Shown piece by piece: positions 1 to 64,000 of a stretch of DNA of 64,000 bases. The notes below the pieces were generated by a model. It searched no databases. It was not told where the DNA came from and saw only the letters and a list, made by a program, of their open reading frames with translations. Made by a program: the position numbers and the translations under genes. Numbering within the stretch: the first letter of the stretch is position 1; every line of letters begins with the position of its first letter. The stretch spans positions 1 through 64,000 of the forward strand of contig FAXN01000038.1 in the NCBI GenBank assembly GCA_001493195.1, read 5' to 3'. The DNA is from Sulfurovum sp. enrichment culture clone C5 (GTDB taxonomy: Bacteria > Campylobacterota > Campylobacteria > Campylobacterales > Sulfurovaceae).

Positions 1-1
1 G

Positions 2-847
2 GCCGAAGTACCACTTGTTGTTGTAAATGTTATGAGAGGTGGTCCAAGTACAGGTCTTCCTACTAGGGTTTCTCAAGGTGATATTGCTCAAGCAAAAAAT
101 CCATCACATGGTGATTATAAATCAATTACTCTTTGTGCTGGAAACCTAGCAGAGTGTTATACTGAAACTGTAAGAGCATTTAATTTAGCGGATAGATTTA
201 TGCAGCCTGTAATTGTACTTTTAGATGAGACCATAGGTCATATGCATGGTAAAGCTATGATACCAACAGCCCAAGAAGTACAAGCTGGCATTAAACCAAG
301 AAAAGAATTTACTGGTGATCCAAGTGAATATCAACCTTATGGAGTAGCTCAAGATGAGCCAGCAGTGCTTAATCCTATGTTTAAAGGTTATAAATATCAC
401 TTTACTGGACTACATCATAATGCTACAGGTTTTCCAACTGAAGAGATTGAAACTTGCAGAAAACTAATTGAGAGACTTTTCAATAAAGTAGAAGCACATG
501 AAGATGAGCTAGAATCTTATGAAGAATATATGCTTGAAGATGCAGAATTTTTACTTATAGCTTATGGGTCTGTTTCCCTTGCAGCAAAAGAAGCTATAAA
601 ACATCTTAGAGCAGCTGGTATAAAAGCTGGTCTATTTAGACCTATTACTATTTGGCCAAGTCCAGCAAAAAGAATCAAATATTGGACAGATAAAATCCAA
701 AAAGTGCTTATTGTAGAATTAAATATTGGTCAGTATAGAGATGAAATTCAAAGAGCTTCTGGAAGACTTGATATAGAAGGACTATTTAAAGTTAATGGTA
801 GACCAATATCTCCTTATGAGATAGTAGAAAAAGCAAAAGGAATGTAA
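2..847 (+). CDS. oorA: 2-oxoglutarate:ferredoxin oxidoreductase subunit alpha (OorA), 5' partial
   Basis: The frame is open from base 2, so the gene starts before the window; the ATG at 32 is internal (VVVNVMRGGPSTGLPT is continuous with it). The visible part is the end of the pyrimidine-binding domain (MRGGPSTGLPT, then a substrate-binding LDETIGHMHGK stretch) and the C-terminal domain. The family oxidises 2-oxoglutarate with CoA to succinyl-CoA and reduces ferredoxin, as part of an oxidative or reductive TCA cycle. The stop TAA is directly followed by the oorB ATG, and the order alpha, beta, gamma matches the oorDABC operon of Campylobacterota. oorD would lie off the window. Confidence 0.93.
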   Translation, partial: AEVPLVVVNVMRGGPSTGLPTRVSQGDIAQAKNPSHGDYKSITLCAGNLAECYTETVRAFNLADRFMQPVIVLLDETIGHMHGKAMIPTAQEVQAGIKPRKEFTGDPSEYQPYGVAQDEPAVLNPMFKGYKYHFTGLHHNATGFPTEEIETCRKLIERLFNKVEAHEDELESYEEYMLEDAEFLLIAYGSVSLAAKEAIKHLRAAGIKAGLFRPITIWPSPAKRIKYWTDKIQKVLIVELNIGQYRDEIQRASGRLDIEGLFKVNGRPISPYEIVEKAKGM

Positions 848-1705
848 ATGGCATTTAATTATGATAATTATTTAAGAGTTGATAAAATGCCAACACTATG
901 GTGTTGGGGATGCGGAGATGGTGTTATACTAAAAGCTTATATTCGTGCTATTGACTCGCTTGGATGGAATAAAAATGACATTTGTTTAGTTTCAGGAATT
1001 GGGTGTAGTGGAAGATTTTCATCTTATGTTGATTGTAACACAGTACATACAACTCACGGTAGAACAATTGCATTTGCAACTGGTATCAAATTGGCAAATC
1101 CAGATAAACACGTAGTATGTGTAGCAGGTGATGGCGATGCTTTGGCTATCGGCGGAAATCATACAATTCATGGTTGTAGAAGAAATATAGATATAACTCT
1201 TATTTTGATTAACAACTTTATCTATGGATTGACAAATTCTCAAACAAGTCCAACAACTCCACAAGGTTTCTGGACTGTTAGCCAACAAGCTGGTAATATA
1301 GATCCAACTTTTAATGCTTGTAAACTTGCGATTGCAGCTGGTGCATCTTTTGTTGGCAGAGAAAAAGTTAGTGAGCCTAAAAAAGTAGAAAAACTAATGG
1401 CAAAAGGTTTAGCGCATAAAGGTTTTAGTTTTGTAGAAATTTTATCTAACTGTCACATCAATCTTGGTAGAAAAAACAAAATGAACTCAGCAATGGAAAA
1501 CCTAGACTGGATAGATAGTATCACTGTATCTAAAACGAAATATGACAATATGAGCGAAGAAGAGAGAAAAAATCTACTTCCAACTGGAGTATTACATGAA
1601 GATGAAAACGCTAAAGAGTATTGTGAAATGTATGAACAAGTAAAACTTGTGCATCAAGGTAAACGCAAAACAATCACACAAGATGATTTTGCTAAAAAGA
1701 TTTAA
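848..1705 (+). CDS. oorB: 2-oxoglutarate:ferredoxin oxidoreductase subunit beta (OorB)
   Basis: 285 residues, the usual length of the beta subunit. It carries the thiamine-diphosphate site: WCWGCGDG near residue 18, and GDGDALAIGGNH through LILINN at about 94-124. The cysteines near the N terminus (WCWGCG) and further in (GIGCSG) fit the [4Fe-4S] ligands of this family. It forms the catalytic core with OorA and passes electrons to ferredoxin. It starts one base after the oorA stop, so translation is coupled. Confidence 0.95.
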   Translation: MAFNYDNYLRVDKMPTLWCWGCGDGVILKAYIRAIDSLGWNKNDICLVSGIGCSGRFSSYVDCNTVHTTHGRTIAFATGIKLANPDKHVVCVAGDGDALAIGGNHTIHGCRRNIDITLILINNFIYGLTNSQTSPTTPQGFWTVSQQAGNIDPTFNACKLAIAAGASFVGREKVSEPKKVEKLMAKGLAHKGFSFVEILSNCHINLGRKNKMNSAMENLDWIDSITVSKTKYDNMSEEERKNLLPTGVLHEDENAKEYCEMYEQVKLVHQGKRKTITQDDFAKKI

Positions 1706-1716
1706 GGAGTAACACG

Positions 1717-2274
1717 ATGGCTAGAACAGTAATGAGATTTACAGGTGTTGGTGGGCAGGGTGTTCTTCTTGCAGGTGAAATTTTTGCAGAAGCAAAAATA
1801 AAAGCTGGTGGATTTGGGCAAAAAACAGCTACATATACGTCACAAGTTAGAGGCGGTCCAACTGTTGTTGATATTATTTTGGACGATGAAGAGATATTTT
1901 ATCCTTATGCAAATGATGGAGAGATAGACTTTATGCTTTCAGTGGCACAAGTTAGTTTTAATTCATTCAAAGGTGGTGTGAGCGAAGGTGGTACAATAGT
2001 AATTGAGCCAAATTTGGTGCACCCAACAGAAGAAGATAGAAAAAAATGGAATATCGTTGAAATTCCTATCATTACTATCGCAAAAGAAGAAGTTGGCAAT
2101 GTTATAACACAATCTGTTGTAGCACTTGCTATAGCAAATACTTTTATGAATGCTATTGATAAAAAAACATTATTGGATACAATGTTAAGTAAAGTACCAG
2201 CAAAAGTACATGAACTTAATCTCAAAGCTTTTGATCTTGGCGAAAAATACGCAAAAGAAGCAATGGCTAAATAA
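1717..2274 (+). CDS. oorC: 2-oxoglutarate:ferredoxin oxidoreductase subunit gamma (OorC)
   Basis: 185 residues with the gamma-domain signature GVGGQGVLLAGE at about residue 11 and SQVRGGP near 41, which contribute to CoA binding in 2-oxoacid:ferredoxin oxidoreductases. An AAGGAG ribosome site lies just before the ATG. It is the last gene of the oor operon; a symmetrical hairpin follows the stop at once. Confidence 0.95.
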   Translation: MARTVMRFTGVGGQGVLLAGEIFAEAKIKAGGFGQKTATYTSQVRGGPTVVDIILDDEEIFYPYANDGEIDFMLSVAQVSFNSFKGGVSEGGTIVIEPNLVHPTEEDRKKWNIVEIPIITIAKEEVGNVITQSVVALAIANTFMNAIDKKTLLDTMLSKVPAKVHELNLKAFDLGEKYAKEAMAK

Positions 2275-2275
2275 T

Positions 2276-2301
2276 TTTTACAGTCCAAGCGGACTGTAAA
2301 A
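2276..2301. terminator. Bidirectional hairpin terminator between oorC and the DUF2325 operon
   Basis: Perfect inverted repeat TTTTACAGTCC / GGACTGTAAAA with an AAGC loop, with T-rich sequence on both sides. It lies between two convergent genes and can act on either strand. Confidence 0.8.
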
Positions 2302-2304
2302 TTT

Positions 2305-2583
2305 TCAAGAAGCCCTTGAGTATTTAGCTAAATTTTTTAGTTGAAAATACCAATCATCATCTTCTTGAATTTCACAAACATCTATCTTTTTTAAACAAAT
2401 TTCAAGCTCATTTCCGTCAAAACTAGTATATTCTATAAAATGTATAGGAATATCTAAGCTGTTTTCACAATATTCAAGCTGATAAAATTCATAATCAAAA
2501 TCTTCAATGCTTGATATATCTAAGTTATCAGTCGATATAAGAAAATAATCTTCTAATGCAAGATTTTTATTTTGCTTTTTCAT
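2305..2583 (-). CDS. Small acidic protein of unknown function, downstream of a DUF2325 gene
   Basis: 92 residues if translation starts at MKKQNKN, which has an AAGGAATAATTGCA leader giving a good ribosome site. The track's longer start at 2637 lies inside the upstream gene. The protein is rich in Asp and Glu, has no membrane segment, and contains a pair of cysteines that do not make a recognisable motif. It overlaps the end of the DUF2325 gene by 17 bases, so the two are co-translated and probably under the same Fur-like control. I do not recognise the family. Confidence 0.7.
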   Translation of the reverse strand: MKKQNKNLALEDYFLISTDNLDISSIEDFDYEFYQLEYCENSLDIPIHFIEYTSFDGNELEICLKKIDVCEIQEDDDWYFQLKNLAKYSRAS

Positions 2584-2929
2584 TGCAATTATTCCTTTGC
2601 ACACACTCTGAACAAATTTTTTGCTGCAAATCAACATTGTTATTTATAAGTCTCAAAACTTCACATTTAACAGAATCTATATTTCTAGTGCTGTATGCTA
2701 CACAAACCCCTCTGTTTTTTGCCTCTTGCTTGTAGTGCAACATTGCATTATGGTTAAGAAAATTTGTAAGCATTAATACCAAATCAATCTTATTTGGTAT
2801 TTGTTTTGACTTTTTGCTACCATTTTTTAAATTTCTTCCAGTCCAGTGAGTAACACTGGTTATACCCATATCGTACAATATATTTAAAATAGGATTTATT
2901 TTATCCCCACCTAATACTAAAACTGACAT
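2567..2929 (-). CDS. DUF2325 family protein
   Basis: 120 residues. It begins MSVLVLGGDKINPI, resembling the Rossmann-like opening of DUF2325 proteins, with a WTGRNLK segment and a conserved LTNFLNHNAM region. The C terminus carries CSECVQRNNC, a possible metal or redox motif. Two ATG codons are adjacent; the inner one (2929) has the better spacing to AAGGAG. Its biochemical role is not known. Two Fur-box-like palindromes lie directly upstream, suggesting iron-dependent control of it and its downstream partner. Confidence 0.75.
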   Translation of the reverse strand: MSVLVLGGDKINPILNILYDMGITSVTHWTGRNLKNGSKKSKQIPNKIDLVLMLTNFLNHNAMLHYKQEAKNRGVCVAYSTRNIDSVKCEVLRLINNNVDLQQKICSECVQRNNCNEKAK

Positions 2930-2944
2930 CATCTCTCCTTTAGT

Positions 2945-2959
2945 TGATAATAGTTATCA
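2945..2959 (-). promoter_or_regulatory. Fur-box-like operator 1
   Basis: TGATAATAGTTATCA matches the 7-1-7 Fur consensus TGATAATnATTATCA at 13 of 14 specified bases. It lies about 15 bases upstream of the DUF2325 start, where bound repressor would block transcription or initiation. Confidence 0.6.
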
Positions 2960-2996
2960 AAATAATATCATTAGAAAACTTAATTTACTATTAAAT

Positions 2997-3011
2997 TGAT
3001 AATCATTTTCA
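2997..3011 (-). promoter_or_regulatory. Fur-box-like operator 2
   Basis: TGATAATCATTTTCA has the same 7-1-7 form with a single mismatch. The two sites are 52 bases apart, about five helical turns, in the divergent region between the DUF2325 gene and rnpB. Confidence 0.55.
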
Positions 3012-3049
3012 AATAAATAATGAATTAGTGATATTTTTAAAAATTGCGG

Positions 3050-3055
3050 TATAAT
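3050..3055 (+). promoter_or_regulatory. -10 box of the rnpB promoter
   Basis: TATAAT, placed 6 bases before the first paired base of the RNase P RNA. No clear -35 hexamer is visible, which is common for sigma-70 promoters in this phylum. Confidence 0.6.
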
Positions 3056-3060
3056 TCCAC

Positions 3061-3403
3061 AGGTGCGATAGGTAGTTGCTGGTGAATTTTTTCACGAGAG
3101 GAAAGTCCGAGCTACACTAGAGACAAGACTCCACCTAACGGGTGGCCAGAGTAATCTGAGGGCAAGTGCAACAGAGAGAAGACTACCGCTTCGGCGGTAA
3201 AAGGTGAAAGGGTGGGGTAAGAGCCCACCAGTAGCTGTGGTAACATGGCTAGCTAGGTAAACCCTGTTTGTAGCAAGAAGTACATGGTAAAAGTCTCTAA
3301 ACTTGGCAGTAATGCCAAAATAGTACTTCGCTTGAGCTTTGTAGTAATACATAGCCTAGATAAATAACTACCCACGACAGAACTCGGCTTATAGTCGCAC
3401 CTG
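3061..3403 (+). ncRNA. rnpB: RNase P RNA (bacterial class A)
   Basis: The universally conserved blocks are present: GAGAGGAAAGTCCGAGCT near the 5' end, GGGCAAGTGCAACAGAGAG, TAGCAAGAA, and CCCACGACAGAACTCGGCTT near the 3' end. The first bases AGGTGCGA pair with TCGCACCT at the end (P1 helix). This RNA is the catalytic part that matures tRNA 5' ends. The final 14 bases recur at 5637, which suggests that DNA was integrated at this gene's 3' end. Confidence 0.95.
3389..3402 (+). other. Candidate attL core: 3' end of rnpB
   Basis: TTATAGTCGCACCT, the last bases of the RNase P RNA, occurs again at 5637-5650 in the same orientation. Such a duplicated RNA-gene end is the usual footprint of site-specific integration. 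Confidence 0.6.
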
Positions 3404-3609
3404 CTATATAATCATAACTTACTATATACTACTTTATACCTATAAAATAGGGATTAAAAAACAATTTTTGATAATTTATATTTTATATAAAATACTATAC
3501 AATACTATACAATAATATATTAAGGTGTACTCAAAAGTGTACCTATTTTTGTATTTTCAAAAAGAAGTACACTTATGTTTTATAAATATATTAAGCATTA
3601 GGAGTAATA
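3403..3609 (+). other. Left end of the rnpB-inserted cassette (non-coding)
   Basis: 207 bases without a gene. It contains a 10-bp unit AATACTATAC twice in tandem (3491-3510) and one copy of a hairpin-forming repeat at 3523. The rest is plain AT-rich sequence leading to the TIGR04255-like gene. Confidence 0.6.
3523..3548 (+). repeat. Hairpin-forming repeat, left copy
   Basis: AGGTGTACT and AGTGTACCT can pair around a CAAA loop and are followed by ATTTTTG, so this could also end rnpB transcription. A copy matching 25 of 26 bases lies at 5574-5599, so the two copies flank the three-gene cassette as direct repeats. Confidence 0.65.
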
Positions 3610-4401
3610 ATGCAATTAGTAAAATCATATAACGATGATAACGCAGTTAAGGTTATAGCATTTGCTGTAAACTTTATGCCTTTGTCTGTAGAAGAAATGG
3701 TAAAATTGATTTCAAAATTGGATACTCAGAATAATATTGAGTATTTTGATAAAGAATTTAATATCAAAAAACCAACGCAAGAAGTAACAATGACAATTCA
3801 TGCGGATGGTACGCAACAGCATGAATTGTCTATTGGTGGAATTATGTACGAAAAAACCAATGATACCGATATGCTAATTTGGAATTTAACAATTAATAAG
3901 AATTCTATTATTGTATCATGTAGAGAATATACGAGATGGGATGCTATTTCCGCTAAAGCAATAGAATTTATTTCTAAAGTGATGGATAATATAGTAAATA
4001 TGAAAATTACTCATATCACACTTGAATATATTGATGAGTTTGAAATTATTAATCACAATGGAAAGTGGAAAGAAGAATTATTCAAGACGAATTGTGATTA
4101 TAATTTATCTCATATCTATAAACTGGATGATTTTTGGCATATAAATCATGGATATTTTTTTGATCATAAAAATTTAAAATTTAAACTTCTTGATACTTTA
4201 AATATTAATTATTTTGCAGATGAAAATGATAATTTAAAACATAAGGTTAATGTGATAACACAACATATGCTTACGCAGATTAATGAATCATACGATAAAT
4301 CCAATATCAAAAAATATTTTGATATTATTCATCAACATAGTAAAGAAATTTTTGAGGCAATAATTAATGATAATATTCTAAAAACATTTAATAGAGGATG
4401 A
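3610..4401 (+). CDS. TIGR04255-like family protein
   Basis: 263 residues, within the usual length of the sporadically distributed TIGR04255 family. The resemblance is in the overall layout: an N-terminal beta-rich half, a TRWDAISAKAIEFISKVM helix near residue 120 preceded by an SIIVSCREY strand, and an LEYIDEF stretch that looks like the family's 'RYINR' region. No catalytic motif, signal peptide or membrane helix is visible. AGGAG lies five bases before the ATG. It is the first of three same-strand genes in the rnpB-inserted cassette. The family's biochemical role is not established. Confidence 0.55.
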   Translation: MQLVKSYNDDNAVKVIAFAVNFMPLSVEEMVKLISKLDTQNNIEYFDKEFNIKKPTQEVTMTIHADGTQQHELSIGGIMYEKTNDTDMLIWNLTINKNSIIVSCREYTRWDAISAKAIEFISKVMDNIVNMKITHITLEYIDEFEIINHNGKWKEELFKTNCDYNLSHIYKLDDFWHINHGYFFDHKNLKFKLLDTLNINYFADENDNLKHKVNVITQHMLTQINESYDKSNIKKYFDIIHQHSKEIFEAIINDNILKTFNRG

Positions 4402-4403
4402 TT

Positions 4404-4976
4404 ATGAAACCCATGACCACTAACTCATTAATTGCAGTATTTTTAATTGCATCAAGTACTGATACTACTATCGCTAGTTCTATTATAAACATAAATAATA
4501 ATCAAATAGCAACACAAGTAAGTAGTAAACAAAATAATAACTTTGGTATTAAATATGATAATATATATAAAAAACTTGATTCATATAGCCGTCTAGAAGC
4601 AAACTGGGATGGATATGGAGCAGTTAAGCCAAGCGGAGATATTATTGAAACAACAAAAAGTTTTTTAGATATTTTAAAAGAAAACAAAATAATTAATCCG
4701 AAAATTATGATAGCACATGATGGGACATTAAGTTTGTTTTGGAAGAATAAAAACAATTACCTTGAGATAGATTTTGATAGCAACAATCATCTATCTTTTT
4801 TTTATGAAATTGATAGAAAAGTTTATGGAGAGGATGACATATCTATTAATAAAGATATACCAAAACAAATTTATGATGCATTGAATATTCTAAGAAATGA
4901 GAATAATACCAGTAATAATATGATACTTGATAAAAAAAATCAAACTACTTCAAGCTCTTATTCAAAGACAGCATAA
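4404..4976 (+). CDS. Unknown protein with an NWDGYGA motif, second gene of the cassette
   Basis: 190 residues from the ATG at 4404, which sits six bases after AGAGG; the ATG at 4398 touches that site. Residues 1-30 are weakly hydrophobic and could be a signal or anchor. The central LEANWDGYGAVKPS segment (about residues 67-80) is a motif I have seen in phage- and island-borne hypothetical proteins; after it come alternating strands and helices, and a polar tail. It starts just after the first gene's stop, so the genes are probably co-transcribed. Function unknown. Confidence 0.6.
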   Translation: MKPMTTNSLIAVFLIASSTDTTIASSIININNNQIATQVSSKQNNNFGIKYDNIYKKLDSYSRLEANWDGYGAVKPSGDIIETTKSFLDILKENKIINPKIMIAHDGTLSLFWKNKNNYLEIDFDSNNHLSFFYEIDRKVYGEDDISINKDIPKQIYDALNILRNENNTSNNMILDKKNQTTSSSYSKTA

Positions 4977-4986
4977 ATAAAATAAT

Positions 4987-5466
4987 ATGATATATGATGA
5001 ACTTTTAAAGCTTGAAACATCTAAGCAGAGTCCACATTCTCCTGGCATAATACAAAATAATGAATTAGTAGCACGATTGCTTGTTCCAGAATATATTGAT
5101 GACGATGGGCAAGTGCTTGCTTCTGCTTTTTCTCATTCTGATATTTCTGTTTTGAGATGCATTTATGATTTTGAATCAAATAAGAATTTAACAATAAAAC
5201 AATTGTTAAGTAACCCAAAAAATATTTACAAAGGATATATAACTGCAAAGATATGTAGCTTGAGAAATATTACATATGAAAATTTATCAAGTAGGTTGTG
5301 TTATGTAATTGATTCTGCAACAAAAGATAAAATTGGGCATGCAGATATAAAAAAAATTACCAAAAGAATCTTAAATAATACAAATATTGTATTATCAGAA
5401 AAAAGATTAAAAAAGTTTATAGAATCAAAAATTTTAGATGTGTTTGACAAAGAAATTAAACAATAA
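4987..5466 (+). CDS. Unknown protein, third gene of the rnpB cassette
   Basis: 159 residues, starting 10 bases after the second gene. The N-terminal half contains LVARLLVPEYIDDDGQVLASAFSHSDI-type sequence; the C-terminal half is basic and mostly helical (KKITKRILNNT...KRLKKFIESK). No catalytic motif is recognised. Only a weak A-rich leader precedes the ATG, so translation may depend on the upstream gene. It is followed by non-coding sequence carrying the right-hand repeat and the second rnpB-end copy. Confidence 0.55.
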   Translation: MIYDELLKLETSKQSPHSPGIIQNNELVARLLVPEYIDDDGQVLASAFSHSDISVLRCIYDFESNKNLTIKQLLSNPKNIYKGYITAKICSLRNITYENLSSRLCYVIDSATKDKIGHADIKKITKRILNNTNIVLSEKRLKKFIESKILDVFDKEIKQ

Positions 5467-5573
5467 TTTTCTAAAATTAGTTTGAGTTTTAAAAAGTTAA
5501 TAAAATTGGTAGCTTTTTATGGCTTATGGTAGCACTATATTTTTTATTCCCTTTAGCGTATTTATAAAGCTAT

Positions 5574-5599
5574 AGGTGTACTCAAAAGTATACCTATTT
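5574..5599 (+). repeat. Hairpin-forming repeat, right copy
   Basis: Same 26-base unit as at 3523 with one change (AGTATACCT for AGTGTACCT), which improves base pairing in the stem. It lies about 50 bases inside the right end of the cassette. Confidence 0.65.
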
Positions 5600-5636
5600 C
5601 TATATCGTGCCCTAAGAATAGGCAGGTGTGGATAAT

Positions 5637-5650
5637 TTATAGTCGCACCT
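5637..5650 (+). other. Candidate attR core: copy of the rnpB 3' end
   Basis: TTATAGTCGCACCT is identical to the last 14 bases of rnpB and in the same orientation, but no other rnpB sequence precedes it. By chance a 14-base match this close would be very rare. Confidence 0.6.
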
Positions 5651-5732
5651 TTCTTCAAAATTTTCAATAATTATTATTACATCTACATTGTACTACAATC
5701 TTTAAATCGTTTTTTAACTAAAATTAATTATC

Positions 5733-5761
5733 TTGACACTTTATATTTTACATAGTATAAT
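5733..5761 (+). promoter_or_regulatory. Sigma-70 promoter of the toxin-antitoxin operon
   Basis: TTGACA and TATAAT separated by exactly 17 bases. The ORF track's start for the antitoxin (TTG at 5733) is this -35 box, so that start is wrong. Confidence 0.8.
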
Positions 5762-5795
5762 ACATAAAATTATATGGATATTAAGGAGACTCAGA

Positions 5796-6092
5796 ATGGT
5801 TGCATATAAAAAAGATGAGATAGTATCTGCTAGTGATATGGCTAGGACATTCGCTACTGTTCTTAATAGTATTGTTAAATGCAGTAAAGATAAAATTGCT
5901 ATTTCAAAAAACAATAAGTTAGAAGCTGTAATGATAAATATAGATGAGTATGAAAGACTAAAAGAAGCTGAAGAATTTTTAGAGCATCAAGAAATATACA
6001 ACTTAGTCAAACAAAGAAGTACAGGAAGTCAAATATCTCACAAAGATATGCTTAAAAAGCTTGGTATTAGTCAAAATGATTTAATGGATTAA
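5796..6092 (+). CDS. Phd/YefM family antitoxin
   Basis: 98 residues from the ATG at 5796, after AAGGAGACTCAGA. The opening DEIVSASDMARTFATVLN is the DNA-binding fold of the Phd/YefM family, followed by KLEAVMINIDEYERLKEAEE, the hallmark of these antitoxins. The C-terminal tail (about 65-98) should wrap the toxin. Its stop and the toxin start are one base apart. The protein should neutralise the RelE-like partner and repress the operon. Confidence 0.9.
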   Translation: MVAYKKDEIVSASDMARTFATVLNSIVKCSKDKIAISKNNKLEAVMINIDEYERLKEAEEFLEHQEIYNLVKQRSTGSQISHKDMLKKLGISQNDLMD

Positions 6093-6093
6093 T

Positions 6094-6387
6094 ATGTATG
6101 ATATTGTATATCATCAAGATGTAGAAAGTGATTTAAAACAACTTGGACATAGAACTCTTTTATTGGTATTGAAAAAGATAGAAAAAATTGCCAAAGAGCC
6201 ATATATTGGTATAGATTTGGGCAATAAGGCAAACTTAAACCTCTCTGGATATAAGAAAATTTATGTTGATAATAAAAAAATTAGAATCGTCTATAAAATC
6301 ATAGAAGATAAGATTGAGATTTATATAGTAGCTGTTGGTAAAAGAGATGATATGAATGTTTATAAAAAAGCAAATGATAGAATATGA
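6094..6387 (+). CDS. RelE/ParE superfamily toxin
   Basis: 97 residues, with the family's short layout: MYDIVYHQDVESDLKQL helix at the start, NLSGYKKIYVDNKKIRIVYKI in the middle and IYIVAVGKRDDMNVYKKA at the end, the last being the catalytic GKR-D-YK region typical of RelE-type ribosome-dependent mRNA interferases. It pairs with the Phd/YefM antitoxin. Its stop overlaps the start of the next gene (ATGA). Confidence 0.88.
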   Translation: MYDIVYHQDVESDLKQLGHRTLLLVLKKIEKIAKEPYIGIDLGNKANLNLSGYKKIYVDNKKIRIVYKIIEDKIEIYIVAVGKRDDMNVYKKANDRI

Positions 6388-8168
6388 TATATACAACCTG
6401 TGCTTTAGATTGTTATGATGGTTGCAGTATAGTTTATGACAATGATAAAATAAGCGGGGACAAATTGCATCCTGTTACGCAAGGGGCTCTTTGTGCAAAT
6501 GTAAATAAAAATATATTCAAAGAACCACGCATAACAACACCTATGATAAATGGTAAAGCTATAAGCATGGACGAAGCTTTGGAGTATATTGCTAGTGTGG
6601 TGGATGACAAAACTTTACTCTGGAGAGGAAGTGGAAATGTTGCTGTTATGCAAGAGGTCACAAACCTGCTAATGGGTAAAATTGATGGAACTATCACAAA
6701 AGGCTCTTTGTGTGATGGCGCTGGAGAAGCTGGGATAATAGAGGGTAGAGGGGTAAATCTAACTTTGCCATTGGAGCAAATAGCAAAAAGTGAAGTTGTA
6801 GTCATTTGGGGCAGGGATGTAACTGTAACAAATAGACACATATTACCATTTATAAAAGATAAAAAAATAATCGTCATAGACCCTATAAAAACAAAAATAG
6901 CCAAAAGTGCCCATTTGCATATACAGCTAGCTCCTAGAAGCGATTTATATCTAGCGGTTTTATTAGCTAGATTTATCTTTATGGAAGAGTTGCACGATAA
7001 AAAGTGGCTTGATAAATTTGCAAGTGACTATGAAGAGTATTATGATTTTGTTCGTACATTTCGCATAAAAGCACTGTTGGCTCTCATAGATACAAACTTG
7101 GATACTATAGGCGATATGCTATCATTGATAGAAGGTAAAAAAGTAGTATTTTTAGTTGGTGCTGGAGTGCAAAAGTATAGTATAGGAAATGAAGTTTTAA
7201 GAGCCATAGATGCCGTTGCTGTACTTCTTGGGCTTTTTGGCAAAGAGGGATGTGGAGTTAGCTATCTTGGTGATTCTAAACTTGGATTTAAGAATCCATT
7301 TGTTACAGAAATCAAAAAAGTATCAAAAGTAGATACTCCTTTTGATGAGTTTGACTCAGTTATCATACAAGGTGGCAATCCATGCGAATCTATGCCAAAT
7401 ACAAATGAAGTTATAAATAGACTTGAAAATGTAAAAAATGTGATATATTTTGGGCTATATGAAAATGAAACTTCAAGAAGAGCAAATGTAGTTATACCTG
7501 CAAAAAACTTTTTTGAAAAAAATGATGTTAGACTAAGTTATGGGCATAGCTATGTATCAAAAATCAACAAAATAAAAGAGTGTGATTTTGGCATCAGTGA
7601 ATATGATTTTGTAAGAGAAATATTTAAAATAAAAAGCTTTGGTGGGCTTGAGAGTGAAGAGTATTACCTAAACTATTGGTTGGACCAATGCGATAAAATG
7701 GGTAATATTTTCATATCAAAAGCATATAGAGAGCTTCCATATGAGAATGGTTTTGGCAAAGATGAAGATGAAGAGTTCGTCTTTTTGGATGACCATGATG
7801 ATGATTTTATTGAGAGAAAAAAACTCAAACGACCAAGAGGATATAAAAATATTTTAGATAAAGAGAACTCTTTTTGGTTGGTGAATAGCAAATCAAATGA
7901 TTCATTAAACACACAATTTGAAAAGAGCAATAGGGTTATATTGCATCCTGACTTGGGATTTTGTGATGATGAAGAGGTGATGGTTTCTTCGGAGTTTGGA
8001 GAGATAAGATTGAGGATAAAAAACTCTGTAGATATAAGGATAGATTGTGTGAAAATCACAGCAAATACGATAGGTATAAACAAGCTTACTCCATCTATCA
8101 TATCAAATGAGGGGCATAATGCTTGTTATGGGGAAGTAAAGGTATCACTATCTAAAGTGTTGATATAA
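6384..8168 (+). CDS. Molybdopterin-dependent oxidoreductase
   Basis: 594 residues. The N terminus carries a [4Fe-4S] motif with cysteines at 6, 10, 14 and 37 (TTCALDCYDGC...GALC), followed by LWRGSGN, GSLCDGAGEAG near 107, and WGRDVTVTNRH and APRSDLYLA, all typical of the DMSO-reductase/formate dehydrogenase superfamily. The C-terminal beta-barrel domain (about 500-594) is present. It is shorter than most catalytic subunits, and no partner iron-sulfur or membrane subunit is adjacent, so the substrate cannot be named. It has no twin-arginine signal, so it is probably cytoplasmic. The gene begins inside the toxin stop codon, probably a by-product of insertion upstream. Confidence 0.82.
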   Translation: MIYTTCALDCYDGCSIVYDNDKISGDKLHPVTQGALCANVNKNIFKEPRITTPMINGKAISMDEALEYIASVVDDKTLLWRGSGNVAVMQEVTNLLMGKIDGTITKGSLCDGAGEAGIIEGRGVNLTLPLEQIAKSEVVVIWGRDVTVTNRHILPFIKDKKIIVIDPIKTKIAKSAHLHIQLAPRSDLYLAVLLARFIFMEELHDKKWLDKFASDYEEYYDFVRTFRIKALLALIDTNLDTIGDMLSLIEGKKVVFLVGAGVQKYSIGNEVLRAIDAVAVLLGLFGKEGCGVSYLGDSKLGFKNPFVTEIKKVSKVDTPFDEFDSVIIQGGNPCESMPNTNEVINRLENVKNVIYFGLYENETSRRANVVIPAKNFFEKNDVRLSYGHSYVSKINKIKECDFGISEYDFVREIFKIKSFGGLESEEYYLNYWLDQCDKMGNIFISKAYRELPYENGFGKDEDEEFVFLDDHDDDFIERKKLKRPRGYKNILDKENSFWLVNSKSNDSLNTQFEKSNRVILHPDLGFCDDEEVMVSSEFGEIRLRIKNSVDIRIDCVKITANTIGINKLTPSIISNEGHNACYGEVKVSLSKVLI

Positions 8169-8197
8169 TTATAAAAAATAAAAGAGAAAAAAATAAG

Positions 8198-9382
8198 ATG
8201 ACATTAGAAGAATTAGATAAAAAATATGTTTTGCATACATATGCAAGAGATTATACAAATTTTACATACGGTGTAGGCTCTACGCTTTATGATGAAAGCG
8301 GTAAAGATTATATAGACTTTGCAAGTGGTATAGGAGTAAATAGTGTTGGGCATGGAAATGAAAAACTAGCAAATGCTATATGCGAACAAGCCAAAAAAAT
8401 TATACACATATCAAATTTGCAAGTAATTGAACCACAAGCGAAATTGGCAGAAAAAATAGCTTTGCTATACAGCGATGATGTTGGAGTATTTTTTTCAAAT
8501 AGTGGGGCAGAGGCAAATGAAGGTGCTATAAAACTTGCTAGAAAATATGGTGAGATTAGTTTCCCTAAAAAACGATACAAAATCTTAACGCTTGAAAACT
8601 CTTTTCACGGACGAACACTAGCAACAGTAAAAGCAACTGGACAAGATAGTTTTCATCCATCATGCTTTGCACCATATATAGATGGTTTTTCTTATGTAAA
8701 AACCCTAAAAGATGTAGAAAATGCACTAGACGATGAGACTGTGGCGGTGATGATAGAGCTTATCAAAGGTGAGGGCGGTGTTGCAGCATTGCCAAAAGAC
8801 GAAGTGCAACATTTAGTAAAAGTTTTAAAAGAAAAAAATGTTTTGCTCATAGTCGATGAAGTTCAAAGCGGAGTATTTCGAAGTGGAGAGTTTTTGGCTT
8901 CACAAGTTTATGGCATCAAGCCTGACATCATAACTTTAGCGAAAGGACTTGCTGGTGGTGTGCCAATAGGTGCGATAGTAACACCACACAAAGATGTATT
9001 TGTCGCAGGAGATCATGGTAGTACATTTGGCGGGAATTATCTAAGTACAGCAGCTGGCAATACAGCATTGGAAATATTAAACAATATTAAAGAAAGCGGA
9101 CAATTAAGTAAAACTATCGCATATTTTGAAGATAAACTACAAACTATATTAAAAGAAAATAGCGACAAATTTGAAGCAGTAACTGGATTGGGATTGATGA
9201 GAGGCTTAAAAGCAAAAAGCAGTGAAATACAAGTCAAAACTATAAAACAGTCTTTAAAAGAGGGTGTAATAGTACTAAAGTCAGGCAATAATACCGTTCG
9301 ATTTTTACCAAGTCTTACTATCACAAAAGATGAAATAGATGAGGGTTTTGCACGATTTGAAAAGGCATTGTCAAATATATGA
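8198..9382 (+). CDS. argD: Acetylornithine aminotransferase
   Basis: 394 residues, normal length. It is a class-III PLP aminotransferase: FFSNSGAEANEGAIKLARKY near 95, the IVDEVQSG aspartate near 218, and the PLP lysine in ITLAKGLAGG near 249. It converts N-acetylglutamate semialdehyde and glutamate to acetylornithine in arginine synthesis, and often serves succinyldiaminopimelate too. The next gene overlaps its stop. Confidence 0.92.
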   Translation: MTLEELDKKYVLHTYARDYTNFTYGVGSTLYDESGKDYIDFASGIGVNSVGHGNEKLANAICEQAKKIIHISNLQVIEPQAKLAEKIALLYSDDVGVFFSNSGAEANEGAIKLARKYGEISFPKKRYKILTLENSFHGRTLATVKATGQDSFHPSCFAPYIDGFSYVKTLKDVENALDDETVAVMIELIKGEGGVAALPKDEVQHLVKVLKEKNVLLIVDEVQSGVFRSGEFLASQVYGIKPDIITLAKGLAGGVPIGAIVTPHKDVFVAGDHGSTFGGNYLSTAAGNTALEILNNIKESGQLSKTIAYFEDKLQTILKENSDKFEAVTGLGLMRGLKAKSSEIQVKTIKQSLKEGVIVLKSGNNTVRFLPSLTITKDEIDEGFARFEKALSNI

Positions 9383-10365
9383 ACTTTAGTAGATATATGA
9401 ACGAGTGGCTATATGGAGATGATGGTTATTATAGTAGCTTTAAAACTATAGGCAAGGAAGGTGATTTCTATACCGCAGTGAGTAGTAGTAGATTTTTCGG
9501 CGCAAGTGTAGCCAATTTTTTACTTAAACTCATCAATGAAGATAACTCTAAAAAAGATGGTTATCTAGTAGAGATTGGCGCTCATAGAGGTTATCTCATC
9601 TGCGATATGATACAGTGGATATATAGTGTAGATCCTACGCTTATGCAAACACTTAGATTTGCTATCATAGAAAAACATCCCAGTCTCATAGAAGAGCAAA
9701 AAGCATACATACACAGCAGATTTGGCAATGATGTAAAGGTAGAGCATTTTAGCTCTGTCGGCGAAATAAAAACAGATTATGCCTTCGTAGTTTCAAATGA
9801 GATATTTGATGCATTTAGCTGTGAGCTTTATATGGAGGAAAAAATAGCAATAGTAAATGACAATGCTATCTCATGGGTACCAGCTCCAACGGATATGATA
9901 GAGTGGGGCAAAAAACATCGCCTCACAAAAGGTGAAATTGCAGTAGGTTATGAAGAGTTTGCAGATGAGTTTAAAAATTTACCAAAATGTGATTTTGTCT
10001 CTTTTGATTATGGGGAAAAGTATATAAGAAATGATTTTTCTATCAGGATTTACAAAGAACATCAAACTTATCCATTGTTTGATGAGAATTTAAATTTAAA
10101 AGATTTTTTTGGAAACTCAGATATAACATACGATGTAAATTTTGCTCATGTTATAGAAGCTTTTGAAAATAGTGGATTTAATCTAGTGGATTTAAAAACA
10201 CAAGCTAGAGCTTTGATAGACTTTGGGATCATAGATATACTCGAACAGTTTGCTAGAGTTACTACACAAGAGCGATATATAAGCGAAGCAGATAAGATAA
10301 AAACTCTCATCTCGCCTACTATAATGGGCGATAAGTTTAAAATGATATATTTATCAAAAGAATAA
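9379..10365 (+). CDS. SAM-dependent methyltransferase, MidA/NDUFAF7-like family
   Basis: 328 residues. The opening MNEWLYGDDGYYSS...GKEGDFYTAVSSSRFFGASVA is diagnostic of the MidA (COG1565) family, followed by a SAM-binding LVEIGAHRGYL loop near 62 and the NEIFDAF motif near 140. In mitochondria the homologue methylates a complex I subunit; the bacterial substrate is not known. The start overlaps argD by four bases. Confidence 0.85.
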   Translation: MNFSRYMNEWLYGDDGYYSSFKTIGKEGDFYTAVSSSRFFGASVANFLLKLINEDNSKKDGYLVEIGAHRGYLICDMIQWIYSVDPTLMQTLRFAIIEKHPSLIEEQKAYIHSRFGNDVKVEHFSSVGEIKTDYAFVVSNEIFDAFSCELYMEEKIAIVNDNAISWVPAPTDMIEWGKKHRLTKGEIAVGYEEFADEFKNLPKCDFVSFDYGEKYIRNDFSIRIYKEHQTYPLFDENLNLKDFFGNSDITYDVNFAHVIEAFENSGFNLVDLKTQARALIDFGIIDILEQFARVTTQERYISEADKIKTLISPTIMGDKFKMIYLSKE

Positions 10366-10376
10366 TAGGATTTAAA

Positions 10377-10940
10377 ATGAAAAAAATAATATTTGCAATG
10401 TTGGCAATATCAAGCATGATGTTTGCAGATAAGATAAATGGCTATAACGAGCTTCATGATGCACTGTTTCTAGGTAATGATAAAAAAGCTATATCACTTA
10501 TAACAAATAAAAATTTTATAAACAGCAAAACAAAAGCAGGACTAACGCCTCTTCATATGGCGATAAAGCTAAGAAAAATCGATATTGCTACAAAGATGGT
10601 TGAAAGTGGAGCAGATATAAATGCAAAAGATAACAGAGGTTTAACTCCTCTTCATTATGCCATAGCACAAAATCAAACCAGTTTTGCAAAATACCTCATA
10701 GGCAAAAAAGCTGATATGGATATACAAAACAGTGAGGGCATAACACCTCTTCATCAGGCAGCATATAGTGGCGATAAATCTTTGGTTCAATACATGATAG
10801 ACAGAGATGCAGACACCGAGATAGAAAACAAGCAGGGCTTAACTGCCTGCCAGCTCGCATTTGTAAAGAAAAATATCGGAGTGGTAAATATCATAGCTTC
10901 AAAAGATAGGGATAGTTGCAAGATAAAGGCAAAGAGATGA
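10377..10940 (+). CDS. Ankyrin-repeat protein, probably periplasmic
   Basis: 187 residues with an N-terminal signal peptide (MKKIIFAMLAISSMMFA). At least three clear ankyrin repeats follow (TPLHMAIKLRKIDIA, TPLHYAIAQNQTS, TPLHQAAYSGDKS), and a fourth weaker one. It probably binds another periplasmic protein. It is part of the argD-to-thiS run, and its stop overlaps the thiS start. Confidence 0.85.
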   Translation: MKKIIFAMLAISSMMFADKINGYNELHDALFLGNDKKAISLITNKNFINSKTKAGLTPLHMAIKLRKIDIATKMVESGADINAKDNRGLTPLHYAIAQNQTSFAKYLIGKKADMDIQNSEGITPLHQAAYSGDKSLVQYMIDRDADTEIENKQGLTACQLAFVKKNIGVVNIIASKDRDSCKIKAKR

Positions 10941-11137
10941 ATATAGTAGTAAATGGCGAAATAAAAGAAGTGAAAGAAGATATAACCATACAAGAATTGA
11001 TAGAATTTTTAAGTATTAAAGTTGGGGTTATGGCAGTAGCCGTAAATATGAATATAGTGAAAAAAGATGATTGGGATAGTTTTAAACTAAATCAAGATGA
11101 TAAAGTGGAGTTGTTGCAATTTGTTGGCGGAGGATGA
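10937..11137 (+). CDS. thiS: Sulfur carrier protein ThiS
   Basis: 66 residues from the ATG at 10937 (the ATGA overlap with the previous gene); the track's earlier start lies in the ankyrin gene. It has the ubiquitin-like sequence MNIVVNGEIKEV...TIQELIEFL and ends in VGGG, close to the usual Gly-Gly tail that carries thiocarboxylate sulfur for the thiazole of thiamine. Confidence 0.85.
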   Translation: MNIVVNGEIKEVKEDITIQELIEFLSIKVGVMAVAVNMNIVKKDDWDSFKLNQDDKVELLQFVGGG

Positions 11138-11144
11138 TCTTCCC

Positions 11145-11176
11145 GTCATTGCGAACAAAGTGAAGCAATCCATGCA
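11145..11176 (-). repeat. Short copy of a dispersed repeat
   Basis: CGTCATTGCGAACAAAGTGAAGCAATCC is, in reverse complement, like GGATTGCTTCGTCAC...CGCAATGAC in the three long repeats at 19-21 kb. It lies right after thiS. Confidence 0.6.
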
Positions 11177-11217
11177 TTGTTATACTAAGATAAATTCATT
11201 ATCCCTCTTTTTTCTTT

Positions 11218-11240
11218 ACTACCTTTTTAGTAAAGGTAGT
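11218..11240. terminator. Hairpin between thiS and acpS
   Basis: ACTACCTTT and AAAGGTAGT pair around a TTAGT loop, between the convergent genes thiS and acpS. There is no strong T-run after it, so its activity as a terminator is uncertain. Confidence 0.4.
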
Positions 11241-11338
11241 GCCAAAAGCGCAAACACTCAGAGTTCGCTTCGCTCGTATGGTGCTTCGTGTTTGCAATTA
11301 TTTAAAATTTCACACAAACTCACACTCACACAGATTAA

Positions 11339-11689
11339 CTATTCGCCAATAACCACAACAGCGATGGCGAAACCTCCGTCATGACTGATGGATAGTGAGC
11401 TATTAGTATGTGGGAAGTTTGGAGCGACTTTTTCGCTTAGTGTAAAACGTGGAGCGCCTTTGGAGTTTTTGGCGATGATGATGTCATGGAAGCCCAGTTC
11501 TGCGCCTATGCCACACCCAAATGCTTTACTGATAGCCTCTTTTGCAGCCCAAAATCCAGCTACACTTGCACTGTTTTTTGCCAATGCTATCTCATCCTCA
11601 TTTAAAAACCTCTCTTTGAAGGTATTTCCATGCTTTTCTATGGCTTTTTCTATACGGTTAATCGCGATGATATCTGTTCCTATTTTCAT
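11339..11689 (-). CDS. acpS: Holo-[acyl-carrier-protein] synthase
   Basis: 116 residues, normal length. The signature IGTDIIAINRIEKAI at the N terminus and FWAAKEAISKAFG near 46 are the metal- and CoA-binding elements; LSISHDGGFAIAVV is at the end. It transfers 4'-phosphopantetheine from CoA to ACP. The first 46 codons and 56 bases upstream are duplicated at 13062-13255 on the other side of fic. Confidence 0.92.
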   Translation of the reverse strand: MKIGTDIIAINRIEKAIEKHGNTFKERFLNEDEIALAKNSASVAGFWAAKEAISKAFGCGIGAELGFHDIIIAKNSKGAPRFTLSEKVAPNFPHTNSSLSISHDGGFAIAVVVIGE

Positions 11690-11745
11690 GGGTATTAGTT
11701 TAGCATAGGTTTTAGTTAAAAATGATAAAATTGAATTAAGAAAAA
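11551..11745. repeat. Repeat A, copy 1 (acpS 5' end and upstream)
   Basis: 195 bases, near-identical to 13062-13255 in the same orientation. This copy belongs to the intact acpS gene. Confidence 0.85.
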
Positions 11746-11835
11746 TGGGATTGGTGCAGTGTGTATGGTATTTAGCGAATCAGACACAGAAACAAAACCC
11801 AAAAGCTACCACCAAAATCTTCGATTTGCACAATT

Positions 11836-11868
11836 ATATGTAAAGAAAATTGCAAAATCTTTACATAT
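11836..11868 (+). promoter_or_regulatory. Candidate operator upstream of fic
   Basis: Perfect inverted repeat ATATGTAAAG / CTTTACATAT with a 13-base spacer, followed by a TATAAT at 11873. Because the Fic protein has a C-terminal winged helix, it may bind here itself. Confidence 0.5.
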
Positions 11869-11898
11869 AGTGTATAATATGTTAAAAAAAGTGAGAAA
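11836..11898 (+). repeat. Repeat B, copy 1, upstream of fic
   Basis: 63 bases repeated without gaps and with a few mismatches at 13002-13064. It includes an inverted repeat and probable fic control sequence. Confidence 0.8.
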
Positions 11899-11938
11899 TT
11901 TTGACATGTTGGGTGATACAAATAGTGGAGTGCTATAG

Positions 11939-13009
11939 ATGAAAGAGTTTATACCAAATAAATTGCCAATCCAAAAAGATATAGAGACAAAAGAGATTTT
12001 AAGAGCTACAATATCAGCTCACAAAACACTTGCAGAGCTAAAAGGAATTGCGAATTCTTTGCCAAATCAAAAAATAGTTATCAATACTTTGGTACTACAA
12101 GAAGCCAAAGATAGTAGTGAGATTGAGAATATCATCACTACACATGATGAGATTTATCGCTCTAGCATTTCAGATAGTTCACTTAGTAGCGACATCAAAG
12201 AGGTACAAAACTATAAAGATGCTCTGACACTAGGGTTTGAAATCATCAAAACAAAACAGATGCTTAGTATTAATCACATCAAAGAAATTCAAGCTACACT
12301 AGAGCAAAACGATGCAGGATTTAGAAAACAAAGTGGAACTGTACTCAAAAATCCAAAAACAGGAGAGATAAAACTTATCCCACCACAAAACCCAAAAGAT
12401 ATAGAAGAGCTTATGTCAAACCTTGTGGAGTATATCAATGATGCAAGTTTGGAAGAGTTTGATAGCCTAGTCAAGATGGCAATCATCCATTATCAGTTTG
12501 AATCAATCCACCCTTTTTATGATGGTAATGGACGAACAGGAAGAATTATCAATATCTTGTATCTGGTGTTAGAAGAGTTATTGGATGTACCAATACTCTA
12601 TTTAAGTCGGTATATCATTAGGCACAAAGCTGATTATTATAGATTGCTCAGTGATGTAAGTTTCAATGATGGATTAAATGAGTGGATATTGTTTATCCTT
12701 AGAGGTGTCGAAGAGATAGCAAGAGAAACAATCCAGACTATCAAAAGTATCGAAAATTTGATGAATGAAACAAAAAACATCATCATAGAACAAAAACCAA
12801 AGATGTATAGCAAAGATTTGCTAGAAGCACTTTTCTATCACCCATATACTAAAAGAGCTTTTATAGAAGAGCAACTAGGTGTATCAAGACCGACAGCAAC
12901 TAATTATCTTAATGAGTTGGAAAAAATAGGCATTTTATCAAGCAAAAAGATAGGTAAAGAGATATTCTATATCCATACCAAACTTTTTGATTTGTTTAAG
13001 GATATGTAA
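11939..13009 (+). CDS. Fic family protein with C-terminal winged-helix domain
   Basis: 356 residues. The Fic motif HPFYDGNGRTGR lies near 194 and would transfer AMP (or another nucleotide phosphate) to a protein target. Near residue 60, SSEIEN fits the inhibitory helix motif (S/T)xxxE(G/N), here before the Fic core, so activity is probably self-restrained (class II). Residues about 290-356 form a winged helix (LGVSRPTATNYLNELEKIGIL). GGAG precedes the ATG at a slightly long spacing. It is a single gene bracketed by repeats A and B, so it looks like an inserted module. Confidence 0.9.
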   Translation: MKEFIPNKLPIQKDIETKEILRATISAHKTLAELKGIANSLPNQKIVINTLVLQEAKDSSEIENIITTHDEIYRSSISDSSLSSDIKEVQNYKDALTLGFEIIKTKQMLSINHIKEIQATLEQNDAGFRKQSGTVLKNPKTGEIKLIPPQNPKDIEELMSNLVEYINDASLEEFDSLVKMAIIHYQFESIHPFYDGNGRTGRIINILYLVLEELLDVPILYLSRYIIRHKADYYRLLSDVSFNDGLNEWILFILRGVEEIARETIQTIKSIENLMNETKNIIIEQKPKMYSKDLLEALFYHPYTKRAFIEEQLGVSRPTATNYLNELEKIGILSSKKIGKEIFYIHTKLFDLFKDM

Positions 13010-13064
13010 ACAAAATAGCAAAATCTTTACATGTAGTGGATGTTATGTTAAAAAAAGTGAGAAA
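13002..13064 (+). repeat. Repeat B, copy 2, downstream of fic
   Basis: Matches 11836-11898 base for base with a few changes; the fic stop codon lies inside it. It touches repeat A copy 2. Confidence 0.8.
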
Positions 13065-13198
13065 ATCCAGCCACACTTGCACTGTTTTTGCCAATGCTAT
13101 CTCATCCTCATTTAAAAACCTCTCTTTGAAGGTATTTCCATGCTTTTCTATGGCTTTTTCTATGCGACTAATCGCGATGATATCGTTCCTATTTTCAT
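13062..13198 (-). pseudogene. acpS 5' fragment (duplicate)
   Basis: Copy of about the first 46 codons of acpS. Compared with the intact gene it has two single-base deletions (a shorter T-run near 13089, and TATCGTT for TATCTGTT near 13184), so it is out of frame. It ends abruptly at repeat B. It is probably the original acpS start displaced when the fic segment arrived with a new acpS end. Confidence 0.8.
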
Positions 13199-13255
13199 GG
13201 GTATTAGTTTAGCATAGGTTTTAGTTAAAAATGATAAAATTTGATTAAGAAAAAA
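13062..13255. repeat. Repeat A, copy 2
   Basis: 194 bases, the duplicate of 11551-11745, extending beyond the acpS fragment into the former upstream region. Confidence 0.85.
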
Positions 13256-13509
13256 GAATAAGAATGACAGATAATAACAAGATTTGTCTACAAGAAGTGA
13301 ATTTAAAAGTCATGCGATATCAGAAATATTTTAGATTACAAAGGAGATATATAGATGAGTTTTGGTTTGTTGCGGGAATATAATTTTGATCTGAGACCTT
13401 CGGGTTATGAGCCCGACGAGCATTTAAGCAAAATTCAAGATTTTATAGATTATAATTTGCTTAACATACTTCCTCCACCTCTTGTAAAAGTGCAAATGAG
13501 GGAGTGCTT
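13256..13509 (+). other. Non-coding or weakly coding stretch before the Abi gene
   Basis: 254 bases. It contains a tRNA-fMet-like fragment (13369-13421) and a 52-codon ORF that overlaps it. I see no other gene. Confidence 0.5.
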
Positions 13510-13513
13510 ATGA
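13355..13513 (+). CDS. Short ORF upstream of the Abi gene, doubtful
   Basis: 52 codons with a good ribosome site (AAAGGAGATATATAG) and a stop that overlaps the Abi start (ATGA), which argues for translation. Against this, codons 14-22 (RPSGYEPDE) are simply the antisense of the tRNA-fMet anticodon arm. It may be a leader peptide coupled to the Abi gene or the remnant of a longer gene. Confidence 0.3.
   Translation: MSFGLLREYNFDLRPSGYEPDEHLSKIQDFIDYNLLNILPPPLVKVQMRECL
13369..13421 (-). pseudogene. Decayed fragment of tRNA-fMet
   Basis: 27 bases (13395-13421) are identical to the anticodon arm region of the intact tRNA-fMet at 26557-26583. GTTGCGG, which forms the acceptor 3' side, lies at exactly the same distance (19 bases) as in the intact gene, while the T-arm between them is degraded. 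The 5' part of the tRNA is missing. This looks like an old attachment-site copy. Confidence 0.65.
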
Positions 13514-14385
13514 TTCCTTACACCAAACCACATTTATCCTTTCAGGAACAAATCAACCTTTTAAAAGATAGAAATTGAATCATTCCAAACGAAGCTTATG
13601 CCATGCAAAAACTTCAGCACATAAGCTATTATAGATTAAGTGCATATTTTTTGCCTTTTCAGTCTCAAAAAGATAGATTTGATGATGGTATTACTTTTAA
13701 CGATATTGTGGAACTTTATCATTTCGACAAAGAACTTAGAATATTAACTTTTGGTGCAATAGAAAAAATAGAGATATTTTTAAGAACTTCTATCGCATAT
13801 AATTTTTCAAAAGAACATGATGTTTTTGGATATACATGTAAAACAAACTTTTGTTGCAATGATGAAAATTTTAAGTGGCTAACAGAAGATATAACCAAAG
13901 AAACCAGTCGATCAAAAGAGACTTTTATCAAGCATTTTAGAGACAATTACATAGAAAAAGATTTACCTATCTGGATGGTGGTAGAGACTATATCTTTTGG
14001 AACATTGTCAAAGTTTTATACCTCTCTTTGTCCTCAAACTGAAAAGCTTATACTTGACGGGATAAAGTTGCCGTCTTTTGTGTTTAAAAATTGGATTCAT
14101 GTTTTTTCGTATGTCAGAAATATATCAGCTCATCATAGCAGACTATGGAATAGACAATTTGTCATCAAAGCAAAAATCCCAAAACATAAAATTGAATTCA
14201 AAGGCTTGATAAATGACAAGTATTATACTTTTGCGGTTATGACACATTATGTTTTAAGTGCTATCAATGATACTTTTGATTTTAAAGATGAGTTAAAAAG
14301 TTTGTTTGAGAAATATCCTAAAATTGATAAAAAGGCTATGGGTTTTGTGGATGATTGGGAAAAGTTGGAGATGTGGCAGAGATGA
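13510..14385 (+). pseudogene. Abi_2 family (AbiD/AbiF-like) abortive infection gene with an in-frame TGA
   Basis: Reading from ATG 13510 gives MIPYTKPHLSFQEQINLLKDRN, then TGA (codon 23, 13576), then IIPNEAYAMQKLQHISYYRLSAYFLPF and onward to 14385. The two sides together make the conserved start of Abi_2 proteins, so the stop interrupts a family-typical N terminus, where I would expect Trp or Gly. The rest is intact: EIFLRTSIAYNFS, the central helix region, and RNISAHHSRLWNR near the C terminus (a HEPN-like RxxxH arrangement). The gene is either newly broken, or expressed by readthrough or from ATG 13603, which lacks a visible ribosome site. Known members block phage growth by halting the host cell. 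Confidence 0.75.
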
Positions 14386-14427
14386 GTAATGAGTATTTTA
14401 AGTTATAGAGGAGCGGGTTTATAAACA

Positions 14428-17400
14428 ATGAGTGCTATAGTACCAAACTGGAATATATTTAAAACAAAATTTAATGATAATCCAACATATTACTTTGAGT
14501 ATTTTTGTTATTTGCTTTTTTGTATTGAGTATAGTAAGCCTCAAGGTGTATTTCGTTATAAAAATCAATCAGGTATTGAATGGAATCCTATTGAAGTGAA
14601 TGGCAGAATAATAGTAGCTCAATGTAAGTTTTATGACACATCAATAGGTAGTCATAAAGATGAGATCATTGAAATGCTTAATACTATACAAAAAAATTAC
14701 ACGACACCATGTGAATTAAAATTTTATACCAATCAAGACTGGGGTCAAGGTAAAAAGCAAGGAACAAATAATTCACAAGTAAAAATAGACATTGAAGATA
14801 AAGCTCAAAAGTATGGTATCACTATCGATTGGCGAACAAATGAGACTTACTTTTTATCTCTAGATGTAGCATTCAATCAAGATCTGATGAAACATTTTTT
14901 TACTGATAGAAGTATCTATGACTTAGTGTATGACAAACAAATACATACTCAAAACATTTTAAAAGATATTCGTACGGACATTGATTTTAAATCTCAAAAA
15001 ATCGAGATTGATAGAAGTGGTGAAATCAACCAAATTCAAAAGGAACTTGAAAATTATCAGGCATTGATCATAAGCGGTATTGGTGGTGTAGGCAAAACGG
15101 CTATTGTAAAAAAGCTTTATGAAAAAATTGAAAATGATGAACCACTCTATCTATTTAAAGCCAGTGAATTTGAAACGAATCAAATTGATAATCTCTTTGG
15201 TATATATTCGTTGCAAAAATTTATGGATGTGCATACTCATTATAATACAAAAGTTGTTGTAATTGATTCGACTGAAAAAATACTTGACCTTAATAATGCC
15301 AATCCTTTTAAAGAGTTCATATCTACACTATTGGATAATCAATGGAAAATACTTTTTACAACACGATACGCTTATTTAGATGACTTGAAGTATCACTTGC
15401 AACAGAATTTACAAATAATCCCATACGGAGTAGATATTCAAAACCTTTCAGCAGAAGCATTACATTCTTTGAGTCAAAAGTATCACTTTACTCTACCTCA
15501 AGATGAAAAGCTACTAGAGCTTCTCAAAAACCCTTTTGAGCTTAAAGGCTATCTATCTCTCTATACAGGTGAAGTAATCGATTATCAAACCTTTAAAGCT
15601 AAACTGTGGAATCAAAATATTACAAAATCAAATCCACAAAGAGAGTTGTGTTTTGTGAAGCTTGTATCAGCAAGAGCCAACGAAGGACAGTTTTATGTAA
15701 ATATTGAGTGTAGTACCAACGCACTTGAAGAGCTACTCAAGGATGGTATTTTAGGTTATGAAACAGCAGGGTATTTTATCACCCATGATAAATATGAGGA
15801 GTGGGGATTAGCGTATATTATCGAAAGAGAGTTTATCAAACGAAAAGATGTCAATAACTTCTTTGAGCAAATTGGTAGCTCATTGCCCATTCGTAGAGCT
15901 TTTAGAAATTGGGTATCGGAAAAACTTTTGCTCAATGATGGGACAATAGAAAGCTTTATTGAAGATGTGATAGACAATGGAGAGATAGAGTCATTTTGGA
16001 AAGATGAAGTTTTTGTTTCTGTTTTATTATCAGAGTATTCGCAAACATTTTTTAAAAACTACGATACAGAACTCAAAGCCAATGACTATAAACTCTTGAA
16101 ACGCATTGCATTTTTATTACAGATAGCATGTAAAGAGGTCGATGATAGTATCTGGAAGCAGGCTGGTATACACAATATACATGCTATGAAAGATATAAAA
16201 TACATTTTTACCAAACCGATAGGTAGTGGGTGGATTAGTTTCGTAAGATATATATGGAAAAATATTGATACTCTACAATTGCAACATATCAATACAATTT
16301 TGCCAGTCTTATCAGATTGGAATGATAATGTAAAAAGTGGTGACACTACACAAGCCACTTCTTTAATTGCATTAAAATATTACAATTTAATTTATAGCGA
16401 AGAGTATAAATATAGCTTGAAAGACAATATCTCTACAATATGTAAAGTTATTATTAATGGTTCAAATGAAATACAAGAAGAGTTAAAAGATATTTTTGAT
16501 GAAATCATAAAGAACAAATGGAAAAGTCATAGCGACAAATATTATGAATTATCAAAAATAATTTTAGCTAAAATCGATGGATGGTCAATCTCAAAAAAAA
16601 TAACTAAAGAAATACTAGAATTAGCCAAGCTATTTTGGACAAAAACACCTAGAAAAGTTGAAGATAATGGTGTATTTTCTCATTATGAACGAGAAGTTGT
16701 TGAGGATGCTTTTAATCTTGTTAATGAATACGAATTCAAGTATTTTCCGTCAAGTGCATATCAAACACCTATCTTATCCTTATTAAGAAATGATTTTAAA
16801 AATACAGTATATTTTATTTTGAATTTTATAAATCAATCTGTTGAAAATTATGCTAAGTCTGATTGGGAAAATAGGTTTCACGATAGCAGTGTCTTTGAAG
16901 TTGATTTGTATATCGATAACGAAGTTTATATACAATATCATAGTCAAGCATTATGGAATATATACAGAGGTACAAGTTCTCCTGTATCACCTTACTTATT
17001 GCAATCCATTCATATGGCATTAGAAAAACATCTCTTAGAAATAGCACCTTTGATAGATTCTAAGACTTTAGAGATGTGGCTAATTTATCTGCTTAAAAAT
17101 TCTAAATCCTCTTCAATTTCTGCAATTGTTGCAAGTATTGTTTTAGCCAACCAAGAAAAAACTTTTAATGTTGCCGCCATACTTTTTAAAACTAAAGAAT
17201 TTATCCGAGCAGACCTAATCAGACATATGAAAGATAGTTATGAGGTAAAGTCTTTGAATAGCATGGGATATGGTCTAAATGTTTGGCACCAATTTTATCA
17301 AGATGAACGATTAAAAACTTGTGAAGATAAACATAGAAACTCACATTTAGAAAGACTATTTTTAAATTACCAACTTTTTAGAACAAAAGAAATTAGCGAA

Positions 17401-19140
17401 GAAGAGTCAGAAAAAAGACAAAAAATATTATGGGATATTTTGGATAACTACTATAAGCAATTACCTGATGAAGAGAGTCAATCTGAAGAAGATAGAATTT
17501 GGAGAATGGCATTAGCAAGAATAGATAGAAGAAAAATGGATATAGAAACAGAAAAAGTTGATGGAGGAGTTCAAATCGCATTTAATCCAAAGTTATCACC
17601 TGAGCTTCAAAAATATAGTCAAAAAGCACAGGAAAACTCTCATAATGCAATTAAATATACATCGCTATATCTTTGGTCTATAAATAAAATAGAAAACAAT
17701 CAAGATTGTAAAAAATACACAATTTATGAAGAAAATCCTCTTTTAGCATTAGAACAAATTAAAGAAGTTATAGCAATACCACATGAGGAAAGAGATTTTA
17801 TCTTTCAAGATGAGATTTTTCCAAATACAAGTATTATTTTATTAAGAGACTATGACAAGTTGCTTTCAAGTGAAGACAAAGAACTTTGTAGAGATATAAT
17901 TTTAGAAGTTGCTCGTTTACCACTATCAGAAAACTATCACTATCAAGTTTCAGATGGAGTTGATAAAACTATTAAATATTTACCTATGTTACTCATTTAT
18001 TCTCCAGAACTCAAAAACGATATAAAAATACTTTTATTATTAAATCTTTTTGATGATTATCAGATAGGAATGGGTGGAAAACATTTTTATGATTTTCCGA
18101 TAGAGGCTATTAATACATATTTTATTAGTGAATATAACTCTTTTATAGTGGCATATTTACTTTTGAAGCCTAAATATAAAGAGTTAATGAAATCTAATTA
18201 TTATGGACATAAACGAGTGAGTAAACAAGACTTACTTGAAAACTTTTTTCAATCAAACGAAGAGATTTTTGAGAAGTTTGTTTCTGATGAATTAAGATTA
18301 TCTGATAATGAAATTAAAACAATTCAATTGGATATTTTTATTGTTGTTTTTAAAATGATAGTTACTTTTAAATCTACTATAAAAAAAGAGTTTACTCAAA
18401 AGATTATAGAAATATTATGCAAAAATATTTTTAATAAAGCAGATGATAAAGTGGATTATGATGCAAAACAACAGTTTATTGACAACTATGCACTTTTAAT
18501 ACTAAAAGCAGATAAAAGTGATATTCAGTTTTACCTGCAACCATTGATTGATTCATTTAAGCCAACGGAAGATATAACAAGTTTACTAACTCAGTTGATT
18601 TATTCTCAAGATAACATAAATAACTACGATAATTTTTGGCATATATGGGAACTCCTTGAGAATAACATAATAGATATTTGCAAAGATGGAGAAGGATACC
18701 GTAATGTTGATGAAATAGTAAAAGTTTATTTATTGGCTTGGGGACGATATGGTTCACTTTGGAAAGACACTGCTAAAGAGTGGCACTCACTAAAAGAAAA
18801 AGATAAAAGATTTTTCAAACGAATGGCAAAAGAAATCGGTCATTGCCCATCAACACTCTCTTCTATTTCAAAAATTCTAACAAGCGTTGGCTCCCCCTAT
18901 CTCAATGATGGAGTTAGTTGGATTGCCAATATGCTAAGAGACAATAAAAACTTATGGAGTGATTCTTTAGAAACGAATACTCTTTATCATTTAGAAACTT
19001 TGATACGGAAATATATATTTGAAAACAGTCAAAAGATCAAACATGAAACCAAAGCCAAACAAGATGTAGTTGAGATATTGACCTTTTTAGTTGAAAGAGG
19101 TTCAGCTATTGGCTATATGCTACGTGAGAGGATTTTATAA
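14428..19140 (+). CDS. Avs-like STAND NTPase with N-terminal nuclease domain
   Basis: 1570 residues. Residues 1-150 look like a PD-(D/E)xK (Mrr-like) nuclease: FEYFCYLLFCIEY helix, GIEWNPIE, and AQCKFYD near 64-70, supplying the acidic and Q-x-K elements. The P-loop GIGGVGKTA is near 217, a Walker B-like KVVVIDSTEKI near 274, and FTTRYAYL near 311 resembles a STAND sensor. The remaining roughly 1200 residues are helical repeats without a recognisable enzyme motif, where Avs proteins sense phage proteins. Length and order resemble Avs4-type antiviral NTPases, in which sensing triggers oligomerisation and DNA cutting. GAGGAG precedes the start. It sits alone between the Abi gene and the ORF6N genes. 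Confidence 0.75.
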   Translation: MSAIVPNWNIFKTKFNDNPTYYFEYFCYLLFCIEYSKPQGVFRYKNQSGIEWNPIEVNGRIIVAQCKFYDTSIGSHKDEIIEMLNTIQKNYTTPCELKFYTNQDWGQGKKQGTNNSQVKIDIEDKAQKYGITIDWRTNETYFLSLDVAFNQDLMKHFFTDRSIYDLVYDKQIHTQNILKDIRTDIDFKSQKIEIDRSGEINQIQKELENYQALIISGIGGVGKTAIVKKLYEKIENDEPLYLFKASEFETNQIDNLFGIYSLQKFMDVHTHYNTKVVVIDSTEKILDLNNANPFKEFISTLLDNQWKILFTTRYAYLDDLKYHLQQNLQIIPYGVDIQNLSAEALHSLSQKYHFTLPQDEKLLELLKNPFELKGYLSLYTGEVIDYQTFKAKLWNQNITKSNPQRELCFVKLVSARANEGQFYVNIECSTNALEELLKDGILGYETAGYFITHDKYEEWGLAYIIEREFIKRKDVNNFFEQIGSSLPIRRAFRNWVSEKLLLNDGTIESFIEDVIDNGEIESFWKDEVFVSVLLSEYSQTFFKNYDTELKANDYKLLKRIAFLLQIACKEVDDSIWKQAGIHNIHAMKDIKYIFTKPIGSGWISFVRYIWKNIDTLQLQHINTILPVLSDWNDNVKSGDTTQATSLIALKYYNLIYSEEYKYSLKDNISTICKVIINGSNEIQEELKDIFDEIIKNKWKSHSDKYYELSKIILAKIDGWSISKKITKEILELAKLFWTKTPRKVEDNGVFSHYEREVVEDAFNLVNEYEFKYFPSSAYQTPILSLLRNDFKNTVYFILNFINQSVENYAKSDWENRFHDSSVFEVDLYIDNEVYIQYHSQALWNIYRGTSSPVSPYLLQSIHMALEKHLLEIAPLIDSKTLEMWLIYLLKNSKSSSISAIVASIVLANQEKTFNVAAILFKTKEFIRADLIRHMKDSYEVKSLNSMGYGLNVWHQFYQDERLKTCEDKHRNSHLERLFLNYQLFRTKEISEEESEKRQKILWDILDNYYKQLPDEESQSEEDRIWRMALARIDRRKMDIETEKVDGGVQIAFNPKLSPELQKYSQKAQENSHNAIKYTSLYLWSINKIENNQDCKKYTIYEENPLLALEQIKEVIAIPHEERDFIFQDEIFPNTSIILLRDYDKLLSSEDKELCRDIILEVARLPLSENYHYQVSDGVDKTIKYLPMLLIYSPELKNDIKILLLLNLFDDYQIGMGGKHFYDFPIEAINTYFISEYNSFIVAYLLLKPKYKELMKSNYYGHKRVSKQDLLENFFQSNEEIFEKFVSDELRLSDNEIKTIQLDIFIVVFKMIVTFKSTIKKEFTQKIIEILCKNIFNKADDKVDYDAKQQFIDNYALLILKADKSDIQFYLQPLIDSFKPTEDITSLLTQLIYSQDNINNYDNFWHIWELLENNIIDICKDGEGYRNVDEIVKVYLLAWGRYGSLWKDTAKEWHSLKEKDKRFFKRMAKEIGHCPSTLSSISKILTSVGSPYLNDGVSWIANMLRDNKNLWSDSLETNTLYHLETLIRKYIFENSQKIKHETKAKQDVVEILTFLVERGSAIGYMLRERIL

Positions 19141-19183
19141 ATGAAGATATTGGCAGATACGAGGTAGCAATGACAACTTTATA

Positions 19184-19408
19184 GATTCCTGCCCCTGCCT
19201 TCGCAGGAATGACAGCAGGAATGACGAAATAGATCCTGATGAAATCTCGCAGGGCTTTAGTCCGAGGACAAACAAGTTCAGGATGACGCAAAATATGGAT
19301 TGCTTCGTCACTTTGTTTCTCGCAATGACACCCCCCCACCGACGCGGTTATACTTTACTACAATTACATCTTAGCACTTAAAATAAATTGCATTTTGACA
19401 TATTTTTA
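19184..19408 (+). repeat. Long dispersed repeat, copy 1
   Basis: Begins GATTCCTGCCCCTGCC, contains paired GCAGGAATGACG units, then CAGGATGACGCAAAATATGG, GGATTGCTTCGTCAC, CGCAATGAC, a C-run, ACCGACGCGGTTA, and ends TTGCATTTTGACATA. Near-identical over most of its length to copies at 20106 and 21079. It fills the gap of more than 300 bases between the Avs-like gene and the first ORF6N gene. Confidence 0.85.
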
Positions 19409-19429
19409 AACATCTATTTCCGTAAGCGT

Positions 19430-19435
19430 TATAAT
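19430..19435 (+). promoter_or_regulatory. -10 box of the first ORF6N gene
   Basis: TATAAT 30 bases before the ATG, just outside the repeat. No clear -35 at the right distance. Confidence 0.45.
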
Positions 19436-19464
19436 CAATCCATTAAACTACATAGGAGAATAGT

Positions 19465-20037
19465 ATGGTGGATATGGTTGTATTTGAAGATATCAAAAAT
19501 AAACTCATAAAATACAAAGAAGAGTTTGCTCTTTTGGATAGTGATATAGCTGATATATATGGTGTACAAACAAGAGACATAAACAAAGCTGTTACAAATA
19601 ATCCCGATAAATTTCCAATCGGCTATATCATGCAGCTAACAAAAGATGAAAAAGCAGAGGTTGTGGAAAAATTCCACCACCTTGAGAAAATCAAATATTC
19701 ACCGCATTTGCCAAAAGTTTTTACGGAAAAGGCACTTTATATGTTAGCGACCATTTTAAAAAGCAAGCAAGCAACAAAAACAACTATTGAGATCATCGAA
19801 ACTTTCGCAAAGATAAAAGAGTTGTCAAGAAACATCAATGCTCTCGAAAATGCAAAAACACCGGAAGAGCAAAAAGCAATAGCTAAAAATGTTGGAGAGA
19901 TATTCGAAGAGATTATAGACATAGATCCTGTTGTGGAAAAAAGAGGAGATGAGATCATAGAGGTTGAAAACAGAATTGAGCTAAATATAGGTTTTGTAAA
20001 AGTTAGTAGGACGGTTAAAAGTAAAAAGTCCACCTAA
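19465..20037 (+). CDS. ORF6N domain protein 1
   Basis: 190 residues. Residues about 5-100 form an ORF6N-type DNA-binding domain: FALLDSDIADIYGVQTRDINKAVTNNPDKFP...FTEKALYMLATILKS. The C-terminal part is helical and acidic, ending in a basic tail. AGGAG is six bases from the ATG. Such domains occur in phage regulators and in host islands; the target and role are unknown. It is the first of three similar modules, each behind the same repeat. Confidence 0.8.
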   Translation: MVDMVVFEDIKNKLIKYKEEFALLDSDIADIYGVQTRDINKAVTNNPDKFPIGYIMQLTKDEKAEVVEKFHHLEKIKYSPHLPKVFTEKALYMLATILKSKQATKTTIEIIETFAKIKELSRNINALENAKTPEEQKAIAKNVGEIFEEIIDIDPVVEKRGDEIIEVENRIELNIGFVKVSRTVKSKKST

Positions 20038-20039
20038 AT

Positions 20040-20073
20040 GGTGTCAGGTAATACCTAAAAGGTGTCAGGTAAT
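20040..20073 (+). repeat. Two tandem GGTGTCAGGTAAT units
   Basis: GGTGTCAGGTAAT occurs twice, 21 bases apart, directly after the ORF6N-1 stop. Possibly a recombination or protein-binding site; no function can be assigned. Confidence 0.5.
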
Positions 20074-20084
20074 GCTAATGCTAG

Positions 20085-20358
20085 AAAATAAGGCTACTCT
20101 TTGTGGATTCCTGCCCCTGCCTTCGCATGGGTGACGGCAGAAATGACGGCAGAAATGACGAAATAGATCCTGATGAAATCTCGCAGGGCTTTAGTCCGAG
20201 GACAAACGAGTTCAGGATGACGCAAAATATGGATTGCTTCGTCACTTTGTTTCTCGCAATGACACCCCCCCCACCGACGCGGTTATACTTTACCACAATT
20301 ACATCTTAGCACTTAAAATCACAAGAGGTTAGAAATATTGCATTTTGACATATTTTTA
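20085..20358 (+). repeat. Long dispersed repeat, copy 2
   Basis: Starts at AAAATAAGGCT and repeats the body of copy 1 (about 180 bases near-identical), with an extra block GAAATGACGGCA inserted, and an added AACAAGAGGTTAGAAAT before TTGCATTTTGACATA that copy 3 also has. Fills the gap between the two ORF6N genes. Confidence 0.85.
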
Positions 20359-20413
20359 TACCATACATTTGTTTTTTGATAATATTTTATAGATTTAATA
20401 TAAAGGAGTATTG

Positions 20414-21004
20414 ATGGACGCAAATGTCAGTTTATCGGAAAATATAGCCATAGACGATAAGATTTTTATAATCAGAGGATTGCAGGTAATGATAGATAAA
20501 GATTTGGCGGAGTTATACCAAGTTGAAACCAAAAGAATCAATGAGCAAGTCAAAAGAAATAGTGAGAAGTTTCCTGTGGACTTTATGTTTAGATTAACAG
20601 ATGATGAGACAAGTCAACTGGTCGCAAAATGCGACCGGTTTAGATTATTGAAACATTCATCTTCAAATCCTTATGTGTTTACCGAGCATGGCGTATATAT
20701 GCTATCAACAGTACTTAAAAGCAGTGTTGCTACTGATATAAGTTTAGCAATAATGCGAACTTTCGTAAAATTAAAAAATCAATCTATTCCATACTTTGAT
20801 ATCATCAAAAGACTTGAAAGGGTAGAAACGAACGACAAAGAAACAAGAAATTTACTTCAAAAAGTGATACAAGCGGTATCAATTATGCAAGATATTCAAG
20901 ATGAGGCACAAGTGTATACTAAAAAGATAGGTTTTAAAATTAATGATGAGATAGCCATGGTTAATGGTGGGTTAGCAAACCCACCCTACGGAAAACAAAC
21001 ATAA
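20414..21004 (+). CDS. ORF6N domain protein 2
   Basis: 196 residues from ATG 20414, five bases after AAGGAG; the TTG at 20411 is less likely. Domain residues about 14-105: IFIIRGLQVMIDKDLAELYQVETKRINEQVKRNSEKFP...FTEHGVYMLSTVLKS, the classic ORF6N pattern. A helical region follows (about 110-160). The last dozen residues (GGLANPPYGKQT) are encoded by a palindromic repeat (GGTGGGTT/AACCCACC), so the natural C terminus has probably been replaced. Confidence 0.85.
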   Translation: MDANVSLSENIAIDDKIFIIRGLQVMIDKDLAELYQVETKRINEQVKRNSEKFPVDFMFRLTDDETSQLVAKCDRFRLLKHSSSNPYVFTEHGVYMLSTVLKSSVATDISLAIMRTFVKLKNQSIPYFDIIKRLERVETNDKETRNLLQKVIQAVSIMQDIQDEAQVYTKKIGFKINDEIAMVNGGLANPPYGKQT

Positions 21005-21050
21005 AAACATACCAATATGCGTAGGGTGTGTTTGCCAACACACCACACCA
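20963..21050. repeat. Palindromic repeat at the end of ORF6N protein 2
   Basis: GGTGGGTT-AGCA-AACCCACC, then a second arm: CACCCTACG pairs with CGTAGGGTG about 30 bases on, followed by TGTGTTTGCCAACACACCA. This nested hairpin looks like a mobile palindromic element and encodes the final codons of the gene. Confidence 0.65.
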
Positions 21051-21057
21051 ACACCAT

Positions 21058-21257
21058 AAAATAAGGCTATTTTTTATGGATTCCTGCCTTCTCAGGAATG
21101 ACGGCAGGAATGACGAGCAGGGCTCTTTTTGGATTGCTTCGTCACTTTATTTCTCGCAATGACACCCCCCCCACCGACGCGGTTACACTTTTCTACAATT
21201 ACATCTTAGCACTTAAAATAACAAGAGGTTAGAAATATTGCATTTTGACATATATTT
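21058..21257 (+). repeat. Long dispersed repeat, copy 3
   Basis: Starts AAAATAAGGCT like copy 2. The middle (the CAGGATGACGCAAAATATGG part) is deleted, but GGATTGCTTCGTCAC through TTGCATTTTGACATA is retained. It occupies the gap before the RhuM gene; the remaining bases up to 21392 show no gene. Confidence 0.85.
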
Positions 21258-21392
21258 AACAAAAAATCTTAAAATAGTATACAATGTAGCATTAAATGAT
21301 TAAAGAGTAAAATTTAAGGATTAATTTTAGAGCAAAGTGATAAGTCATTTAAATATTTGAGTATCTATAAAAAGGTTTATAAGGAATAAGAT

Positions 21393-22427
21393 ATGCAAAA
21401 AGTAAAACAACAGCTTACGATGCAAGACGAAATGACCGAATTTTTGCTATATACCGCCCCAAGTGGTGATATAAAAGTAGAAGTGTTTTTGCATGATGAG
21501 ACGCTTTGGCTTACCCAAGAGAGAATGGCAGAGCTTTTTGGAGTACAAAGACCAGCTATTACAAAACATTTAAAAAATATTTTTGATGATGGGGAACTTG
21601 ATGAAAATGTGGTTAGTTCCATTTTGGAACATACCACTCTACATGGTGCAATAGAGGGAAAAACACAAACTCAAAAAGTCAAATATTATAACCTTGATGC
21701 TGTCATAGCGGTTGGATATAGAGTAAATAGCAAAAAAGCCACACAGTTTCGCATCTGGGCAACAACTATACTCAAAGAATACATCATCAAAGGTTTTGCC
21801 ATGGATGATGAGCGACTAAAAAACGGCAGGTTTTTTGGCAAGGATTATTTCAAAGAGCTACTTGAGAGAGTCCGATCTATACGAGCAAGTGAGCGAAGAA
21901 TATATCAACAAATTACCGATATATTTGCAGAATGCACTATAGACTATGACCCAAAAAGCGAAATCACACAAAACTTTTATGCAATGGTGCAAAATAAATT
22001 TCATTATGCTATCACGGGACAAACAGCTGCAGAGATAGTCTATGAGAGTGTAGATAAAAACAAGCCTTTTATGGGGCTAAAGACATGGAAAAAATCATCA
22101 ACAGGCAGGATACTCAAATCTGATGTAGCTATCGCAAAAAACTATTTGGATGAGGATCAGATAAAAAGGCTCGAGAGGACTGTATCGTCTTATTTTGACT
22201 ATATAGAAAATCAAATAGAGATGAGAAATACTTTTAACATGGAGCAACTTGCCCAGTCAGTAAATAAATTTCTTGAGTTTAATAATTTTGAAATCTTGGA
22301 AGGTTTAGGCAAAGTATCACATAAAAAAGCCGAACAAAAAGCTATCCAAGAATATGAAGAGTTCAATAAAACACAAGAGATAGAATCTGATTTTGATAAA
22401 GAGATAAAAAAGCTTTTATCGAGGTAA
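21393..22427 (+). CDS. RhuM family protein
   Basis: 344 residues. The start EFLLYTAPSGDIKVEVFLHDETLWLTQERMAELFGVQRPAITKHLKNIF is the signature DNA-binding region of the RhuM family, followed by VISSILE-like sequence, YNLDAVIAVGYRVNSKKATQFRIWAT (about 100-125) and ILKEYIIKGFAMDDERL. The C-terminal half is helical. RhuM was first described as a virulence-island protein in Salmonella; its function is unknown and it is common in defence islands. AAGGA precedes the ATG. Confidence 0.9.
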   Translation: MQKVKQQLTMQDEMTEFLLYTAPSGDIKVEVFLHDETLWLTQERMAELFGVQRPAITKHLKNIFDDGELDENVVSSILEHTTLHGAIEGKTQTQKVKYYNLDAVIAVGYRVNSKKATQFRIWATTILKEYIIKGFAMDDERLKNGRFFGKDYFKELLERVRSIRASERRIYQQITDIFAECTIDYDPKSEITQNFYAMVQNKFHYAITGQTAAEIVYESVDKNKPFMGLKTWKKSSTGRILKSDVAIAKNYLDEDQIKRLERTVSSYFDYIENQIEMRNTFNMEQLAQSVNKFLEFNNFEILEGLGKVSHKKAEQKAIQEYEEFNKTQEIESDFDKEIKKLLSR

Positions 22428-22469
22428 AAACATTTCATGCCTTTGCATGGGTGACGAGGATGTGAGAGT

Positions 22470-23819
22470 TTACTCAAACATCCATTCGACTACTTTCGCG
22501 ACATCTTCGGCGATGAAGCATTTTATCTGTGTATCTTCTAGCGGTTTGGCTGGAATGATGGCTTTGTTGAAGCCTTGAGTTTGCATCTCTTTTAATCTCA
22601 AGGAGAGATTACTCACATCTCGTATCTCGCCTGTGAGGCTCACTTCTCCCAAAAATACGGTTTTAGAGCTCAATTCGCGGTTACGGTAACTACTCAAAAT
22701 CGCTGCAATTACTGCTAAGTCTGCGCTAGGTTCATTTATCTTGATACCGCCACTCACATTGATATATACATCATAAGTTCCCAAAGGCAGGTCAAGTTTC
22801 TTTTCGAGCAATGCTAAAAGCATAGATAGGCGGTTGTTGTCAAATCCCGTGGAACTTCGTCTAGCTCCTCCATAACTCTCACTCACAAGAGCTTGAATCT
22901 CTACTACGATAGGGCGACTTCCTTCGAGTAATATGGTCAAAGCTGAACCTGCTTGAAGTTTGGTTTTGTTATAAAACTTACTCCCTATCGTCTTGGCATC
23001 ATTTAAGCCGTTTTTATTCATTTCGAATATTCCTACTTCATTTGTAGAGCCAAAGCGATTTTTGAACCCTCGCAGGAGTCTGAGTTCACTATTGCTATCC
23101 CCTTCAAAATAGAGCACTGTATCCACCATATGCTCCAAAACTCTTGGTCCTGCTATGGAACCGTCTTTGGTGATGTGTCCGATGATAAATATAGGTATAT
23201 TTTGGCTTTTTGCTATTCGCATAAGCTCAAATGTCACACTTCGCACCTGTGCGACAGATCCTGGAGAGGAGGGGAGTTCATCACTATATAATGTTTGAAT
23301 GGAGTCTATGACTATAAAGCCGTATGATTTTTGGAGTATTTCACTTAGGATATTTGAGAGATTTATCTCGCTAAGTAAAAATAGATTTTGTGCATTTGCA
23401 TCAAGTCTATCCGCTCTTAACTTTATCTGCCCCAAAGACTCTTCGCCAGATACGTATAAAACATCTTTTTTGTTTTTGGCGATATTGCCTGCGATTTTTA
23501 GAAGCAGGGTGGATTTGCCAATACCAGGACTTCCGCCGATGAGAGTAAGTGAGCCTTGTACTATGCCGCCACCAAGAACGAGGTCAAGTTCACTGCTTCC
23601 GCTTGCAAATCTATGGAATTCATCTTGGACTATATCGGTAATAGGCATAGCTTTGGTGGTATAAGTAGAATTGTTTGAAATCTCTTGTAATATCTCTATC
23701 TGAGCTGAACTTAGCTCCATCATACTATCCCATGTACCGCAATTGGTACATTTTCCAACCCATCTAGGACTTTGAAATCCACACGATTGACACTCAAATA
23801 AAGTTTTTTTCTTTGCCAT
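22470..23819 (-). CDS. radA: DNA repair protein RadA
   Basis: 449 residues from ATG 23819, five bases after AAAGGAG; the track's GTG start overlaps that site. It has the four-cysteine zinc finger CQSCGFQSPRWVGKCTNC, Walker A GGSPGIGKST near 93, the RadA-specific KNRFGSTNEVG near 253, and a Lon-like C-terminal domain with the GSRPIVVEIQALVS and SADLAVIAAILSSY segments. It is a hexameric helicase-like protein acting at branched DNA in recombinational repair. It marks the right border of the accessory island. Confidence 0.95.
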   Translation of the reverse strand: MAKKKTLFECQSCGFQSPRWVGKCTNCGTWDSMMELSSAQIEILQEISNNSTYTTKAMPITDIVQDEFHRFASGSSELDLVLGGGIVQGSLTLIGGSPGIGKSTLLLKIAGNIAKNKKDVLYVSGEESLGQIKLRADRLDANAQNLFLLSEINLSNILSEILQKSYGFIVIDSIQTLYSDELPSSPGSVAQVRSVTFELMRIAKSQNIPIFIIGHITKDGSIAGPRVLEHMVDTVLYFEGDSNSELRLLRGFKNRFGSTNEVGIFEMNKNGLNDAKTIGSKFYNKTKLQAGSALTILLEGSRPIVVEIQALVSESYGGARRSSTGFDNNRLSMLLALLEKKLDLPLGTYDVYINVSGGIKINEPSADLAVIAAILSSYRNRELSSKTVFLGEVSLTGEIRDVSNLSLRLKEMQTQGFNKAIIPAKPLEDTQIKCFIAEDVAKVVEWMFE

Positions 23820-23990
23820 AATCACTCCTTTGTACTAAAAGTGATTATAGGATAAAAAATAAAATGGATTTAAAAATATGTCAAAATGTAATATATTTTA
23901 TATGATATTTTTTTATGTTATACTTTTACTCTATACAGGAAGTTCCTCTTTCGAAATATATTATATATTTTGATATTGTAAAGGAGTGTA

Positions 23991-24533
23991 ATGGACAAAA
24001 AAATACTTTTAGAAATCGCAAAAAAAGCGATAAGCGATACATTAACTGGCAATAAAAGCTTAGAGCCTGATATCCAAGAACATTTTATAGAATTAAAAGA
24101 AAAAAGAGCAACTTTTGTTACTCTGAATTTGTATGGACAATTAAGAGGGTGCATAGGCTCACTAACTCCCTATAGATCACTTTTTGATGATATTGTTTCT
24201 AATGCAAAGGCTGCTGCTTTCGATGACCCTAGATTTATGCCTCTAAATAGTGATGAATTTAAGCATATAGAGATAGAGATATCTCTTTTGACACTTCCTC
24301 AAGAGCTTTATTATCAAGACATAAATGATTTGAAAAATAAAATTAGGGTAGGGATTGATGGGGTTATACTTACTCTAGGAGGACGCAGAGCTACATTTTT
24401 GCCTTCCGTGTGGGAGCAACTATCGGATTTTGATCTATTTTTTGTGCATTTGTGTCAAAAAGCTGGACTTGATGGCAACTGCTTAAATCATCATCCAAAA
24501 ATAGAAATATATCAAGCAGAGAAAATAAAATAA
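23991..24533 (+). CDS. AMMECR1 domain protein (AmmeMemoRadiSam protein A type)
   Basis: 180 residues. GQLRGCIGSLTPYRSLFDDIVSNAKAAAFDDPRF (about 48-82) is the AMMECR1 signature, followed by IEISLLTLPQELYY and FLPSVWEQL. The family is widespread, often near MEMO1 and radical-SAM genes, and its activity is not well defined. Neither partner is visible here. GGAG lies just before the ATG. A palindrome AGGAAGTTCCT sits at 23937 in the divergent region with radA. Confidence 0.9.
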   Translation: MDKKILLEIAKKAISDTLTGNKSLEPDIQEHFIELKEKRATFVTLNLYGQLRGCIGSLTPYRSLFDDIVSNAKAAAFDDPRFMPLNSDEFKHIEIEISLLTLPQELYYQDINDLKNKIRVGIDGVILTLGGRRATFLPSVWEQLSDFDLFFVHLCQKAGLDGNCLNHHPKIEIYQAEKIK

Positions 24534-24545
24534 ACCAATGTTGTT

Positions 24546-25298
24546 TTATATATTTTTGATAATTTCTGGGATGTGATAGCCCTTTTGCATGCTATCTATC
24601 TTTTTGCTTATCATTTCTGGATTGTTTATGAAGTTATAACCTTTGAAAATAGTCCATACACCATATATTATAATCATAAATGCACCAATTTTGATAATCA
24701 TAGTTCGTAAGTTTCCTCTTTGCAAAAAGTTGGCAAGAGAACCTAGAAATAATAGTCCTGGAATCGTCCCCAGTCCAAAGATGAACATCACCATAGCACC
24801 ATATAGAGGACTTGTTGTGCTTGCAGCAACTATAGCAAAGGCATATACCGGACCACAAGGTATAAGTCCATTTAAAACGCCTAAAAAATAAAAACTTGAT
24901 AATGATTTGCTTTGTAAAAGTTTTAAAAACAAGCTTTTAAACCATGATTGTTTTGATAAAGACCAAGTAGAAGTATTTAAAAATTTAATCCCACCTGCGA
25001 TGGCAAGACCTGTTAGTATCATGAGGACGCCAGTTACTATAAATAAGATACCTTTTGTTGCCATAGAAAAAGTAAATACTTCTCCTAGCAATCCAAATAT
25101 AACTCCAAAAATAGTATATGTAGTAACTCTACCAAAATTATAAGCCAAGTGAGATATAGTTTGCTTGGAAAATGATGATGCCGTATCTATTTTTGATGTG
25201 CTGTAAGCTACTACTATACCGCCACACATACCGATACAGTGTCCAAAGCCTATCATCAAAGCTGTTGAGAGGATAACAATAAGCTCAAAATAATTCAT
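24546..25298 (-). CDS. TauE/SafE-like (UreH-type) membrane protein
   Basis: 250 residues with about six membrane helices. The first helix contains GFGHCIGMCGGIV, the cysteine/histidine motif of the UreH-type subgroup (DsbD-related). Related proteins take part in metal handling or cytochrome oxidase maturation; the substrate cannot be read from sequence. It follows the MFS gene on the same strand with a 59-base gap containing a small AT-rich hairpin. Confidence 0.8.
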   Translation of the reverse strand: MNYFELIVILSTALMIGFGHCIGMCGGIVVAYSTSKIDTASSFSKQTISHLAYNFGRVTTYTIFGVIFGLLGEVFTFSMATKGILFIVTGVLMILTGLAIAGGIKFLNTSTWSLSKQSWFKSLFLKLLQSKSLSSFYFLGVLNGLIPCGPVYAFAIVAASTTSPLYGAMVMFIFGLGTIPGLLFLGSLANFLQRGNLRTMIIKIGAFMIIIYGVWTIFKGYNFINNPEMISKKIDSMQKGYHIPEIIKNI

Positions 25299-25357
25299 CT
25301 TTTATATACCTTTGATTTTTTAATCAAAAACTATACAGTAAAAATATTAAATTGCTA

Positions 25358-26500
25358 TTAATTTTTTATTTTCTTATATAAAATAAAAGAAAAAGTTATG
25401 ATAAAAATAGTTGCACCCAAAATGATAAAAAAATGTTGAAGTCCAAAATAGCTAACAATAGGATAAAAAACTATTGGTGATGCAAATTGTCCACCAAAGA
25501 AAGCTCCAGTGAGGTATCCTGAAGCCTTTGTTCTTCTAGTATGATGTACGATTTCAAGCATCCAAGCCATAGTAGCTGTCATAAGAAGTCCTCCACCAAA
25601 ACCCATAATAGGAGATGTGAAGAAGAAGAAATATACATTTGTTATATTTCCTATGCCAATAAATCCAATAGCTAAAATAATCAAACCAATAATCCAAATG
25701 TCTGGAAAATCAAAATATTTTTTGAATTGTGCAAAACTGATGGCACCTAGTGCATTTGATGCCATTGCTGATGATATGATAAGTCCAGCCAAAGTGCCAC
25801 TAGCACCAAAATGATTTATCATCAAAAATGGCATTTGAGTAGGAAGAACATAAAATATCAACATAAGTATAAATGCCAAAACATATATAAATCGTACATT
25901 GCTCGGCAATTCTCTATCATCTTCTAATTCCGATAAAGAATTAGGTTCTTTTAAAAATAGTATAACCATGGGTAAAACAAGAAAACCTATGAGATATATA
26001 CCAAATGGATATCTCCACTCTATATCGCTTAATATCCCGCCGCCAGTTATAAACAGTACACCACCTATAGATATAAAAGCACTTTGCAAACCCATAAATT
26101 TATCTCTAGCGGCACCATGAAAATAAAATCCAGTTAGTGTAGTTCCTACAATCATAACTATAGCTATGGCAAGTCCTAAAAACATTCTAGATATTAGTAG
26201 TGAATTGATATCTTCTAGATAAAGACCAGCACTTCCTGCTATGGCAAATAAGACAAGTGCGAATATCGCATTTTTGATAATAGATGTTTTATAAATAAAG
26301 TGTCCTAAAAATGGAGCCAATATAGCTATTATAAGAGAAGGAAGGGTAATCATCAATCTAGAAAGTAATTCTATGTGAGGTGTATTTTTGAAATGCTCAC
26401 CAAGATGTGGGAGCGATGTTACTATCGCCGTATTTGACATAACACCTAACATAGCAATTAAAAGGAGTGTGATTTTAGTAGATTTTTCTACTTTATGCAT
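25358..26500 (-). CDS. Major facilitator superfamily transporter
   Basis: 380 residues with twelve predicted hydrophobic segments and no signal peptide. Short MFS-type loop motifs are visible (FLGHFIYKTS between helices 2 and 3; SRMFLGLAIAIVMIVGT). A drug or small-molecule efflux role is most likely but not provable. It is probably co-transcribed with the TauE-like gene. Confidence 0.82.
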   Translation of the reverse strand: MHKVEKSTKITLLLIAMLGVMSNTAIVTSLPHLGEHFKNTPHIELLSRLMITLPSLIIAILAPFLGHFIYKTSIIKNAIFALVLFAIAGSAGLYLEDINSLLISRMFLGLAIAIVMIVGTTLTGFYFHGAARDKFMGLQSAFISIGGVLFITGGGILSDIEWRYPFGIYLIGFLVLPMVILFLKEPNSLSELEDDRELPSNVRFIYVLAFILMLIFYVLPTQMPFLMINHFGASGTLAGLIISSAMASNALGAISFAQFKKYFDFPDIWIIGLIILAIGFIGIGNITNVYFFFFTSPIMGFGGGLLMTATMAWMLEIVHHTRRTKASGYLTGAFFGGQFASPIVFYPIVSYFGLQHFFIILGATIFIITFSFILYKKIKN

Positions 26501-26528
26501 ATTAAAACTTAAAAACTTTATTTGTGAT

Positions 26529-26606
26529 TGGTTGCGGAGACAGGATTTGAACCTGTGACCTTCGGGTTATGAGCCCGACGAGCTGACCTGACTGCTCTAC
26601 TCCGCG
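26529..26606 (-). tRNA. Initiator tRNA-fMet (CAT)
   Basis: Cloverleaf on the minus strand: CGCGGAG acceptor paired with CTCCGCA, giving the C1-A72 mismatch of initiator tRNAs; the anticodon stem has the three G-C pairs GGG/CCC around CTCATAA, and the CCA is encoded. It lies downstream of tRNA-Gln in the same transcript. Confidence 0.95.
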
Positions 26607-26630
26607 ACAAGATATGGATAAAATCCAAAG

Positions 26631-26704
26631 TGGATGGGGTAAAGGGATTCGAACCCCTGATGACTGGACCAAAACCAGTTGCCTTACCGCTTGGCTATAC
26701 CCCA
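26631..26704 (-). tRNA. tRNA-Gln (TTG)
   Basis: Minus strand TGGGGTATAGCCAAGCGGTAAGGC, anticodon stem ACTGG/CCAGT with loop TTTTGGT (anticodon TTG), T-arm GGGGTTCGAATCCCT, acceptor TACCCCA, encoded CCA. Confidence 0.95.
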
Positions 26705-26729
26705 ATAGCTAACTATTGTTGTGGACGGC

Positions 26730-26758
26730 ATTATAGCGGAAAGGATATTTAAAGTCAA
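26730..26758 (-). promoter_or_regulatory. Promoter of the tRNA-Gln/tRNA-fMet transcript
   Basis: On the minus strand TTGACT and TATAAT are separated by 17 bases, with the -10 about 26 bases before tRNA-Gln. Confidence 0.75.
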
Positions 26759-26801
26759 TAGCTTTTTTTAAAAAGTTTAAATATTTTGAAGTCATAAAAG
26801 G

Positions 26802-26807
26802 TATAAT
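26802..26807 (+). promoter_or_regulatory. -10 box of ribBA
   Basis: TATAAT 31 bases before the ribBA ATG, with a short AT-rich leader and a weak ribosome site. Confidence 0.5.
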
Positions 26808-26837
26808 TACAGAAATATATAAAGTATAAGGGTTTAA

Positions 26838-27866
26838 ATGAAGCAATCCATCAAAAGAGTAGAAGAAGCGATTCAAGCTATCAAGCATGGACAAATGATA
26901 ATAATGATGGACGATGAGGATAGAGAAAACGAGGGCGATTTAGTATATGCCGCAACATTTAGTACTCCAGAGCTTGTAAATTTTATGGCAAAAGAGGCTA
27001 GAGGGCTTATATGTGCTCCAGTAACAGCTGAACTGGCATCAAAACTTGACTTAATGCCAATGGTAAGACACAATAACTCAAACCATGAAACAGCTTTTAC
27101 TGTTTCTATCGATTTGACAACAGCAACGACTGGTATATCAGCACTAGAGAGAAATGACTGTATACTAAGACTAGCTCATCCAACAGCACACAAGAGTGAT
27201 TTTGTGCGTCCAGGACATATATTTCCACTTATCGCAAAAGATGGTGGCGTGCTGGTTCGAACAGGGCACACTGAGGGTTCTATTGATCTATTTAAACTCG
27301 CAGGCGTTGCACCAATAGGTGTTATATGTGAGATTATAAAAGATGATGGCACTATGGCTAGACGAGATGATCTTGAAATCTTTGCTAAAACACACGATTT
27401 AAAAATAGTATATATATCTGATATCGTTGAGTATAGATTGGCAAATGAAAAGCTTGTTAAAAAAATAGAAGAGATGGAAGTTGAGGTAACCTCATCAAAA
27501 GCAAATATGGTTGTATATAAAGACCATTTAAATAGAGTTCACAAAGTTGTTCAATTTGGCAAAACCAATGAAACTTCAAATGTAAAATTTCACAACATAG
27601 GGCTAGATAGCGATCTCATACTTGATGGCAAGAGATTTGAAGTTTTAACTAGAAGTATAGAGTATCTAAAAGCAAATGGCGGAGTACTTATATTTTTGGA
27701 TACTAAAACTATATCAAATGAACAAGCAAAAGAGTTTGGTGTGGGGGCTCAAATATTGAAAGACTTGGGCATTTCTAAGATAAAATTACTTACAACTCAC
27801 GCGGAAACAGAATTTATAGGTTTAGCTGGATTTGGACTAGATGTGGTGGAGAAAATAATCATCTAA
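26838..27866 (+). CDS. ribBA: 3,4-dihydroxy-2-butanone-4-phosphate synthase fused to a degenerate GTP cyclohydrolase II-like domain
   Basis: 342 residues. Residues 1-200 are a complete RibB: the acidic loop MMDDEDRENEGDLVYAA near 28, ATTGISALERNDCI near 98, and RTGHTEGSIDLFKLAGV near 140, converting ribulose 5-phosphate to the riboflavin precursor. Residues about 205-342 align in position with GTP cyclohydrolase II, but its zinc-binding cysteine motif (HSECLTGD...RCDCG) is absent, so that half is unlikely to be active. The gene begins the run leading to the two-component system. Confidence 0.88.
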   Translation: MKQSIKRVEEAIQAIKHGQMIIMMDDEDRENEGDLVYAATFSTPELVNFMAKEARGLICAPVTAELASKLDLMPMVRHNNSNHETAFTVSIDLTTATTGISALERNDCILRLAHPTAHKSDFVRPGHIFPLIAKDGGVLVRTGHTEGSIDLFKLAGVAPIGVICEIIKDDGTMARRDDLEIFAKTHDLKIVYISDIVEYRLANEKLVKKIEEMEVEVTSSKANMVVYKDHLNRVHKVVQFGKTNETSNVKFHNIGLDSDLILDGKRFEVLTRSIEYLKANGGVLIFLDTKTISNEQAKEFGVGAQILKDLGISKIKLLTTHAETEFIGLAGFGLDVVEKIII

Positions 27867-27867
27867 A

Positions 27868-29391
27868 ATGTTTAAAAATAGATCTGTAACAACAATTTAT
27901 ATTTGGGGTATGTTGGTTACATTTTTATTTGCATTGATGTTTATCGTACTTCTTATACATGAAGAGCATAATGACTTTGATAGAGAATCTTCTGTCATCA
28001 GAAAAAAATATATAGAAACTCAAAAAAATCATATAAAATTTAATGTCGAACAATTAAGTGCTTTTTTGGAGCAAATCAATCTCAACTACTCCAAGGTTCC
28101 TGTAAATAATCTGCTTGAATCTGTGGAAAAAATATATATCAGAAACAATAAAATAGAAAATGTATTTATATTTGATAAAAACGGCAATGTATTGCTATAT
28201 ACAACAGATAAAAACTATAAAAAAATATCTTTTAAAGTACCAAAAAAGAGCGGATTTGTACCATATACATACAATGGAAAAGCCAAAATTGCATATATAA
28301 AACACTTTGCTCCATTGGGTTTGAGCATCGGTAGTGAAGTTTATATGGATGAAGCAGGAGAAGAGATAAATAGACAAAAGCTGGAGCTTAAAAAAAGACT
28401 TATAAAGATAATGATGGAGATACTTTCACTCTCTGTAATTCTTTTTGGTTTTGCTATCATTTGGGTTGGAATAGTGCATAACATCATAATAAAACAGATA
28501 GCAACTTTTAGTGCATTTTTCCAAAGAGCTTCACAAGAATACTCATCTATAGATGTAGAGGATATAGACATTAGAGAATTTAGAGCGATGATTCCATATG
28601 TAAATAGCATGGTAAATGAAATTCATACCAAGAAAAATAAACTTAAAGATATGAATATGCTTTTGGAAAAAAAGGTAAAAAGAAAAACTCAAGATTTGGA
28701 GAGACAAAATAAGCTTCTAGCAGAAGAGAAGAATTTTAGTGAATCTTTGGTTGCTGCACAAGATAATTTTATACGAAGTTCAATCCATGAAATAAATACA
28801 CCCCTAGCAGTAATACTTACTCATATAGATATATATAAACTTAAATTTGGACAAAATGACTATCTTTCAAAAATAGAGTCTGCTACAAAAATGATAGCAA
28901 ATATCTATGATGATCTTAGTTATATGGTTAAAAAAAATAGAGTAGAGCATGAAGAAGAGATTATAAACATAAGTGATTTTCTTTTTAATAGAATAGATTT
29001 TTTCACACAAATAGCAAATAGTAATAAACAAAAAATCGTTTCAAATATTCAAAATGATATTTTTATATCTTTTGCACCAATAGAATTACAAAGAATTGTA
29101 GACAACAATCTCTCAAATGCCATAAAATATGCCAAAAAGTCAACTAATATAGTAGTAAATCTAAGAAAAATAGAAAAAGATATAATTTTGGAGTTTATAA
29201 CAGAATCAAAAGTTATCCAAGATACTAAGAAAATTTTTGATCCTTTTCATAGAGAAAATAGTTATATGCCAGGTTTTGGATTGGGATTGGAAATAGTAAA
29301 AAGTATATGCGACAAAAGAGAAATAAAAATAGATGTCAAGTCAGACAAAAATAGTACTATATTTGTATATACGTTTGGAAGTTTGAAATGA
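27868..29391 (+). CDS. Membrane sensor histidine kinase
   Basis: 507 residues. Membrane helices at about 12-32 and 175-198 enclose a periplasmic sensing domain (about 33-172). After a coiled-coil linker (about 250-290), the H-box SSIHEINTPLAVILTH is near 305, the N-box NNLSNAIKYA near 412, and the G-box PGFGLGLEIVKSI near 470. It starts two bases after ribBA and overlaps the response-regulator gene by four bases. The downstream neighbourhood suggests a role in acetate or C4-acid sensing, by analogy with systems that control acs elsewhere; the ligand is unknown. Confidence 0.88.
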   Translation: MFKNRSVTTIYIWGMLVTFLFALMFIVLLIHEEHNDFDRESSVIRKKYIETQKNHIKFNVEQLSAFLEQINLNYSKVPVNNLLESVEKIYIRNNKIENVFIFDKNGNVLLYTTDKNYKKISFKVPKKSGFVPYTYNGKAKIAYIKHFAPLGLSIGSEVYMDEAGEEINRQKLELKKRLIKIMMEILSLSVILFGFAIIWVGIVHNIIIKQIATFSAFFQRASQEYSSIDVEDIDIREFRAMIPYVNSMVNEIHTKKNKLKDMNMLLEKKVKRKTQDLERQNKLLAEEKNFSESLVAAQDNFIRSSIHEINTPLAVILTHIDIYKLKFGQNDYLSKIESATKMIANIYDDLSYMVKKNRVEHEEEIINISDFLFNRIDFFTQIANSNKQKIVSNIQNDIFISFAPIELQRIVDNNLSNAIKYAKKSTNIVVNLRKIEKDIILEFITESKVIQDTKKIFDPFHRENSYMPGFGLGLEIVKSICDKREIKIDVKSDKNSTIFVYTFGSLK

Positions 29392-30053
29392 AAATATTAT
29401 TACTCGAAGATGAAATAATGCTACAAGAGGCGATAATAGAATATCTTGTCTCTTATGGATATGATATCGATGCTTATGAAGACGGCGAAGAGTTGTATAA
29501 GGGTGTTGATGATTTTACAAAATATGATATTTTTATCTTTGATATAAATACACCTAGTATCGACGGACTTAGTTTATTGCAAAAACTTCAAGAAAATAAA
29601 ATATTTGCACCCACTATATTTATAAGTGCTATTACTCAAATAGAACAAATTAGCAAAGCTTATGAGCTTGGTTGTTTTGATTATCTAAAAAAGCCTTTTC
29701 ATCTAAAAGAACTTTTATTACACATAGAAAGACTATGCAAAAATACAACTCAAGAAGATAAAAATATAATCAAAATAACAAAAATGTACACATATGACAA
29801 ACAAAATAAAAGACTTTGTTTTGATAATGAAGAGCAAAAACTAACACTTAGACAGATTCAGATATTACATCTTTTGGCAACTAATATAGATAAAACCATA
29901 GATTTTGAGAGATTGAGGTATGATATATGGGATAGGCTGGATATCGACAATGCAACTATCAGAGCAGAGGTACATAGACTCAAAAGTATTTTAAAAGAAG
30001 ATATCATTGAGAGTATAAAAAGTGTAGGATATAAACTTCGAAGAATAAAATAA
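29388..30053 (+). CDS. OmpR-family response regulator
   Basis: 221 residues. The receiver domain (1-115) has the acidic pair LEDE near 6-8, the phosphate acceptor in IFDINTPSIDGLSLL near 52, and the KKPF lysine near 100. A winged helix (about 135-221) follows: LTLRQIQILHLLATN and VHRLKSILKEDIIESIKSVGYKLRR. It should bind DNA and control nearby genes, most simply the porin-actP-acs run that starts 88 bases on. Confidence 0.9.
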   Translation: MKILLLEDEIMLQEAIIEYLVSYGYDIDAYEDGEELYKGVDDFTKYDIFIFDINTPSIDGLSLLQKLQENKIFAPTIFISAITQIEQISKAYELGCFDYLKKPFHLKELLLHIERLCKNTTQEDKNIIKITKMYTYDKQNKRLCFDNEEQKLTLRQIQILHLLATNIDKTIDFERLRYDIWDRLDIDNATIRAEVHRLKSILKEDIIESIKSVGYKLRRIK

Positions 30054-30097
30054 GATAAATTTTTATATTTTTTTTAAAATGCTATGTTATTGCTATT

Positions 30098-30128
30098 TTG
30101 ACCATTCATAATATGATTGCAATATAAT
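30098..30128 (+). promoter_or_regulatory. Candidate promoter of the porin/acetate cluster
   Basis: TTGACC, 19 bases, then TATAAT, 20 bases before the porin ATG. The spacer is longer than ideal, which fits activator dependence. Confidence 0.45.
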
Positions 30129-30147
30129 ATTTTACAAAGGGATGTGT

Positions 30148-31467
30148 ATGAAAAAAATGACATTAAGCCTTATGGCAATATCATGTTTGGCTACTACTTC
30201 AATGGCATATGATACGATATCAGAAGCTTTTGAAAATGCAAAATTTTCTGGACAAGCTAGAGCGTTTTATATAGACAGAACGTACGAAGGTACTACTGAA
30301 AACAATAGAAACTCACTTGCAGTTGGCGGACATCTTGGATTTGAAACTGGGGATTTCAATGGTTTAAGTTTGGGTGCTAGAATGTATACTACAAATTTTA
30401 TAGATATACATGATGGCGACCCTAGAACATCAGCAAGTTTTGATCCTTCATTATTTGGTGGAAATTATGATTCTTATACATATTTGGGCGAATTGTATTT
30501 GAATTATAAAATCAGCAATACAAATATAAAAGCAGGTCGTCAAAAACTTGATACTCCTATGGCTGGAAGCGATGATGCTAGAATGTTGCCAAATCTTTTT
30601 GAAGCAATTGTCATCAGCAATACAGATATAAAAGATACAACTTTGATAGCTGCTCATGTTACAAAAGAGTCAGTTGGAACGTTTGGAAATGTATATGCTC
30701 CTGGCACTTTGTCAATTCAAAGTGGTTATGGTTTGGGCTTCAAAGATGGAACAAGTGGTAAGTTTGAAAATATGGGACATATCGCACTTGGAAGTGGTAA
30801 TGATACAGATGGCGTGACAGCTGTCGCTGCTATATATAGTGGTATCCCTGGACTAAAACTTCAAGCTTGGGATTATTATGCACACGATATACTAAATGTA
30901 TTGTATTTACAAGCTGATTATGGTTGGGATTGTAAACTAAATTCTAATCTTAAAATGAATGCCTCAGCTCAATATATAAATGAGAGTGATGTTGGGGATA
31001 AGCTTGCTGGAAGTGTTGATAGTAACTACTGGGGAATAAAATTAGGTACTAAGTATAATGATTTTGATATGTATGCCGCTTATTCTAAAACAGGTTCAAG
31101 TACTGGCTCTAGCATGAATGGTGGTATAATATCTCCTTGGGGTGGAATGCCTGCATTTACTCAAGGAATGGTAACAAGACATCAATTCTTTGCCGATACT
31201 GATGCTTGGAAAGTTGGAGCAGGATATAATCTTAAAAATTTAACAGGTTTGCCTTTAAGTACTTCAGCTTACTATACAGAGTATGATATAGGTTCATCAA
31301 ATACTTATCAAGCAGGAACTGCTTGGAGCGCAACTGAAGCTGGTTTTGATATAGCTTATAAGCCTACTAAAGATATCGAGTTGAAACTTAGAGGAAATTT
31401 CCCTAGAGATTTTGCTCCAAATTTAGATTGGAATGAATATAGAGTAATCGCAAATTATAATTTCTAA
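30148..31467 (+). CDS. OprD-family outer-membrane porin
   Basis: 439 residues from ATG 30148, six bases after AAAGGG; the ATG at 30142 is too close. Signal peptide MKKMTLSLMAISCLATTSMAYD, then FSGQARAFYIDRTYEGTTENN and LGARMYTTNFIDIHDG, typical of OprD/Opr porins of Campylobacterota, with alternating strands and a terminal ANYNF aromatic. It probably lets small organic acids pass the outer membrane, which fits its place before actP. Confidence 0.85.
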   Translation: MKKMTLSLMAISCLATTSMAYDTISEAFENAKFSGQARAFYIDRTYEGTTENNRNSLAVGGHLGFETGDFNGLSLGARMYTTNFIDIHDGDPRTSASFDPSLFGGNYDSYTYLGELYLNYKISNTNIKAGRQKLDTPMAGSDDARMLPNLFEAIVISNTDIKDTTLIAAHVTKESVGTFGNVYAPGTLSIQSGYGLGFKDGTSGKFENMGHIALGSGNDTDGVTAVAAIYSGIPGLKLQAWDYYAHDILNVLYLQADYGWDCKLNSNLKMNASAQYINESDVGDKLAGSVDSNYWGIKLGTKYNDFDMYAAYSKTGSSTGSSMNGGIISPWGGMPAFTQGMVTRHQFFADTDAWKVGAGYNLKNLTGLPLSTSAYYTEYDIGSSNTYQAGTAWSATEAGFDIAYKPTKDIELKLRGNFPRDFAPNLDWNEYRVIANYNF

Positions 31468-31478
31468 AAGGAGAAATA

Positions 31479-31787
31479 ATGCATACAGATATGGTTAAAG
31501 ATATTTTAGCGAATCCAAAATATCAAGAGTTGGTTCAAAAAAGAGGTAGATTTGCTTGGATACTATCTCTCATCGTGATAGTTGTATATTTTGGTTTTGT
31601 TTTGATTGTAGCTTTTGACCCAAAATTATTGGCGATAAAACTATATGGCGTTACAACAGTTGCTATCCCTGTTGGCGTAGCAATAATAATTATGTCATTT
31701 ATTTTGACAGGTATTTATGTAAAAAGAGCAAATAGTGAGTTTGATGATATGGTTACAGAGATAAAAAATTCTGTAAAAAAAGGATAA
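31479..31787 (+). CDS. DUF485 membrane protein (YjcH-like)
   Basis: 102 residues, two membrane helices (about 27-47 and 60-85). The ending [18 protein letters not shown] is the hallmark of DUF485 proteins, which are nearly always encoded just before actP. Its role in transport is not established. AAGGAG precedes the ATG. Confidence 0.92.
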
Positions 31788-31791
31788 AAGT

Positions 31792-33615
31792 ATGAAGAAA
31801 ATATTTACTATATTTTTAGCTCTTGGAGCTTTTGCACTCGCTAGTGGATTAGAGGGTGGAGTGGAAAAACAACCACTTAATATTTCTGCAATTGTTATGT
31901 TTTTAGTTTTTGTATCAGGAACACTTGGTATCACATACTGGGCAGCAAAAAGAACAAAAACAGCTAAAGACTTTTACGCAGCTGGTGGAGGAATTACAGG
32001 ATTTCAAAATGGTTTGGCAATCGCAGGGGATTATATGTCTGCGGCATCTTTCCTTGGAATTTCTGCAATGGTTTATGAAAAAGGTTATGATGGGCTTATC
32101 TATTCAATAGGTTTTCTAGTTGGATGGCCTGTAATACTATTTTTGATGTCAGAAAGACTAAGAAACCTTGGTAAATATACATTTGCTGATGTTGCTTCTT
32201 ATAGACTGAAACAAACACCAATTAGAACACTAGCAGCGTCTGGTTCTATCGTAACTGTATTGCTTTATCTGATAGCACAAATGGTTGGAGCTGGACAACT
32301 TATTCAAATGTTGTTTGGATTGCCTTACTCTTCTGCTGTTGTTTTGGTTGGAATACTTATGATTCTTTATGTTACATTCGGTGGAATGCTGGCTACAACT
32401 TGGGTTCAAATCATTAAAGCGGTATTATTGCTTTCTGGTGCTACATTTATGGCTTTAGCTGTTATGGTTCATTTTGGCTTTAGTCCAGATGCACTTTTCG
32501 CAAAAGCAATGGAGATTAAGATGACAAGTGCTGACGCTGCGTTTAAACTTGCAAGCGATGCGAATGCAACAGCACAAGCAGCTTTAGCTTCTGCAGCTCC
32601 TGACGCAAATATTACAGCTCTCACTGACGCTGCCAATCAAGCGTCAAAAAATGCAGCAAGTGCAGCAAAAGAGATAAAAGCGGCTAGTGGCATATTGGCT
32701 CCTGGGGGATTTTTGCCTGATCCAATTTCAGCAATTTCACTTGGTTTGGCTCTTATGCTTGGAACAGCTGGATTGCCTCATATTTTGATGAGATTTTTTA
32801 CAGTTGCTGATGCAAAAGAAGCTAGAAAATCAGTATTTTATGCAACAGGTTTTATAGGATATTTTTATATTCTTACTTTTATAATTGGTTTTGGTGCTAT
32901 TGTAATGGTTTATAACAATCCACAATATATAGATGCAGCAAAACAAGCTATTGAGGGTGGTTATCCATTGTTGGGTGGTAAAAATATGCCTGCGATTCAT
33001 TTGGCTCAAGCTGTTGGCGGTAACTTCTTCCTAGGATTTATATCTGCCGTTGCTTTTGCTACAATACTAGCTGTTGTTTCTGGTCTTACACTTGCAGGTG
33101 CAAGTGCTATTTCACATGATTTGTATGCAAGTGTGTTTAGACATGGTCGTGTTGATGAAGCTACTGAGATGAGAGTATCTAAAATGGCTACTGTGGTTCT
33201 TGGAATACTCGCAATTATACTTGGAATTATTTTTGAAAAACAAAATATAGCATTTATGGTTGGTCTTGCTTTTGCAGTTGCTGCTTCAGCGAACTTCCCT
33301 GTATTGTTCCTTTCAATGTTCTGGAAAAAACTTACTACAAGAGGTGCTTTAGTAGGTGGCAGCTTAGGTTTGCTAACTGCGATTACTTTGGTTATATTGA
33401 GCCCAGTTGTTTGGGTTGATGTATTTAAAAATGCTGAAGCTATATTCCCATATAAACATCCAGCACTGTTCTCTGTAACAGTTGCGTTCTTGTTTACATG
33501 GTTATTTTCTATAACAGATAAGAGTCAAGGTGCAAAAGATGAGATAGCTGCATTTGATGCTCAAGACGTTAGAAGTCAAACTGGTATTGGTGCTGAAGGT
33601 GCTATATCACACTAA
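31792..33615 (+). CDS. actP: Cation/acetate symporter ActP
   Basis: 607 residues, a sodium/solute symporter with about 13 helices and an N-terminal signal-like helix. Conserved ActP sequence includes [42 protein letters not shown] and [15 protein letters not shown]. An alanine-rich segment of about 50 residues (about 243-297) lies before [13 protein letters not shown]; it is not in ActP of E. coli and explains the extra length. It starts two bases after the DUF485 stop. Confidence 0.93.
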
Positions 33616-33654
33616 AATAAACTGTCAAGCGTTTGTCTTGGCAGAGGAGGTTAA

Positions 33655-35469
33655 ATGAATCAATTGCTCGATTCACTAAAAGAACATCCACCTTTTTCTA
33701 TTCTTGATAATACTGCATACGACATATTGCAAAAAAATACAAGGATAGGTTATTATCCAAATGATAGTGTATTGGTCTCAAGCGGTCATACTTTTGAATT
33801 TGTATATATAGTAATAAAAGGTCAAGTTGAAGCTAGAGGAGATGGAGAGCTACTTGATATATATAGCAATAATGATGTATTTGGCGGTATAGAAATACTA
33901 AAAAATGAATTATCAAATTATGACTATGTGGTATCTGAAGAGCTTATATGTTTTGAACTCAACAAAAACACATTCCTTGAATTATGCGACAAGTTTACAA
34001 ATTTTAGAGATTACTTTTTTCTTTCATTAGTAGAGCGAGCTAATGCTCTTAAAAATAAAAGAGAATATGAATCTATGAGTGATTTAATGATTTCTAGGCT
34101 TGAAACAAATTTACTTCATTCGCCGTGTATAGTAGATGGCTCTAAAACTGTATCAGAAGCTCTTGAAATTATGGAAAATTCTAGAGTATCATCTATTTTA
34201 GTAAAAAATAGAGAAGGGTATGGAATAGTAACTGATACAGATTTTAGATACTACATATTAAATGCGGACAACATTAAACATATATCAGAAATTCAAACAT
34301 ATCCTGTTATTTCAGCAAATGAAGGAGAGTTTTTATTTAACATACTGCTTTTGATGACACAAAAATCCATAAAACATTTGCCTATTTTTTCAAAAAATAA
34401 AGAGCCAATAGGTGTTTTGGAGTTGATTGATTTATTGAGCTTTTTTTCAAATCAAACATATCTTGTCAATATACAGATGCAAAATGCAAATACACTAGAA
34501 GATGTTATAAATGCATCATCTAGACTAGAAATTATGATCAGCGCATTGCATTCTAAAGGCGTTAAGAGTAGATATATAGCTAGGATAGTCTCAGATATAA
34601 ATAAAAGAATGTACAACAAATTGTTTGATATCATTTTTCCAAAAGAGTGGAAAGAGAACTCTTCTTTGATATTGCTTGGAAGCGAAGGAAGGTCTGAGCA
34701 AATACTCAGAACAGATCAAGATAATGCTATCATATTTAGATCTGGTTTCAAACCAGAGAATATACAAGAAGTTACAACTAAATTTGTAGAAGCATTGGAT
34801 GCTATAGGATTTCCTAGATGTGCTGGAAATGTAATGATTATAAATCCTATGTGGTGCAAAAGTATAGGTGAGTATAAAGTAATGATAGATGAATGGTGCG
34901 AGCATCCAAGTTATGAAAATATAATGGATATGGCAATTTTATTTGACTCCATTAGCGTTGCTGGAGACAGTGAAATACACAATGAAGTGGTTGAATATTT
35001 AGAGAGTTCGATTGATTCAAATCCAATACTTATTAGGCATTTAGCAAAATCTATAGAAAATTTTGATTCGGCTATAGGTATTTTTTCTCAATTTGTTACT
35101 GGTGATAAGGGACATAAAGGAGAGATAGATATAAAAAAATCAGCTCTTTTCCCTATGATACATGGCATCAGAACATTGGCGATAGAGTATAAAATAAAAG
35201 CTACCAATACATATGAAAGAATAAAAGAGTTGAACAATCTAGGGTTTTTCAATAGAGAAGATGCTCATGATATGATAGAGTCACTTGAAATATTAAATTC
35301 GCTTAGATTAAATACACAATTGATGACTACAAAAGGGGCTATAAATAATTATATATCTGTATCGACTTTAAGTAAAATACAAAGAGATTTGCTTAAAGAC
35401 GCACTAAAAACAGTAAGTAAGTTTAAAAAGACTATTCAATATCATTTTAAACTCTCATTGGTTGGATAA
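33655..35469 (+). CDS. DUF294 nucleotidyltransferase-like protein with cNMP-binding and CBS domains
   Basis: 604 residues. Residues about 10-120 are a cyclic-nucleotide-binding fold (VIKGQVEARGDGEL...NDVFGGIEIL), about 150-265 a CBS pair (VSSILVKNREGYGIVTDTDFRYYI), then a GlnD-like nucleotidyltransferase core, LLGSEGRSEQILRTDQDNAII near 340, and a helical DUF294_C domain. Such proteins are encoded next to actP/acs in many proteobacteria, together with the DnaQ-like gene found here. They may regulate acetate transport in response to nucleotides; the substrate is unknown. GGAGG precedes the ATG. Confidence 0.88.
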   Translation: MNQLLDSLKEHPPFSILDNTAYDILQKNTRIGYYPNDSVLVSSGHTFEFVYIVIKGQVEARGDGELLDIYSNNDVFGGIEILKNELSNYDYVVSEELICFELNKNTFLELCDKFTNFRDYFFLSLVERANALKNKREYESMSDLMISRLETNLLHSPCIVDGSKTVSEALEIMENSRVSSILVKNREGYGIVTDTDFRYYILNADNIKHISEIQTYPVISANEGEFLFNILLLMTQKSIKHLPIFSKNKEPIGVLELIDLLSFFSNQTYLVNIQMQNANTLEDVINASSRLEIMISALHSKGVKSRYIARIVSDINKRMYNKLFDIIFPKEWKENSSLILLGSEGRSEQILRTDQDNAIIFRSGFKPENIQEVTTKFVEALDAIGFPRCAGNVMIINPMWCKSIGEYKVMIDEWCEHPSYENIMDMAILFDSISVAGDSEIHNEVVEYLESSIDSNPILIRHLAKSIENFDSAIGIFSQFVTGDKGHKGEIDIKKSALFPMIHGIRTLAIEYKIKATNTYERIKELNNLGFFNREDAHDMIESLEILNSLRLNTQLMTTKGAINNYISVSTLSKIQRDLLKDALKTVSKFKKTIQYHFKLSLVG

Positions 35470-35471
35470 AT

Positions 35472-36080
35472 ATGATTAAAAGTTTTTTAAATAGTCTCAA
35501 TCGAAAAAATTTAAAAGACTCCAGATTTGAGTTTTTATTTGAAGAAGATAGCGATGAAATAGTTGTTTTTGATACCGAAACAACGGGACTAAATCCAAAA
35601 ATAGATGATATAGTTTCCATAGGTGCCGTAAAAATAAAAGACAATAAAATTTTATTGGATAGTGCTTTTGAAGTTTATATAAAACAAAAACAAGCGATAA
35701 GCAGTGAAAGCATAAAAGTTCATAAAATAAGGAATTGTGATTTAAATAAAGCTCTAGAATTAAAGGAAGCTATAGATAAATTTTTGTATTATATCGGCAA
35801 TGCAAAACTTGTTGGATATTATTTAGAGTTTGATGTGGCAATGATCAATAAATATGTAAAAAAAATGTATGGGATAAAATTGCCAAATCAACAAGAAGAG
35901 GTATCAGCAATTTATTATGACAAAAAGATAAATTCCATACCACAAGGAAATATAGATTTGAGATTTGATACAATAATGAAAACATTAGACTTGCCACCAT
36001 TGGTAGCTCACGATGCGATGAATGACGCTATCATGACAGCAATAATCTATTTAAAATTAAAGCAAATAAGAAAAATTTAG
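35472..36080 (+). CDS. DnaQ-like 3'-5' exonuclease
   Basis: 202 residues. ExoI motif VVFDTETTGLNP near 31, ExoII region KLVGYYLEFDVAMIN near 115, and ExoIII HDAMNDAIMTA near 178 (H-x-D type). It resembles the DNA polymerase III epsilon domain but is probably not the replicative proofreader, since it sits in the acetate cluster beside the DUF294 gene, a recurrent pairing. Its start lies two bases after the previous stop. Confidence 0.88.
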   Translation: MIKSFLNSLNRKNLKDSRFEFLFEEDSDEIVVFDTETTGLNPKIDDIVSIGAVKIKDNKILLDSAFEVYIKQKQAISSESIKVHKIRNCDLNKALELKEAIDKFLYYIGNAKLVGYYLEFDVAMINKYVKKMYGIKLPNQQEEVSAIYYDKKINSIPQGNIDLRFDTIMKTLDLPPLVAHDAMNDAIMTAIIYLKLKQIRKI

Positions 36081-36095
36081 GAAAAAAGGAAAAAG

Positions 36096-38054
36096 ATGTT
36101 ACAAGAAAAATATTACCCAAATAAAGAACATATAAAAAATGCTTCTATAAAAAGTATGGATGAGTATAATGAACTCATGAATGCTGCAAAAGAAGATTAT
36201 GAAGGTTTTTGGGGTAAATTTGCAAATGAAAAGATTGATTGGATTAAGCCTTATGATAAGGTCTTAGATGAATCTGAAGCTCCGTTTTATAAATGGTTTA
36301 TAGGTGGAAAACTTAATGTTGCTTATCAATGTGTTGATAGACACCTTAAAACCAAAAAAAATAAAGCTGCAATTATTTTTGAAGGTGACAATGGAGATAA
36401 AAGAGTTTTGACATATCTTGAGTTGGCTTACGAAGTAAGTAGAACAGCAAATATGTTTAAAAATGAATTTGGAATCAAAAAAGGCGATAGAGTAGTTCTA
36501 TATATGCCCATGATACCAGAAGCTGCTATAAGCATGCTTGCTTGTGCAAAAATAGGTGCGATTCACTCTGTTGTTTTTGGTGGTTTTAGTGCAGAAGCTC
36601 TAAGGGATAGAATCGTAGATGCTGAGGCAAAACTAGTTGTTACCTCTGATGGTGCTTTCAGAAAAGGAAGCCCTTATATGCTTAAACCTGTTGTTGACGA
36701 GGCATTGAGCAAGGATTGTGAATGTGTTAAAGCGGTTTGTGTTATTGAGAGAAATGGCGAAGATGTAAACTGGGTTGCTGGTAGGGACTATAGCTACAAT
36801 GAACTTATAAAATCACAATCAAAATATTGTGAATCAGAAGCTATGGATAGCGAAGATCCGCTATTTTTACTTTATACAAGTGGAAGTACTGGAAAACCAA
36901 AAGGCGTTCAACATTCAACAGCAGGATATATTCTTTGGGCTCAAATGACAATGGAATGGGTCTTTGATATGAAAGATAATGACACATATTGGTGTACTGC
37001 AGATGTTGGCTGGATAACAGGACATACATATATAGTTTATGGTCCTTTGGCAGCTGGTGCAACAACTATTATGTTTGAAGGTGTACCAACATTCCCTGAT
37101 GCTGGAAGATGTTGGAAAATGGTAGAAGAGTATAGAGTAAATCAATTTTACACTGCTCCAACAGCTATAAGACTTCTTCACAAAATGGGAGCGGATGAAC
37201 CTAAAAAATATGATCTTAGCAGCCTAAGAATTCTTGGTACTGTTGGAGAGCCTATAGATCCACCAGCATGGAAATGGTATTACGAAGAGATAGGAAGAAG
37301 CAAATGTGCAATTGTTGATACATACTGGCAAACAGAAACTGGTGGACACATGATAAGCCCACTTCCATTTGCAACACCTATCAAACCTGCTTGTGCGACT
37401 TTCCCTCTTCCTGGCATCATGGCAGAGATAATCGACGAAAATGGAAATCCAACTCCGATAGGAGAAAAAGGTTTTATGTGTATTACAAAACCTTGGCCAA
37501 GTATGATAAGAACTATATGGAATGACGGTGAGAGATTTGCAAAATCATATTTTGGAGATTGTAAAAAAGATGGCAAGCCAGTATATTTTACAGGCGATGG
37601 TGCTATGATAGATGAAGAAGGTTACATGACTATCACTGGCAGAACAGATGATGTTATCAATGTGAGTGGTCATAGAATGGGTACAGCTGAAGTTGAAGCA
37701 GCTATCAAAAAACATCCATCAGTTGCAGCAAATGCTGTTGTTGGTAAACCACATCCTATAAAAGGCGAGGGTATCTTTGCTTATGTAGTATTAAAAGGCG
37801 AAGATAACTTTGCAACAGAAGCTGAAACTATCAAAGAGATAAATGAAATTATCAAAAAAGAGATAGGCGCAATTGCACTTTGTGATGATATAGTTTTTGT
37901 TCCTGATGTTCCTAAAACAAGAAGTGGGAAAATCATGAGAAGAATCCTAAGAAGTATTGCAAAAGGCGAAGAGATAACTCAAGATACTTCAACTCTTGAA
38001 GATCCTACAATAGTTAGAAAAATCGAAGAGATTGTTAGATCTTGTAAACTATAA
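36096..38054 (+). CDS. acs: Acetyl-CoA synthetase
   Basis: 652 residues, full length. AMP-forming ligase motifs: [15 protein letters not shown] near 254, the [11 protein letters not shown] adenylate motif near 408, the hinge aspartate in FTGDGA, and the C-terminal [11 protein letters not shown] with the lysine normally acetylated for control. It activates acetate to acetyl-CoA via acetyl-AMP and completes the uptake operon (porin, DUF485, ActP). Confidence 0.96.
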
Positions 38055-38084
38055 ATTCTTTAAATATTTAACCAATGGATCCCC

Positions 38085-38178
38085 GCGTCAAGCGCGAGGA
38101 TGACACAAACTTATAATTAATGCGTTACCATTTCGTCATTCCTGCTGTCATCCCTGCGGAGGCAGTGACAGGAATCTA
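38085..38178. repeat. Dispersed repeat with hairpin, between acs and the uracil-DNA glycosylase gene
   Basis: Two small palindromes: CGCGTCAAGCGCG at 38092, and ATTCCTG...TCA...CTGC folding back on GCAG...TGACAGGAAT. The reverse complement carries GATGACAGCAGGAATGACGAAAT, as in the long repeats at 19-21 kb. It could serve as a terminator for the two convergent genes. Confidence 0.65.
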
Positions 38179-38853
38179 CTAGCCTATTATCTCTTCATAC
38201 AATTTTTTTATACTTTTCAAATCTTCAAAAGCATCTTTTTTTGCAGATGGATTTCTAAGTAAATAGCTAGGATGAAATGTGGGAATAATCACTAGATTAT
38301 CTTGCTTGATAACAGTTCCTCTAACTTTAGAAATTTGAAATTCATTTGTTGTTAAGTATTTCAAAGCAACACTACCAAGCGTTACTATAATTTTTGGCTT
38401 TATAATATCAATTTGTTTTTTTAAAAATGGTAAACAAGTTCTTGCTTCTTCTTCCAATGGGTTTCTATTGTTAGGGGGTCTGCATTTAACAATATTGGAT
38501 ATATAAACATCTTCTCTCTTAAGTCCTAAAACATTTTCTATCATAGTAGTAAGCAATTCTCCTGATTTGCCCACAAAAGGACGACCTAAGCTATCTTCGG
38601 TTTCTCCAGGAGCTTCACCTATAAACATAATCTTTGCATGCAGATTTCCCTCACCAAATACCACATTTGTCCTAGTTTTACTTAGACTACATAGATGACA
38701 TCCTAATGCTTCTTTTTTTAAATTATCTATATTTTCAGGCAAGTTAATTATATTTTGATTTTGTTCAAGTAAGCTTGGATTGTAGTATTTATATCCAAGT
38801 GATTTTAGAATCAATAGTTGTTTAATTTGTTGTGCTTTGGTTATTTTATCCAT
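38179..38853 (-). CDS. Uracil-DNA glycosylase, family 4
   Basis: 224 residues. CHLCSLSKTRTNVVFGEG near 53 gives two cysteines of the [4Fe-4S] cluster; CRPPNNRNPLEEEARTC near 123 gives the other two. The active-site motif IGEAPGETEDSLGRPFVGKSGELL is near 78 and HPSYLLR near 195. It removes uracil from DNA to start base-excision repair. Confidence 0.92.
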   Translation of the reverse strand: MDKITKAQQIKQLLILKSLGYKYYNPSLLEQNQNIINLPENIDNLKKEALGCHLCSLSKTRTNVVFGEGNLHAKIMFIGEAPGETEDSLGRPFVGKSGELLTTMIENVLGLKREDVYISNIVKCRPPNNRNPLEEEARTCLPFLKKQIDIIKPKIIVTLGSVALKYLTTNEFQISKVRGTVIKQDNLVIIPTFHPSYLLRNPSAKKDAFEDLKSIKKLYEEIIG

Positions 38854-38944
38854 CGTAAAATATTACCGCATATTATATAAAATCTTATATAAACCATCGC
38901 CTATAGTGATATAATAATAGATATATTATTCCAAGGAATAAATA

Positions 38945-39451
38945 ATGAAACATTTATGGCTGATTCTCATTGCTCTGCTTACAGGCTGTGTCGAAAGACC
39001 AAAACATGTGACACCAGTGGAGCATTTTCAACTTAAGAGCTATCTTGGCACTTGGTACGAGATCGCACGGCTTGACCACTCCTTTGAGCGCGGGCTAGAT
39101 AAGATTACTGCCACTTACTCTCTGCGCGAGGATGGTAGCGTCAAGGTAATGAACCGTGGATTTGATACAAAGAAAAAAATATGGAAAGAGGCGGAAGGCA
39201 AAGCCTACTTTGTAGAGGATTCTGATACTGGATTTTTAAAGGTTTCTTTTTTTGGACCATTTTATGGTGCATATGTCGTGATGGATACTGATTATGAGAG
39301 TTACACCATGATTAGTGGACCTGACCACTCTTACTTTTGGATACTCTCGCGTACCCCACAGCTTGATCCGAAGATTCAGTCTCGTCTGATTCAAAAAGCC
39401 AAAGAAGCAGGCTTTGAGACCGAGAAACTTATATTTGTTAGTCATGAATAA
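38945..39451 (+). CDS. blc: Outer-membrane lipoprotein, lipocalin family (Blc-like)
   Basis: 168 residues. Signal with lipobox LLTGC (cysteine 15), then the lipocalin motif YLGTWYEIARLDHSFERGL near 34, NRGF, and the ending TPQLDPKIQSRLIQKAKEAGF. Bacterial lipocalins bind lysophospholipids or haem-like ligands at the outer membrane. The DNA appears richer in G+C than its neighbours, which suggests acquisition from another group. Confidence 0.9.
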   Translation: MKHLWLILIALLTGCVERPKHVTPVEHFQLKSYLGTWYEIARLDHSFERGLDKITATYSLREDGSVKVMNRGFDTKKKIWKEAEGKAYFVEDSDTGFLKVSFFGPFYGAYVVMDTDYESYTMISGPDHSYFWILSRTPQLDPKIQSRLIQKAKEAGFETEKLIFVSHE

Positions 39452-39467
39452 AAAACTAGAATTGCAC

Positions 39468-39490
39468 TAAAGCCCCAAAATAGGGCTTTA
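39468..39490. terminator. Terminator between blc and the superoxide reductase gene
   Basis: TAAAGCCC and GGGCTTTA pair around CCAAAATA, between convergent genes, with T-rich sequence beyond. Confidence 0.65.
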
Positions 39491-39516
39491 TAGCTTTTAG
39501 AGGTAGTGAGAGGAGC

Positions 39517-39903
39517 TTAATCTTCTACTGTAACTTCTACAGGAGTACCTTCCCAGATACCATGTTTTGTACAGTAGCCGTGTGCTACAAGGTTAAGTTT
39601 TTTACCTGTTGGGATGATAGTAAAAGTTGTTGTATTGTGTGCTTTTACATTTCCTAAAGTTCCTGGAACATAAGATGCTTTTGCAAGCAATGTATCGCCG
39701 TTAAATAGGCTTACAGACTCTATAAAATGATCAAAATCATCTGGATGAGTATATTCATTTCCCATTTTAACTGTTACTTCGAACGGTTCACCAGCTTTTG
39801 CAGTGGTTGCACAGTGGATAAATGGAGAATGTCTATCTATCAAATCTTTTTTAGCTTCTCTCTCAACAGTATCTATATCTACATATTTATTTATTTTTGG
39901 CAT
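39517..39903 (-). CDS. Superoxide reductase (neelaredoxin type)
   Basis: 128 residues. The iron ligands of class II superoxide reductase are visible: DRHSPFIH near 23, EYTHPDDFDHFI near 50, and YCTKHGIWEG near 109 (Cys and His). No N-terminal rubredoxin-like (desulforedoxin) centre is present. It reduces superoxide to peroxide without making oxygen. The usual Glu-Lys before the first histidine is Asp-Arg here. AAGGAG precedes the ATG, and a -10 box lies at 39936-39941. Confidence 0.88.
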   Translation of the reverse strand: MPKINKYVDIDTVEREAKKDLIDRHSPFIHCATTAKAGEPFEVTVKMGNEYTHPDDFDHFIESVSLFNGDTLLAKASYVPGTLGNVKAHNTTTFTIIPTGKKLNLVAHGYCTKHGIWEGTPVEVTVED

Positions 39904-39935
39904 ATTTTGTCTCCTTAATTTTAATTAACAGAGTG

Positions 39936-39941
39936 ATTATA
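39936..39941 (-). promoter_or_regulatory. -10 box of the superoxide reductase gene
   Basis: TATAAT on the minus strand, 33 bases before the ATG, with an AT palindrome TTAATTTTAATTAA between it and the ribosome site. Confidence 0.5.
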
Positions 39942-39956
39942 ACATAATTTATTTTT

Positions 39957-39983
39957 AAAATAGGATAAACTTTATCCTATTTT
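39957..39983 (-). terminator. Hairpin terminator after ppnP
   Basis: Perfect inverted repeat AAAATAGGATAAA / TTTATCCTATTTT with a one-base centre; it overlaps the ppnP stop codon. Confidence 0.55.
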
Positions 39984-40293
39984 AATCTAAATATGAACAA
40001 CAATAATCAGTAGGTGTAAAAACTTCCAAATCAAAAGAACTTTTTGCTGGCACATTGAAAGTTGTTGGTGTTGTTATCTCCATCCACTCATTTGAATCTG
40101 CAAGTTTAACTTTCAAGTGACCTGCTAGTATCTCCATATCTTCCGCTTTATCTGTTCCAAAATTGTAAACTCCAGGTAACATAATCCCAAGTGTTTTTTT
40201 TGAACCATCACTAAAAAGAACCGTTCTACTTGTTACTTTACCGTCAAAATATATGTTTGCTTCTTTAATTACTTCTACATTTTTAAAACTCAT
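39982..40293 (-). CDS. ppnP: Pyrimidine/purine nucleoside phosphorylase PpnP
   Basis: 103 residues, a cupin. The family sequence is clear: ANIYFDGKVTSRTVLFSDGSKKTLGIMLPGVYNFGT, then FNVPAKSSFDLEV and YCCSYLD at the end. It phosphorolyses several nucleosides to free bases. It lies 15 bases after the asparaginase-like gene. Confidence 0.93.
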   Translation of the reverse strand: MSFKNVEVIKEANIYFDGKVTSRTVLFSDGSKKTLGIMLPGVYNFGTDKAEDMEILAGHLKVKLADSNEWMEITTPTTFNVPAKSSFDLEVFTPTDYCCSYLD

Positions 40294-40308
40294 TTTTATC
40301 CTTTGTTG

Positions 40309-40806
40309 TTAATTTGTTTTGACAAATTTGCCTTGTATTTTATCTTTTTTTACTTTAGTAAACTCACCGATTTTACCATTCATACATATATATATTCCGC
40401 TTGTATCGCAATTTGATAAAAATCCATAGCTCATTGCAAAGTTTGCTGTAGCCTCAATAGGATTGATGCTAAAAGGCACCATTGCACCAGTAAGAACGAT
40501 AACTTTGTCTTTACAATTTTTGTCCAAAAAATCTGCTGTTATATGCATGGTATCCGTACCATGTATAATGATGAATTTATTTTTAGAATTATGCTGATTG
40601 ATATTATTTTTGATTAATTCTCTATCATCATCATCAAACTCTAAACTATCTTTACCGACGATATTGACTATCTCAAATTCACAAAGCCAATTGCTCGTTA
40701 TCTCTTCAAAGGCTTGTGAGTCATTATCCACAAATAGCTCTCCATTTAATCTATTGTAGCGTTTATTGAATGTGCCGCCAGTATTAATAACTAAAATATC
40801 ACTCAT
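40309..40806 (-). CDS. Half-size asparaginase domain protein
   Basis: 165 residues, about half the length of L-asparaginase. Both catalytic threonine motifs are present: NTGGTFNK near 8 and IHGTDTMHITADFL near 83, plus VLTGAMVPFSINPIEATANF. The entire C-terminal domain, which completes the dimer active site in normal asparaginases, is missing; the end GKFVKTN is a natural stop with a good following gene, not a frameshift. It probably hydrolyses an amide, but the substrate is open. Confidence 0.82.
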   Translation of the reverse strand: MSDILVINTGGTFNKRYNRLNGELFVDNDSQAFEEITSNWLCEFEIVNIVGKDSLEFDDDDRELIKNNINQHNSKNKFIIIHGTDTMHITADFLDKNCKDKVIVLTGAMVPFSINPIEATANFAMSYGFLSNCDTSGIYICMNGKIGEFTKVKKDKIQGKFVKTN

Positions 40807-40821
40807 ATTGCTTTCTCCTGA

Positions 40822-41706
<885 letters not shown>

Positions 41707-41709
41707 ACA

Positions 41710-42465
41710 TTGCAAGACAGCCAAGACTATATTGACAAAAAAAATAAACTGTCAAAAATACTTACCATTTATGGCAGAAATGCCGTAAATGAAGCTCTTT
41801 TAGAATCTACAATTACACCAAATAAACTTCATCTATCTACTTCAAACAAAGATGCAAAAGTTATCGATGATATGATATCAATTTGCAACAAAAGAGGCAT
41901 AGAGATAGTGTATCATGATAAAATGACACTTTCTAGAATATCTAAAAATGCCAAACAAGACCAAGGCGTAGCATTGGACATAATGATGGATAATTTTCTG
42001 AATGAAGATGAATTTATAGCAAATAATATTAATTATAGATTATTGGCGATAGATGGAGTATCAAACCCACAAAACCTTGGTATGATTATCCGCTCTGCTG
42101 CAGCAGGGAATATAGATGCTATCATCATTCCAAGCAAAGGAACATCATCTATAAATCCTCTTGTGATAAAAGCAAGCGTAGGGACTATATTTAAAATACC
42201 TATCATCATTTCAAACAATCTAAGCACTACATTAAAAAAATTCAAAAACTCAAAGACCGTCATCTATACTCTTTGCCTTAATGCAAAAGAGTCTTATAAA
42301 AATGTGGATTATACAGACAAAAGCATATTTGTTTTAGGCAATGAAACAAACGGGGTGAGCAAAGAGATAGAGGCATTGAGCGATAAAAGCATAATTATCC
42401 CCATGAAAAGAGGAGTTGAATCACTCAATGTTGCAGTAACTGCATCACTTTTAGCATTTATGTAA
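41710..42465 (+). CDS. TrmH/SpoU-family RNA 2'-O-methyltransferase (RlmB-like)
   Basis: 251 residues from a TTG start directly after fabI. N-terminal substrate-binding domain (IYGRNAVNEALL), then the SpoU knot: LLAIDGVSNPQNLGMIIRSAAAGNIDAIIIP near 107, IFVLGNETNGVSKEI near 205, and IIPMKRGVESLNVAVTASL at the end. It methylates a ribose in rRNA, most likely 23S G2251 as in RlmB, but a tRNA target is possible. Confidence 0.88.
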   Translation: MQDSQDYIDKKNKLSKILTIYGRNAVNEALLESTITPNKLHLSTSNKDAKVIDDMISICNKRGIEIVYHDKMTLSRISKNAKQDQGVALDIMMDNFLNEDEFIANNINYRLLAIDGVSNPQNLGMIIRSAAAGNIDAIIIPSKGTSSINPLVIKASVGTIFKIPIIISNNLSTTLKKFKNSKTVIYTLCLNAKESYKNVDYTDKSIFVLGNETNGVSKEIEALSDKSIIIPMKRGVESLNVAVTASLLAFM

Positions 42466-42467
42466 TT

Positions 42468-43082
42468 TTAGTCTTTCTGATATTTATCTTCTAGAATTTT
42501 CACAAATGTTTTTATATCAGTATTTTCAGCACTAAATGTAATGGCTTCTTTGACATCTACATTTATAACAAAAGGAACAAATAGCGCTTCGTTTCTAGGC
42601 AAAGATCTACCAGAATTTTCAAGGAAAATAGGAACTATCGGTATCTCTGGATATTTAGAAGCCAAATGACCGATTCCATTTTTAAATCCTTGCATCTCCT
42701 CAGGATTTCCTCTACTTCCTTCTGGAAATATAATCACACTATAACCATCATCAAGCGCATCATGGATATTTTGCATTGGATTTGCATGGAAATTCTTTTT
42801 TGACATTCTCTCAAGCGGTATAATATCTATGATATTTTTTGAAATCCAACCTATAATTTTATTTTTATAAAAATAATCTTTAGCGCCAACTGGCTTTGTA
42901 TTTTTAATCATATCACTATCAAATATAGACATAATTGCCATGATATCCAAATGACTATTGTGGTTGGCTATGATGATAAATTGTCCATCGCGTGGAATAT
43001 TGTGTTTATTTGTTATAGTAATTCCAGATACTATCAGGACAAAAGGCTTTACAAAAAATAGAAAAAATATACTTTTAAGCAT
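42468..43082 (-). CDS. plsC: 1-acyl-sn-glycerol-3-phosphate acyltransferase (PlsC-like)
   Basis: 204 residues. Acyltransferase motif NHNSHLD near 38 and FPEGSRG near 119, with an N-terminal hydrophobic helix. It makes phosphatidic acid from lysophosphatidic acid. It starts two bases after cdsA, which uses phosphatidic acid, so the two genes form a phospholipid unit. A second PlsC-like gene lies at 56373. Confidence 0.88.
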   Translation of the reverse strand: MLKSIFFLFFVKPFVLIVSGITITNKHNIPRDGQFIIIANHNSHLDIMAIMSIFDSDMIKNTKPVGAKDYFYKNKIIGWISKNIIDIIPLERMSKKNFHANPMQNIHDALDDGYSVIIFPEGSRGNPEEMQGFKNGIGHLASKYPEIPIVPIFLENSGRSLPRNEALFVPFVINVDVKEAITFSAENTDIKTFVKILEDKYQKD

Positions 43083-43084
43083 GA

Positions 43085-44008
43085 CTAATAAAATATATAA
43101 TAAATGTAATGAAAAAATAGAGGAGCCGTATATGTCAAACTATCAACTCTATCTATAACGCCGCCATGCCCAGCTATAAAATTGCTTGCATCTTTAACTC
43201 CAACATCTCTTTTGATCATAGATACAACCACATCTCCGATAAATCCACTTAGAGAAATGATAAGTCCTGCGCCGATAGCTTGAATGATAGAAAAAGGTGT
43301 TAAATATGAAAACAAAACAGCTAAAGTTGTTGTTATTATCACAGCACCTACCAATCCCTCTACTGTTTTCTTTGGACTTACTTTTGGCACAATTGGTGTT
43401 TTACCAAAAGTTTTTCCACATACAAATTGCAATACATCATTTAATTCTGTCAATAAAAATAGATACAACAAAAGCATAGCACCATTTATATCACCTATAG
43501 GTTTTAACATAAATAGATATGCACTATGGCTAATAGCAAATATAAACAACATTGCACCCCAGTTTACCTTACTAGTGTTATCTATGAAGCCCTCGGTTTG
43601 TCCTATCATCATTTGTCTAAATGATAAAAATAAAAATAGATATACTGGAATCGTTATGATGAACATTGCATACCACTGTGTATATGCAAAATAGTATTGA
43701 GGGATGATAGAAAGATATCCATAAAATATTATTCGTCTATCTGCTAACCTAGTCGGTATGATAGATATGTATTCTTTAAATGCTAGATAACTTACAAAAG
43801 CCAAAAACACAACGCCTAGGGTATTGTTTAAAAACATTGCTAAAACAAAGATAGATATCATCCAAAGCCAAGATATTATCCTGTCGTTTAGCTCTTGTTT
43901 TTTTGTTTTTGTTTTGTATTCTAAAATCTTAGTAACAATAAATGATATTGCCAAGATAGCATATATGGCTATAACGGTATTATAAATATTGGGGTTTAGT
44001 ATGTTCAT
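43085..44008 (-). CDS. cdsA: Phosphatidate cytidylyltransferase
   Basis: 307 residues with about eight membrane helices. The C-terminal signature GDVVVSMIKRDVGVKDASNFIAGHGGVIDRVDS is that of CdsA. It makes CDP-diacylglycerol for phospholipid synthesis. It is encoded just before plsC. Confidence 0.92.
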   Translation of the reverse strand: MNILNPNIYNTVIAIYAILAISFIVTKILEYKTKTKKQELNDRIISWLWMISIFVLAMFLNNTLGVVFLAFVSYLAFKEYISIIPTRLADRRIIFYGYLSIIPQYYFAYTQWYAMFIITIPVYLFLFLSFRQMMIGQTEGFIDNTSKVNWGAMLFIFAISHSAYLFMLKPIGDINGAMLLLYLFLLTELNDVLQFVCGKTFGKTPIVPKVSPKKTVEGLVGAVIITTTLAVLFSYLTPFSIIQAIGAGLIISLSGFIGDVVVSMIKRDVGVKDASNFIAGHGGVIDRVDSLTYTAPLFFHYIYYIFY

Positions 44009-44069
44009 TCTTTTCTTTCTGTGAAATTTATGTGACTTATTTATTAATATTATAACTAAAAATATATGT

Positions 44070-44083
44070 TATAATCGACTCTA
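44070..44083 (+). promoter_or_regulatory. -10 box giving a possible leaderless start
   Basis: TATAAT at 44070-44075. Transcription would begin about 7 bases on, at or next to the ATG at 44083, and no ribosome site precedes that ATG. Confidence 0.45.
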
Positions 44084-44901
44084 TGGTTAAAACTAAAAAT
44101 AAAAAATTATTATCCCAAAGACATAAAATATTTTATCTACTATCGGTATCTATAAAAAGGTTTAAAAAATATATATCTTGGCATATAGACAATAAAAAAT
44201 ATGCTTCTATGATCGATACTGAAAAATTGAAATATAGAGTCAAGAAGCACCAATCTATTTTAGTTAGAAAGCTAGAAAATGTTGATTTGGAGCTACAATA
44301 CAACAAAGTTACAAATATTAAAATAGCCATAAACAGACTAAATGGGATTATCATCAATCCAAATGAAACTTTTTCATTTTGTAAATTAGTAGGATTGCCA
44401 ACTGCCAAAAAAGGTTATTTAGAGGGTATGGAATTATCTTTTGGAAAGGCAAAAAAAGGCACAGGAGGAGGTATTTGTCAAATTGCAAACTTGATAAATT
44501 GGCTTATTATGCATAGTCCTTTGGACATTACACAGAGACATCATCACTCATTTGATCCGTTTCCTGATAAAAATAGAATTTTACCCTTTGGAAGTGGTGC
44601 TACGATTTTTTATAATTATATAGATTATCAATTTACAAATAATACGCCTTATAAATTTCAACTTAACTTTTGGATGGATAGCAAATGCTTACATGGGGAA
44701 TTAAGAGTTAATGAATATTTAAATTATACATATCATGTATTTGAAAAAGAGCATCAATTTATCAAGATTGATGATGATTTTTATAGAAAAAATCAAATTC
44801 ACAAAGAAAAAAGAGTTAGATTTACAAATGAGTTGTTAGAATCAAAAATGGTTATAAAAAACTTTTCAAAAGTAATGTACGAACCAAAAGATATAGAGTA
44901 G
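44083..44901 (+). CDS. VanW family protein
   Basis: 272 residues. The VanW core is clear: IINPNETFSFCKLVGLPTAKKGYLEGM near 90, GTGGGICQIANLINWL near 126, and HHHSFDPFP near 152. A basic N terminus of about 45 residues has no signal peptide. VanW proteins occur with and without glycopeptide-resistance genes and their activity is unknown; none of the other van genes is nearby. No ribosome site is visible. Confidence 0.85.
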   Translation: MVKTKNKKLLSQRHKIFYLLSVSIKRFKKYISWHIDNKKYASMIDTEKLKYRVKKHQSILVRKLENVDLELQYNKVTNIKIAINRLNGIIINPNETFSFCKLVGLPTAKKGYLEGMELSFGKAKKGTGGGICQIANLINWLIMHSPLDITQRHHHSFDPFPDKNRILPFGSGATIFYNYIDYQFTNNTPYKFQLNFWMDSKCLHGELRVNEYLNYTYHVFEKEHQFIKIDDDFYRKNQIHKEKRVRFTNELLESKMVIKNFSKVMYEPKDIE

Positions 44902-44904
44902 TAG

Positions 44905-45834
44905 TTAATCTAATAATTGCAAAATATTTAATGCATCACGATATATAGGCTCATCTATGAAACCATATTTATCATCCATAAAACCATTGATCCCTTTGGA
45001 GCTATGTGCTTCAAATATCTCTTTTATATATTTTGCTCTTTGAATTTCTGCCTTGGTAGTATCAAAAATCTCATTTGCAATTATAGCTTGTTTTGGGCCC
45101 ATGCAAGCCTTGCTAGTAAAACCGAATGATTTTTCATATTCGCACCATTTACGAAACTCATCCGTGTTATTGTAATCTTGATACATAAAAGAAACTGGAT
45201 GAATATCTACTGTTTTACACTCTATTAGAAATTTTGTAAGTATATAATCTATAGTTGGGTTTGCTCTTTGGAGAATAGATTGTGGTAATTTTAAAGATGC
45301 GAGTAAATCGAGTATACCAATGTTTGCTGTAGTTATACGATTATCAATCTTAAACTCTTTTATACAGCCAAAAGCCTCTTTTGTTTCTAGTGAAAAATGA
45401 AGGTCTTTTTCAAAATTTAAAATTTTAAGTGCTACTTCAAGCTCCTTTGGACTTGTGACTTTTGGCAACCTAATGGCATCAAAACCAAAATCATTTAAAA
45501 ACTCTATCTCTTCTTTACCACCTTCGCAAAATGGATTTGTACGAATAACAATAAAACTTGTAGATTTTTTGAGATTTGATAAAAATAGGGCGATATTATA
45601 AAGTGCCTCTTTTTTTCTCGCAGGAGCAATAGCATCTTCTAAATTCAGCGTAACTACATCAGCGATACTCTCATCAAGAGAGTTTAAGTGCTTAAGATTT
45701 AGAGGATTTAACATCATATTTGATCTATGTTTAACAAGCTTTGTAAGCTCTTTTTTAAAAGTGCCGAAATGCTTTTGGATTTGGCTTGGAGTTAAGTTTT
45801 CAAATTGTTCAATGTTATCAAATATCATACCCAA
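44905..45834 (-). CDS. HpcH/HpaI aldolase/citrate lyase family protein (CitE-like)
   Basis: 309 residues, a TIM-barrel lyase. SNMMLNPLN near 38, LNLEDAIAPARKKEA near 66 (metal-binding Glu/Asp and Arg), SLETKEAFGCI near 150, and ANIGILDLLASLKLP near 171. No citrate lyase alpha or gamma genes are nearby, so it probably acts on a malyl- or citramalyl-CoA-like substrate. The exact reaction cannot be given. Confidence 0.8.
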   Translation of the reverse strand: MGMIFDNIEQFENLTPSQIQKHFGTFKKELTKLVKHRSNMMLNPLNLKHLNSLDESIADVVTLNLEDAIAPARKKEALYNIALFLSNLKKSTSFIVIRTNPFCEGGKEEIEFLNDFGFDAIRLPKVTSPKELEVALKILNFEKDLHFSLETKEAFGCIKEFKIDNRITTANIGILDLLASLKLPQSILQRANPTIDYILTKFLIECKTVDIHPVSFMYQDYNNTDEFRKWCEYEKSFGFTSKACMGPKQAIIANEIFDTTKAEIQRAKYIKEIFEAHSSKGINGFMDDKYGFIDEPIYRDALNILQLLD

Positions 45835-45971
45835 TCATAACATAAGCAAGCTTTATATGACAAAATGCAATATATCAATTTAGCAAAAAGTTTTTTAGAT
45901 AAAATACGACTTATGAAAAAACTATACATAATTTACACATTGCTAATTACGCTCTGTTTCAAAGAGATAAA

Positions 45972-47246
45972 ATGACTTTAGATAATATTTGTAAAATACT
46001 TGAAAAAGATAATATATTTTTAACAGGTGGGGCAGGGGTAGGCAAAAGCTACACCACCATGAAGATTATAGAAAAATTCAAAAAAAATGAAAAAAATGTT
46101 GTAACTCTAGGCTCAACCGGCGTTAGTGCAGTTGCAGTAAATGGTATGACTGTGCATAGTTTTTTTGTTTTTGGCATAGCAAATTCACTTGAAGAGTTAG
46201 ATATCGGAGATAAAAAAGCAAAACATAGGCTAAGCGAACTAAAAAAGATTATTTCAAACACGGATTTGATAGTAATCGATGAAATATCCATGATAAGCGC
46301 AAGTCTTATAGATATGATAGCTTACCGACTTGACTCTATGGGTTTTATGGGTAAAATTTTATTTGTTGGAGATTTTTTCCAACTTAGCCCCATAGTAAAA
46401 TACAAAGAAAATGTAGGATTGTTTGATAGCTTACTTTTTGCTTTTGAAAGCTCTTCATGGCACAATTTCGCCCCAGTAGTTGTAGAACTTACCACAATGC
46501 ACAGAACACACGATACAGAGTTTACAAAGATACTTTCTAGCATACGAAAAGGCGAAGTAAACGAAAAAGTTATAGAATATATCAAATCCTTGGAACAAAA
46601 CAGTGCTTTGGAAAATTCAACATATCTATTTGGCAAAAATGAACATGTTGAAAAGATGAATAGGGATAAACTAGCCGAGCTTTCATCTCCAGCCGTAATG
46701 CTTATAGCTCAAAATAACAGTATCAAGGGCGTACATGAAAATAAAGTTGCAAATTGGCAAAAATCCCTTCCTGTGCCAGATACATTAACACTAAAAGTGG
46801 GCGCACCTGTACTATTTTGTGTAAACAAATGGGGAAAATATGCAAATGGCGAACGAGGTGTTATAAGAGAGATAACTAGTGAAGCTGTCATAGTAGAAAA
46901 AAATGATAGTTTGGTGCGAGTTGAACCTCATGTATTTGAGCTTGGAGAGTTTCATGCCAATGAAGATGGCAAACTCAAATCTATTACACTTGCTACGATG
47001 TCGCAATTCCCGCTAAAACTAGCTTATGCTATAACGATACACAAATCACAAGGGATGAGTATAGACAACTTGGTTTGTAATGTAGATAATATCTTTACGC
47101 CAAGTCAATTTTATGTTGCCTTATCTCGTGCAACGGATCCTAAAACTTTAAAGGTTGATTACAGTGGTGGTAATTTGGAGTATTATCTAAAAAGAGTTAT
47201 ATCTATAGATCCGAGAGTAGTGGAGTTTTATAGTAGCGTTAGATAG
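45972..47246 (+). CDS. Pif1/RecD-like superfamily 1 helicase
   Basis: 424 residues. Walker A LTGGAGVGKSYTTMK near 18, Walker B LIVIDEISMISASLID near 99, VGDFFQLSPIV near 132, and the C-terminal AYAITIHKSQGMSIDNLV...FYVALSRATDP of the UvrD_C_2 fold. It should unwind DNA in the 5'-3' direction. It is convergent with and overlaps the next gene by eight bases. Confidence 0.88.
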   Translation: MTLDNICKILEKDNIFLTGGAGVGKSYTTMKIIEKFKKNEKNVVTLGSTGVSAVAVNGMTVHSFFVFGIANSLEELDIGDKKAKHRLSELKKIISNTDLIVIDEISMISASLIDMIAYRLDSMGFMGKILFVGDFFQLSPIVKYKENVGLFDSLLFAFESSSWHNFAPVVVELTTMHRTHDTEFTKILSSIRKGEVNEKVIEYIKSLEQNSALENSTYLFGKNEHVEKMNRDKLAELSSPAVMLIAQNNSIKGVHENKVANWQKSLPVPDTLTLKVGAPVLFCVNKWGKYANGERGVIREITSEAVIVEKNDSLVRVEPHVFELGEFHANEDGKLKSITLATMSQFPLKLAYAITIHKSQGMSIDNLVCNVDNIFTPSQFYVALSRATDPKTLKVDYSGGNLEYYLKRVISIDPRVVEFYSSVR

Positions 47247-47928
47247 TTATCAACGAGATATTACCAACTTTTTGGATAACTATTTTTTGTTTCTTTACAA
47301 CACTCAAATCTCCATCAAACTCTAGTACATTGTAGTAATTCTTCAAATCTATCTCCAAAGAATCATTTATTTGTCCATGTATATTGAAAAATCTTTTAAA
47401 TTTCAAAGGTGTGAAAACAAAAAATCTACTTTTTGATGCCAATAAAAATGGAGTGGCTAATAAATGAAATGGTAAAAGAAGTAGGGTAGAGATGACATAT
47501 CTCAATGCACCACTTTTTAAAAGTCCAAATCTTAAAACTTCAGATATAAATATATGGGCAACATCGCTTGAATTGCCACAAGAAAATAGAAATATTTTTT
47601 TATCGATAGCGTAAAATGGTACATCTATCTTTTTAACATCCTCATTGTTAGCTATCAATGCAAGAATCTTGTCAATATTTGGTAGTCTATGTATTTTGGC
47701 TAAAACATTAAAAGAGCCGGTAGGATTTACGATAAAAGGAGGCATCGAAGATATACCAAATTTATTGTACAAATCTTTTAGTGTTCTTCGAATAGCACCA
47801 TCGCCGCCATTTATGAGTATATAGTCAAAATCTGATATATTTTCTACAGATCCCGAATGAATGAGAGACACATAAGTTATCTCTATGCCTGAAAACTCTA
47901 TATGTTGTCCGATTGATAGAATTTTCAT
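47239..47928 (-). CDS. Diacylglycerol kinase catalytic-domain protein
   Basis: 229 residues, shorter than the 290-330 of typical members. The lipid-kinase motif INGGDGAIRRTL near 40 and NPTGSFNVLAKIHRLPN near 69 (a variant of the usual PxGTxNdfAR) are visible. It may phosphorylate a lipid or sphingoid-like substrate. It is the last gene of the metG operon. Confidence 0.78.
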   Translation of the reverse strand: MKILSIGQHIEFSGIEITYVSLIHSGSVENISDFDYILINGGDGAIRRTLKDLYNKFGISSMPPFIVNPTGSFNVLAKIHRLPNIDKILALIANNEDVKKIDVPFYAIDKKIFLFSCGNSSDVAHIFISEVLRFGLLKSGALRYVISTLLLLPFHLLATPFLLASKSRFFVFTPLKFKRFFNIHGQINDSLEIDLKNYYNVLEFDGDLSVVKKQKIVIQKVGNISLITI

Positions 47929-47939
47929 ATAACTTTGCT

Positions 47940-48350
47940 TTATTTTGACGATGCTTTAAAGCTATTGATCACTTGATTTAAAAGTTCCACCATATCGCCT
48001 TTTTCCAATGGACCAACGAGAGGATCGTGTATTTCTTTTCCATCTGGGGACATAAAATACAATGTAGGTGTACCATAAGGCTCCATAAGTCCCTTTGGAA
48101 GCGTATCCATATCTGCAACTTCTATAAATTTAACTTCAAAGTCACTATCAAGGATTTTTTTAACCTCTGCTTTTTTAAATGTATCTTTTAAGGCATCACA
48201 AGATCCACAACCATCTTGTGTTAAAAACAAAATAGTTATTTTGCCTGATTGGTTGGTTGCAATATCTTGGTTATCAGAACTTTTTTCTTCGGAACAAGAA
48301 ACCATAAATAACATTAAAAAAGTCAAAAATAAAAATTTTATATATTTCAT
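47940..48350 (-). CDS. Thioredoxin-fold lipoprotein
   Basis: 136 residues. Signal with lipobox FMVSC (cysteine 19), a low-complexity linker, then a thioredoxin fold with active site TQDGCGSCDAL near 45-55 and cis-proline in PYGTPTLYF. It is probably a periplasmic thiol-disulfide exchange protein, like SoxW. It is in the metG operon. Confidence 0.85.
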   Translation of the reverse strand: MKYIKFLFLTFLMLFMVSCSEEKSSDNQDIATNQSGKITILFLTQDGCGSCDALKDTFKKAEVKKILDSDFEVKFIEVADMDTLPKGLMEPYGTPTLYFMSPDGKEIHDPLVGPLEKGDMVELLNQVINSFKASSK

Positions 48351-48358
48351 AAAATATC

Positions 48359-49345
48359 CTATTGATTAAATAAATCATATTCCTGCTGCAAGCTAGGCAA
48401 TATCGATTTGTCTAAATTATATACAAAAGCATAGTTATATGTCAATGTTTTTAATTTTTGATGAACATCATGAATATCATCAAACCAAACAGGATTTTTT
48501 TCTAAATCTACTTTTGTCTTTTTGGGAGTAAGCACAATACTTCTAATCCATTTTAAACGATAATATATATATTCACTTGCTTCATGAATATCTTTTAGAT
48601 TATCTACAAATATTACAACTTTTTCACTTTTTGAACTTGATTGGATTCTAAGCTGATTGTCTATAAAAACAGGCACAAAGTGTTTTGTATATTTGATTTT
48701 TTCAAGATCAAATCTGATATGATGAGAATCAAGAAAATGCAATACTTTTGCCAAATGAACCATATGAAAAGGCACTATGTCATAATTTTGATACACATAA
48801 CCATCTATTTTGAAACTACATTTAAATAGCGTATCTGAAATCAATTGATAATCTTTTTCTATACTAAGTCTTGGTATATTAGGTTTGATGGTAGTTAGCA
48901 ACTCTTCATCGTCTCCTACGAAAAGTAAATCATTGCTATTTACTATCTGCTCAAAAGTTTTTTTCCAATCATCTGAAAGAATATTAATACTTCTTTTGTC
49001 CACAGTCAACATTTTTAAAAAACTCAATTCATGAGTATTTAAAAGATATATATCTATCTCTTTTTTGAGTAACACATATCGCACTAACTTCATGGATGCT
49101 AGCTTGACATCACTTACTTTTATCCATGCGATTTCACTGTCATTTTTAACTATATTATCATCATCATATATGATAGCATACGCACCATTGCTTAACGCAC
49201 TATCTATATCTTCTTGGATTGAAGAAAAAAACAAATCGCCAAGTTCTACTTTTGACGGATAAACCGTAGCACTATTTATAGATTGTATCTTGGGGCTACC
49301 TATAAGTTCCCCATTGGTTATATTTACAACATCACTTATATTCAT
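48359..49345 (-). CDS. Mur-ligase N-terminal-domain protein without an ATP site
   Basis: 328 residues. Residues 1-60 match the substrate-binding domain of MurE/MurF (GELIGSPKIQSINSATVYPSKVELGDLFF...ALSNGAYAIIYDD). The GTNGKT P-loop of the Mur central domain is absent; residues about 90-330 show no family I recognise (VVIFVDNLKDIHEASEYIYYRLK, IRSIVLTP). It overlaps the metG stop by one base. The position corresponds to an unannotated gene next to metG in C. jejuni, from memory of that genome. It may bind a peptidoglycan precursor without ligating it. Confidence 0.7.
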   Translation of the reverse strand: MNISDVVNITNGELIGSPKIQSINSATVYPSKVELGDLFFSSIQEDIDSALSNGAYAIIYDDDNIVKNDSEIAWIKVSDVKLASMKLVRYVLLKKEIDIYLLNTHELSFLKMLTVDKRSINILSDDWKKTFEQIVNSNDLLFVGDDEELLTTIKPNIPRLSIEKDYQLISDTLFKCSFKIDGYVYQNYDIVPFHMVHLAKVLHFLDSHHIRFDLEKIKYTKHFVPVFIDNQLRIQSSSKSEKVVIFVDNLKDIHEASEYIYYRLKWIRSIVLTPKKTKVDLEKNPVWFDDIHDVHQKLKTLTYNYAFVYNLDKSILPSLQQEYDLFNQ

Positions 49346-51291
49346 TATTTAACTGGTGTCCCTGCAGTTTTTGGTGCTTCTGGACGAAGCAGATGAAGTC
49401 CATTTTCATCTTTTGCTGCTAAAAGCATTCCCTCGCTTAGATTGCCCATAAGTTTTGCTGGTTTTAGGTTAGCGACTACACACACTTGAGTTCCAACCAA
49501 AGATTCTGGAGTATAAAACTCTTTTATTCCTGCGACTATTTGTCTTTGGTTAACTTCTCCAACATCAACTTTTAAAAGCAACAATTTGTCACTTTTTGGA
49601 AGCTCTGAAGCTTCTATGATAGTACCTATTTTTAGTGATGTTTTGAAAAAATCATCTATCCCAATGAGTGCTATGCCTTCATCATTTTTAACTTCACTCA
49701 CTTTTGGCTCACTTTGTTTTTCATTATTTTTTTGAGGTTCATAAACTGCCATTAAAGGCTCTTCGATTCTTGGGAATAGAGGAGGGATTTTTGATATAAC
49801 AAATTCAGGTAAAATGTTTGAGTCTATTACAAAGTTTTTCCATGAGCTGTTATCTATCTCAAAACTAAGTGCGGCAGATATTTTTTGAGATACTTTTGGC
49901 ATGACAGGATAGAGCATGATTGACACACGAGCAAGAATGTTAGCTATAAGTGCAACCAAAGCCATTGCTTCTTCAACTTTGCCTTCTTTCATAAGCGTCC
50001 AGGGTTGATATTTGTCAATTACTTTGTTTGCAACACCGATAGGTCGCCAAAGTTCTTCAAGATATCTATGTAATTGCATTTCATACAAAAATGGCTCCAG
50101 TTTAGATATAGATTCATTTACTTCACTTATCTCGCTGCTATAATATTTTGCCATATTGTCTGAGTTTATTTTACTATCAAAATATTTTTCACTCATGCCT
50201 ATGAGACGATTGAGAAGATTACCCAAATCATTACCAAGGTCAGAATTTATCCTGTCAATTAGTGCTTTTTGACTAAAGTCGCCATCTCCACCAAAAGGAA
50301 CTTCTCTAAGCATAAAATATCTAAAATTATCTATCCCGTAAGCATCTGCTACCTCTTTTGGATTGATAACATTTCCTTTTGATTTACTCATCTTTTCGCC
50401 ATCTCTAGTCCACCAGCCATGAGCTGCTATGTGTTTTGGGAGAGGCAGATCTAAGCTCATCAAAAATGCAGGCCAATATATAGCATGAAATCTCAAGATA
50501 TCTTTGCCTATCAGCTGAACACGCGCTGGCCAATACCCCATATTTTTCTCATCTGTGCCATATCCAAGTGCTGTTATATAATTTAGAAGTGCATCGAGCC
50601 AAACATACATTACATGTTTTGGATCATCGAATTTTTCAGGCAATTTAACGCCCCAGTCAAAACTTGTTCTTGTGATCGAGAGGTCTTCAAGTCCACCCTC
50701 AACAAATCGTATGACTTCATTTCTTTTGCTTTTTGGCAATATGCAATTTGGATTTTCATTATACCAAGCCAAAAGTTTGTCTTGATATTTTGAAAGTCTA
50801 AAGAAATAACTCTCTTCTTCTACTACTGTCGTACTTTTGCCACATTCAGGGCAAAACTCATCATCAACAAGTTGTGTTTTGGTAAAAAATGTCTCACAAG
50901 ATATACAATAATGTCCTCTATAAACATCTTTGTATATGTCGCCATTGTCAAACATCTTTTCAAATGCGACTTGTACGCCTTTTTTGTGTTGTTCGTCTGT
51001 TGTTCGTATGAATGAATCATAACTGATATCAAACTCATCCCAAAGATTTCTAAAACTTGCAGAGATTTTATCTGCATATACTTTTGGGCTTTCACCTCTT
51101 AGTTTTGCTGCTTCTTCTATCTTTTGACCGTGTTCGTCGGTTCCTGTCAAAAAGAATACATCGTAACCTATCATTCTAGAGTATCTAGCGATAGTGTCGG
51201 CTATGATAGTTGTATAAGCGTGACCTATGTGAGCTACATCATTGACATAATAGATAGGGGTTGTTATGAAGGTTGGTTTGTTGCATTGCAT
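49345..51291 (-). CDS. metG: Methionyl-tRNA synthetase
   Basis: 648 residues from ATG 51291, which follows AAGGAAA; the track's 67 extra N-terminal residues come from the overlap with the HNH gene and are not real. HIGH motif: VAHIGHAY near 20; zinc knuckle CISCETFFTKTQLVDDEFCPEC near 124; KMSKSKGN (KMSKS) near 299. The C-terminal tRNA-binding domain (LKIGTIIEASELPKSDKLLLLKVDVG) is near 550. It starts the operon with the Mur-like, thioredoxin and kinase genes. Confidence 0.96.
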   Translation of the reverse strand: MQCNKPTFITTPIYYVNDVAHIGHAYTTIIADTIARYSRMIGYDVFFLTGTDEHGQKIEEAAKLRGESPKVYADKISASFRNLWDEFDISYDSFIRTTDEQHKKGVQVAFEKMFDNGDIYKDVYRGHYCISCETFFTKTQLVDDEFCPECGKSTTVVEEESYFFRLSKYQDKLLAWYNENPNCILPKSKRNEVIRFVEGGLEDLSITRTSFDWGVKLPEKFDDPKHVMYVWLDALLNYITALGYGTDEKNMGYWPARVQLIGKDILRFHAIYWPAFLMSLDLPLPKHIAAHGWWTRDGEKMSKSKGNVINPKEVADAYGIDNFRYFMLREVPFGGDGDFSQKALIDRINSDLGNDLGNLLNRLIGMSEKYFDSKINSDNMAKYYSSEISEVNESISKLEPFLYEMQLHRYLEELWRPIGVANKVIDKYQPWTLMKEGKVEEAMALVALIANILARVSIMLYPVMPKVSQKISAALSFEIDNSSWKNFVIDSNILPEFVISKIPPLFPRIEEPLMAVYEPQKNNEKQSEPKVSEVKNDEGIALIGIDDFFKTSLKIGTIIEASELPKSDKLLLLKVDVGEVNQRQIVAGIKEFYTPESLVGTQVCVVANLKPAKLMGNLSEGMLLAAKDENGLHLLRPEAPKTAGTPVK

Positions 51292-51406
51292 GAAGTTTTC
51301 CTTAACAAATGAGTTTGGAATTTTACAAAATCGGAGTGTAAAATATTGATGAGATTTTATCCTAAAGATGCTGTAAATTGGATTTTTAGTTTTTATTTGG
51401 CTATTT

Positions 51407-52309
51407 TTATACCAATCCCAACTCTTTGGAGATGTCTTTGATGAGTTTGCTGAGAGGGCGTTTGTGCAAGTCCTCTTTGAGATATATCCCAAATAAATCT
51501 TGCTTTACCTCTTCCTCAGTTTTTTGGGTCAATTTCGCTAGTTCTTTGATACGACTATCGGGATAGTCTTTACGCTTTTGAATCATCTCGATAACTTTAT
51601 ATTTATGATAACCGTATCTACCGTCTAACTCTAAAACTTGAAGATAATGTTGATATTTATCCGAAAAATCTTCTTTCAAAAATAGTTCAATATCCGCTTC
51701 TTCATCCACCTGTAAATTTGAATTTGACAAAAAGGTTTTAAATTTTACTTTGTCATCAAAATCAAATTTTTGGCTCGTCGGTGCTACCCCTCCGATAGTC
51801 TGAGTGCCTTTAACTTTAGAAGAATTACATACATAACACGATGGGACAAGATTATACAAACTCAATGCCAAATAGGGATAAGTCCCTTTATCCATGAAAT
51901 GATCTAATGTAAAACCATTTTTTGTTTTTTTGGATGTACTAAACTTGTTAATAAACTCAATATTGCAAAAGTAACAGGTATGGACTTCAATATTATCTTC
52001 AAAAAATTTAGCTATTTTTGGCTGAAGTTTTGAAATTTTAGGAGTTATCTTTACTGACTTTGCTTTATCGTAATTGAAAACTTCCTTGACAATATTATTT
52101 TCACTCACATATTTTTCACCGATAGAGTTTTTAATTTCTACTAATTTTTCAAAATCTCCACACACAATATCTCTTAAACTATAATCATTTAGTTCTGATT
52201 TTAGATGCGTATTGTAATACGTTTCAAAAGAATCGCTTTGAATTTTAAACTTAGCGAACAAAGCATAGTAATCATCTGCCAAATTTGGTTGATAGGGAAT
52301 TTTAATCAT
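51407..52309 (-). CDS. HNH endonuclease, Septu PtuB-like
   Basis: 300 residues. HNH core at about 117-175: CYFCNIEF, TLDHFMDKGTYPYLALSLYNLVPSCYVCNSSKV, with two zinc CxxC pairs and the catalytic Asp-His and Asn. The C-terminal part is helical (DGRYGYHKYKVIEMIQKRK). It overlaps the upstream ATPase gene by eight bases. The ATPase plus HNH pair is the composition of Septu, where PtuB cuts nucleic acid on phage infection. It is longer than the smallest PtuB proteins. Confidence 0.7.
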   Translation of the reverse strand: MIKIPYQPNLADDYYALFAKFKIQSDSFETYYNTHLKSELNDYSLRDIVCGDFEKLVEIKNSIGEKYVSENNIVKEVFNYDKAKSVKITPKISKLQPKIAKFFEDNIEVHTCYFCNIEFINKFSTSKKTKNGFTLDHFMDKGTYPYLALSLYNLVPSCYVCNSSKVKGTQTIGGVAPTSQKFDFDDKVKFKTFLSNSNLQVDEEADIELFLKEDFSDKYQHYLQVLELDGRYGYHKYKVIEMIQKRKDYPDSRIKELAKLTQKTEEEVKQDLFGIYLKEDLHKRPLSKLIKDISKELGLV

Positions 52310-53861
52310 TTTCCAAACTTTCCAAATAGGCTTTAACCCGTCCTATCTCAGCATTTTTCGCTTCATCTTTGCCAAGCAGTATTTTTTCTATCTCAATCAG
52401 ATGATTTTTTATCACTTGCTTGAGATACTCCTCGCCTATGATGTTTTGAATATGCCAAAATTGTGTTTTTTGATTTTCGTATTGAGCTTTTAAATCAGTA
52501 AAATCTTTTGTTTCTTTTTTATTTTCTTCTTCAACTTGCTTATGAAACTCTATAATTTTATTGATTTTACTTTTCGCAAACTCTCCCATCAAACCGTCTT
52601 TCATAAAAAATCCGTGAGAAAGGAGAGTGTGGATGTTTGCTCCGAATGTTTGCTCTGAGTCATTAAGTGGATAAACCTGCTTACCATCTTTTAAAAAAAT
52701 TACATTTTCTTTTGATAAGTCTGAGAGAAGGAATGGGGAGTGAGAAGTAACTAGAAAATGAAATTTCTTCCCCATTTGTTTACATAAACTAATAACTTCA
52801 TTCAAATAGTTTTTTTGCCAATTAGGATGTAATGCTATTTCTGGCTCATCAAGTAAAAAAATAAAATCTTTTTTACTGTGAGAAAAAGCATATATATTGA
52901 GTAATTGACCAAAGATCATCTGTTCGCCATGGCTTAAATTGTCGAATCTTCTAATTTTTTCATCGATAAAATCGAAATCAAAAAAATGAATAAAACCATC
53001 GTTTTTCATATAAATACTTTTTTCTTTTTCGGTTAAGTCGGAAATAAAAAATGATGTTGGAGTTGTAAGTTGAAGGAAATACTTATTGTAATCTTCTTGA
53101 CTAATGTAATCAGCTAATGCTTCTTTTAACTTTTCAATATCTTTCAAAATATACATATAGGAACCCGTTCCGTTTTTTTTACCATAGCATATGATTAGAA
53201 ATTGATAATATTTGTCTTCTATCGAAAGAAAAATTTTCTTAACCTCCTCTCTATTCTTAGGAGAAAAGTAATTTATGCTTCGTTCTAGAAGTTCGCTAGG
53301 CTCTGTTAGTTTAATTTCTATTTGATTAGGCAAATACATAAAAGTTGATAATCTAAATGGAATAGTAGAAATACCATAGTGAACTGTCAATAAGTTTGCT
53401 ATTGCTGTCTTATCGATTTCAAATATGTTATAATTTCTAAAAGCACAATGCTTATGAATGTTTTTATTATATATATAAATTTTTCCATATAATGCATAAA
53501 ATGAACCTATTTGTAATTCAGTTTCAATTTTTTCAATATTTGATATATATTTTAGTATTTTATTTGTATATTGAAAAACTAAAATGTATTTTTTTTCTAA
53601 CTCATTTTCTATGAGTTTTAATAAAGTTTCAAGAATATTACTCTTCCCACTCCCATTTTCCCCAACAATAGCGGTAATATTAATATTATCAGGAAAGATA
53701 CTAGTATATTTTTTAGGTTTAATATCTAATACACAATCATCTTTTAAAGTACCATCATCGTTATACTCATCATGAAATGTACACTCAAACCTTGGCGAAA
53801 AATTAAATCCTTGATTCTCGATATTTTTATATTTTTCAACCCATAAATAAACTAATTCCAT
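52302..53861 (-). CDS. ABC/SMC-like ATPase, Septu PtuA-like
   Basis: 519 residues from ATG 53861 after AAAGG (the GTG three bases earlier is the track's start). Walker A AIVGENGSGKSNILETLL near 65, the signature NLSHGEQMIFGQLLNIYAF near 310, Walker B FIFLLDEPEIALHPNWQ near 336, and the switch histidine in LVTSHSPFLLSDL. This is the RecF/OLD-type ATPase arrangement. It contains no TOPRIM nuclease domain, so it depends on the HNH partner. The pair interrupts a conserved gene order. Confidence 0.72.
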   Translation of the reverse strand: MELVYLWVEKYKNIENQGFNFSPRFECTFHDEYNDDGTLKDDCVLDIKPKKYTSIFPDNINITAIVGENGSGKSNILETLLKLIENELEKKYILVFQYTNKILKYISNIEKIETELQIGSFYALYGKIYIYNKNIHKHCAFRNYNIFEIDKTAIANLLTVHYGISTIPFRLSTFMYLPNQIEIKLTEPSELLERSINYFSPKNREEVKKIFLSIEDKYYQFLIICYGKKNGTGSYMYILKDIEKLKEALADYISQEDYNKYFLQLTTPTSFFISDLTEKEKSIYMKNDGFIHFFDFDFIDEKIRRFDNLSHGEQMIFGQLLNIYAFSHSKKDFIFLLDEPEIALHPNWQKNYLNEVISLCKQMGKKFHFLVTSHSPFLLSDLSKENVIFLKDGKQVYPLNDSEQTFGANIHTLLSHGFFMKDGLMGEFAKSKINKIIEFHKQVEEENKKETKDFTDLKAQYENQKTQFWHIQNIIGEEYLKQVIKNHLIEIEKILLGKDEAKNAEIGRVKAYLESLEND

Positions 53862-53888
53862 CACATACCTTTAGAATTAAATACCTAA

Positions 53889-54110
53889 CTAAAACTCAAA
53901 TCCTCCGCTGTGTCCTTTGTTCATACTTTCATAAACAGCTTTGACATAAGCCTCTCTAGTCTCACAATCAAACATAAGTTCACATTTGGTACAACTATCC
54001 AAGTTTTTTGATTTCTGACACTCTGTGAGCTTATCTAACTCTATTTCGAGCTTTTCTTCCCACGCATCTTTCTCGACTATTTCGCTTACCTCGCTCAATT
54101 CAAACTCCAT
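53889..54110 (-). CDS. Small conserved cysteine-containing protein
   Basis: 73 residues, acidic, with [22 protein letters not shown] at about 31-52, a four-cysteine cluster that could bind zinc or iron. It overlaps the fbp end by 11 bases. In C. jejuni a gene of this size lies between fbp and metG. Function unknown. Confidence 0.75.
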
Positions 54111-54945
54111 AAGCTTTTTTAAGAGCTTCTATCTCATATCTTGAGCCAAAAAAGCATGGACTTGTATCGTGCACAAATGACGGTTTGAGAGAGAGCAGAC
54201 TTCCACCTTTATCATCTATCGCCATTCCACCAGCACTCTCATACACAAGCGCGAAAGGCAACACTTCAAACAGTTGTCTAAGTTTCCCATTTGGTTTATC
54301 GCTAGTAGCAGGATAACTAAAAAGCCCACCACCTTTTAAAAGTATTTGATGAAGGTCTGGAACCATTCCACCGCTATATCTAAGTCTATATCCCTCTTTA
54401 AATAGAGAATCTATAAAGTTTTTATGGATTGGCGTCCAGTTTTGTTGTGTTCCGCCTGGAGCATTTAATTTGCCTTTGTCATTTAGAGTTATTTCTCCTA
54501 TTTGTGCAAATTGACCGCCCATATATCTATAATGAATAGGTTTTTTGCCTCTTTTGCAGATAACAAGCTCTATCCTAGGTCCATATACCACATAAGCAGA
54601 TGCTACCAATCCATCTCCATCTAAAGTATCTTCATATATACCAAATATTGAACCTACGGACAAATCCACATCAACAAGGCTTGAGCCGTCAAGAGGATCA
54701 TAACATACTGTATATGTGCCATTTTCGTGCAAAACAGATATTCCTTCTTTCTCTTCACTTACTATGGCTTTTATGGATGGCACGCTTTTAAAAGTTTGTT
54801 CTATTATAAGATCACTTTGAACATCGAGTTTTAACTGGTCTTCGCCTGAGCTATTTGAACTCTGGGAGTATCCCAAATCGGAATTTTTTATCGCATTATC
54901 AATTTTGAGGGCAATATCTTTTATACTATCAAAAATTGTATCCAT
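54100..54945 (-). CDS. fbp: Fructose-1,6-bisphosphatase class I
   Basis: 281 residues from ATG 54945, five bases after GGAG; the track's start lies in mobB. VSEEKEG near 62, the metal site [25 protein letters not shown] near 80, [13 protein letters not shown] near 188 and the [20 protein letters not shown] near 220. It dephosphorylates fructose-1,6-bisphosphate in gluconeogenesis. Its start codon shares a base with the mobB stop (TAATG). Confidence 0.95.
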
Positions 54946-55436
54946 TATATCTCCTTGCCATTTTTTAAAATCCATTCTATGATTGTATGTGGATCATTTA
55001 AATCCATGATATTCATACTCTTAGATACATTATATCTGCTCATATCAACAGTGCTATCTACTGCCAATGCTTCGCTAAAGTCTAGATAACTTTCATCTAT
55101 CTCGCCTCTTGCTATGCATATCCTAGGGAGTGGCAAATTTTTAAGCCCTTCAACTAGTAAGATATCTATATCGCCAAACATAGATACTATTTCACTTAAT
55201 TCTTTTTGTCTGTTAGAAAAATATGTTGTTCTAGTAGGCGATACTACGGCTACTTCTGCACCAGTGGCGAAAAATTTGAAGCTATCTTTTCCTTCTTTGT
55301 CAAAAACTGCTTTATCTTTTGGATCATGCTTTACTATGCCGATTTTGTATTTTGTATTTAGTATGGTAGAAATTTTTTCGATTATAGTCGTTTTACCGCT
55401 ATTTGAAACACCAGTAAATGCTACTGCTAATGCCAT
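54945..55436 (-). CDS. mobB: Molybdopterin-guanine dinucleotide biosynthesis protein MobB
   Basis: 163 residues. P-loop [16 protein letters not shown] near 8, [36 protein letters not shown] near 35 and [16 protein letters not shown] near 92 are diagnostic. It helps MobA attach GMP to molybdopterin, serving enzymes such as the oxidoreductase at 6384. It heads the mobB-fbp operon. Confidence 0.94.
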
Positions 55437-55526
55437 ATATCATTGCCTTTTTTATTTTGAAGATTATACTAAAAAGTTCATTGAAACTATGTTAAAATAC
55501 TGTTTTAGATTTGATGGGATTTTAAT

Positions 55527-56015
55527 ATGTTAAAAATAATTTTTAGTTTTTGTGTTGTTGCTATTTTTTTAGCTGGATGTTCTAGTAAAGAAAACGACTC
55601 TTTGCTTAGTGATTTTAAAAACAAGCAAGATAAATTTGAACAAATACAAAAAACCAATAAAGCCACGATCTCACAAGACGGCAAGGTGACTGGATTTGTA
55701 ACTGGACTTTATCAAGAAGATACCAAATATGAAAAATTTTTGGTAGGCATATACACCCAAGAAGAGTTTAAAAATCTGCAATTTATGTTAGATGGAAAAG
55801 ATCCTCTAAAAATCGAGGAGCTACAAAACAATGATAACAGATTAGATCAAATACCATTAAAAAACAAGTGGAGCAGATATTTTGAACTAACTTTTATCAA
55901 AAGCGACTCCAATGTTATAACTCTTCAAGTAAAAAATGGAAAAATTTGGAGTAGAGATATGGTTTTTTCTAAAGTACCGAATTATTTGAATTCAAAAAAA
56001 GATGATATTTTTTAG
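55527..56015 (+). CDS. Lipoprotein of unknown function
   Basis: 162 residues with signal and lipobox FLAGCSSK (cysteine 18). The rest is a single small domain (KVTGFVTGLYQEDTKYEKFLVGIYTQEEFKNL), with no recognised family. It diverges from mobB and is convergent with crcB; a lipoprotein occupies the same place beside mobB in C. jejuni, as I recall. Confidence 0.8.
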   Translation: MLKIIFSFCVVAIFLAGCSSKENDSLLSDFKNKQDKFEQIQKTNKATISQDGKVTGFVTGLYQEDTKYEKFLVGIYTQEEFKNLQFMLDGKDPLKIEELQNNDNRLDQIPLKNKWSRYFELTFIKSDSNVITLQVKNGKIWSRDMVFSKVPNYLNSKKDDIF

Positions 56016-56404
56016 TTCACTTTGTACAATTGTATAACGAGTAAATAACCCAATGCACTCAAAGCTATCGTACCTATTAGATTTATAGCGATATTACTAA
56101 AAGCTTGTACAAATCTCCCAGATTCTAGTAAAAAAAAGCTCTCAATGGCAAATGTTGAGTATGTTGTAAGAGCGCCTAAAAAACCAGTAACTAAAAAACT
56201 TTTTACATTTGGAGAGAGTGTAGGGTGATGATGAAAATATGCAAACAACATACCGATGACTAAACTTCCTGATAGATTAACCATGATAGTTCCATAGGGG
56301 AGATAGTTACTAAAATTCTTCGAAGCAAAGCTATTTACTAGCATTCTTGCAATTGCACCTAGTGCTCCGCCACTACCGACTGCGATTATTAAACTTAAAT
56401 TCAT
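56012..56404 (-). CDS. crcB: Fluoride channel CrcB (Fluc)
   Basis: 130 residues with four membrane helices. GGALGAIARMLVNSF near 13, YGTIMVNLSGSLVIGML near 37 and VTGFLGALTTYSTFAIE near 72 match CrcB, including the fluoride-lining asparagine and the central GFLGALTTYSTF. It exports fluoride. It overlaps the plsC-like gene by 32 bases, and no fluoride riboswitch is visible. Confidence 0.93.
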   Translation of the reverse strand: MNLSLIIAVGSGGALGAIARMLVNSFASKNFSNYLPYGTIMVNLSGSLVIGMLFAYFHHHPTLSPNVKSFLVTGFLGALTTYSTFAIESFFLLESGRFVQAFSNIAINLIGTIALSALGYLLVIQLYKVN

Positions 56405-57086
56405 CGTCTATAACCTCCTGCATCTGCTTTTGAATATCTTCATACCAATCTTCGCTAGATTTTTCAACATCAACAAGTGGCAAAAAATTAAAAACTACAT
56501 CACTACTTTGACTTGTTTTTTTTGATTCATCTACAAGCATTCTGCTTCCAGTAATGACAACTGGTTGAATTTTTAGATGGAGTTTTTCGGCTATTATCTT
56601 TGCTCCGGATTTAAAACTTAAAAGTTTTTGACCTTTGGATCTTGTGCCTTCTGGGAAAATAGCAACTTTTCTATCCAATGTGCTTATAGAGTATTTTACA
56701 TCATTTAAAAGCTTCAAGATACTTTTTTTACTTTCTCTATCGATTGAAATCATTTCGCCCAACTTCAATAGCTGTCCGATATAAGGAAGATTAAACAACT
56801 CTTTTTTTGCCATCCATCTTAAATGATTTGTTTGGAGCGACTCCATGGCTATGATATCCACTATGCCTTGATGGTTAAAGATATACATATCTGCACTCAA
56901 GTCTATCTTTCCAACTTGAATGGCTCTGCTACCAAGTAAAAACATAATGATGCGGTTTAACTTATGCATAATGATGCCTTTATGTTTTCTAAAAACAAAA
57001 ACAAGAGGTATCATAAAAAATGCAACTACAATAAAAATTACAAATGCACTCCAAAAAAATCTAATTTTGGACAACAAGGTATTCAA
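56373..57086 (-). CDS. Second PlsC-like acyltransferase
   Basis: 237 residues. An N-terminal membrane helix, NHQGIVDIIAMES near 72 (the usual HxxxxD), and IFPEGTRSKGQKLLSFKSGA near 142. It resembles 1-acylglycerol-3-phosphate acyltransferase; with the gene at 42468 the window has two. It is in the pur operon, its start overlapping the purQ stop by four bases. Confidence 0.88.
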   Translation of the reverse strand: MNTLLSKIRFFWSAFVIFIVVAFFMIPLVFVFRKHKGIIMHKLNRIIMFLLGSRAIQVGKIDLSADMYIFNHQGIVDIIAMESLQTNHLRWMAKKELFNLPYIGQLLKLGEMISIDRESKKSILKLLNDVKYSISTLDRKVAIFPEGTRSKGQKLLSFKSGAKIIAEKLHLKIQPVVITGSRMLVDESKKTSQSSDVVFNFLPLVDVEKSSEDWYEDIQKQMQEVIDDEFKFNNRSR

Positions 57087-57754
57087 CTTTCAAAACCTTT
57101 TAACATTTTAACTCCATCATCACTTCCTAGAAGCAATTCTATGGCACGCTCTGGATGAGGCATAAGTCCAAAGACATTTTTTGTTTCATTACAAACACCA
57201 GCAATCGACTCGACAGAACCATTTATAGACTTTTCTTTTCCATTTGGATCACAGTATTTAAGAAGTATTTGTCCATTTTCTTTCATTTTAGTCAAATCTT
57301 CATTATCAACATAATAATTTCCATCAGCATGAGCTATAGGTATATGTATAACTTCATCTTTTTGACATTTATTTAAAAAAGAATTATCCGTTGAAACAAC
57401 TTTTAGATGTTGATACTTTGATATAAAATGCAAATTTGTATTTCTTTTGAGTGCACCTGGAAGAAGTCCAGCTTCGGTTAATATCTGAAAACCATTACAG
57501 ATGCCAAGCACCTTGCCTCCATTTGCAGCAAATTTACTTACTTCTTGCATTACTGGAGCAAATCTAGCGATAGAACCTGATCTTAGGTAGTCGCCATAAG
57601 AAAATCCACCAGGAACTACAACCAAATCAACATTCTCTGGCAACGCTTTGTCATTGTGCCAAATTATTTGCGTAGTATGTCCTAGTTTTTCAAAAGCATA
57701 CTCAGTATCAAACTCACAGTTTGTACCTGGAAATCTCAATATCGCTACATTCAT
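57083..57754 (-). CDS. purQ: Phosphoribosylformylglycinamidine synthase glutaminase subunit
   Basis: 223 residues, a class-I amidotransferase. FPGTNCEFDTEYA near 8, VVPGGFSYGDYLRSGSIAR near 46, the catalytic cysteine in VLGICNGFQIL near 86, and GLMPHPERAIE near 203. It supplies ammonia to PurL in purine synthesis. purL is not in the window. Confidence 0.96.
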   Translation of the reverse strand: MNVAILRFPGTNCEFDTEYAFEKLGHTTQIIWHNDKALPENVDLVVVPGGFSYGDYLRSGSIARFAPVMQEVSKFAANGGKVLGICNGFQILTEAGLLPGALKRNTNLHFISKYQHLKVVSTDNSFLNKCQKDEVIHIPIAHADGNYYVDNEDLTKMKENGQILLKYCDPNGKEKSINGSVESIAGVCNETKNVFGLMPHPERAIELLLGSDDGVKMLKGFES

Positions 57755-57984
57755 GGTTTTAACTCAAAATCATAATCTTCAATAACAGTATTTGCTAGCA
57801 AGGTTTCACACATCTCCTTGATCATTTCAGATGTAACACTACTATCAACATCAAGCACTATCTGTTTTCCGATTCTAACATCGTTTATGCCTTTAAATCC
57901 AAGGGATCCAAGAGCATGATGAGCTGCTTTGCCTTGTGGATCAAGAACCCCTTGTTTTAGATATACATTTACGATTGCTTTCAT
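57751..57984 (-). CDS. purS: Phosphoribosylformylglycinamidine synthase subunit PurS
   Basis: 77 residues: [41 protein letters not shown] is the PurS sequence. It holds the PurQ-PurL complex together. Both ends overlap the neighbouring pur genes by four bases. Confidence 0.95.
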
Positions 57985-58700
57985 TTATTACTCCCTAAAA
58001 TTCTATTTAATACCTCTTCGTATGCTACTTTCAGTCCACCAAGACCTTGTCTAAATCTATCTTTATCCATTTTTTCACCAGTAGCACTATCCCATAATCT
58101 AAAATTATCAGGGCTTAACTCATCTATCAAAATGATATTATTGTTAACATCTCTTCCAAACTCGAGTTTAAAATCGACCAATGTTAAATTTAGTTTCGCA
58201 TAGAAATCTTTTAGTAAAACATTTATTTTTCTAGCTATATATCTTATATAATCAAGCTCACTCTCATCTTTTACAAGATTGAGTATCAAACAATGTTGGT
58301 CATTGAGCTTTGGATCTCCCAACTCATCATTTTTGTAGTCAAATTCTACTAACGTAAACGGAAGAACTTCTCCATCTTTGATGCCCAGGTTTCTGCTCAA
58401 ACTACCAGTTGCTATATTTCTAACTATTACTTCTATTTTTATAACTTCTGCTTTTTTGTGTAGCATATGATTATCATCTATCATTTTTACAAAATGTGTA
58501 CTTATGCCTTTTTTTTCCAAGTATTCAAAAAGTTGTGCAGAAATTTTGTTATTTAATGCACCTTTTCCTTCTTCTACGGCTTTTTTTTCTCCATTGAATG
58601 CTGTTAATTCATCTTTAAATTCGGATATCAAAAAATTTTCATCTTCTGTTTTCCAAATTTTTTTTGCTTTACCTTCGTAAAGAAGCGTTGTTTTTGTCAT
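57981..58700 (-). CDS. purC: Phosphoribosylaminoimidazole-succinocarboxamide synthase
   Basis: 239 residues. [13 protein letters not shown] near 8, [13 protein letters not shown] near 28, [22 protein letters not shown] near 90, and [31 protein letters not shown] near 178. It joins aspartate to CAIR. It starts at the last base of the ctpA stop. Confidence 0.96.
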
Positions 58701-60052
58701 TATTTTCTTCCCTCTGTAATGATTAATGCTTTTAAGATATCAATCGCGCTTTTTAATTGAGAATCTTTATTTACCTCTGATTCGCTTATATTGTTTCCTT
58801 TGTTTGAAAGTGTATTTTGCATAACTTCAGTAGTAGTATTTGCATCACCAACCGTCAAATGTTTATCTAGTTCGCTCTCTTTGATAAGACCATTATTTGT
58901 TGTTCCATTTGTGATTGAACCAAGATGAACAACAACATCAGGATCAACTCCTTTTGCTTGTATAGATCTTCCGCTTGGCAAGTAATATCTGGCAACAGTC
59001 AATCTAAGTCCTTCTTCATTTCCCAAAGGAATAACAGCTTGAACGCTTCCTTTTCCAAATGTTTTTTCGCCTACCACTACAGCACGTTTAAGATCTTGCA
59101 ACGCACCACTTACTATTTCACTAGCACTAGCACTTCCACCATCAACCAAAACAACCATTGGTGTTTTTACATCATCTTTGTCTGCTTTTGCACTAAAAGT
59201 TATATTTTCTGCTTTGCTTCTCCCTTTTTGAGAAACAATTACGCCTTTATCAACAAACAAATCTGTCAATCCAACTGCTTGATCTAAAAGTCCGCCAGGA
59301 TTGCTTCTAAGATCCAAAACTATACCTTTTGCTTTTGAATATTTTGTAAGAGCTTTTTTGACCTCTTTTACAACATTTTGATCAAATGATGTAACTTGGA
59401 TATAAAGCAAATCACCATCTATAATTTTTGCAAATACTGATTGGACTTTTATGATTGCACGATTGATTTTAATCTCGCGAGGTTTTGTTTCGTTTTTTCT
59501 AAGGATTGTTAGCGTTATGCTGCTTCCTGGTTTACCTCTCATGATACTAACTGCTTCGTCTATATTCATACCCATAGTAGCTTTATTGTCAAGTTTTATG
59601 ATGACATCACCAGCTTTCACACCAGCTTTGTATGCAGGAGTATCTTGGATAGGAGCGATAACGGTAAGTGATCCATCTTTCATACCAACAGATATTCCAA
59701 GACCTCCAAATTCACCTTTTGTATGAACATTTAAGTCTTTATACTCTTTTTTATCCATATAAGATGAATGTGCATCAAGATTGCTCATAAGTCCTTTTAG
59801 GGCTTTATCAACAAGTATTGTTGTGTTTGTTTCATCAACATACTCATGCTCTATAAGATTTAAAATTTTTGTAAATTTGATGTAAGCTTCAAGTTTTTCT
59901 TTTGAAATATTCTGATTTGTTTGTGGTTGTTCAACAACTGGAGGCTCTGCATTGGCGTTCAATCCAATAAAATAGCTACCAATCGCAACCGCGATAGAGA
60001 ACAATATAAATGGTTTTGTTTTTTTTATCATGCTAATAATTACCTTTTGCAT
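58700..60052 (-). CDS. ctpA: C-terminal processing peptidase (S41)
   Basis: 450 residues; the second ATG at 60031 ([11 protein letters not shown]) is an alternative start with an AAGGT site, and either gives a signal peptide ending near LNANA. PDZ domain at about 95-180 ([34 protein letters not shown]), then [21 protein letters not shown] and [16 protein letters not shown] with the catalytic serine near 316 and KTFGKGSVQ with the lysine near 340. It is a periplasmic protease. It leads the pur operon. Confidence 0.92.
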
Positions 60053-60140
60053 TCTTTTGAGAATATATTTTATTTAAAAAGCTCTAAATTTATGCTTTTT
60101 ATTTAGCATATAATACTACATCTTTAATGTAAATAGGGGG

Positions 60141-61493
60141 TTAATAGATGGTTTTTATATTGAAATTTTTACTTTTTATCTTTATTTTTTGGATTTTTAA
60201 TGAATATTTATTCATTTCTTGTTTTTTTACAGCAATAAATGAATTTTTGTCAGTTATCGTTATATCTCCTATATTTTTAGCATCAAATCCCAAATCTTTA
60301 CATAAAGCTCCAAGAAAATCACCTTTTCTAAGCTTATCTCTTTTGCCGCCATATATACAAATAGTTCTAAAATCACCTTTTACTTCGAAACTATTGTCCA
60401 TAGATAAATTATCTATACTCATAGGTCCAAGATTTGGTAAAACTTCTGAAGCTAGTTTTTCTTCTCTGTTTGTATATAGAGATACTGCCAAACCTTCTTT
60501 GCCAGCTCTTGCTGTTCTGCCTATACGATGAGTATAAGTTTCACTTTTAAAAGGAATATCAAAATTAATTACCAATTCAACATCATCTATATCTAATCCT
60601 CTTGATGCAACATCAGTTGCGATTAACAGTGGAAGCGAGCCATTTTTAAATAGCAAGAGAGATTCATCCCTTTTGTCTTGTTCAAAATCACCATGTAGCA
60701 AAGCGATATCAAAATGCAAATCATCAAAGAAATCAAATAAAACGTTTGCTTCGGCTTTTGTGTTGCAAAATACTATAGTTGACTTTGGCTTGAAGGATTT
60801 TAAAACAGTCAATAAAGCTTGATATTTATCTTTGACTTTATACAAATACTCTTCTATCTCTACGACACAATCTGTTTGTATTTTTATCATTGTAGGATTT
60901 TTCATGATATTTGATGTGAGTTTTTCTATATTTGATGGATATGTAGCAGAAAAAAGCATTGTTTGTGGTTTATTTTTGATACGATTTATAACTTTCATAA
61001 TATCATCAAAGAAGCCCATGTCAAGCATTCTGTCCGCTTCATCTAAAACTAAAGTTTCTATATTATCAAGAACCAAAGTTTCTCTAAATAGATGATCATT
61101 TAGTCTGCCAGCAGTTCCTATAACTACATCTACACCATGGGCCATATTTGCTACTTGACTTCTTAAACTCACACCACCATAAAGAGTTACAACCTTTAGG
61201 TTTTGTACAAAAGTCCCAAGGCTTCTAAAAACAGATGCTATCTGTTCGCACAGTTCTCTAGTAGGAGCGATAACAAGCACTTTCGGGTTTTTATTTTTAG
61301 ATGTAAGTTTTTCCATTATTGGTAATACAAAAGATATAGTTTTGCCTGAACCTGTTTTTGCCTGAACTATAACATCTTCTCCTTTGATGATAGCAGGGAT
61401 TGTCTCTTGTTGTACTGGAGTAAGCGTGTCAAATCCGAGATTTTTTATGGTAAATTTCAACTCATCTTTTATATCTAAATCATTAAAATGCAA
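60141..61493 (-). CDS. DEAD-box RNA helicase, DbpA-like
   Basis: 450 residues. Q motif FDTLTPVQQETIPAI, AKTGSGKT near 44, PTRELCEQ, TAGR (instead of TPGR), DEADRMLDMGF near 152, SATYPSN near 183, and DVASRGLDIDDVELVINFD...HRIGRTARAG. The C-terminal residues about 370-425 (FRTICIYGGKRDKLRKGDFLGALCKDLGFDAKNIGDITI) are the DbpA RNA-binding domain, which recognises 23S rRNA hairpin 92. It probably takes part in 50S assembly. Confidence 0.9.
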   Translation of the reverse strand: MHFNDLDIKDELKFTIKNLGFDTLTPVQQETIPAIIKGEDVIVQAKTGSGKTISFVLPIMEKLTSKNKNPKVLVIAPTRELCEQIASVFRSLGTFVQNLKVVTLYGGVSLRSQVANMAHGVDVVIGTAGRLNDHLFRETLVLDNIETLVLDEADRMLDMGFFDDIMKVINRIKNKPQTMLFSATYPSNIEKLTSNIMKNPTMIKIQTDCVVEIEEYLYKVKDKYQALLTVLKSFKPKSTIVFCNTKAEANVLFDFFDDLHFDIALLHGDFEQDKRDESLLLFKNGSLPLLIATDVASRGLDIDDVELVINFDIPFKSETYTHRIGRTARAGKEGLAVSLYTNREEKLASEVLPNLGPMSIDNLSMDNSFEVKGDFRTICIYGGKRDKLRKGDFLGALCKDLGFDAKNIGDITITDKNSFIAVKKQEMNKYSLKIQKIKIKSKNFNIKTIY

Positions 61494-61565
61494 TTGTTGC
61501 CTTTTTTATTGCAATTATATCTAAAATTAATTATTTCATTAGTTAAGTATCACAACTCAATAAAC

Positions 61566-61595
61566 TTGACAAGACTTGACTAAAAGTTATATAAT
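61566..61595 (+). promoter_or_regulatory. Promoter of clpB
   Basis: TTGACA, 18 bases, then TATAAT. A second TTGACT lies between them, making the direct repeat CTTGACaagaCTTGACT, which may be a regulator site. No clear HspR or CIRCE element was seen. Confidence 0.6.
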
Positions 61596-61625
61596 TCTAA
61601 AAACCTAAAAAATCAAGGATTGATT

Positions 61626-64000
61626 ATGAGCATACTAGAAAAACTTACCAATCAAATGACTGCTACCATAGAGTCATCTTTATCTTTAGCCCTACACAAT
61701 AAAAATCAAGAAGTTATGCCTATACATTTAGTATGGGCACTGGTAACAAATAGTAGTTCCATACTAAATCAAGTATTAAACAAACTAAACGTAGATAAAT
61801 CAGCACTTGAACTTGAGATAAAAAGTATGGCATCAAAACTACCAAGTGTTTCAAGTGTCACAAAAGAGAGTATCAGGATGTCTCAAAACTTACTTTCGAC
61901 TCTACAAAAAGCTGAAGGTTTGATGAATGCAAGTGGCGATAAATTTTTAGCCGTTGATACATATTTATTGGCAAATATAGACGAGGATTTTATATCCAAT
62001 ACCATATGCAAATATATAGATAAAATGGAATTTAAAAAAACATTGGAGAGCATTAGGGGCAATGCAAGTATTGATTCGCAAAGCGGAGATGAAAATCTCG
62101 AAGCTTTAACACAATACGGCGATGACTTAAATCAAAAAGCGATTGACGGTAAACTTGATCCTGTTATCGGAAGAGATGAGGAAATCCAAAGAACTATGCA
62201 GATATTAATCCGCAAAACTAAAAACAATCCTATACTTTTAGGAGAACCTGGAACTGGTAAGACAGCCATAGTTGAAGGGTTGGCTCAACGCATAGTAAAC
62301 AAAGAAGTGCCTTTGAGTTTACAAAAAATGAGAGTAATAAGTCTTGATATGAGCCGTTTGATAGCTGGGGCAAAATATAGAGGTGAATTTGAAGATAGAT
62401 TAAAAGCCGTTGTTGATGAAGTCAAAAAAGCTGGTAACATTATCCTATTTATTGATGAGATTCATACTATCGTAGGAGCAGGGGCTAGCGAGGGAAGTAT
62501 GGACGCAGCAAACATACTCAAACCAGCTCTCGCACGTGGTGAACTCCACACTATAGGTGCAACTACACTCAAAGAGTATAGAAAATATTTTGAAAAAGAT
62601 ATGGCTTTGCAAAGACGCTTTCAGCCTGTAAAGGTCGATGAACCTAGCATAAATGAAGCTTTGCAGATACTAAGAGGCATCAAAGAGAGATTAGAAACTC
62701 ATCATAATGTTACCATCACAGATAGTGCATTGGTAGCTGCTGCAAAATTAAGCGACAGATACATTACGGATAGATTTTTACCAGATAAAGCTATAGATCT
62801 CATAGATGAAGCTGCGGCTGAGCTTAAGATGCAAATAGAAAGTGAGCCAAACGAGCTAGCCAAAACCAAAAGAGAAATTTCGGCACTTCAAGTAGAAAAA
62901 GAAGCACTTAAAATGGAAAATGGTAAGAAAAATAAAAAAAGATTTGACGAGATAGAAAAAGAATTGGCTGATTTGGGAGAAAAAAGAGTAGGGCTTCAAA
63001 ATCAATTTGAGTTAGAAAAAAATGTTTTCGACGATATCAGTAAAGCAAAAAGCGAAATAGAATCACTAAAAACAAAAGCTGACATGGTAAAAAGAGAAGG
63101 GGACTTCACCAAAGCTGCCGAGATAGAATACGGTCAAATCCCAGCGATGAAACAAAAGATAGATGACCTTGAGTCCAAATGGGAGCAAATGAAGGCAGAA
63201 GGTACGCTTCTCAAAAACTCTGTTGATGAAGAGATGATAGCTAGTATCGTTAGTAGATGGACTGGCATACCAGTAACAAAAATGCTACAAAGTGAAAAAG
63301 ATAAAATCTTACATATCGAAGATGTTTTAAAAGTTGAAGTAGTTGGACAAGAAGAAGCACTAAAAGCAGTAGCTCGTGCTATCAAAAGAAACAAAGCAGG
63401 ACTAAGTGATACCAATCGTCCTATTGGTAGTTTCTTGTTTCTAGGGCCTACTGGCGTAGGTAAAACACAAGTGGCAAAAACACTTGCAAAATTTCTATTT
63501 GATAGTGAAAAATCACTAATAAGAATTGATATGAGCGAATATATGGAAAAACACGCAGCAAGCCGTCTAGTAGGTGCACCTCCAGGATATGTAGGTTATG
63601 AAGAGGGCGGACAGCTCACAGAAGCAGTTAGAAGAAAACCGTATAGTGTTGTTTTGTTTGATGAGATAGAAAAAGCTCATCCAGATGTATTTAACACACT
63701 ATTGCAAGTGCTTGATGATGGCAGACTCACAGATAACAAAGGTGTAACTGTTGATTTTAAAAACACTATCATCATAATGACATCTAACATCGCTAGCGAC
63801 AAGATAATGACGATAACGAACAAAGATGAAAGAGAAAAAGCCGTAAATGATGAGCTAAAAAACTACTTTAAGCCTGAATTTTTAAATAGACTTGATGATA
63901 TCGTGATATTTAACCCACTTGGCATAGAAGCAATAACTGGAATTGTTGATATACTATTTGATGGAATTAGAAAAAAACTTTTATCAAAAGAGATAGAGAT
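61626..64000 (+). CDS. clpB: ATP-dependent chaperone ClpB, 3' partial
   Basis: 791 codons are in the window and the frame is still open at the end, which is why the ORF track omits it. [11 protein letters not shown] start after AAGGA. N domain (1-140); first AAA+ module with [15 protein letters not shown] near 205 and [16 protein letters not shown] near 275; the ClpB middle coiled coil (about 405-525); second AAA+ with [13 protein letters not shown] near 606 and [15 protein letters not shown] near 676. No ClpP-binding IGF loop is expected in ClpB. It disaggregates proteins with DnaK. Confidence 0.95.

Follow-up and report, generated by a model that had tools for sequence, protein, structure and literature searches.

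Several kinds of described element come close to the locus reported here. Cis-mobilizable elements (CIMEs), known from ICE and IME biology, keep attL and attR although their integration and transfer genes have been lost (PMC5704250). The ssrA-GIs of Dehalococcoides integrate site-specifically at a single-copy structural RNA gene (ssrA, which encodes tmRNA), duplicate the end of their target, and form tandem islands, some of them without an integrase (PMC3146451). Prophages of tRNA and tmRNA genes use a tyrosine integrase, restore the 3' end of the RNA gene with their core and have arm repeats on both sides. The only sites named in the figures of TIGER/Islander are tRNA/tmRNA, protein-coding and intergenic ones (PMC12424338), and among open-access papers we found none that reports rnpB as an attachment site, which is no proof of novelty. 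A phage integrase target in rnpB, served by its own integrase clade, is nevertheless new to us.

The element in our window resembles a CIME in that it keeps attL and attR without integration genes at the end of a target gene, where tandem stacking is possible. It departs from the CIME pattern in that its source elements are phages, both tailed and filamentous, that its target is rnpB, and that its mobility is a prediction. With the ssrA-GIs it shares site-specific integration at a structural RNA gene and a duplicated target end; however, the target is rnpB rather than ssrA, the direct repeat at rnpB is 14-15 bp as against 20 bp, and the integrases of this site are of the tyrosine type (PF00589), not the serine recombinase DsiB. 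The prophages of tRNA and tmRNA genes differ from it in their target, which here is the RNase P RNA.

The window is the whole 64 kb stretch of DNA that was analysed. On its forward strand lies a full-length class A RNase P RNA gene (rnpB, 3060-3407; Rfam RF00010, 266 bits), the target, which retained its full length after integration. The last bases of this gene, TTATAGTCGCACCT at 3389-3402 (+), constitute the attL core; they form the 3' strand of helix P1 and pair with the 5' end of rnpB in the Rfam alignment. The second copy of this rnpB end, the attR core, lies at 5637-5650 (+). The preliminary description had noticed that the last 14 bases of rnpB recur in the same orientation and had placed the element boundaries at 3389 and 5650; the repeat is exact, and both boundaries are correct. 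These are the two exact forward copies of TTATAGTCGCACCT in the 64 kb window, which contains no third even with one mismatch allowed; 0.01 matches are expected there by chance, and none of 100 shuffles contained two copies. Thus delimited, the element at the 3' end of rnpB is 2,248 bp long (3403 to 5650).

Six relatives of the same genus (G004, G001, G010, G008, G007 and G006) have an empty site, judged by gene order. In these genomes 54-87 bp separate rnpB from the next gene, a homologue of the right-flank gene at 6384-8168 (+) of the window, which by sequence resemblance is molybdopterin-oxidoreductase-like; tblastn identity is 59-84% in the relatives with a continuous match, and the match is fragmented in G006. 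All six lack, at the rnpB site, both the three genes of the element (A-B-C) and a toxin-antitoxin pair that stands outside attR at 5796-6387 (+) and consists of a Phd/YefM antitoxin and a ParE-like toxin (Pfam PF02604 and PF05016). This pair is probably a separate insertion. An antitoxin of the Phd/YefM type also follows the A-B-C operon of G006 (L064:1003-1287). The comparison with relatives lacking the genes, proposed earlier as the decisive check, succeeded in part: a single rnpB followed by the 6384 gene was found in six relatives, but alignment of the junction at the nucleotide level was insignificant (score 20, shuffle maximum 26, for the DNA right of 5650 against the one empty-site spacer scored, L016). 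Because this DNA is too short and too AT-rich for a significant alignment, the evidence for the empty site is gene order. In G002 (L019:4340-4832) about 160 additional bases interrupt the rnpB match, and a run of N comes next; this is probably an assembly gap.

The same site is occupied in G009, another member of the genus, by an intact 35.7 kb prophage whose tyrosine integrase gene directly follows rnpB. Copies of a 15 bp core lie at C2:141359 and 177063, the second just before the homologue of the 6384 gene. The right part of this prophage contains phage-like genes, including an apparent diversity-generating retroelement. The likely retroelement (L027:33-3148) has a variable protein ending in GGAWDNSSAAGVGNVTLYHYRTGSDNEVGVRAYI and a reverse-transcriptase ORF; at its start, this ORF encodes the same segment in an Asn-rich template form.

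Both ends of the window element can be matched to this prophage. The inner segment of attL (3403-3558, +) is identical to the G009 segment between rnpB and int at 111 of 153 columns (73%; score 92, maximum of 300 shuffles 37), and that of attR (5563-5636, +) to the G009 attR at 57 of 74 columns (77%; score 55, shuffle maximum 23). Since both window ends are homologous to the ends of the G009 prophage, both are phage att ends, with phage-derived inner segments. No remnant of int is detectable between 3559 and 3610.

A second repeat, missed on first reading, lies within these segments: 32 nt, 91% identical, at 3523-3554 and 5574-5605 (AGGTGTACTCAAAAGTRTACCTATTT), and found nowhere else in the 1.6 Mb genome. 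On the attL side it includes an arm-type repeat with a doubled GTGTAC motif (AGGTGTACTCAAAAGTGTACCTATTT, 3523-3548, +), conserved in position in most other attL sequences, and on the attR side the corresponding AGGTGTACTCAAAAGTATACCTATTT (5574-5599, +), one base off the attL copy. A possible third, inverted arm motif is AAGTACACTT at 3565-3574 (+), for which several other elements have GGGTACACC or GGTACAA in the corresponding position. The succession of core, spacer and doubled arm is common to attR and to most attL sequences compared; the motifs themselves vary among rnpB elements, and the attL arm is weak or absent in G213 and G319. The core and arm sequences of the window look intact. We also considered the 26 bp repeats as terminator-like palindromes and rejected this, although pairing is possible with G-U pairs: arm-type integrase sites fit better, because in attR and most attL sequences the doubled motif stands at fixed distances from the core, in host and phage DNA alike.

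An attP of this kind exists in the phage world as well. On an IMG/VR contig (L189:7790-9077) arm, core, arm and int follow one another uninterrupted and without rnpB, and the arm, GTGTATAAAGAGTGTATAAAA, recurs unchanged as the attR arm of the G213 element, which lacks an integrase. The empty sites by gene order, the G009 prophage with its homologous attL and attR, and this phage attP together support the original proposal of integration at the 3' end of rnpB. Two further genomes, G481 and G396, have filamentous prophages with a full int at the site. The filamentous-phage-like genes are a GPA-type replication protein, a secretin, a P-loop ATPase in the morphogenesis position and a small coat-like protein; the family scan behind these calls covered only G481 of the two. 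The integrase gene is reversed relative to rnpB in both (L170 in G481, L186 in G396) and has the same orientation as rnpB in G009. In a tree of 29 sequences, the rnpB-core integrases fall together as one group (support 96/93), and no value as low arose in 500 shuffles of the labels. Members of this clade are present in G009, G481, G396, G390, G307 and G267; the last three, of which G267 is from another family of the order, have the integrase adjoining rnpB and a right end that was not located. Two unrelated types of phage, tailed and filamentous, use rnpB by way of one integrase clade.

That rnpB is an unusual site, as the preliminary description held, agrees with our finding no paper on it, but within the window's family (probably Sulfurovaceae) rnpB is a recurrent integration hotspot. 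The 15-base core pattern has a match in 66 of 175 family genomes, mostly at rnpB where checked, and at least two matches in 15 of them; the reversed pattern gave a handful of matches in all 175, and the extra core copies of G435, G492 and G521 were not in att context on inspection. The elements bounded by rnpB ends include the filamentous prophages of G481 (13235 bp) and G396 (~13.7 kb, right core with one mismatch), elements with no more than a C-terminal relic of int in G161 (2465 bp) and G473 (3726 bp), and elements with no integrase detected between the cores in G213 (4336 bp), G319 (1467 bp) and G493 (732 bp). Several occupied sites are thus small, 0.7-4.3 kb, with two ends and an integrase that is absent or present as a relic only. 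In G441 an N-terminal part of an integrase adjoins an IS30-like gene, and further att-bounded segments lie on other contigs, one of them 888 bp long with a PBECR3 nuclease-like gene; these segments are consistent with tandem stacking.

Other cargo at rnpB deserves a brief record. PBECR3 nuclease-like genes are found in two different rnpB elements (L172:6053-6463 and L129:17961-18368), the former inside the 888 bp segment, between two att copies with different arms. A TOTE conflict-system primase-helicase lies inside or beside att-bounded elements with the rnpB core in G213 (L138:544-3936), where an AAA_14 ATPase accompanies it, and in G441 (L174:1675-3876), where the gene is a close homologue.

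The window element itself carries three same-strand ORFs of 263, 192 and 159 aa with short gaps or none between them. They had been described from the first as a TIGR04255-like gene, a gene with an NWDGYGA motif and a third one; all are intact, and the third has no convincing family match. Gene A (3610-4401, +) belongs to the TIGR04255 family (NCBIfam, 6.6e-18), with 65.4 bits against a cut-off of 30; its model is confident (pLDDT 92.9), but the TATA-binding-protein-like matches returned by Foldseek (best E 9.8e-4, TM 0.24-0.34) were too weak to name the fold. Gene B (4398-4976, +) encodes the NWDGYG protein, which matches the C-terminal part of PADLOC PDC-M32A (9.1e-7). Gene C (4987-5466, +) found no convincing match in family searches, and its predicted fold (pLDDT 94.0) had no PDB match below E 1. 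In family alignments of C, residues E26, R30, S54, H118 and A119 are invariant and R57 and D120 nearly so.

As judged from sequence, A-B-C is a conserved operon with a sporadic distribution across several phyla and in phages. Homologues of all three genes stand together in G113, G277, G394, G195 and G006, and B-C lies at a contig end in G198. In a GTDB scan, B had A and/or C as a neighbour in Victivallales, Desulfobacterota, Nostocales, Bacteroidota and Planctomycetota, and in 6 of 6 tested cases where our small A profile had missed A, the gene before B scored as TIGR04255. Many of these operons are set among ordinary chromosomal genes, outside prophages. Others have phage genes for neighbours: in Arcobacter LC1 (L068) portal and terminase flank the operon, in L071 it adjoins a GPA-type Rep and an SSB-sized gene, and in L092 it stands beside a phage integrase. 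On L093 and L094, IMG/VR contigs whose gene order is P2-like, a related operon stands directly beside the portal and next to the terminase, made up of TIGR04255, a B relative and a probable C relative; the third gene of L093 is weakly C-like (hhalign 49%). When IMG/VR was searched with the single proteins A and C there were no matches, whereas profiles gave some, and tblastn of plasmids and phages with B or C gave none. PADLOC matches among the neighbours of A-B-C are scattered and were counted without a background control, so we claim no enrichment in defence islands.

With only modest confidence, we favor the hypothesis that A-B-C is an anti-phage defence system, which would have been retained for the protection it gives the host from other phages. 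The early suggestion of a compact defence or toxin system is still inference, but it is strengthened by phage carriage, by the related operon at the P2 portal hotspot and by the relation to PDC-M32. The stretch that separates gpA from portal in P2 has been described as an anti-phage hotspot (PMC9122126; PMC9519451); the operons of L093 and L094 are like the cos-proximal (old/tin) hotspot of P2-like phages in standing beside the portal, whereas the window copy stands at rnpB, outside any P2-like phage. PDC-M32, which consists of PDC-M32A (375 aa) and PDC-M32B (123 aa), is a phage defence candidate rather than a tested system (PMC11514479; PMC12429752). The resemblance is to the C-terminal part of PDC-M32A, matched by B in 6 of 6 members tested; window B aligns with positions 254-356 of 375 and so falls short of the full-length protein. 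A planctomycete pair of B-like and C-like genes matches PDC-M32A at 4.5e-10 and PDC-M32B at 1.1e-6, and the C profile aligns with the remote C relative of this pair in L083 (hhalign 76%, E 2.3e-5). The window operon differs from PDC-M32 in having a TIGR04255 gene, a B without the long N-terminal part and a C without a PDC-M32B match. If A-B-C is a three-part defence module, A or B may act as sensor or adaptor and C, with its conserved E, R, S and H-A-D residues and its unmatched predicted fold, as candidate effector; this assignment of roles to all three is a guess.

We consider it less probable, though still worth weighing, that A-B-C serves the phage, either as a module for fitness or regulation (control of lysogeny, take-over of the host) or as an addiction cassette of toxin-antitoxin type. 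Its presence in prophages and phage contigs would suit such a role, as would an operon of small proteins with conserved polar residues in C and no known defence domain. However, many copies are chromosomal and lie outside prophages, three genes are conserved in strict order, and the related operon stands in the P2 portal position, a hotspot with clustered defence systems (PMC9122126; PMC9519451).

How these genes came to stand between two phage ends can be explained with some assurance: the element is most likely an integrase-less, att-bounded, CIME-like remnant of a G009-type phage. Recombination by a tyrosine integrase between the final ~14 bp of rnpB and the attP of the phage (left arm, core, right arm, int) would have given rnpB a new end, taken from the phage copy of the core, and shifted its original end to the right edge of the element. 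Deletion of int and the phage body would then have left the two ends and the cargo operon A-B-C. There is no integrase between the window repeats and no convincing match to a mobility family among the three ORFs, which supports the earlier view of the element as non-autonomous in its present state. In keeping with a CIME, it has attL and attR and no integration or transfer genes; compared with prophages of the rnpB-integrase group, it has the core at the rnpB 3' end and doubled arms on both sides but not the clade integrase between the att sites. We infer that int was lost from the window copy rather than absent from the start, and the ends may still be cuttable by an integrase acting in trans.

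The satellite-type element of the preliminary description was not borne out, and we regard it as unlikely that the cassette is a true non-autonomous satellite, a minimal unit that never had int and relied on an rnpB phage, resident or infecting, for the integrase that moved it in trans. Such a history would account for two complete ends with arm repeats that differ by one base, for the recurrence of integrase-less elements (2248 bp in the window, 4336 bp in G213, 1467 bp in G319, 732 bp in G493 and the 888 bp segment of G441), and for the arm GTGTATAAAGAGTGTATAAAA shared by the G213 attR and the phage attP of L189. But the sibling elements of G161 and G473 retain relics of int between similar ends, a pattern of decay, and arm motifs differ from element to element, as expected if each had its own integrase. 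Nor does the window's own genome (a draft of 105 contigs, 93% complete) contain an integrase of the rnpB clade at E<=1e-20. Phage satellites of the PICI or P4 type have their own integrase plus regulatory or packaging genes with which they exploit a helper, and the cassette has no integrase, regulator or packaging gene. The relics of G161, G473 and G441, taken with the integrase-less elements of the window, G213, G319 and G493, favor the decay of prophages to CIME-like remnants over a purpose-built satellite. The last reading, a meaningless chance repeat of 14 bp around three genes brought in by other routes, draws on the short core and the AT-rich genome and was rejected as wholly implausible, given the shuffles and the 0.01 matches expected in the window, the homology of both flanks to the att ends of a prophage, and eight other family members with the same arrangement.

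A more ambitious model, to which we assign a low probability, goes beyond the CIME-like remnant. Here rnpB would have its own class of small integrase-less cassettes with complete arm and core ends, excised and inserted in trans by the rnpB-specific integrases of tailed and filamentous phages resident in the same cell. These cassettes would build up a modular defence island, driven by phages, by stacking defence genes (A-B-C, TOTE, the PBECR3 nuclease), and A-B-C would be a new three-gene type of defence whose C component has an undescribed fold.

Mapping tools whose targets are limited to tRNA and tmRNA genes would call islands at rnpB intergenic or miss them. The A-B-C operon offers a testable defence candidate, in which C combines a confidently predicted fold with the lack of a solved match. 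RNase P RNA joins the short list of structural RNA genes that serve as landing sites for phages, and the rnpB site provides a compact place in which to find phage-borne cargo in little-cultured bacteria.
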